A stretch of DNA of 24,704 nucleotides from a virus. Within the stretch, counting starts at the first letter, position 1. Every line of letters starts with the position of its first letter. The position numbers and the translations under genes are program-made. The DNA lies in the IMG/VR virus record IMGVR_UViG_3300017956_006293, positions 1 through 24,704 of that record; one strand, given 5' to 3'. Below, piece by piece: positions 1-24,704 of the stretch. Below the pieces are notes generated by a model. That model ran no database searches. It had not been told where the DNA came from and worked only from the letters and a program-made list of their open reading frames with translations.

Positions 1-945
1 AAGCTGCATCCAGATACATCAGATGATCCTAATGCCGAAGAAAAATTCAAGGAAATAAGCGCTGCTTACTCTGTTCTTAGCGATCCTCAAAAGAGAAATA
101 ATTACGACAAGTACGGCACAGCTGACCCACCTACTACAGGATTCAATCAAGGCCCAATGCCTAACATTGATGACTTTTTTGGTGGGTTCGGAGGTAATTT
201 TGAAGACTTGTTTGGCAGGAATTCTAAAAGAAGCTCTGGGCCTCAAAGAGGCACAGACATTAAAGCCCAGGTCGTCATTACACTAGAACAGGCATCAAAT
301 GGCGGAGAAGTTACGATCAACTATGACAAGATAGCTAAGTGCGGTACTTGCAATGGGAAAGGATCTGAGACGGGTGATGTTAAGGTATGCGGAGCTTGCA
401 ATGGTGCAGGAAGCACAACGCACCAGCAAGGATTCTTTACTTTTACCTCTTCTTGTCAAAAGTGTGACGGCCAAGGAAAAGTTGTAATAGATCCGTGCAT
501 ATCCTGCAACGGCAAAGGCGTCTCAAGAAAACATAAGAACGTAAGCGTAAAAATTCCCGCAGGAATCTCAGATGGAGCAGTCGTCAGATTAAAAGGAATG
601 GGTAATGAAACCAAGTATGGTTATCCAGGAAATTTGCTCCTCGTAGTTCATGTTGCCAAAAATGAAAACTTTGAAAGAATTGGAAATGATGTTCATGCTG
701 AGTTGTGGCTAAGCGTAAGCCAAGCTATGTTAGGTGATATCGTAAAAATAAAAACACTATCAGGCGAAACTAAAAACTTAAATGTTCCTGCAGGAACACA
801 GCATGAAGACAAGTTAAAAATCAAAGGCGCCGGAATCAAAGACGGAGATCATGTCGCCATCGCCAAAATTAAAATACCGCAATACTTGACACCCAAGGAG
901 AAGGACTTAATTGAAGAGTTCCAAAAAATTAGAAAAGATCAATGA
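1..945 (+). CDS. dnaJ: DnaJ (Hsp40) co-chaperone, 5' end outside the window
   Basis: Frame 1 is open from the first base, so the gene enters from the left. The visible protein has 314 residues and starts just before the HPD motif (residues 4-6), the J-domain triad that triggers DnaK ATP hydrolysis. Roughly 30 residues, including helices I-II, are missing. A very short Gly/Phe segment (FFGGFGGNFEDLFG) follows, then a complete zinc-binding region with four CxxCxGxG motifs beginning at visible residues 114, 130, 152 and 166, and then the C-terminal substrate-binding domains (VKIPAGISDGAVVRLKG, NVPAGTQ). The full length would be about 345 residues, slightly shorter than bacterial DnaJ, mainly because of the short G/F linker. 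It probably works with a host or element-encoded DnaK. Its 3' end overlaps the next gene by 35 nt. Confidence 0.95.
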   Translation, partial: KLHPDTSDDPNAEEKFKEISAAYSVLSDPQKRNNYDKYGTADPPTTGFNQGPMPNIDDFFGGFGGNFEDLFGRNSKRSSGPQRGTDIKAQVVITLEQASNGGEVTINYDKIAKCGTCNGKGSETGDVKVCGACNGAGSTTHQQGFFTFTSSCQKCDGQGKVVIDPCISCNGKGVSRKHKNVSVKIPAGISDGAVVRLKGMGNETKYGYPGNLLLVVHVAKNENFERIGNDVHAELWLSVSQAMLGDIVKIKTLSGETKNLNVPAGTQHEDKLKIKGAGIKDGDHVAIAKIKIPQYLTPKEKDLIEEFQKIRKDQ

Positions 946-1363
946 CTGGCATCCTCCAAAATCTCCCTATGGTTTGATTCAAGAAGAATTATATGAAGAT
1001 CCGTGGAAGATACTCGTTGCGTGTGTTTTTTGTAATTTGACAAGGAGGTTTACAGCTGAGCCCATCATGCGAGAGTTCTTTGATCTGTATCCTACACCAA
1101 ATGATGCGATGAATGCGAACGCTTCGCGCTTGGAAGAGATGCTCAAGCCTATCGGGCTTAGCGCCAGAAGAGCAAAGACACTAATCAGAATGTCTAAAGA
1201 ATACTTGGAAAAAGACTGGAAAGAGCCTATAGAGCTTTACGGTATTGGCAAGTATGGAAATGATGCGTGGAAGATATTTTGTACACCTGACTGGAAAAAT
1301 GCACAGCCAAAGGATCACGCTTTAAATTGGTATCACGATTGGCTAATTGCCAATTATGCATAA
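911..1363 (+). CDS. MBD4-like HhH-GPD mismatch DNA glycosylase
   Basis: This 150-residue protein closely follows the catalytic domain of eukaryotic MBD4, which removes T or U from T:G and U:G mismatches. Recognisable blocks are EDPWKILVACVF (29-40), LKPIGLSARRAKT (78-90), the helix-hairpin-helix ELYGIGKYGNDAW (108-120) and QPKDHALNWYHDW (132-144). Asp135 aligns with the catalytic aspartate of MBD4 (Asp560 in the human protein, from memory). There is no methyl-CpG-binding domain and no four-Cys iron-sulfur cluster. The start is TTG at 911, chosen because AAGGAG at 895-900 sits about 10 nt upstream and an aligned block begins soon after. The only nearby ATG (942) is out of frame. It overlaps dnaJ and is probably co-transcribed. 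The family call is strong; substrate specificity is inferred. Confidence 0.88.
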   Translation: MKSSKKLEKINDWHPPKSPYGLIQEELYEDPWKILVACVFCNLTRRFTAEPIMREFFDLYPTPNDAMNANASRLEEMLKPIGLSARRAKTLIRMSKEYLEKDWKEPIELYGIGKYGNDAWKIFCTPDWKNAQPKDHALNWYHDWLIANYA

Positions 1364-1398
1364 TTATAATAGAAGAGAAATCTTCAGAGAGGAATAAA

Positions 1399-1590
1399 AT
1401 GAAGCAAGACGATTTACAACAGATTGTTGAAGTAAGGCAACACTTGGTTGAATTCTACGGTGCGCTTGGGCAGAAACGTTCACCTGGCGCAGATATCGGA
1501 ATTCTTAAACAGAGTGATGTTGCTCATGAACTTGAACAGCTAATCAGAAAAGTTGATACTGTTCTCGCACCTTATGTCAATTTCGAGTAA
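1399..1590 (+). CDS. hypothetical 63-residue protein
   Basis: I do not recognise this small soluble, mostly helical protein. The frame is open further upstream, but the ATG at 1399 is preceded by AGAGAGG at about 1385-1391, which fixes the start. It begins MKQDDLQQIVEVRQ and ends APYVNFE, with a helical stretch (HELEQLIRKVDTV) in the second half. It lies 35 nt after the glycosylase gene and ends 2 nt before the next gene. A TATAAT hexamer at 1365-1370 could be a promoter -10 element. Confidence 0.7.
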   Translation: MKQDDLQQIVEVRQHLVEFYGALGQKRSPGADIGILKQSDVAHELEQLIRKVDTVLAPYVNFE

Positions 1591-1592
1591 AC

Positions 1593-1808
1593 ATGTACGA
1601 GATCATCACACCCCCATACGAGGTCGTGGAGATCTATGTCGAATGGATAAATGAGTGTGCTGATATGTCTGACCATTTCCGAATTATAGGAGACTTAAAG
1701 TCTGCAAAGGAGTGGGAAGCTTCCATGATAGAAGCCCAAGAGGCAATGTCAGAATATTTAACAACTCTTCAATCACAAGTAATATTCAATAAATACGGAA
1801 AGGGGTAA
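1593..1808 (+). CDS. hypothetical 71-residue acidic protein
   Basis: A small acidic, probably all-helical protein of unknown function (MYEIITPPYEVVEIYVEWIN...). There are no Cys pairs, membrane segment or signal peptide. It starts 2 nt after the previous stop with only a weak GAG as Shine-Dalgarno, so translation is probably coupled to the upstream gene. The next gene starts 4 nt downstream, and that gene's AAAGGGG site overlaps the end of this one. Confidence 0.65.
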   Translation: MYEIITPPYEVVEIYVEWINECADMSDHFRIIGDLKSAKEWEASMIEAQEAMSEYLTTLQSQVIFNKYGKG

Positions 1809-1812
1809 AAAA

Positions 1813-2157
1813 ATGCCATCTTCATCTAGAACAAGTTTGAGCGCTCTGGAACTTGAACACCCATCAAACGCGCCTACTAACCAAACAACTAAAGCCGAAA
1901 CAGGCAATACAAGTGAGAGCACAGAAGATGTGCTTGAGACTGTGGGTTTGATCAATCAGAAAGTTAATGATGCAACTGAGCCTGCACAAGCAATCATCAA
2001 TTCTCTCGCTGTTGAGCCTGATGTAGAAAGTGCAACAAAGACTAGAAAGCGTCGCGATAAAAAGTCGACAAGCACAAGAACAGATACGACTAAGTCTAAG
2101 ACGACTGCTCGCTCTAGAAAAACTACGAAGTCATCAAGAAAAACAAAGACAACCTAA
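1813..2157 (+). CDS. low-complexity protein with a basic Ser/Thr/Lys/Arg tail
   Basis: 114 residues with no recognisable fold. The first 75 residues are Ser/Thr/Asn/Glu-rich and probably disordered. The last 40 are extremely basic and Ser/Thr-rich (blocks such as TRKRRDKKS, ARSRKTTKSSRKTKTT), like the histone-H1-type tails of DNA- or RNA-binding proteins. The start is well supported by AAAGGGG 7 nt upstream. A nucleic-acid-binding or condensing role is a guess from composition only. It is followed 8 nt later by the NlpC/P60-like gene with its own AAGGGG site. Confidence 0.65.
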   Translation: MPSSSRTSLSALELEHPSNAPTNQTTKAETGNTSESTEDVLETVGLINQKVNDATEPAQAIINSLAVEPDVESATKTRKRRDKKSTSTRTDTTKSKTTARSRKTTKSSRKTKTT

Positions 2158-2165
2158 GGGGTTAA

Positions 2166-2666
2166 ATGAACTCGATCTGGGTGGGCTTTTATTCACCTCC
2201 TTTGCGCAATTGGCGCCATAAGATCGTTGCATGGTGGACTAAGAGTCCTCTTGTTCATTCTGAGCTCATACTTCCTGGCGGAATCACCGCCGGAATTTGT
2301 CCAGAAGGTGAAGGTGTTGTGAGGATGGTCCAAGAGGACCGATCTGAACACGAGTACTGGAAAAAGGTTGAGCTTAAAGTTGATGATCACCAGCTAAAAA
2401 ATATATTCAGATTCTATGAGCAAACAGCCGGACAGCGATATGACTGGATCGGGATGTTAATATCACAATTCGTGCCGTACATGATCAAGCATGATCGGAA
2501 GTGGTACTGCTCTCAATGGATCGCACATGCTCTTATCACAGCAGGCATTTTCCCGGTGACATACGAAAAGATCTCTCCTGGTCGCCTCTATGAGATGGTT
2601 TTGAATGTAGCAGCGCAACAGTCACTTGATGAAGATTTGTGTAGCTCTGAGAGCAGCCAAGTATAA
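2166..2666 (+). CDS. permuted NlpC/P60-type papain-like hydrolase
   Basis: This 166-residue protein has the order expected of circularly permuted NlpC/P60 (YiiX-like) enzymes: an early His in SPLVHSELIL (His31) and a later Cys in KWYCSQWIAHAL (Cys115), with the typical YDW box at 92-94 between them. Such enzymes cleave amide or ester bonds in cell-wall peptides or lipids, and phages carry them as wall-active or host-interaction proteins. No signal peptide is visible, so any wall role would need holin-dependent or virion delivery. AAGGGG lies just upstream of the ATG. The fold call is fairly good; the substrate is unknown. Confidence 0.65.
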   Translation: MNSIWVGFYSPPLRNWRHKIVAWWTKSPLVHSELILPGGITAGICPEGEGVVRMVQEDRSEHEYWKKVELKVDDHQLKNIFRFYEQTAGQRYDWIGMLISQFVPYMIKHDRKWYCSQWIAHALITAGIFPVTYEKISPGRLYEMVLNVAAQQSLDEDLCSSESSQV

Positions 2667-2688
2667 TCAATACAAATCAGGAGGAATT

Positions 2689-3636
2689 ATGCGTTACGGC
2701 TATGCTTGCATCAACATGACTTTGCAAAAGAATCATAAGATCACTACTAATCGGTCTATGATCAAGCGTACTTTTGCTGCCAAAGGAATAGACTATGCCT
2801 CAGAGCTGGCTGTAAAAAACACTGAGGATCTTGTAAAAGTTATTCAATGGAACAATCGCAACGGATTTAAGCTGTTTCGGATGTCTTCCAAGCTATTCCC
2901 TTGGGCTTCTGAGTATCGCCTAGAAGACTTGCCTGACTTTGCCGAGATCAGGTCTAATCTTGAGGCGGCAGGCAAAGAAGCTATGGATAACGGACAGCGT
3001 CTTTCTTTTCACCCGGGCCCATTCAATATTCTCACGTCTCCTCACGAGCGGGTTGTCCAGTCTTCTTACACAGACTTACGAATCCACGGTGAAATAATGG
3101 ATTTGATGGGAATGCCCAGAAATCACTGGGCCAAGATCAACATTCATATTGGTGCTTCATATGGAGATCACCAGTCAGCAACTGATCGATGGTGCAAAAA
3201 CTTTGAAGGCTTACCTGATTCTGTCAAGTCAAGACTGACAGTAGAAAATGATGACAAAGAATCGCTGTATGGTGTGTCTCACTTACACGAGCTGGTTTAT
3301 GCTCGAACAGGTGTGCCGATCGTATTTGATTACCATCACCATCGTTTTGTCGACGGTGGACTTTCTGAAAGAGATGCACTTCATCTTGCTGTGTCCACGT
3401 GGCCTGATGGTATCAAGCCCACTACACACTATTCAGACTCAAGATCTATTGAAATGAACAATGACAAGATTAAACCGCAGGCTCACTCTAACTACATCTT
3501 TAACTTTGTCGACACCCATGATCTAGATATTGACATTATGTTCGAGGCGAAAGCAAAAGAATTGGCGGTCATAAACTATACGGAAAATCTATGCCAAGAT
3601 GACGACGTTAAATTCTGTTATACTTTAGACAAATAG
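2689..3636 (+). CDS. uvdE: UV damage endonuclease UvdE (UVDE family)
   Basis: A 315-residue TIM-barrel endonuclease that nicks 5' of UV photoproducts to start alternative excision repair. Family blocks include MRYGYACINMTL (1-12), FRMSSKLFPWAS (63-74), RLSFHPGPF (104-112), INIHIGASYGD (150-160), LTVENDD (183-189), VFDYHHHRF (212-220), THYSDSRS (246-253) and FEAKAKE (285-291). Probable metal ligands by alignment with Thermus UVDE are His108, His153, Glu186, Asp214, His217, His247 and Glu286; their spacing fits the family. The ATG at 2689 is chosen over an open frame extending to 2626 because AGGAGG lies 4 nt upstream and family similarity begins exactly there. A TATAAT at 2662-2667 may be its promoter -10. 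The carboxylated Lys of the Thermus enzyme, two residues before the His247 equivalent, appears to be Thr here. Confidence 0.93.
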   Translation: MRYGYACINMTLQKNHKITTNRSMIKRTFAAKGIDYASELAVKNTEDLVKVIQWNNRNGFKLFRMSSKLFPWASEYRLEDLPDFAEIRSNLEAAGKEAMDNGQRLSFHPGPFNILTSPHERVVQSSYTDLRIHGEIMDLMGMPRNHWAKINIHIGASYGDHQSATDRWCKNFEGLPDSVKSRLTVENDDKESLYGVSHLHELVYARTGVPIVFDYHHHRFVDGGLSERDALHLAVSTWPDGIKPTTHYSDSRSIEMNNDKIKPQAHSNYIFNFVDTHDLDIDIMFEAKAKELAVINYTENLCQDDDVKFCYTLDK

Positions 3637-3666
3637 TGAATATAATCATATCAATTAGAGGATTAA

Positions 3667-3963
3667 ATGGCACAGAATAAAAAGAGATTTAAGCGACCTA
3701 TTGGCAAAGCGAAGAAAACAGGTGTTACTGAAGCGTGGCCCTGGGAAAGAAAGTCCGGATTCTGCCAATCTGACTCACATCCCTGGCATGTTTGCTTGGC
3801 ATTCGATGGACAGAAAGAAGGCGCAATACATACTATGTTTACTTATATCGATCGTCAAGACGCATATAATAAGTCTAAAGCTTTAAATAAGATTTACAAA
3901 AACTCAAATAGATTTATCACGTATATAAGAAACTGGAAAACGGGTGAAGAGATAGAAACTTGA
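3667..3963 (+). CDS. hypothetical basic 98-residue protein
   Basis: Unrecognised. The N-terminal 20 residues are strongly basic (KKRFKRPIGKAKK), followed by a compact aromatic-rich region (EAWPWERKSGF, SHPWHVCLAFDG) and a basic C-terminal half. There is no signal peptide or membrane segment. AGAGG lies 7 nt before the ATG, and a TATAAT at 3641-3646 upstream could be a promoter -10. It ends 19 nt before the tRNA gene. Nucleic-acid binding is possible from charge but not shown. Confidence 0.65.
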   Translation: MAQNKKRFKRPIGKAKKTGVTEAWPWERKSGFCQSDSHPWHVCLAFDGQKEGAIHTMFTYIDRQDAYNKSKALNKIYKNSNRFITYIRNWKTGEEIET

Positions 3964-3982
3964 TGATACTTATTTGACGTAT

Positions 3983-4070
3983 GGAGAGTTGACCGAGAGG
4001 CCGATGGTGGTCGCCTGGAACGCGGCTGTGGGGCAACCCACCGAGGGTTCGAATCCCTCACTCTCCTCCA
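3983..4070 (+). tRNA. tRNA-Ser, anticodon GGA, with encoded CCA
   Basis: A full class II cloverleaf: acceptor GGAGAGT/ACTCTCC (7 bp), D stem ACC/GGT, anticodon stem GTCGC/GCGGC with one G-T pair and loop CTGGAAC (anticodon GGA at 4017-4019), long variable arm TGTGGG-GCAA-CCCACC, T stem GAGGG/CCCTC with loop TTCGAAT, and a templated CCA at 4068-4070. The long variable arm and GGA anticodon make it serine, reading UCC and UCU; UCU is common in the neighbouring genes. The discriminator base is T rather than the usual G of serine tRNAs. It lies in the same direction as the protease gene 18 nt downstream and may be cut from a shared transcript. TGATACTTAT at 3963-3972 could be an extended -10. Confidence 0.95.
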
Positions 4071-4088
4071 AAACTTAAAGGGGCACTC

Positions 4089-4874
4089 ATGCAGAAAATT
4101 TTATCTCTCTCTCTCGTTTTCCTGTTTCTAACATCTTGTAGTTCACATAATCAAGAAGCAGCTACTTGTGACAACGCTGAGCAGGTTCAAGAATCTGCTT
4201 TTGCTGATGCTGCCGCTCCTGCAGCTCCTGTTGACACGCTAAATCCTTACGAGCTTAGAGCAAGATATGCAACTGTCAAGGTGTTTACACCGGGCAGCGG
4301 CAGAGGCTCCGGAACGTATGTTCTCCACAAGGGAAGATATCTGGTCATTACAGCAGCTCATGTTATCGACGATTCGGAAAGATCTTTTGTGTGGGTTGTG
4401 ACTCCCGAAGGAGAGAGAAAGAAGGCGTGGATAGTTTACTTTGATCTCGCAGAAGATCTCGCTGTTCTTGCGCTTAAGAAGCTCGATTCAATTTTAGCGA
4501 TGCCTCTTAGGGTTAACAGATCCCTCCCAGAAATCGGTGAGACGATCGTGTACTCAGGATACCCGGGACATCATGATCTTCTAACTCTTAGAGGTCAAGT
4601 AGCAGGAATAGAAAAGATTTCTGAAGGAAGAACAAAGATAACAGTCCACACCTACGGTTGGATGGGCGCATCAGGATCTGGATTCTTTGATCAAAAAGGT
4701 AATATGGTAGGAGTTCTGGTTGCCCTTCCCATAGGAAGGGGTTACGTTCCCCAGCTTTTAGAAGCCATAGTTTTTGCTACGCCAATATCACTGCTTGATT
4801 TCGATAAGCTTGATGAGAATCTATGCGCTGAGCAAGGTTGGATGAAGCCTGAATGGTGCCCAACTGATAAGTGA
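4089..4874 (+). CDS. trypsin-like serine protease lipoprotein
   Basis: 261 residues. A lipoprotein signal peptide ends in the lipobox LTSC (Cys17), so the mature protein should be membrane-anchored outside the cytoplasm. After an Ala/Pro-rich linker comes a trypsin-like fold with the full triad: His91 in VITAAHVID, Asp123 in AEDLAVLAL and Ser195 in GASGSGFF. No PDZ domain follows, so this is a stand-alone protease of the Trypsin_2/S1 type rather than a DegP. AAAGGGG precedes the ATG. The stop is separated by a single base from the stop of the convergent minus-strand gene. A second, divergent homologue is at 6904. The target protein is unknown; envelope processing or surface modification of the host is inferred. 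Confidence 0.88.
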   Translation: MQKILSLSLVFLFLTSCSSHNQEAATCDNAEQVQESAFADAAAPAAPVDTLNPYELRARYATVKVFTPGSGRGSGTYVLHKGRYLVITAAHVIDDSERSFVWVVTPEGERKKAWIVYFDLAEDLAVLALKKLDSILAMPLRVNRSLPEIGETIVYSGYPGHHDLLTLRGQVAGIEKISEGRTKITVHTYGWMGASGSGFFDQKGNMVGVLVALPIGRGYVPQLLEAIVFATPISLLDFDKLDENLCAEQGWMKPEWCPTDK

Positions 4875-4875
4875 G

Positions 4876-6120
4876 CTACCTACAAATCTCATCAAACATT
4901 GTTTGCAGTTGAGTGAAAACTGTATTGGGATCAGACGCAGCTGAGTGTAAATCACTTAAATTATTTACCAGCTGATCAAAAGTATTAAAGTGTTCTCTCA
5001 AAGAGAAAATATAGATCCCAAAACCACTATCTCTAATCGCATCAGCTGCATCAACCTCTGTGTTTGTTGGGTTGGCGTAGGATTGCCCAGCTTCATCAGT
5101 CATTAGAACAATAATCTTTTGAGAGCTTTCTGAGAAGTTAAATGAGATATCACCATTGCAAATACCGATCACCGCGTCGTAAGAAGGCTCCAATCCACCA
5201 GAGTTCGGCATATGAACAGTTTCTATTGTTTGTAGGTGACGCAAGAATTCATCTCTTGGGACAAGATCTGTGACTTTTAGCAAGTGTTTGTAGTTGCTGC
5301 CAGGATCACGTTCTGGCTCTCTCATTCCAATCACTACAAGCCCAAATTTAAAACCACTTGTGATGGGATCTGATAAGAGAGGTGTGATTCCGCCGATCAT
5401 TGATCTAATCTCATCGCTGAATGACCCTGACACATCCACAACAAAAACTATTTCCGCCGGCTTTTCTTCAAATCCTTCATCAATTTGTCCGTCGCAGTTA
5501 TTGTCAATTCCGTCACATCTTTCTTCTTCTGGAAGAACTTGGCCTTCACAGTGAGACATAACAGCGTCTGTGCAGTATGAGATACCAGCTCTGCAGATTC
5601 CAACTCTCATTGTGCCAGGAGGTCCATCATAGCAAACTACTGCTGTTTGATTAACAATGTGCTCATCAATTTCTCCGCTACAGTTGTTATCAATACCATC
5701 GCACACTTCTTCTGCAGGCCCAACGTGTCCCTCGCAAGATAGCACCCCTTCATTACACTCATAAACTCCGGGCTGACAAATTCCTTCGCTATAATTCACA
5801 CCCTCAACAAATCCACAAAGCTGGTTTTTCTCTGGGTAGTTGTCATCAACTATGCCATTGCAATCGTTGTCGATTCCATCACAAACTTCTTCTTCTGGTC
5901 CTTGCGCTCCAATGCATTCACCCCAGCCATTAAAAGTGCAGTGTTGCTGCCCGTATGAGCAAATACCATTTCTTACTAGGCTAGATAGATTCTCAATAAT
6001 TTGACCATTCTCATCGCAGACTCTTACTTCGCCCGGAGAGCATTCCAGTGAAACAAGCGTGTCGTCATCAGGACATCCAGCAAGTATTAACACTGATAAT
6101 CCAAGAAGGTACCTGCTCAT
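4876..6120 (-). CDS. lipoprotein with MopE-like CDGIDN repeats and a VWA domain
   Basis: 414 residues. The signal peptide ends in lipobox LAGC (Cys16). Residues 25-215 form a Cys-rich region with three copies of the motif CDGIDNDCNG/CDGIDNNCxG (starting at Cys80, Cys140 and Cys202), the putative metal-binding MopE repeat common in secreted proteins of myxobacteria. Residues 223-414 are a von Willebrand A domain with the MIDAS start DVSGS (229-233) and a later threonine/aspartate motif (LMTDEAG). Both halves suggest Ca/metal-dependent adhesion at the cell surface. It is the last gene of a three-gene minus-strand operon and overlaps the upstream gene by 4 nt (ATGA). It looks recruited from a deltaproteobacterial-type host. 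The partner is unknown. Confidence 0.85.
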   Translation of the reverse strand: MSRYLLGLSVLILAGCPDDDTLVSLECSPGEVRVCDENGQIIENLSSLVRNGICSYGQQHCTFNGWGECIGAQGPEEEVCDGIDNDCNGIVDDNYPEKNQLCGFVEGVNYSEGICQPGVYECNEGVLSCEGHVGPAEEVCDGIDNNCSGEIDEHIVNQTAVVCYDGPPGTMRVGICRAGISYCTDAVMSHCEGQVLPEEERCDGIDNNCDGQIDEGFEEKPAEIVFVVDVSGSFSDEIRSMIGGITPLLSDPITSGFKFGLVVIGMREPERDPGSNYKHLLKVTDLVPRDEFLRHLQTIETVHMPNSGGLEPSYDAVIGICNGDISFNFSESSQKIIVLMTDEAGQSYANPTNTEVDAADAIRDSGFGIYIFSLREHFNTFDQLVNNLSDLHSAASDPNTVFTQLQTMFDEICR

Positions 6121-6578
6121 TTTGAGTACCTCTCAATACAAGTTTTCTGATCTTTGAAAATCAAAACAGTTAGAACGCTGCTGCTAAAAAGCTTAAATCT
6201 AATAGATTCAAATTGTCTATCAATGTCGTCATGACTAGCAGTAAGAACAACAGGTGCAGCTTTTCCTGTGCTGCCAGGAAAAGAAAAAGCAAGCAAGAGA
6301 TCATTCTCAGTTGATTCTACTATGCCCTTTATGGAGCCCCTATTTTCTCGGTCAGGTAAACCAATGTGAATATTAGAAAAAGATCCACGTTTTAGATAGA
6401 CATCGTTTTCGAAATATACGTTCCATGCGCAGTTCTTATTTTGTCCTGGCATGTAGTATGTCTGCCCCCCGACGAAAACAGGGGTTTGTGATGCTGTTAT
6501 AAGATAGTACGTTGCGCCCGCTGCAATAAGCAGCAAGAATAATATTGAAAATCTAGTTTTTTCTCCAGCTGTTGCCAT
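6117..6578 (-). CDS. membrane-anchored hypothetical protein
   Basis: 153 residues with one N-terminal membrane segment (about 11-28, FSILFLLLIAAGATYYLI) after a short basic head, so it is probably anchored with the rest outside. The exported part has two Cys (about 50 and 146) that could form a disulfide and otherwise looks like a beta-rich domain. I do not recognise the family. It overlaps the upstream gene by 26 nt and the VWA lipoprotein gene by 4 nt, so the three are very likely translated from one message and may form one surface complex. Confidence 0.7.
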   Translation of the reverse strand: MATAGEKTRFSILFLLLIAAGATYYLITASQTPVFVGGQTYYMPGQNKNCAWNVYFENDVYLKRGSFSNIHIGLPDRENRGSIKGIVESTENDLLLAFSFPGSTGKAAPVVLTASHDDIDRQFESIRFKLFSSSVLTVLIFKDQKTCIERYSK

Positions 6579-6834
6579 CTAGATTTCTTTGCCCTTCTAT
6601 GGTGACAAAAGGCATCTTCATCACATTATTAAATATTTGGTCATTCTCATTAATAGAAGCATTTTCTATAATGTGGATCTGCTTTTTTTCTTTGGACTTC
6701 TCGCCTGTGTACTGCCAAGTAGCTCCATTTTTGGTCCATACTTGTGTCTCTGAGATGTTTTCTTCTTTGTTCAAAATCATTAGAGAGATAGAGATAGCGA
6801 CCACTGCCACTACAGAATTCTTAAAGAGTTTCAT
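6553..6834 (-). CDS. small membrane-anchored hypothetical protein
   Basis: 93 residues, starting MKLFKNSVVAVVAISISLM, with one N-terminal signal-anchor and a hydrophilic exported part (SEKTQVW-like polar region, IHIIENASINEND). The frame is open upstream to 7032, but that part lies opposite the protease gene. The ATG at 6834 has GGAG 9 nt upstream on the minus strand and begins a clear signal sequence, so it is taken as the start. It is the first gene of the minus-strand operon and is read divergently from the protease gene at 6904. No family recognised. Confidence 0.65.
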   Translation of the reverse strand: MKLFKNSVVAVVAISISLMILNKEENISETQVWTKNGATWQYTGEKSKEKKQIHIIENASINENDQIFNNVMKMPFVTIEGQRNLDGNSWRKN

Positions 6835-6876
6835 TGAAATTACTCCGCACAAAGCTCGTCTAATATTTTTGGTCGA

Positions 6877-6890
6877 TACGAGCGATCGTA
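6877..6890. promoter_or_regulatory. inverted repeat in a divergent intergenic region, candidate operator
   Basis: TACGA-GCGA-TCGTA is a 5-bp inverted repeat in the 69-base gap between the minus-strand operon (start 6834) and the divergent protease gene (start 6904). Its position could let one regulator control both directions. The evidence is symmetry and location only, and a repeat this short can arise by chance. Confidence 0.3.
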
Positions 6891-6903
6891 CATATTTAGT
6901 AAT

Positions 6904-7707
6904 ATGCAAAAAAGCAATAAAAAAATGTGGTTTATTTTTCTTCTTCCTCTGCTGCTGGGTACTGCAAGCTGCAATGTAAGCCCGTATAGAATTGATATGC
7001 CTACGGAAGCATTTGGGATGCTGCGTCACCACATGATGCTGTCTATTTGCAGTAGTAAAAAGAAAGGCTGCTCAGGAAAGATAACGACTTCTTCGTCCTC
7101 CGGCGCATTCTTTGCAAAAAGCAAAAAAGATCCTGACTATAGCTTTTATCTTACAGCAGGACACTCTTGCGCTGAACCAACATTTCCTAAGTTTTCTGAC
7201 GGATCTTACATCAAATATATGGGATCTAATCTTGAAGTTGTAAATGAAAAGCTTGAGAGAATGCCAGCAACAATTGTAAAGATAGATAAGCCAAATGATC
7301 TTTGCGTTTTAAAAGTAAGAACGTCACACGTTAAACACATCAGCTACTTGGACATCGCATCTGATCCATCTAAGCGGGGCGAAAGAGTTTATAATATGGC
7401 AGCTCCTTACGGATACTTTGGCAGAGATACGATTCTTTTATACGAAGGTTTTTACGTCGGCCGCCCAAGTCAGCATGAGTCTGTTTTTACGATACCTACA
7501 CGTCCAGGATCATCAGGATCTCCAATACTAAACGCTTCTATGGAGATTGTCGGAGTTGTTTACGCAGGTGTTGAGAAACTTGAAGCAATGTCGATTGCTT
7601 CTCCGCTTGATGCAATACAAGAAATAGTTGGATCCGTAATCGGAGAAGATAGAGATGTTGCTAAATTCTGCCTTTTGGGTTACTGCTTTTCGGCGTATAT
7701 GCGATGA
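6904..7707 (+). CDS. second trypsin-like serine protease, predicted lipoprotein
   Basis: 267 residues. The N-terminus is a signal peptide (KMWFIFLLPLLLG) ending at TASC (Cys23), an imperfect lipobox. The triad is complete: His87 in YLTAGHSC, Asp132 in PNDLCVLKV and Ser204 in RPGSSGSPILN. Several extra Cys (49, 56, 89, 134) suggest disulfides and export. It shares the overall plan, but little sequence, with the protease at 4089, so the two are old paralogues or separate acquisitions. No Shine-Dalgarno is visible before the ATG at 6904. Initiation may be leaderless, or may use ATG 6925 (MWFIF), which also lacks one. The gene overlaps the next by ATGA. Confidence 0.85.
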   Translation: MQKSNKKMWFIFLLPLLLGTASCNVSPYRIDMPTEAFGMLRHHMMLSICSSKKKGCSGKITTSSSSGAFFAKSKKDPDYSFYLTAGHSCAEPTFPKFSDGSYIKYMGSNLEVVNEKLERMPATIVKIDKPNDLCVLKVRTSHVKHISYLDIASDPSKRGERVYNMAAPYGYFGRDTILLYEGFYVGRPSQHESVFTIPTRPGSSGSPILNASMEIVGVVYAGVEKLEAMSIASPLDAIQEIVGSVIGEDRDVAKFCLLGYCFSAYMR

Positions 7708-8015
7708 GTATCTTTGGCAGGTTAAAACATAAAATTGATGCTTGGAGATGGGATCACCTCAAGACCCTTTGGTCTCGATACGGAATTCCTTTTCTTGTCA
7801 TATTCATAGCATGGGAAATTATTGAGGACGTTGTGTTTCCTGTAATTTTTTATCTGCTAGGTACACATGTAAATGAAGCATTCTATCTAGGTATTCCCGT
7901 AGCCTGGATCTTGTGTTTGCATCCGATTGCTGTTCCCATAATATGGGCAATTTATTGTTTCGCAATTAGGAAAAAGCACGTTAAAATAGATTTAGATGAG
8001 GACGACTGCTGTTGA
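7704..8015 (+). CDS. small integral membrane protein
   Basis: 103 residues with two membrane segments (about 28-52, IPFLVIFIAWEIIEDVVFPVIFYLL, given here only as its limits IPF...FYLL, and about 63-88), a basic N-terminus and an acidic C-terminus ending DEDDCC. Family unknown. It is locked between the protease and the transglycosylase by ATGA and TTGA overlaps, so the three are translationally coupled. A role in anchoring or regulating one of these enzymes, or a holin-like role beside the transglycosylase, are options I cannot separate. Confidence 0.7.
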   Translation: MSIFGRLKHKIDAWRWDHLKTLWSRYGIPFLVIFIAWEIIEDVVFPVIFYLLGTHVNEAFYLGIPVAWILCLHPIAVPIIWAIYCFAIRKKHVKIDLDEDDCC

Positions 8016-8620
8016 GAAAGTACGTTTTTTTACTCGCGCTTTTGAGTTCATGTAACGCTGCGCATCAAATAGAAGATGCGGACAGTGAAGCTGTTTTTAC
8101 TGAGGAGCTTATAACCTACTCACATCCAAGCGAAGAAGATGTAGAGATACTTCACTTTCACGCTTCTTCAGTTTTGGGTCACTTGAATTCTGAGCAATTA
8201 ACAAACGTAAGCATTATTTTAGAAGTGGCTGAGCAGCAAAAATTTGATAAGCGCTTGATGTTAACTGTCGCCTTTAAGGAATCTTCTTTTTACGCAAACC
8301 TGACTTCAAATACAGGTGATTACGGATTGTTTCAAATTAATGCTAGATGGTGGTATAAGTTTTTAGGGTACGCAACAAAGAAAGATTTCGTAAAGCATAA
8401 TATGGATCCTAGAGTTAGCGCTGAAAACGCTGTTAAAGTTATAAAAGAGCTAACACGCTACAAGACGTGCAAGGGAGATGATATCTTCGCATGTTATAAC
8501 GGTGGTCCGGGTTGGCGTAAATCCAAAAACAGGGCAGTCATAGAAAGATATAAGCGATCATCTCTCAGAATTAGACGTCTCGTTACTGAGAAGTACGATG
8601 AATGGATATCTCGAAAGTGA
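8012..8620 (+). CDS. SLT-type lytic transglycosylase lipoprotein
   Basis: 202 residues, TTG start in a TTGA overlap with the previous stop. The signal peptide ends in lipobox LSSC (Cys14). The SLT (goose-lysozyme-like) domain spans about 68-170: catalytic Glu90 in AFKESSFY, then GDYGLFQINARWW (102-114) and the late CYNGGPGWR block (about 160-168). Such enzymes cleave glycan strands to 1,6-anhydro-muropeptides, opening the wall for export, entry or lysis. The lipid anchor points to local wall remodelling in the infected cell rather than a free endolysin. It is the last gene of the envelope module, and the next gene overlaps it by 23 nt. Confidence 0.88.
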   Translation: MRKYVFLLALLSSCNAAHQIEDADSEAVFTEELITYSHPSEEDVEILHFHASSVLGHLNSEQLTNVSIILEVAEQQKFDKRLMLTVAFKESSFYANLTSNTGDYGLFQINARWWYKFLGYATKKDFVKHNMDPRVSAENAVKVIKELTRYKTCKGDDIFACYNGGPGWRKSKNRAVIERYKRSSLRIRRLVTEKYDEWISRK

Positions 8621-8864
8621 TCCAAAGTTTAATATCGGTGACTTAGTTGTCATCGACAAGAAACTCTACAAGTCTCTCACATCTAAAAATTTTCCAGCGG
8701 GCGTTCCAGTTTTTGCACTTGTGATTGCTCGCAGAGCTCACGTCGACGTCCAATCTCACGTCGTACCCGCATCAGGTAATCGATTCTTTGACTATAAGAT
8801 CTTACTAAGTGGAGAAGTTTACTGGGTGTATGAAGATGAAATCAGTGAGATCGGCTTCTTGTAA
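8598..8864 (+). CDS. SH3/KOW-like small protein (GDLV family)
   Basis: 88 residues. The N-terminal FNIGDLVVIDKKL and the closing GEVYWVYEDEISEIGF fit the layout of a small SH3-like beta barrel that recurs through this window: GDLV in strand 1, a central Gly-x-Val turn, and a terminal 'W/Y...E..' strand. The ATG lies within the end of the transglycosylase gene with GAG about 7 nt before it. There are no catalytic motifs. The family is described here by pattern only; function unknown. Confidence 0.65.
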   Translation: MNGYLESDPKFNIGDLVVIDKKLYKSLTSKNFPAGVPVFALVIARRAHVDVQSHVVPASGNRFFDYKILLSGEVYWVYEDEISEIGFL

Positions 8865-8918
8865 TACAAATCTTGATTTTAGTGTATAAATAACCTGTCA
8901 CAAAATGATAGGATATGC

Positions 8919-9080
8919 ATGTCTCCTCAAACTACTAACAATCTCCGACTGCTTGGCATCGGAATTATTTTATGTTCTTTTGTTGTTCCCGGCCCTCAAA
9001 TAGATAGTCTTGCCAACATAGCAATGATCGGTCTTCTTGCTGATTGGGCTTATAGAATTATGACCGATACTAATAGATAA
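8919..9080 (+). CDS. small hydrophobic protein, two weak membrane segments
   Basis: 53 residues starting MSPQTTNNLRLLGIG. There are hydrophobic stretches at about 11-25 and 31-45, so it is probably membrane-associated. A GATAGGA (8907-8913) precedes the ATG by 5 nt. An alternative ATG at 8915 gives only a 7-codon frame. It stands alone, with short gaps on both sides. A holin- or antiholin-like role is conceivable from size and position near cell-wall genes but is not supported by any motif. Confidence 0.5.
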   Translation: MSPQTTNNLRLLGIGIILCSFVVPGPQIDSLANIAMIGLLADWAYRIMTDTNR

Positions 9081-9133
9081 ACAAATTACTAGGCGCATAT
9101 TATATAGAATGCTGTATAACGCTTAGGAGTCAA

Positions 9134-9433
9134 ATGAAAAACAAGAGCAAGTGGAAGAAATTTAAAGACGTTATTATGTTTGGTGATCAAGAGATGACCG
9201 TCACAAAGTATCGATGCTTAAACGGGTGCGGGATGTTAACTACAAAAGAGCCTGACAGGACCAAGACTTGCCCATGCTGCGATGTTAATAACAGTAGGCG
9301 TAGAGAAGCTGAAGAAGCAACCTCAGCACGAGTCAAGGGCGGACTTCCAAAACGAAAAGGTGGAGATTTCAAAGAAGTTGACACTGAAGGAGGAACTCCT
9401 TATAATCCTCCCAGGGAAATGAAGAAAATGTGA
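9134..9433 (+). CDS. zinc-ribbon-like hypothetical protein
   Basis: 99 residues. Cys28, Cys32, Cys46, Cys48 and Cys49 (YRCLNGCGM ... TCPCCD) make a likely zinc knuckle pair. The flanks are strongly charged, and the C-terminal third is Gly/Lys/Pro-rich and probably disordered. AGGAG precedes the ATG. This composition is usual for small phage nucleic-acid-binding proteins, but I recognise no family. It is followed after 7 nt by the next gene. Confidence 0.65.
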   Translation: MKNKSKWKKFKDVIMFGDQEMTVTKYRCLNGCGMLTTKEPDRTKTCPCCDVNNSRRREAEEATSARVKGGLPKRKGGDFKEVDTEGGTPYNPPREMKKM

Positions 9434-9440
9434 GGTGTAA

Positions 9441-9803
9441 ATGGGCTTCAGAGTAATTAAAGAGTCAGGCAAGGAAGACAAGGTCAAGACTAACCAACTT
9501 AAACGTCAATTACGCAAATCATGTGATAAGATCGCGAAGACAATCACGGAAGAAGTAAAAAAGTTTCAGGAGATGGCCAAGAAGGAAAACCTGGAAGAAT
9601 ACTTTTGGATGCACGCAGCACATCGAGCCATGCTCTACATCGACTCCAAGAGCGAGGATAGCTTTCTAGCTGCAGAGATCGGTGACCTGTTTGCCAAGAG
9701 CGACTTTGAAGGCATGGATAGGTACAACACGCACATCGACATCGATCGCTTAGATAAGGCGAAAGAGAAAGAATATCTTAGACAGTTAAAGAAGGATAAA
9801 TGA
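9441..9803 (+). CDS. hypothetical charged helical protein
   Basis: 120 residues, highly charged and predicted mostly helical (LKRQLRKSCDKIAKTITEEV and the following helices), with a basic C-terminus (YLRQLKKDK). No membrane segment, Cys cluster or catalytic motif. GAGG precedes the ATG. It overlaps the next gene by 4 nt (ATGA). Unrecognised. Confidence 0.65.
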   Translation: MGFRVIKESGKEDKVKTNQLKRQLRKSCDKIAKTITEEVKKFQEMAKKENLEEYFWMHAAHRAMLYIDSKSEDSFLAAEIGDLFAKSDFEGMDRYNTHIDIDRLDKAKEKEYLRQLKKDK

Positions 9804-10015
9804 AAACCAAGAAGCCTCCAGTTTCGGGTGACCTAGTAGAAGTGTTGATCTCTGATAGAAATCTTGTCACGGGTGAGCTTGAGCATACCTGGAAGTCAGG
9901 GGTTCTTCTTGAAGTTTCTACAGCTATTGAATTTAATTCTCTGCTCTGGGTTGAAGTACTTGTTGGCGGAGAAAAAATAATAACAACACCTGATAAAATC
10001 GAACTAGTTTCATGA
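9800..10015 (+). CDS. SH3/KOW-like small protein (GDLV family)
   Basis: 71 residues with SGDLVEVLI near the N-terminus, a central WKSGVLLEV strand and the closing TTPDKIELVS. This is the layout shared with the other GDLV proteins here. The start is the ATGA overlap with the previous gene. No catalytic residues visible. Probably a single small beta barrel used in protein or nucleic-acid contact (inference). Confidence 0.6.
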   Translation: MKTKKPPVSGDLVEVLISDRNLVTGELEHTWKSGVLLEVSTAIEFNSLLWVEVLVGGEKIITTPDKIELVS

Positions 10016-10026
10016 AAGGAATAGAA

Positions 10027-10254
10027 ATGGAAAATCAGTTTGAAGATGCAGTAAAAGAGTTTATGACTCGCTTGACCACAATTGAGTCCGAGATGGACAC
10101 CCTCCGAGAAGACCGCAAGGAACTAATCGATGAGTTTAAGACAAGGCTTGACACTAAGGCTTTCAAGGCAGCTCTGAGCATCTACAAGATTCGTTTGAAA
10201 AATGTTGATTCTACAAATACGATCGAGCAGATGCTTGATATATTAGAGGCGTGA
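10027..10254 (+). CDS. GapR-like (DUF2312-like) coiled-coil protein, tentative
   Basis: 75 residues from the ATG at 10027, which has AAAGGA 6 nt upstream. An ATGA-overlap start at 10012 would add five residues. The N-terminal half is a helical heptad-type segment (IESEMDTLREDRKELIDEFK) followed by a Lys/Arg-containing helix (FKAALSIYKIRLKN). The 'I..me.L.ed.kel...' pattern followed by a K-rich helix resembles GapR/DUF2312, small dimeric DNA-binding proteins that recognise overtwisted DNA. The match is by pattern only and could be any short coiled coil. Confidence 0.5.
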   Translation: MENQFEDAVKEFMTRLTTIESEMDTLREDRKELIDEFKTRLDTKAFKAALSIYKIRLKNVDSTNTIEQMLDILEA

Positions 10255-10460
10255 TGCTAAAGCCTGGTGATCTGGCGTGGATCCAAGACGAGGAACTGCC
10301 GAAGGATTACGGGTTTATAGGTGTGGTGCTGGAGATGCCTAGGTGGCGAGAGGATGACTATGAGCACATGTGCTATAAGCTTCTCTCAGATGGCGAGATT
10401 TACTATGTTGAACCGGAGTTAGTAACCCCTTATGAAGAAGTACGACAAGCTAGTTCGTGA
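10254..10460 (+). CDS. SH3/KOW-like small protein (GDLA variant)
   Basis: 68 residues (MLKPGDLAWIQDE ... YGFIGVVLEM ... GEIYYVEPELVTPY), a GDLV-type SH3-like barrel with Gly-x-Val in the second strand. ATG 10254 overlaps the previous TGA by one base. A GTG at 10251 would add one residue. AGAGG at 10245-10249 is the likely ribosome site. Its 3' end overlaps the MazG-like gene by 29 nt. Confidence 0.6.
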   Translation: MLKPGDLAWIQDEELPKDYGFIGVVLEMPRWREDDYEHMCYKLLSDGEIYYVEPELVTPYEEVRQASS

Positions 10461-10743
10461 TAAGATTCCAACGATCATCAGAGAGTCTGGTAGCTCTTGC
10501 AAGACTAGGACTATCAAGTCTGACGAAATTGAGACTTATTATCGCAGAAAAATTCAGGAAGAGCTAGACGAGCTTTTTGAGAATCCTTGCGCAGAAGAAA
10601 TGGCTGACTTGATGGAGGTTGTTGACTCCCTGCGGAATGTGCTTGACCTAAGGATCGAGAAAGTGATTGACGTCAAGTGTGCCAAGAGAAATGAGCGAGG
10701 CACCTTCAAGAACGGCACTATCTTAATTCACGTAGAAGAGTAA
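10432..10743 (+). CDS. MazG-like nucleoside triphosphate pyrophosphohydrolase
   Basis: 103 residues. The opening KKYDKLVRDKIPTII is the signature of a small phosphoribosyl-ATP pyrophosphohydrolase/MazG-like family found in bacteria and phages. The acidic metal site fits Glu/Asp residues in IQEELDELFE (about 41-50) and EEMADLMEVVDSL (about 55-67), the EExx..ExxD pattern of all-alpha NTP pyrophosphatases. These enzymes hydrolyse NTP to NMP and PPi, cleaning damaged nucleotides or adjusting the pool. The C-terminal 30 residues (RNERGTFKNGTILIHVEE) form the beta hairpin usual in this subgroup. It overlaps the preceding gene by 29 nt. Substrate not predictable. Confidence 0.85.
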   Translation: MKKYDKLVRDKIPTIIRESGSSCKTRTIKSDEIETYYRRKIQEELDELFENPCAEEMADLMEVVDSLRNVLDLRIEKVIDVKCAKRNERGTFKNGTILIHVEE

Positions 10744-10791
10744 TATCTCTTCCTGGGCGCATAAATATATTGTAGGCCTAGGAGCTTTATA

Positions 10792-12222
10792 ATGAGATTG
10801 CATCTCGACGGTGATCTACCTAAAATCGAAGAAAAGAAAGATCTGGTCGAAATATTCGTCAACCACTGTTGTGAAAAACTGGGTATTGACAACGGCTATG
10901 ATGTGCACATCGTAGATGATAGAGATGCGCACGACATAAGAACAACAGCGTATTATGATCCGAATAATGAGATCATAAAAGTCTACGGTAAAAATAGAGC
11001 CCTTCCCGATGTGCTCAGATCCATCGCTCATGAGCTCGTTCATGCCAAGCAGCACGTCAAGGGTGAGTTTGATGAGCATCCGATGCAGGATGTTGGCGGT
11101 TACTTGGAAGATGATGCAAATGCTCGTGCAGGCTCTCTGCTTAAAGGCTTCTCTCTAAACAGGGAGAAAGACGATGTGTATGAAGTCCGTCGCTTATTTG
11201 AGAATTTGATCATCGAGTCTGTGATGCTTGAAGTCGCAGACGGTCAAAAATCTTTAAGCGAAATCAAAGAGCTTACACGTCAGGCAGTTAATGAAGCACT
11301 CACTGCAGGTGCTATTAGAGCCATCGAAAGTCTTAAGCTTGCCAATTTCGGTAAAGTATCTCAGGCAGATATAGAAAAAGGCGTTGCAGTTCACATGCCA
11401 GTAATTGGCGCTCTTCAGCAAGGTTTAAAGGACATGGGATTTAACCCAGGAAGAGTTGATGGCATCTTTGATGCGTCAACTGAAGCTGCGCTGAAAGAAT
11501 TCCAGAAAAAGAAGAACGTACATCAGACAGGCACCACGACCCAAGAAACTTGGGAAGCATTTTTAAAGGCGAATGAGCAGGGTGAAATTAAATCATCTGT
11601 CGCTGCTAAGCCTCTGAAGAGCCCTAAAAAGAAATCAGGTGTCGCAAGAGGGACTGTAAATCAAGATGCTGCCAAGCGTGCCCAAGATCTCTCAAAAGAG
11701 ACAGGTATTCCGGCTGAAGTTATTTACGCGATTGAGATGAGAGAGTCCTTCGGTAATCCAAGCGCTTTCGCTTACAATGCGCACATCTCTCGAAATCCTA
11801 AGTACAGTGCGATATCTGGGCACACGCTTTCATCTTCTGCTCGCCGCAAGCTTCCTTCTGGCAGGTCTTACTATGGCAGTGATGCGAAGAAGCAGTTTAA
11901 CAGAGCTTACAAAGTTGATCCAGTCGCGGCGATCGCAGGAGGCGCGTGGGGTTTGTACCAGGTGCTTGGAGCTTTCTCACTCTTGGATTACGACGGCGAC
12001 CCAAAGAAATTCTTGGCTGTTTGGAATTCAAATCCAGAAGAACACTCTAAAACAGCGTTTAAGCGCTGGGTCGCTAGAAATCCTGACGCAGTCGAAGAAA
12101 TGAAATCTGGCAACACCGCGAAGTGGGTTAAGAGATACTACGGCGCTGCAAGTTCAGATTACATTAATCACGTCACAAAGAACATGGAAAGATACAACAG
12201 GGCGTATCGAGCAACATCATGA
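10792..12222 (+). CDS. three-domain wall enzyme: zinc metallopeptidase, PG-binding domain, N-acetylmuramidase
   Basis: 476 residues. Domain 1 (about 15-125) is a small metallopeptidase with HELVH (80-84) and a likely third ligand in GYLEDDANARAG (103-114). A linker (125-195) follows. Domain 2 (about 202-260) is a PG_binding_1 repeat (LQQGLKDMGFNPGRVDGIFD, then TEAALKEFQKKKNV and TWEAF). After a Lys/Pro linker, domain 3 (about 292-474) resembles the DUF3380 N-acetylmuramidase of phage endolysins, with AIEMRESFGNPSAF (313-326; Glu315 or Glu318 catalytic) and GGAWGLYQVLG (383-393). There is no signal peptide, so release would need a holin, or the protein is carried in the virion. A peptidase plus glycosidase would cut both peptide stems (or another protein) and glycan. 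TAGGAGC precedes the ATG. The next gene overlaps by ATGA. Confidence 0.82.
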   Translation: MRLHLDGDLPKIEEKKDLVEIFVNHCCEKLGIDNGYDVHIVDDRDAHDIRTTAYYDPNNEIIKVYGKNRALPDVLRSIAHELVHAKQHVKGEFDEHPMQDVGGYLEDDANARAGSLLKGFSLNREKDDVYEVRRLFENLIIESVMLEVADGQKSLSEIKELTRQAVNEALTAGAIRAIESLKLANFGKVSQADIEKGVAVHMPVIGALQQGLKDMGFNPGRVDGIFDASTEAALKEFQKKKNVHQTGTTTQETWEAFLKANEQGEIKSSVAAKPLKSPKKKSGVARGTVNQDAAKRAQDLSKETGIPAEVIYAIEMRESFGNPSAFAYNAHISRNPKYSAISGHTLSSSARRKLPSGRSYYGSDAKKQFNRAYKVDPVAAIAGGAWGLYQVLGAFSLLDYDGDPKKFLAVWNSNPEEHSKTAFKRWVARNPDAVEEMKSGNTAKWVKRYYGAASSDYINHVTKNMERYNRAYRATS

Positions 12223-12683
12223 ACATCGAGCAAGAGAACAAGCTCCGCGAACTGATAAGAGAAACGCTGTCTATCTACGGGACTCGTCGATTTGCGAATA
12301 CACTCGGCGGATTTGGAAGGATGTTCAAACTTGGTGTAGATTATAAGAACGCCAATACAAATATCCCACAAGTCCGCGTGGGATCTGTGGCAAGGTATCC
12401 TGAGATACCTGTTAAGGTTCTGATCATGTCCAACTGGGACGGTCAAGAGCTTTATAATGAGCTGTTTAAAACAGGCTTTTTCAGCGATCGAGTTAACGTA
12501 CAGCCAGATAGATACATTGCCAAGAACGGCGACTTGCTTGTGTACGGTCACGCTGTGTCAGGTGATGGAGTCAAGGTTGAGGTTCCTTACTTGGTTAAGA
12601 CTGAAGTTGAGAAAGCAGTGTCACGCCTCGCAAGTAAAAATCCCGATGCTGAGTATAAAGTAAGAGCGGAGTTAGTGAATTGA
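12219..12683 (+). CDS. hypothetical protein with N-terminal 'LRELIRETL' helix
   Basis: 154 residues. The N-terminus has an amphipathic helix (ENKLRELIRETLSIYG) resembling helices in the PG-binding protein at 15444 and in the muramidase linker. The rest is a mixed alpha/beta domain without known motifs (RYPEIPVKVLIMSNWDG, VPYLVKTEVEKAVSRL). It is translationally coupled to the muramidase (ATGA) and to the PQ-loop protein (TTGA). It may belong to the same lysis or virion module; no function assigned. Confidence 0.65.
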   Translation: MNIEQENKLRELIRETLSIYGTRRFANTLGGFGRMFKLGVDYKNANTNIPQVRVGSVARYPEIPVKVLIMSNWDGQELYNELFKTGFFSDRVNVQPDRYIAKNGDLLVYGHAVSGDGVKVEVPYLVKTEVEKAVSRLASKNPDAEYKVRAELVN

Positions 12684-12970
12684 TCAACACAATTCTCACT
12701 TGCTTCTACATCTGTGCTCAAGCTCTAGCGATCTTGCTTTTTATCCATCAAGTCAGAGCCGTCGCTAAATCTGTGACAGCAGATGCGATCTCTGTTCCTG
12801 CTTATTGCGTTTTCACAATGAGTGCTTTTGCATCAGTCCTGTACACGCTCATCGTCGTTCATGATCTCGTGCTAACAGCAGTTGTCACATCTTATTTTAT
12901 CGGCAACATGATCATCTTGTATCTTGCCTACTTTAAGCAGAAAAAAATCCAGAGGCAAGAAAATGATTAA
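12680..12970 (+). CDS. PQ-loop / SemiSWEET-like three-helix membrane protein
   Basis: 96 residues, TTG start overlapping the previous TGA. Three membrane helices lie at about 4-24, 38-60 and 66-86. The first is followed by IHQVRAVAKSVTADAISVPAY, which matches the pattern of SemiSWEET/PQ-loop proteins (PQxxKxxKxKSAxGIS), with His-Gln in place of Pro-Gln. SemiSWEETs dimerise to transport sugars or other small solutes. Since the gene directly follows a muramidase, a holin role for a small three-helix protein is an alternative. The basic tail (KQKKIQRQEND) should be cytoplasmic. Confidence 0.6.
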   Translation: MINTILTCFYICAQALAILLFIHQVRAVAKSVTADAISVPAYCVFTMSAFASVLYTLIVVHDLVLTAVVTSYFIGNMIILYLAYFKQKKIQRQEND

Positions 12971-13046
12971 TCATGAAGACATAACACTTTACTTCATTTC
13001 GGCAGCCTTAACTTTCATGCTTGTTTCGATTGTTTATTGCGGGTAA
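12963..13046 (+). CDS. 27-residue putative membrane peptide
   Basis: A short frame starting in an 8-nt overlap with the PQ-loop gene: MINHEDITLYF followed by one hydrophobic helix to the C-terminus. Its AGAGGCAAGAAA upstream (12951-12962) contains a good GAGG. Single-helix peptides beside wall enzymes are common in phages (for example holin or spanin accessories), but nothing here proves it is made. Confidence 0.35.
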   Translation: MINHEDITLYFISAALTFMLVSIVYCG

Positions 13047-13049
13047 AAA

Positions 13050-13211
13050 ATGAAGAAATTTATCACACCTGAGATTGAACACATGATTCGTTTAGAAGTA
13101 GAATCAAAACTGCGCAAACTATTACCTCCAATAGTCAGACCGCTTGTTAGGAAAATTCTAAATGAAAAAGAATCCCTTGATTTCGAGGATGTCAATTTTT
13201 ACGACGATTAG
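13050..13211 (+). CDS. hypothetical 53-residue charged protein
   Basis: Starts MKKFITPEIEHMIRLEVESK and is helical and charged, with a Pro pair (LLPPIVRP) in the middle. Only a weak GGG stands before the ATG. The last 50 nt overlap the start of the TIG lipoprotein gene in another frame, which lowers confidence unless that gene uses a later start (ATG 13189, still overlapping). Without this gene, 13047-13161 would be empty in an otherwise packed region. Confidence 0.5.
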   Translation: MKKFITPEIEHMIRLEVESKLRKLLPPIVRPLVRKILNEKESLDFEDVNFYDD

Positions 13212-15402
13212 CTTAGGCTTAATCGCTCTTGCTTTTATCACATCTTGTCCAGAGCAACCCGTACCCACTGAGTATGACGCAGGCACGATAGTTCGTCTAA
13301 ATCCTACACCTTCTACACCTCACGATGCTGGCCCGACTTACACACCTGCGCCTTATGATGCAGGTCCGGCGGTAACCTTAGATTCAGTCACTCCTCCAAC
13401 AGGTCCGGTGCAGGGAGGTGTAAGAGTTAGACTGAGAGGACAAGGATTCGCGCCTGACTCTGTCGTGATCGTTAACGGAACAGATGCAACAGATATCTTC
13501 GTCACAAACAATCGAATCATCACATTCAGGCTGCCGCCAGGACAAGCAGGCCAGGCAGAGATAGTAGTACATAACAGTCTAGGCACAGCCGCTACCACAG
13601 ACTTTGAGTATATCGATGAACACGCACCTCAAGTCCACCCTAGTCGAGGATCTATCTCAGGAGGAACTTACGTAACAATATTCAAAGAAGGCGTTGGAGA
13701 TGAGAATGCCACGGTTCTTTTTGCAGGGATGATGGCAACAGTTGTCGATGCGCCTGATGACAACACGCTAAATGTGTACACTCCGCAAGGTATGCGCGGA
13801 TTCGCAGATATCAGCATCGACGCTAACGGAAATCAGTCAACCATCTCAGGTGGGTTTGAGTACTACGATCCTACGTTTATCACAGGCGGAGTGCATGGAG
13901 GTGTTGTAGACGGAGCTTTCAACGTTAAAGTCTTGACCATAATTCAGGGAGAGAGAGTGCCGATTCCTGAGGCAGTTGTTTGGCTTGGGCTAGAACCGAA
14001 CCCAGAACGTGTTATGCTTACTGATGTCAATGGCTTAGCAACGCTGTCAGGAGCAGATGTCTATGGTGCTCAAACGGTAACGATCGCAGCGAACTACTGT
14101 GATACTGAGACTTACATTGAGGTGCCAGCAGAAGATCTCACAGTTTACTTGCTGTGTAACTTTCCGTCACCCCCATCTTCAGGAAGCCCACCACCACGAC
14201 CACCGGTAATCTTTCCACGAATCATGGGCACGGTAACAGGATTCTCAAAGGCACTCTTTGATCCGTACACGCTGGGCCCGAATGAGAGAGCGTTCGGTTT
14301 CATCGATCTTACGCAGCGCAACATCTTTAGCAGAAAGACACCGAAGGCAACAGCGTGGGAGCAACCTGTTCCGGAAGGAGGCCGTCCTTGCACGTGGTTC
14401 TCGACTGGTAACTGCATCACAGTATTTGGCAATGACACCATCTTCCAGGACAATGCAACATTTGACTTCATCACGGTTCCAGGCAGGTACGCTCTGGTCG
14501 CTTTCACAGGCGTTATCAATATCCGGACGCAAGAAATTAGAGATGTTAGACAGATGGGCATCACTCGAGGTATTAACGCAGTGTTCGGTGAGACAGTGTC
14601 AGATGTTGTCATCAACCTAGAGTATGACTTGCAGAGATCTACGCTAATCACACTGCCAAACGCTCCGTTTCGACCGGATGGCCGAGAAGGACCCACTCAT
14701 ACCAAAGTCTCGTCTTTCCTAGATTTCGGAGGAGAAGGTGTGTATCATCTAAGCACGCAGACAAATGATAGACCTCACTTGCTGGTTGAGAGTCTGCCTT
14801 CCATCTCAGGCCAGCAGATCACCTTCTACGCAGGAACATTCACGAGAGAGTGGGATCCGAACTACGACAACTTGGTGCCTTGCCGCATGCACCCAGATTG
14901 CCAGCCTGGGCAAACTTGCGTCGAGGGAGAAAGAGGATTGTCTTGTCACGGTAACTACGCTTACAATGAACCCTACAGCGCGATCATCAGGTCAGCGCAG
15001 GGTGAGCTTCGATCAGGAGCAGAGATGGGTGAGATGGTGCAGTTTCCTGATATGGTGAGTCCACGACCCGGTGAGTACTTGTCAAACAGAATGTTTAGGT
15101 GGCGTACCAGCCCGATCACGGTGCCACCGTCTATCTACATGATCACGATGGCTGAGGTCTCCACCGGAAATCAGTGGAGAGTTTACGTGCCGGGGCACTT
15201 GACCAAGTTTAGACTGCCTCACTTTCCTCCGGGAGGTTTTGGCGGAGCAGTTGAGACGCCTAGTTCTGGCGTCTTCATGTTCAGGATGGTCACTGCCCTG
15301 ATTCCGGGATTCAACTACGGACAGTGGGATTTGAACGAGGTTGCATCTCACAACCGACGTGCCTGGACCCAAGAGATCTCAGTATTTACCCTTGACAATT
15401 AA
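13162..15402 (+). CDS. large TIG-domain surface lipoprotein
   Basis: 746 residues. The signal peptide ends in lipobox ITSC (Cys29). A Pro/Thr-rich stalk holds three 'DAG' repeats (YDAG, HDAG, YDAG between 38 and 68). Two IPT/TIG immunoglobulin-like domains follow: about 71-151 (TPPTGPVQGGVRVRLRGQGF) and 155-236 (PSRGSISGGTYVTI). Then come a carboxypeptidase-regulatory-like beta domain (about 255-340; AVVWLGLEPNP), a Pro-rich linker (SGSPPPRPP), and a long unassigned beta-rich region with a Cys-rich segment (CRMHPDCQPGQTC). It has the look of a myxobacterial/deltaproteobacterial surface protein. AGGA precedes ATG 13162; ATG 13189 would also keep a signal peptide. It is likely displayed on the infected or carrier cell surface. 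Adhesion or receptor masking is inferred. Confidence 0.82.
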   Translation: MKKNPLISRMSIFTTISLGLIALAFITSCPEQPVPTEYDAGTIVRLNPTPSTPHDAGPTYTPAPYDAGPAVTLDSVTPPTGPVQGGVRVRLRGQGFAPDSVVIVNGTDATDIFVTNNRIITFRLPPGQAGQAEIVVHNSLGTAATTDFEYIDEHAPQVHPSRGSISGGTYVTIFKEGVGDENATVLFAGMMATVVDAPDDNTLNVYTPQGMRGFADISIDANGNQSTISGGFEYYDPTFITGGVHGGVVDGAFNVKVLTIIQGERVPIPEAVVWLGLEPNPERVMLTDVNGLATLSGADVYGAQTVTIAANYCDTETYIEVPAEDLTVYLLCNFPSPPSSGSPPPRPPVIFPRIMGTVTGFSKALFDPYTLGPNERAFGFIDLTQRNIFSRKTPKATAWEQPVPEGGRPCTWFSTGNCITVFGNDTIFQDNATFDFITVPGRYALVAFTGVINIRTQEIRDVRQMGITRGINAVFGETVSDVVINLEYDLQRSTLITLPNAPFRPDGREGPTHTKVSSFLDFGGEGVYHLSTQTNDRPHLLVESLPSISGQQITFYAGTFTREWDPNYDNLVPCRMHPDCQPGQTCVEGERGLSCHGNYAYNEPYSAIIRSAQGELRSGAEMGEMVQFPDMVSPRPGEYLSNRMFRWRTSPITVPPSIYMITMAEVSTGNQWRVYVPGHLTKFRLPHFPPGGFGGAVETPSSGVFMFRMVTALIPGFNYGQWDLNEVASHNRRAWTQEISVFTLDN

Positions 15403-15420
15403 TGTGTTAAGAAATACTTA
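15392..15420 (+). promoter_or_regulatory. sigma70-like promoter for the PG-binding gene
   Basis: TTGACA at 15392-15397, a 17-base spacer, and TACTTA at 15415-15420. The -35 is a perfect hexamer and the spacing ideal. It overlaps the last codons of the lipoprotein gene and reads into the gene at 15444. The same ATACTTAT string occurs just before the tRNA gene (3965-3972). Confidence 0.55.
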
Positions 15421-15443
15421 TAGTCAGCATAAGGAGTGCAACT

Positions 15444-16400
15444 ATGTCTACATTTGACCGCTGGAATAAGATGGCAGGACTTCTCAATGAGTCTGCTGAA
15501 CCACAACAAACTGTTGAAGCTGAGGAAACACAGACTTCTACGATGAACGAGTCTGATCTCCGCGGGATGATCGCAGAACTCGCGAAGGGGATGCTGAGCG
15601 AAGGAATGCTTGACTTCATCAAGAAGGGCGACAGCATGGGTGCTGTATTCGACCCTGCAGCGCTCTGGTCTCCTGTTAAGCAAATGCAGTGGGGACTCGG
15701 TCTCCTGGGGTACCTTGATGCTGATAGCTTTAGAGACATTGACGGCAAGTTTGGCCCAAAGACAAAAAAGGCGGTTGAAAGATTCCAGAAGCAGATGGGG
15801 CTGAAACCTGACGGTGTTTGGGGCCCTAAAACAAACGCAGCTTTCGTGAAAGCTGTGAAAGGTCAAATCGATGCCGGGATGGATAATCCACGATTCGGTA
15901 CAATTACGGATCCTTCTCCGGGGCCTTCAAACTTGGGTACAGTAAATGCTACAAAACAGTGGCTTGAATCATGGTTGGAACACAGCGACCTTGACGGAAA
16001 AGTTCTTCGCATGGGTCGCACGAGAAACAAAAGAGCTCCTGCTGCACCCAAAGCTCCTGAAGCTCCAGCATCTGATATGACAGTTGCTGCAGCAGACGAA
16101 GATGACTTCTTTGATTTCTTGAAAGATCTCCCAGAAGATCCTTCTTTTGAAGAGATTGCTGCAGCTCGAGGTGCGGCCGCAGCAAAAGCACTTATTGGTG
16201 AGCCAGCACCTGGTGATGAGCCAGAAGATTCAGATGTAACTCTTCCAGGTATGCCAGACGTTTTCGCTCGTGGACTTAAGTTTACCAATGTTTACGGTGA
16301 AAAAGTTTTGGATATTTCAAGAGATGATTACGAAAAAGCAGGCATCTCCAAGGCCGATCTGGCAAGAGCGAATAACGTAGACAAGGTGATGATCTCTTAA
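15444..16400 (+). CDS. peptidoglycan-binding domain protein
   Basis: 318 residues. The N-terminus (STFDRWNKMAGLLNESAE) and a following helix (NESDLRGMIAELAKGML) lead to a PG_binding_1 domain at about 76-137 (QMQWGLGLLGYLDAD, DGKFGPKTKKAVERFQ, PDGVWGPKTNAAF). The remaining 180 residues are Ala/Pro/Asp-rich, partly disordered, and have no catalytic motif I can name. No signal peptide, so it may be a virion- or endolysin-associated wall-binding protein. The domain is a paralogue of the one in the muramidase fusion. AAGGAG precedes the ATG, and the gene has its own promoter. Confidence 0.8.
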   Translation: MSTFDRWNKMAGLLNESAEPQQTVEAEETQTSTMNESDLRGMIAELAKGMLSEGMLDFIKKGDSMGAVFDPAALWSPVKQMQWGLGLLGYLDADSFRDIDGKFGPKTKKAVERFQKQMGLKPDGVWGPKTNAAFVKAVKGQIDAGMDNPRFGTITDPSPGPSNLGTVNATKQWLESWLEHSDLDGKVLRMGRTRNKRAPAAPKAPEAPASDMTVAAADEDDFFDFLKDLPEDPSFEEIAAARGAAAAKALIGEPAPGDEPEDSDVTLPGMPDVFARGLKFTNVYGEKVLDISRDDYEKAGISKADLARANNVDKVMIS

Positions 16401-16403
16401 AAA

Positions 16404-16422
16404 AGATTTTCTCTTAAAATCT
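16404..16422. terminator. weak hairpin, possible terminator
   Basis: AGATTTT-CTCTT-AAAATCT forms a 7-bp AT-rich stem right after the stop at 16400. An A-run precedes it, so a T-run follows only on the minus strand. As a plus-strand terminator it lacks the U-tract. Position favours a terminator; composition does not. Confidence 0.3.
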
Positions 16423-16445
16423 GTGTAAATTATACATTGCTATAG

Positions 16446-16451
16446 TATAAT
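16446..16451 (+). promoter_or_regulatory. -10-like TATAAT before the M23 peptidase gene
   Basis: A perfect TATAAT 18 bases before the ATG of the gene at 16470, in a 69-base gap. No TTGACA-like -35 is seen; the base run at 17-base spacing is GTGTAA. The same isolated TATAAT occurs before other genes in this window (1365, 2662, 3641, 24169). Confidence 0.4.
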
Positions 16452-16469
16452 AGTGGCGAGGAGGAACAA

Positions 16470-17000
16470 ATGGTTCTCGCTACTTTTCTAATTCTGTCGT
16501 CGCCTACGGGCACTGTTTCAATGCAAGCAGTCACCATCAAGTCCGAGAAAGACTTTGACTGCAAGACCCCGATCGACTACCGATTCGGAAGGATTACTTC
16601 TCACATCGGAGTCCGGGACAATCCGTGGGGCCCGGGCAAGAAGTTTCATCACGGCATCGACATCGGAGCAGATGAAGGTGTCAAGATCAGAGCAGTTGCT
16701 GACGGTTACGTTTACTTCGCTCGGATGTCTAAGCGAGGAGGCGGACTGCAAGTTAATGTCCGTGCACCTAACAACCTGAAGTTCAAGTACTCTCACATGT
16801 CAGAGATTCTTGTGAAAGAGGGTACGCGGGTCGTAGCAGGTCAAGTCATCGGACGTGTTGGTAGCACGGGAAGATCGATGGGTCCGCACCTTCACCTGGA
16901 GATCTACTGGAACAAGGGAAGAAACACGAGTGACTTCCTCGATCCCAGGCAGTTTGTTTGCAAGTACCGCGAAAACATTTGGAAGAAGCACTCGCACTGA
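16470..17000 (+). CDS. M23-family zinc endopeptidase (LytM/lysostaphin-like)
   Basis: 176 residues. A short hydrophobic N-terminus (VLATFLILSSPTGTVSMQA) looks like a signal peptide. The M23 core has all expected residues: His60 and Asp64 in HHGID, catalytic His109 in YSHM, and HLHLE with the zinc ligand His142. These enzymes cut peptide cross-bridges of peptidoglycan. A terminal Cys164 and basic end follow. A strong GAGGAGG precedes the ATG. The stop overlaps the ligase ATG by one base. Together with the SLT, muramidase and PG-binding proteins it forms a broad wall-degrading set. Confidence 0.9.
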   Translation: MVLATFLILSSPTGTVSMQAVTIKSEKDFDCKTPIDYRFGRITSHIGVRDNPWGPGKKFHHGIDIGADEGVKIRAVADGYVYFARMSKRGGGLQVNVRAPNNLKFKYSHMSEILVKEGTRVVAGQVIGRVGSTGRSMGPHLHLEIYWNKGRNTSDFLDPRQFVCKYRENIWKKHSH

Positions 17001-18286
17001 TGAATACACTCTCACGTTTTATCGAAGACATGGCAGCAACCTCTTCAGTACTAGATAAAGTTGCACTACTAGAATCCTCAGACGAGCTCACACGAAAAGC
17101 GCTTTACTACACTTACAATCCTTACTTGCAGTATCACATCGGTGTGAAGAACCTGCAGAAGAGATCTGATCTTTGCGACGACACGTGTGACTACCAAGAT
17201 GTGTTTGACCTGCTTGACGCATTGAATGCACGAGAGATCACAGGTCACAAAGCACTCTCACAGACCAACGCATTCTTGCAGGAAAACCCGGAGTGGAAAG
17301 ACATTTTAAATCTCATCCTCGATCGCAACCTGAAGATCCGAGCATCTGAGAAGCTTATTAACAGAGCGTGTGACAATCTCATTCCCACGTTCGACGTAGC
17401 ATTGGCAAACTCGTATGATGAGAAGACTGCTAAGAAAGTTGATTTCGAAAATCAAGTCTGGGTGGTGTCCCGAAAACTTGACGGAGTTAGATGTCTCGTT
17501 ATGGTAGATGAGAACGGTCACGCCACTTCATGGGCACGTTCCGGCAAGCAGTTCCAGACTTTGCGGAAGGTGGAAGAGGAGATCGAAGCACTCGGTGTGA
17601 CCAACGTTGTCTATGACGGCGAGATGTGTTTAGTCGATGAGCACGGCAACGAGGACTTCCAGAGCATGATGAAGCAGATCCGACGCAAGGATCACACGGT
17701 CGAGAACGGCCTGTTTCAGATCTTCGACATGATCGACCTGCCTGATTTCCAAGCAGGCGTGTCCGAGGACGGGTTCCTCACGAGGTTGGGTAGATTAGCT
17801 GACACCCTCCGAGGAGCTGATCACAAGCACTTGGCAATACTGGGCCAGCAGCGCCTCACGGATCACGAGGACTTCCAGAAGTGGCGCCAGGAAGCCCAGG
17901 ATGCTGGCTGGGAAGGTTTAATGCTGCGACTTGATACCACATATAAAGGTAAGCGGTCGAAGGACATTCTGAAGGTTAAGACAATGCACGACGCCGAGTA
18001 TCGAGTTGAAGGTACGGCATTTGGTCCGTTTCGATACGTGAAGGACGGCAAGGAAGTAGAAGAGCAAATGCTGTCAGCTGTCTTTGTCAAGCACAAGGGT
18101 AACACGGTCCGAGTGGGCAGTGGGTTCACGATTGAGCAGCGGCAACATTTTATGAATCATCCTGAAGATATCATGAACAAAGTGATCACCGTGCAGTATT
18201 TTGAAGAGAGCCAAAACCAAGACGGCGAATATAGCCTGCGGTTTCCGGTCATGAAAGTGATTCACGGTGATGAACGGACTTGTTAA
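17000..18286 (+). CDS. ATP-dependent DNA ligase
   Basis: 428 residues from the ATG at 17000, which overlaps the previous TGA by one base. The nucleotidyltransferase motifs are complete: motif I SRKLDGVR with the AMP-accepting Lys159, motif III VYDGEM (204-209), motif IV EGLMLR (305-310) and motif V DILKVK (322-327). An OB-fold region follows with the late FPVMKV. The N-terminal 130 residues form a helical domain as in T4-like and related phage ligases. The enzyme seals nicks using ATP, during phage replication or after UvdE and glycosylase repair. Host bacteria normally use NAD-dependent LigA, so an ATP ligase fits a phage or accessory origin. Confidence 0.92.
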   Translation: MNTLSRFIEDMAATSSVLDKVALLESSDELTRKALYYTYNPYLQYHIGVKNLQKRSDLCDDTCDYQDVFDLLDALNAREITGHKALSQTNAFLQENPEWKDILNLILDRNLKIRASEKLINRACDNLIPTFDVALANSYDEKTAKKVDFENQVWVVSRKLDGVRCLVMVDENGHATSWARSGKQFQTLRKVEEEIEALGVTNVVYDGEMCLVDEHGNEDFQSMMKQIRRKDHTVENGLFQIFDMIDLPDFQAGVSEDGFLTRLGRLADTLRGADHKHLAILGQQRLTDHEDFQKWRQEAQDAGWEGLMLRLDTTYKGKRSKDILKVKTMHDAEYRVEGTAFGPFRYVKDGKEVEEQMLSAVFVKHKGNTVRVGSGFTIEQRQHFMNHPEDIMNKVITVQYFEESQNQDGEYSLRFPVMKVIHGDERTC

Positions 18287-18462
18287 TGAGTAATGACGAA
18301 CTTCAACGTTTAAAGGCTAAGAATAGCAGTCTCGAAAAAGAAAACAAGCAGCTAAGAGAAAAAATTAAAGAGCTGTCAGCAGAGCTTTTTGTAAAGCTAC
18401 AAACAGGATATCAAGTCTCTAAGAGTCCTGATGAAACAACTACATTGCACATGGACTTATAA
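18286..18462 (+). CDS. small coiled-coil protein
   Basis: 58 residues. Positions 5-40 form a leucine-zipper-like coiled coil (LQRLKAKNSSLEKENKQLRE), with a short disordered tail. ATG 18286 overlaps the ligase stop by one base; a TTG at 18280 would add two residues. Probably a dimer. Family unknown. The next gene follows after 9 nt with its own strong AAGGAG. Confidence 0.55.
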   Translation: MSNDELQRLKAKNSSLEKENKQLREKIKELSAELFVKLQTGYQVSKSPDETTTLHMDL

Positions 18463-18471
18463 GGAGAAAAA

Positions 18472-18900
18472 ATGAGCGCAGTAGAAAACGGAAACACAGT
18501 CAGTGTCCACTATCGTGGCACCCTTAACGACGGCACGGAGTTTGATAGCTCTCATAGTCGCGGCGAACCCCTGACCTTTCAAGTAGGAGCAGGCCAGATG
18601 ATCAGCGGATTTGATGCTGCACTGCCCGGCATGACGGTTGGAGAGACAAAGAACATCACTCTCACTCCTGACCAAGCGTATGGTGAAGTGAATGCGGATG
18701 CTTTCGTTGATATCTCGAAGGAGAACTTCCCGGACGACTTTGAGTACGTTGAAGGCGGCATGATTCAGGGTATGGGCCCTACTGGTCCTGTTGTTGGTAC
18801 GATCGTTGAAGTCAAGGAGACCGCAGTCAACATCAACTTCAATCACCCGATGGCTGGCAAGGATCTCAACTTCGAGATCGAGCTGGTTGAGATTCAGTAG
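18472..18900 (+). CDS. SlyD-type FKBP peptidyl-prolyl isomerase
   Basis: 142 residues with the FKBP core split by an insert-in-flap chaperone domain, as in SlyD: VSVHYRGTLNDGTEFDSS (10-27), GQMISGFDAALPGMTVGE (41-58), the IF domain at about 68-120, then INFNHPMAGKDLNFEIELVE (120-140). The C-terminal His-rich metal tail of E. coli SlyD is absent. It catalyses proline isomerisation and holds unfolded chains, working in the cytoplasm alongside DnaJ. TAAGGAG precedes the ATG. Symbol withheld because SlyD-like proteins have many paralogues. Confidence 0.92.
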   Translation: MSAVENGNTVSVHYRGTLNDGTEFDSSHSRGEPLTFQVGAGQMISGFDAALPGMTVGETKNITLTPDQAYGEVNADAFVDISKENFPDDFEYVEGGMIQGMGPTGPVVGTIVEVKETAVNINFNHPMAGKDLNFEIELVEIQ

Positions 18901-18912
18901 CAAAGGAATCTC

Positions 18913-19539
18913 ATGTTTAAGACGGTAATGATCGATCCTCCCTGGAAGAAGAGCACAGGTGGTGTTGGGCACAAATCTTTGCAGCCCTCAACTCACTATG
19001 ACGTCCAGACCAGGGAGGAGATCGTTGCTACTCTAAAGCGATGGTTTGAGGAATACGGAGTGGCACCGGAAGCACACATGTACATGTGGGCTGTTAACTC
19101 TTTCACAGCAGGAAAAGACCAGGGTATTATCCCAGCGCTAGATGTGATTGAGCGCCTGGGCTTTACTCCGATCACTCTCATTCCTTGGGTTAAGAGCAAC
19201 GTGGGTAGCCCAACCCCCTACGGCATGCGCTACACGGAGATGTGCATCTTCGCTGTGCGTTACGACAAAGGGAAGGGTAAGAACACGAGGTATAGTGGTA
19301 CTGACGATCCCGAGAATGTTGTGAATGGAAAAGGATTGTGCTCATCCAAGGATTATCTCATCGCGCCACGTCGTGAACACTCAAGAAAACCTGAGGAGTT
19401 CTTTGATTTTGTCGAACAGAGAAGTGTTGGACCCTACTTAGAACTTTACTCGAGAACGGAACGTCCAGGATGGACGACCGATGGAAAGGAAGCAGGAAAA
19501 TGGAAAATCCTAAAAGACAACCAAGTCCTCGACGATTAG
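18913..19539 (+). CDS. MT-A70 family adenine methyltransferase
   Basis: 208 residues. DPPW (8-11, in TVMIDPPWKK) is the catalytic motif of MT-A70-type N6-adenine methyltransferases. MYMWAVNSF, LIPWVKSN, YTEMCIFAVRY and later APRREHSRKPEEFFDFVE are typical blocks of the fold. Phage and bacterial members usually methylate adenine in DNA, often to evade restriction; RNA cannot be excluded. AAAGGA precedes the ATG. No restriction partner is visible, so it acts alone. Its last 40 nt overlap the next gene. Confidence 0.9.
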   Translation: MFKTVMIDPPWKKSTGGVGHKSLQPSTHYDVQTREEIVATLKRWFEEYGVAPEAHMYMWAVNSFTAGKDQGIIPALDVIERLGFTPITLIPWVKSNVGSPTPYGMRYTEMCIFAVRYDKGKGKNTRYSGTDDPENVVNGKGLCSSKDYLIAPRREHSRKPEEFFDFVEQRSVGPYLELYSRTERPGWTTDGKEAGKWKILKDNQVLDD

Positions 19540-19742
19540 TCTATTTCGGTATTTTCGCGCTGTTTTTAGTAACAGTGTTAATCTTCAGATCTCAGAATCT
19601 ACCTCAAGATAGTTTTGCTACAGATACAGCTTTTATAAATGCTATTGAAGTGAACCTGGAAGAAGAGCAGGCAGGCGTCGAGGATGATTTGCCACCTTGG
19701 GCGCTTGATGAGATGAGTTACGGAGATGCCGAAGAGGACTAA
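19500..19742 (+). CDS. single-pass membrane protein with acidic tail
   Basis: 80 residues from the ATG at 19500 (the frame is open to 19470). A basic head (NPKRQPSPRR) is followed by one membrane helix (LVYFGIFALFLVTVLIF) and an acidic tail rich in Glu/Asp ending GDAEED. The topology is probably N-in, C-out. AAGGAAGCAGGA upstream overlaps the methyltransferase end. Family unknown. Confidence 0.6.
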   Translation: MENPKRQPSPRRLVYFGIFALFLVTVLIFRSQNLPQDSFATDTAFINAIEVNLEEEQAGVEDDLPPWALDEMSYGDAEED

Positions 19743-19947
19743 GTTTTTCCCTGGCGACCTGATCAAAGATTTGGGATCAGGTAAGCATGGAGTCGTCATA
19801 AAATTTCTTCACACCTGGCCTATTGTAAAAGCTCAAAGAACAGGTGATAATGTGAGAGATATGTACGAAGTTCTTTTGAGCAACGGAACAAAGGCATACT
19901 TGAAGCATGATGCCATGATAAGAGTTGAGAATGCTGTCGACAGGTGA
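19726..19947 (+). CDS. SH3/KOW-like small protein (GDLI variant)
   Basis: 73 residues: FFPGDLIKDLGSGKHGVVIKF, then MYEVLLSNGTKAYLKHDAMIRVE. The KOW-like 'G-x-V' after a short loop and the closing 'I/L..VE' strand are clear. It overlaps both neighbours (17 nt each) and is first in the dense GDLV array that runs to 24131. Function unknown. Confidence 0.65.
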   Translation: MPKRTKFFPGDLIKDLGSGKHGVVIKFLHTWPIVKAQRTGDNVRDMYEVLLSNGTKAYLKHDAMIRVENAVDR

Positions 19948-20119
19948 CCTGGTTGAAGTGAAAATGGACTTGGGAAGCCCTTTCAATGGCAGGCTAGGCG
20001 TAGTATACTCAGTAAACAAGACAGCGCCATCAAATAGAGAATACACTGTATTTATCTCAATGGGTTTGTACGCTTTCTCACGAAGCGAACTAATTGATCT
20101 AAATGACAAAGAACGATAA
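19931..20119 (+). CDS. SH3/KOW-like small protein (GDLV family)
   Basis: 62 residues (MLSTGDLVEVKMD, FNGRLGVVYSV, YAFSRSELIDL), all three signature strands visible. The ATG at 19931 is preferred over TTG 19925 because the GDLV motif then sits at the usual distance from the start. Overlaps the preceding and following genes by 17 nt each. Directly adjacent to two more family members, so tandem duplication is likely. Confidence 0.62.
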   Translation: MLSTGDLVEVKMDLGSPFNGRLGVVYSVNKTAPSNREYTVFISMGLYAFSRSELIDLNDKER

Positions 20120-20330
20120 GTTTAAAGCTGGAGATTTGGTTCGATTTATAATTTTAAAGCGCCAAAATAAGGACTCCGGAAAACTAGGTTTTATTGCAGG
20201 ATTATCTCAGAAAAGACGGCCTCATAGAACTGATGTGTATTTTGTAAAGTTTCAAAATGAGGAAATCAGAGAAGTTGATGAGCGCTGGCTTGAGATAGCA
20301 CCCGATCTTGATGGTGAAAATATTGTGTAA
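20103..20330 (+). CDS. SH3/KOW-like small protein (GDLV family)
   Basis: 75 residues: FKAGDLVRFIILKRQ, GKLGFIAGLSQ, VYFVKFQNEEIREV, ERWLEIAPD. This is one of the clearest family members; the Trp-Leu-Glu closing strand matches the others. It is the third GDLV gene in a row. It ends 8 nt before the Fur-box-like sequence that precedes bfd. Confidence 0.65.
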   Translation: MTKNDKFKAGDLVRFIILKRQNKDSGKLGFIAGLSQKRRPHRTDVYFVKFQNEEIREVDERWLEIAPDLDGENIV

Positions 20331-20338
20331 ATATTTTT

Positions 20339-20357
20339 GATAATGATTATTATTAAC
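20339..20357. promoter_or_regulatory. Fur-box-like sequence upstream of bfd
   Basis: GATAATGATTATTATTAAC matches 16 of 19 bases of the classical Fur consensus GATAATGATAATCATTATC. It lies 13 bases before the TTG start of the bacterioferritin-associated ferredoxin gene, where bound Fur-Fe(II) would block initiation. In E. coli bfd is itself iron-repressed, so site and gene fit. AT-rich spacing could produce partial matches by chance, but a match this long next to an iron gene is unlikely to be accidental. Confidence 0.7.
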
Positions 20358-20370
20358 TCGGAGGTGCAAA

Positions 20371-20541
20371 TTGATTATCTGCGTCTGTAATGGAGTTTCT
20401 GATAGAAGCATTAAGAAAGCTGTCAAAGATGGCTGCGACGACTTTGTTGATCTCATGGAGATTCTAGGGATCGCTGATGAGTGCGGAACGTGCTTTGATG
20501 ATGCATATCGAGTGTTCGAAAAAGCGCTAAGTGATAGTTAG
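20371..20541 (+). CDS. bfd: bacterioferritin-associated ferredoxin (Bfd-like)
   Basis: 56 residues starting with TTG; CGGAGG ends 6 nt upstream. The [2Fe-2S] ligands are Cys4 and Cys6 (ICVCNGVSDRSIKKAV) and Cys38 and Cys41 (ADECGTCFDDA), at the same positions as in E. coli Bfd from memory. Bfd docks on bacterioferritin and passes electrons to the stored ferric core, releasing Fe(II). No ferritin, bacterioferritin or ferredoxin reductase lies in the window, so it would act on host bacterioferritin. A Fur-box-like sequence is directly upstream. Cys22 is an extra, non-conserved cysteine. This gene is easy to miss because of the TTG start and small size. Confidence 0.9.
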   Translation: MIICVCNGVSDRSIKKAVKDGCDDFVDLMEILGIADECGTCFDDAYRVFEKALSDS

Positions 20542-20569
20542 TAATGCAACTCTTTCTTAGGAGACGAAA

Positions 20570-20782
20570 ATGTCAGACAACAATCAAGTAATTGAGCACG
20601 AAATCGACGGCAAAAAGTACAAATTCAGTGGTCTGAGAAAAGACGATGAAGGAATTTTTGAATTCATTAATCCTGATGAAGAAAAACAGCTTGATGGTCT
20701 CGACCAAGTTCAAGTAGCGAAGGTCATCGCACAACTTTACGCAGAGCACTTGAGGCAGTTTCCTCCAGCAGATGAAGATTGA
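20570..20782 (+). CDS. hypothetical acidic 70-residue protein
   Basis: An acidic small protein (IEHEIDGKKYKFSGLRKDDEG, cut here to its first part IEHEIDGKKY) with a beta-hairpin-like start and a helix DQVQVAKVIAQLYAEHLRQF at the end. No Cys or membrane segment. AGGAG lies 8 nt before the ATG. It overlaps the next gene by 11 nt. It follows bfd by 28 nt and might share its iron-controlled transcript. Family unknown. Confidence 0.65.
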   Translation: MSDNNQVIEHEIDGKKYKFSGLRKDDEGIFEFINPDEEKQLDGLDQVQVAKVIAQLYAEHLRQFPPADED

Positions 20783-21008
20783 TATCTCAAAAGAAGAAAA
20801 AGAAATCAAAGAGGAAAGATTGAAGAAATCTGCACCTTTCCACAGCCCTAAAATCGGCGATCTCATTCGAATAAAAAATTATTGTAAAATCGCCGGGCAG
20901 CTTGGTACTATTGTAAAAGGCAATGGTATGTTCCTCAAAGCTCTTATGCAAAGCGGAGAAATCATTGATGTTATAAGCGCAAATTGCGAGGTTGTAAGTG
21001 AAAGCTAG
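20772..21008 (+). CDS. SH3/KOW-like small protein with charged N-terminal helix
   Basis: 78 residues. A 25-residue charged helix (SKEEKEIKEERLKKS) precedes the barrel: KIGDLIRIKNY, AGQLGTIVKGNG, GEIIDVISANCEVVSES. The motif QLGTIV is close to a KOW motif. The codons for the final Glu-Val (GAGGT at 20988-20992) also form the Shine-Dalgarno of the next gene, whose GTG start lies 5 nt later. Confidence 0.65.
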   Translation: MKIDISKEEKEIKEERLKKSAPFHSPKIGDLIRIKNYCKIAGQLGTIVKGNGMFLKALMQSGEIIDVISANCEVVSES

Positions 21009-21282
21009 CGGATGGAAATACGCAATGATCCTGATCGACATCGATGAGTTCGACCAAGAAGTGTGCCAACTCTCAGAACTTTTTAACATTGACGGTCACC
21101 ACGCATTTTGCAAGACTGAGCTCTTGTCTACTTGGGAGTTAATGCAGGCAGCCAAAGACGTTCAGCGAGACGGTGTCAACAGATGGTTTTATGAAAACGG
21201 TACTTTCTCGTGGGAGAAAGATGAGGACACGTCTAAATACGCTTGGAACTGGACTCCAAACGACGATTATCCCAGTGAGTAA
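20998..21282 (+). CDS. hypothetical acidic, Trp-rich protein
   Basis: 94 residues with GTG start, 11-nt overlap with the previous gene and GAGGT 5 nt upstream. It is strongly acidic and aromatic (WELMQAAKDVQRDGVNRWFY, FSWEKDEDTSKYAWNWTP). Two Cys are present, no clear metal motif. Unrecognised. It is a typical 'cargo' gene lying between two SH3-like genes of the array. Confidence 0.6.
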   Translation: MKASGWKYAMILIDIDEFDQEVCQLSELFNIDGHHAFCKTELLSTWELMQAAKDVQRDGVNRWFYENGTFSWEKDEDTSKYAWNWTPNDDYPSE

Positions 21283-21526
21283 AGTCTACGTCAAAGATCT
21301 CGTGCCGGGCAAGGTCTATACCTTCAGCTACTGGCTTCACTCGTCCGCTGGGATCGTGCAATACATCGGCCCATATCAGGAACCGTTCGCAGACGGTAAG
21401 ACGTGGAAGGCGCACAGGTTTCTGTGGGTCAAGAAGCCAAGAGGCTACGGCGAAGGTCAATCAGTTGTGTCACTTTACGGCGATAGTATTAGAGGAACGA
21501 TAGGGTGGTACAATGAAAAAGGGTGA
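21275..21526 (+). CDS. small beta-rich protein, possible GDLV-family relative
   Basis: 83 residues from a GTG at 21275 that overlaps the previous stop by 8 nt; the frame is open further upstream but inside the previous gene. VKDLVPGKVYTFSYW, AGIVQYIGPY and the late SLYGDSIRGTIGWY suggest a small beta barrel in which 'KDLVPGKVY' replaces the usual GDLV turn. There is no Shine-Dalgarno, so coupled reinitiation is likely. Overlaps the next gene by 14 nt. Confidence 0.55.
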   Translation: MSKVYVKDLVPGKVYTFSYWLHSSAGIVQYIGPYQEPFADGKTWKAHRFLWVKKPRGYGEGQSVVSLYGDSIRGTIGWYNEKG

Positions 21527-21869
21527 TCTTGTTAGACCCAAAGCGTCTGTGTTCGATGACTGGAATAGACCTCAGGGCTTTCGCGCAACTACACAAGAAG
21601 AACGCGACCAGTGGCGTCAGCAGCTAAGAAGTGATATCGCCGCCAGTCTCACTGAGTGGCGCGACTCGGCAGGAGAACCCAAGATTGCCCCGCGGTCTTG
21701 CTGGATTGATCTTGAGGTGGGGGACACATACCTAGTGCTCAAAGCGAGAGCACACGCTCGTGTGGGCTGGGGCAATGGTGTTCCAAAGTGCGTCTATCTT
21801 GCCTGCCCGAAAACCGGTGAGAAATTCTACATGCGCCGCAATGAGGTCGAGGTGGTAAGTGAGCGCTGA
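21513..21869 (+). CDS. SH3/KOW-like protein with helical insertion
   Basis: 118 residues. [13 protein letters not shown] opens the barrel; a helical charged insert follows ([20 protein letters not shown]); then [33 protein letters not shown] and NEVEVVSER close it. It is the largest GDLV member here. The terminal Glu-Val codons (GAGGT at 21849-21853) act as the Shine-Dalgarno of the GIY-YIG gene, GTG 5 nt later. Confidence 0.6.
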
Positions 21870-22113
21870 GTGGCTCATGTATGTGCTGGAGTGCGCGGAC
21901 GGCAGCTACTACACAGGCATCACTACTGATATCACCCGACGCCTTCACGAGCACAACCACACGACTAAAGGTGCTAAATACACACGAGGCCGCCGCCCAG
22001 TAGGCCTGATCTACTGTGAGCGTCATACCGACCGCTCAAGGGCTTCAAAAGCTGAGGCTGCTTTCAAGAAGCTAACGCGCAAGCAAAAGGAAGCTTACGT
22101 TGCATGGAATTAA
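21859..22113 (+). CDS. GIY-YIG domain protein (YhbQ/UPF0213-like)
   Basis: 84 residues, GTG start. The nuclease core is clear: [19 protein letters not shown] (7-25; the GIY and YIG equivalents are MYV and YTG), Arg27 in ITRRLHEHN and the later Glu in [17 protein letters not shown]. YhbQ-type proteins are stand-alone GIY-YIG domains with weak or unknown nuclease activity; a small phage homing or repair nuclease is also possible. It overlaps the SH3-like genes on both sides (11 and 14 nt), so it sits as cargo in the array. Confidence 0.88.
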
Positions 22114-22306
22114 AGTAGGTGATCTGGTCAAGGTCAAGGCAGGAAGTCGCCTGGCTACTTACGATCCACTAGCAATGCCTGATACTGCCGGGATCGTTAT
22201 AGATCTGATCGAAGACGAGATAGGATACTCACATGCTTACGTGCTCTTTCAGGAGCAGAAATGGTGGATCTTCACAAACCTGCTGGAGGTAGCAGATGAC
22301 GTATGA
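22100..22306 (+). CDS. SH3/KOW-like small protein (GDLV family)
   Basis: 68 residues, TTG start within the GIY-YIG gene: [46 protein letters not shown]. The Trp-Trp pair and Leu-Glu-Val closing strand match the family well. The CTGGAGGTA codons for Leu-Glu-Val contain GGAGGT (22285-22290), which serves the next gene's ATG 5 nt later. Confidence 0.65.
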
Positions 22307-22640
22307 TTATGATTTCAGGCACTACATGCTTGCGCCCAAGGGTGGCAGAGCTTGTGCTCACCTACCTCTCAAGGGAGGGATGATCCTGTCAATCCAGGCT
22401 GGTCAACGCAACTACTCAGATCCTCGCGTCGATGGCCTGTCTCCCTACGATTACGAGTCGTTCGAGGTGGGCATCTGGAACGATGAGCACGAGTGGATCA
22501 ATCCGTTTATGGAGCCTGACATGAAGCACAAGGAGTGGAGCACGCACTGGACAGAGCATGATCTGGTTGCAGGTTGGGTGCCAGCTGATGTTGTGCAGGA
22601 GATCTACGACGATCTGCGGGAGCCAGATGAAGCGGGGTGA
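22296..22640 (+). CDS. hypothetical aromatic acidic protein
   Basis: 114 residues, ATG with GGAGGT 5 nt upstream. Rich in Trp, Tyr, Asp and His (SPYDYESFEVGIWNDEHEWI, HWTEHDLVAGWVPADVV). The style resembles DUF-type phage proteins of unknown role. No catalytic motif is certain. It overlaps its neighbours by 11 and 14 nt. It is cargo between two GDLV genes. Confidence 0.62.
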   Translation: MTYDYDFRHYMLAPKGGRACAHLPLKGGMILSIQAGQRNYSDPRVDGLSPYDYESFEVGIWNDEHEWINPFMEPDMKHKEWSTHWTEHDLVAGWVPADVVQEIYDDLREPDEAG

Positions 22641-22824
22641 CCTAGTCAGGATCGTGGCATCCGATGGTGACGCCAGAGCCACAGGCATCTACCTGGGAGA
22701 ACGCTGGTATGACGTGTTTGAAACGTTTGCCAGCTACGTGTATTTTACTGAAGGCGGAGAGTGGAAGTTCTCTTACTTCGATGAAGGCTTCTGGAGCCTG
22801 GAGGTAATAGATGAAGATCGGTGA
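22627..22824 (+). CDS. SH3/KOW-like small protein (GDLV family)
   Basis: 65 residues from ATG 22627 (frame open upstream to 22558, inside the previous gene): MKRGDLVRIVASDGDARATG, IYLGERWYDVF, YFTEGGEWKFSYF, WSLEVIDEDR. The start places GDLV at residues 4-7 as in its relatives and has GGGAG 5-6 nt upstream. The Leu-Glu-Val codons again hold GGAGGT (22800-22805), 5 nt before the next ATG. Confidence 0.65.
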   Translation: MKRGDLVRIVASDGDARATGIYLGERWYDVFETFASYVYFTEGGEWKFSYFDEGFWSLEVIDEDR

Positions 22825-23017
22825 TGAAGTAACTGTGATTGGAAGGCCAGAGCTTGGAACTGGAAAGATAGTCAGGTTTTACGCTAATCAAAGCACAATC
22901 CTTGTTGATTTTGAGAACAGGGAAAATCTGACTTACTGCGACTACGAAAGCGTGGAGCACAGTGACAGTCAGTTAGGTGGTCTGGTTGCCCAACACTTTT
23001 TGGGAGAAAGAGAATGA
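22811..23017 (+). CDS. SH3/KOW-like small protein with a repeat-derived tail
   Basis: 68 residues: MKIGDEVTVIGRPELGTGKI, VRFYANQSTILVDFENRE, YESVEHSD. The barrel is complete at about residue 49. The last 17 residues (SQLGGLVAQHFLGERE) are encoded by the 52-bp repeat that appears again, non-coding, at 24336. In that second copy the same frame meets TAA after LVA, so this tail is probably not functional. The stop overlaps the next ATG (ATGA). Confidence 0.62.
   Translation: MKIGDEVTVIGRPELGTGKIVRFYANQSTILVDFENRENLTYCDYESVEHSDSQLGGLVAQHFLGERE
22965..23016 (+). repeat. direct repeat R1, copy 1
   Basis: About 52 bases from ACAGTCAGTTAGG to the ATG of the gene at 23014, nearly identical to 24336-24388: two substitutions and one inserted base counted by eye. 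This copy encodes the end of the SH3-like protein and carries the GGGAGAAAG ribosome site of the next gene. The two copies enclose four genes and a non-coding RNA candidate (about 1.37 kb). Confidence 0.9.
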
Positions 23018-23397
23018 TTGACGAAATCAAAGAACTCAAAAAAGAAATCATTCGCTTGAAATCGCTCAATCGCAGAGCAGCAGATGAGATTAGAGATTTA
23101 AACGATACCATTATCAAAATCACCAAGGAATTCCCAGAAGTAAGAGAGTTTCTTGGGTGGAGAGACAGTGATCTGTGGGCAGGCGAATGGGCCGCATCAA
23201 TCAGCCTTCTGAACCGATTGGATGGACGAACTAGCGGTGGTTATGTTGAGAACTATGATGATCTTCATTTGGAAATGAAAACTTTAGATGGTTACGCACA
23301 GATTGATCATCCTGACTTTTACCGAAAACAAGAACACCCGCCAGAATGTAAATTGCACAAAGATTGGCCCGATTGCGAATGTTTTTTAAAGTCATAA
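23014..23397 (+). CDS. hypothetical protein with N-terminal coiled coil and C-terminal His/Cys motif
   Basis: 127 residues. Residues 1-38 form a coiled coil (IKELKKEIIRLKSLNRRAAD). The middle is helical with FLGWRDSDLWAGEWAASI. The end has HPPECKLHKDWPDCECF (Cys, His, Cys, Cys), a possible small metal site. The ATG follows GGGAGAAAG from the R1 repeat. The last codons lie in repeat R2, which sets its stop. Unrecognised. Confidence 0.65.
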   Translation: MIDEIKELKKEIIRLKSLNRRAADEIRDLNDTIIKITKEFPEVREFLGWRDSDLWAGEWAASISLLNRLDGRTSGGYVENYDDLHLEMKTLDGYAQIDHPDFYRKQEHPPECKLHKDWPDCECFLKS

Positions 23398-23419
23398 ACG
23401 AGGCATAATGAAAGTCGGT
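23381..23419 (+). repeat. direct repeat R2, copy 1
   Basis: 39 bases spanning the last codons and stop of the 23014 gene, the AGGC ribosome site, and the first four codons of the 23408 gene. 35 of 39 bases match 23581-23619, exactly 200 bp downstream. The two copies are read in different frames before the start codon. Confidence 0.9.
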
Positions 23420-23611
23420 GATTTAGTTCAGCATTGCTTATCAGAAAAGGCTGGTGTTGTCTTGGAGGTAAGAACTTATTCTTCTTGGGCTTATTGGGAT
23501 AATAGGCAAGAGGAAAGAACGGAGATTAGGGCTTTCTTTTCTCATAATCCCAAATTGTCAAAGAATTTTTCTAATGCGAAGTTTTTCAAAGTCATAAGAG
23601 AGGCAGAATGA
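23408..23611 (+). CDS. SH3/KOW-like small protein (GDLV family)
   Basis: 67 residues: MKVGDLVQHCLSEKAGVVLEV, here a Gly-Val-Val KOW-like second strand, then RTEIRAFFSHN and FFKVIREAE. It lies exactly between the two R2 copies: start codon to next start codon is 200 bp, the same as the repeat spacing, so recombination between copies would remove this gene precisely. Overlaps the next gene by ATGA. Confidence 0.65.
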   Translation: MKVGDLVQHCLSEKAGVVLEVRTYSSWAYWDNRQEERTEIRAFFSHNPKLSKNFSNAKFFKVIREAE

Positions 23612-23619
23612 AAGTCGGT
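23581..23619 (+). repeat. direct repeat R2, copy 2
   Basis: Matches 23381-23419 at 35 of 39 bases. Here it encodes FKVIREAE at the end of the SH3-like gene, the AGAGAGG ribosome site and MKVG at the start of the membrane protein gene. The shared MKVG start of two otherwise unrelated proteins comes from this repeat. Confidence 0.9.
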
Positions 23620-23928
23620 AAAAGAATCTGGAGCTGGATGAATGCCCACATGTATGCTACCGTGTTCGTCCTCACTGTCATCACAGATTTCTGGGCCAAC
23701 TGGTATAGCTATGCCATCGTGCATGACTGGATCATCACGCAGGCGTTTTTGGGTTTGGCACTTCCCTTTTTAAATCTTCCCGGTGTGCTGTTCTTCATCG
23801 ACCAAAAGGATATGAAGATCAGACTGAAGCTGTGTGCTGTCTCTGCCGCAGCAATGATGATCGGCTCAACTGCAATGCTGCTTATGATCCGAGCTGGTAT
23901 TGGCGTAGGCAAGGACATGATCCCGTGA
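23608..23928 (+). CDS. small integral membrane protein
   Basis: 106 residues with three hydrophobic segments (about 15-33, 40-62 and 73-96) and a basic stretch (DQKDMKIRLK) between the second and third. The first five residues derive from repeat R2. It resembles phage-encoded small multi-pass proteins of unknown role. It could be a transport or holin-like protein, but the position within the SH3-like array, away from wall genes, gives no support. Overlaps the next gene by GTGA. Confidence 0.65.
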   Translation: MKVGKRIWSWMNAHMYATVFVLTVITDFWANWYSYAIVHDWIITQAFLGLALPFLNLPGVLFFIDQKDMKIRLKLCAVSAAAMMIGSTAMLLMIRAGIGVGKDMIP

Positions 23929-24131
23929 AACCGGGCGATCTCGCCAGTCGAAAGAACTCACCCCGGAGATATGTCGGTTTGGTTGTGCGATTGTTTGAGC
24001 TGGATGCGCCTCACTTCGGCGGCCTGTTACCTGTCGCAGAGCTAATGACAAGGGACGGCTTGCGAGTGTGGAAGGTCAGAAAGCTAAGGGTGATGAATGA
24101 AAGTCACGAAGGACAAAAGGTAACCACTTAG
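23925..24131 (+). CDS. SH3/KOW-like small protein (GDLA variant)
   Basis: 68 residues from GTG 23925 (GTGA overlap); the frame is open upstream within the previous gene. VKPGDLASRKNSPRRYVGLV, VRLFELDAP, LLPVAELMTRDGLRVWKVRKLRVMN. The central strand and final 'W.V..LRV' fit the family, though the N-terminal strand is degenerate. Last recognisable GDLV gene in the window. It ends just before the non-coding leader region. Confidence 0.58.
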   Translation: MKPGDLASRKNSPRRYVGLVVRLFELDAPHFGGLLPVAELMTRDGLRVWKVRKLRVMNESHEGQKVTT

Positions 24132-24168
24132 GGTAGCCTTAAGCGCTATACATTCTTTAGGGTTGAGT

Positions 24169-24174
24169 TATAAT
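24169..24174 (+). promoter_or_regulatory. -10-like TATAAT at the head of the non-coding leader
   Basis: A perfect TATAAT. The predicted transcription start, about 7 bases downstream, falls at G24181, at the first strand of the cloverleaf-like structure. No good -35 is visible (CTATAC at 17-base spacing, similar to TTATAC before the TATAAT at 3641). Confidence 0.45.
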
Positions 24175-24179
24175 CTAAT

Positions 24180-24295
24180 AGGAGTGAGGCGGTATTACGC
24201 AGGGTTCTACTGAGATGATATACGACCCGGACCGAAGAATAAGAGTCTAACAAAGGAATACTCGGTCAATTGCAGGTGAAAACCCTGCCACTCCT
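24180..24295 (+). ncRNA. candidate structured RNA with a tRNA-like cloverleaf
   Basis: Non-coding region with nested helices that can be drawn by hand. The closing stem is AGGAGTG/CACTCCT (24180-24186 with 24289-24295, 7 bp). Arm 1 is GGGT/ACCC (24202-24205 with 24225-24228). Arm 2 is GACCG/CGGTC (24230-24234 with 24263-24267), plus inner AGT/ACT. Arm 3 is GCAGG-TGAAAAC-CCTGC (24272-24288), a 5-bp stem with a 7-base loop, joined to the closing stem without a linker as in the T arm of a tRNA. A small GCG/CGC hairpin (24189-24200) lies where a D arm would be. The loop lacks TTCGA and there is no anticodon arm of normal size, so it is not an ordinary tRNA. Family unknown; helices are short and need covariation. 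Confidence 0.4.
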
Positions 24296-24309
24296 TCAAA
24301 TGAAGTTAC

Positions 24310-24365
24310 CCCGCTTGTAGCGGGTGGGACTGGAAACAGTCAGTTAGGTGGTCTGGTTGCCTAAC
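24310..24365 (+). other. three consecutive hairpins in the leader of the 24386 gene
   Basis: CCCGC-TTGTA-GCGGG (24310-24324), GACTG-GAAA-CAGTC with a GNRA tetraloop (24328-24341), and GTTAGG-11 bases-CCTAAC (24343-24365), followed by CACC and TTTTT and then GGGAGAAAG. The last hairpin plus T-run could be an intrinsic terminator or a translation switch in front of the gene at 24386. In repeat R1 copy 1 the third stem contains an A-C mismatch that copy 2 lacks. Confidence 0.45.
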
Positions 24366-24388
24366 ACCTTTTTGGGAGAAAGAAAATG
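24336..24388 (+). repeat. direct repeat R1, copy 2
   Basis: Near-identical to 22965-23016 but non-coding here. It supplies the GGGAGAAAG ribosome site and ATG context of the 24386 gene. Relative to copy 1 it has TAA instead of CAA after the SQLGGLVA frame, one extra C before the T-run, and A for G before the ATG. Confidence 0.9.
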
Positions 24389-24598
24389 AATAATGTAAAA
24401 ATCTTATATCAAGAGTGCAAAGTGTGTGGAAAATCATTCAGACCTCCGACTCGTAAAGAACTGGAAAAATCAATCTTGTTCAAAGCCGCCGAGGCTCTCG
24501 GAATTGATATGGGAAATGGATACACAGGCGGGAATAGCTTGTTGGCGATGTTGAACTGTTCAGTTGAGTGTGCGAGAAAACGGGAAAACAAAGAATGA
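24386..24598 (+). CDS. small zinc-finger-like protein
   Basis: 70 residues with CKVCGKSF near the N-terminus (Cys11 and Cys14) and CSVEC near the C-terminus (Cys58 and Cys62), an arrangement that could bind one zinc. The middle is a helix and Gly-rich turn (GNGYTGGNSLL). Translation starts from the R1-derived GGGAGAAAG. A small nucleic-acid- or protein-binding role is likely, but no family is recognised. Overlaps the next gene by ATGA. Confidence 0.65.
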   Translation: MNNVKILYQECKVCGKSFRPPTRKELEKSILFKAAEALGIDMGNGYTGGNSLLAMLNCSVECARKRENKE

Positions 24599-24704
24599 AC
24601 AACATTGAGGACATTAAAAACAAATGGGAGAACGCAAGGCTTCTAGAAGAACTACCAGAAGACGAGCAATATTCTATGAGTCAATTGTTAGAAAATGAAG
24701 CAAG
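24595..24704 (+). CDS. hypothetical protein, 3' end outside the window
   Basis: Starts in an ATGA overlap and runs off the right edge after 36 codons (MNNIEDIKNKWENARLLEEL...). The visible part is acidic and helical with no motif. Truncated, so nothing can be said about function. Confidence 0.55.
   Translation, partial: MNNIEDIKNKWENARLLEELPEDEQYSMSQLLENEA

Follow-up and report, generated by a model that had tools for sequence, protein, structure and literature searches.

Small stable RNAs with tRNA-like ends have been known from bacteriophage T4 for decades and are annotated as such in its genome (NC_000866), and to our knowledge no function has been agreed for them. Two of them, rnaC (species 1) and rnaD (species 2), are tandem small RNAs of 139 and 119 nt encoded within a tRNA cluster, and a canonical T arm forms the 3′ end of rnaC, immediately preceded by a hairpin. 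Class II tRNAs (RF00005) combine a 7-bp acceptor stem, a D arm, a 5-bp anticodon stem, a long variable arm and a T arm, the tmRNA has a tRNA-like end with a domain inserted at the position of the anticodon arm, and in freshwater-2 (RF02980) a hairpin CCCGC...GCGGG is followed by a U run, a ribosome site and an ATG. The locus analysed here, which shares features with each of these, lies on a 24.7-kb virus contig (IMGVR_UViG_3300017956_006293) of small, overlapping genes, which was examined over its whole length of 24,704 nt (hereafter the window).

Downstream of the stop codon at 24131 and before the ATG at 24386, the plus strand contains no ORF of at least 40 aa, in agreement with a preliminary description that had called these 254 bases free of any plausible gene, and protein coding at the locus was rejected as no ORF was conserved. 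The stretch carries two RNA domains, A and B, preceded by a promoter and followed by a small gene (Table 1). A TATAAT had been taken to place a transcript start at G24181; the box is present at 24169-24174, with a weak −35 element, TATACA, at 24147-24152, and the position of this promoter predicts a start near A24180/G24181. No Rfam family reached its cut-off in the whole window, matches near 24180-24373 being dismissed on account of their chance-level scores, and the 70-aa product of the downstream gene matched nothing in Pfam or PHROGs. The best rows for the window's DNA ligase in the public phage collection are about 30% identical, and none reaches 60%; the phages carrying domains A and B are uncultivated. 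Elsewhere in the window, a small protein with a GIY-YIG domain is encoded at 21859-22113 and a protein with repeated EEVCDGIDNDCNG motifs on the minus strand at 4876-6120. The partial second copy upstream of the locus has one broken stem pair; relatives of the gene that follows it have a full domain B elsewhere.

Table 1. Features of the A-B locus and of the partial second copy in the window.
Feature	Position	Strand	Basis or remark
Partial second copy (hairpin 3, U tract and ribosome site) before another gene	22965-23011	+	96% identical
Sigma70-type promoter, TATACA-16-TATAAT	24147-24174	+	Motif scan and homologue promoters
Domain A, tRNA-like cloverleaf RNA	24180-24295	+	Alignment A1, covariation, covariance model R1
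Acceptor-type stem, 5′ strand AGGAGTG	24180-24186	+	Pairs with CACTCCT, 24289-24295, 7 bp
D-like arm, 3 bp, 6-nt loop	24189-24200	+	Invariant in 19 copies
Anticodon-type arm, 5-bp stem, 17-nt loop CUACUGAGAYRAUAWAC (24207-24223)	24202-24228	+	
Long variable-type arm, GACCGA...TCGGTC	24230-24267	+	7 bp in relatives
T-type arm, GCAGG-TGAAAAC-CCTGC, 5 bp, 7-nt loop	24272-24288	+	Abuts acceptor stem
Domain B, three hairpins and U tract	24298-24373	+	Alignment A2, model R2
Hairpin 1 of B	24310-24324	+	Site of 42-nt insert in the long form of relatives
Hairpin 2 of B, GACTG-GAAA-CAGTC	24328-24341	+	GAAA tetraloop
Hairpin 3 of B and U tract	24343-24373	+	Terminator-like; hairpin 24343-24365, U tract 24369-24373
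Ribosome site GGGAG and 70-aa gene with CxxC and CxxxC pairs	24374-24598	+	

Folding of the window sequence alone was only mildly better than that of shuffled sequences (z-score −1.0 for the whole and −1.9 for domain A), and the case for a structured RNA therefore rests on its relatives. Nineteen distinct copies of domain A aligned almost without gaps (alignment A1), and when the cloverleaf was imposed on them 98% of the pair cells were kept, compared with 34-43% when the pairing partners were slid by 1-3 columns; cells changed on both sides numbered 42 as against 14 ± 3 in shuffles, so that the fold proposed for the window lies well beyond chance in the homologues. The search for compensatory changes suggested in the preliminary description yielded nine pairs of domain A with changes on both sides, among them two in the acceptor-type stem, four of the seven in the variable-type arm and two in the T-type arm, and these three helices hold nearly all of the covariation signal. 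The 7-bp closing stem and the abutting 5-bp arm with its 7-base loop, both proposed from the window alone, are thereby borne out. The D-like arm and the anticodon-type stem (kept in 19/19 copies and nearly invariant) hardly vary, so that covariation speaks neither for nor against either, and since searches with core patterns pick copies having that core, the invariance of the core in A1 is partly a search artefact; the search patterns included neither the T and variable arms nor the 3′ strand of the acceptor. RNAalifold recovered the same helices unguided. Covariation among the aligned sequences thus establishes the cloverleaf of domain A for three of its five helices. A pseudoknot between positions 24213-24216 of the 17-nt loop and 24245-24248 of the variable arm is a further possibility, the candidate pairing being available in 19/19 copies with a compensatory change in a single row.

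Domain A has all of the class II elements listed above, including a D-like arm and an anticodon-type stem, and its helices are spaced as in a tRNA: 2 nt separate the 7-bp acceptor stem from the D arm and 1 nt the D arm from the 5-bp stem, after which come the variable arm and the 5-bp/7-nt T arm, with no gap to the acceptor. It differs from a tRNA in the 17-nt loop that replaces the 7-nt anticodon loop in all 19 copies, in a variable arm of ∼38 nt, in a 6-nt D loop and in a T loop that is non-canonical in most copies: U54 and A58 are kept throughout, whereas U55-C56 occur only in L031 and L039, which have the canonical T arm GCAGG-TTCAAAT-CCTGC. No conserved CCA is encoded after the acceptor of A; several phage tRNAs in these records encode CCA. 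The covariance-model search against known RNA families, likewise suggested beforehand, returned none at its cut-off. RF00005 scored 23.1 bits in L031 and L039, below its gathering cut-off of 29 bits and with the D arm of the tRNA model aligned at the D-like arm in L031, and did not match the window copy of A.

Model R1, built from domain A only, was run over 30 records; it recovered A in 25 and gave five further, weak matches, all of which proved to be tRNAs (three by ARAGORN, two above the RF00005 cut-off). A match in the crAss-like phage cr10_1 (L107) was likewise identified by Rfam as a tRNA and was not counted as a relative. The tRNA-like cloverleaf of the preliminary description is upheld by these off-family matches, by the covariation and by the RF00005 matches in two homologues. 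On the reverse strand of L014, from ∼8294 to 11240, a tRNA gene appears to be interrupted in its anticodon loop, with the 5′ half directly upstream of A and the matching 3′ half ∼2.9 kb further. In L072 (G007:16249-16325) a tRNA-like sequence with CCA was missed by ARAGORN and scored 31.5 bits with RF00005; its D arm looks missing.

Domain A recalls the tmRNA in the acceptor and T arm of its end and in the enlarged element at the anticodon-arm position, but no tmRNA was detected in the window by ARAGORN or Rfam and no tag reading frame was present. A separate, true phage-borne tmRNA, with the tag ANDNVENFEDFAIAA, was observed in L011 at 1815-2117. The tandem arrangement of A and B resembles that of T4 rnaC and rnaD, which unlike A and B sit among tRNA genes; models R1 and R2 run over T4 positions 69500-73500 gave no match to either RNA, and neither of the two belongs to an Rfam family above cut-off. 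The T4 RNAs are the nearest analogue found, in a likeness of layout and not of demonstrated kinship. Similarly, B resembles freshwater-2 in the order of its elements, and the score of 15.7 bits against a gathering cut-off of 49.9 bits gives no evidence of kinship. No Rfam family fits the A-B RNA, and a search of the open-access literature returned no description of it. Among the four readings offered in the preliminary description (tRNA mimic, degraded tRNA, regulatory leader and undescribed phage RNA class), the last is the best.

The three hairpins previously described as ending at the ribosome site, one of them with a GAAA tetraloop, were located at 24310-24365; the terminator-like U tract behind them and the recurrence of the RNA elsewhere go beyond the earlier reading. 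Alignment of 23 copies of domain B revealed a short form of ∼75 nt and a long form of ∼118 nt, which has an insert in the loop of hairpin 1. In the long form (for example L005 5825-5942) the 42-nt insert contains GGAGAGGGATAAACTCC and GATTGCTAATC, recalling tRNA D and anticodon arms. Covariation in B is thin, with three pairs changed on both sides. In L039 the sequence of hairpin 2 is swapped for GAGCATTATTGCTC with the stem kept, and in L105 the stem of hairpin 3 changes from GTTAGG/CCTAAC to GGCGAG/CTCGCC with the G/U-rich loop kept. A U tract follows hairpin 3 in every copy of B reaching that far except L105, where hairpin 3 runs directly into the ribosome site, and apart from this exception the end of B has the layout of an intrinsic terminator, a hairpin closely followed by a U tract, although as a terminator stem hairpin 3 is weak (−6.9 kcal/mol). 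A candidate leader peptide in B, ATGAAGTTACCCCGNTTGTAG (MKLPRL*), was rejected since its stop and codons were not kept in L011, L024, L029 and L039.

Domain A was found on ∼25 IMG/VR contigs. Pattern searches of this collection, with overlapping results, retrieved 13 stretches with hairpin 3, 25 with the core of A and 24 with hairpins 1-2 of B, and a shorter core of A, TTACGCAGGGTTCTACTG, returned the same 25 contigs and none further. Nothing comparable to the two domains was found in the phage and plasmid collections searched. A match in Fusobacterium phage JD-Fnp6 was confined to 23 unpaired nt of the variable arm, lacked a surrounding helix and scored 14.3 bits, and it appears fortuitous; a match to the core of A in a bacterial genome had no homology beyond 19 bases and was attributed to chance, and L003 shared only the 19-base query. 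Each record had one or two copies. On many contigs A often lies near the end, which would fit an assembly interrupted at repeats, and the copy number per genome may be underestimated.

The fused A-B form is the commonest arrangement, but A also occurs alone (L005 at 3212, L006 at 13027), as does B (for example L004, L010, L011, L022 and L042). Of 24 unit starts that differ in their upstream sequence, 18 lie 4-9 nt behind the end of a sigma70-type promoter matching at least 9 of 12 positions, compared with 0.8% of randomly chosen positions in this DNA; one B unit and five A units are without a promoter at the expected distance. Where B stands alone at a promoter it begins at the same AAATG as when it follows a few bases after A. 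A run of 5-6 T follows A in two of the three A-alone copies (L005 and L006), the third being cut by the contig end, and in none of the 16 fused copies, so that the last domain of a unit, be it A or B, is the one followed by the U tract.

The genes that follow these units belong to many different families. At five of seven loci, the 330 bases preceding a close relative (83-99% identical) of the window's 70-aa gene contain no such RNA, and part of the loci of three further downstream gene families likewise lack it. In L029, L014 and L022 a separate promoter (10-12 of 12 positions) stands between the RNA and the next gene. As many unrelated genes follow it and close relatives of the window's own gene mostly do without it, the A/B RNA is, judged from these arrangements, a movable unit and not the dedicated leader of the zinc-finger gene. 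The preliminary reading as a regulatory leader of that gene therefore finds no support, RNA and gene being apart in most relatives, and the variety of downstream genes, the RNA-free relatives and the separate promoters together favour an RNA gene over a dedicated leader.

A more general action in cis is a possible though less probable alternative. Domains A and B would then be 5′ leaders exerting a generic control, like that of an attenuator or a polymerase modifier, over read-through of the U tract, stability or translation. Such leaders would account for units that mostly begin at a promoter +1, for a next gene that in most loci is read from the same strand, begins no more than ∼25 nt after the U tract and lacks a separate promoter, and for L105, in which domain B is joined straight to the ribosome site. 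They fit less well with one or two copies per record instead of one per operon, with the lack of a tie to any gene family and with the three loci having a promoter after the RNA, and they would not require the tRNA outline of A.

It appears improbable that A serves as a tRNA-like processing signal, beside which host RNase P, RNase Z or another tRNA-processing enzyme would cut and free B or the message. The T arm and the 7-bp acceptor stem are the main features read by RNase P, and in A the one abuts the other; the few bases separating B from A and the constant AAATG start of B would also agree with a cut at this point. The promoter, however, puts the start at the acceptor stem, so that any 5′ leader to be removed would be very short or absent; A is also found alone, followed by a U tract, and its T loop is without U55-C56 in most copies. 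That A is instead a tRNA gene in decay that travels with a terminator, the degraded tRNA which the preliminary description had considered, is very improbable, for in spite of its tRNA-like spacing, the canonical T arm of two copies and an acceptor resembling that of a phage tRNA-Pro in L014 (CGGAGTG/CACTCCG), a decaying gene would lose both its paired stems and its loop, whereas in A several stems are kept by paired changes and the 17-nt loop is nearly invariant in copies before unrelated genes. These covarying stems and the nearly invariant loop indicate that the A-B RNA is under selection, even if it was once derived from a tRNA.

We favour, with about even confidence, a phage small-RNA locus in which A would act in trans as a tRNA mimic and B would form the 3′ end, with some leak into the next gene. 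From the position of the sigma70-type promoter, the transcript would start at the first base of the acceptor-like stem or one or two bases from it; domain A folds into the tRNA-like cloverleaf, in which the anticodon loop is enlarged and the variable-type arm long, and domain B into its three hairpins, the RNA presumably ending at the U tract with a length of ∼195 nt. Read-through past the U tract would supply the next gene. In trans, A may act as a stable RNA whose partner is a tRNA-binding molecule or, via the 17-nt loop, a target RNA. This trans action is proposed on the strength of the tRNA outline and the invariant single-stranded loops, combined with the lack of a conserved CCA and of an anticodon-sized loop: an outline and invariant loop without an anticodon suggest a tRNA-handling partner or pairing of the loop with a target, although this step is a guess from the anatomy of domain A. 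Against a small-RNA locus stand L105 with its missing U tract, the leader-like spacing to the next gene, the weakness of hairpin 3 and the six units without a promoter.

A more specific form of the small-RNA reading, which we consider rather doubtful, would make the A-B RNA a new class of phage small RNA in which a tRNA body bears a conserved 17-nt loop, serving as sensor or bait, instead of the anticodon. Its target in trans would be a host factor that binds tRNAs, for instance a defence nuclease directed against them, and promoter, RNA and terminator would travel from phage to phage as one cassette, with T4 rnaC convergent or very distant.

Large uncultivated bacterial viruses of one group have a movable, previously undescribed structured-RNA gene, the product of which probably acts as RNA and not as message. 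After the T4 RNAs, the A-B family would be a second, apparently unrelated case of a phage small RNA with a tRNA-like end, and one with enough copies for covariation to single out its conserved parts and invariant loops. The 17-nt loop gives it a named, testable part, and the promoter-RNA unit would make a compact cassette.
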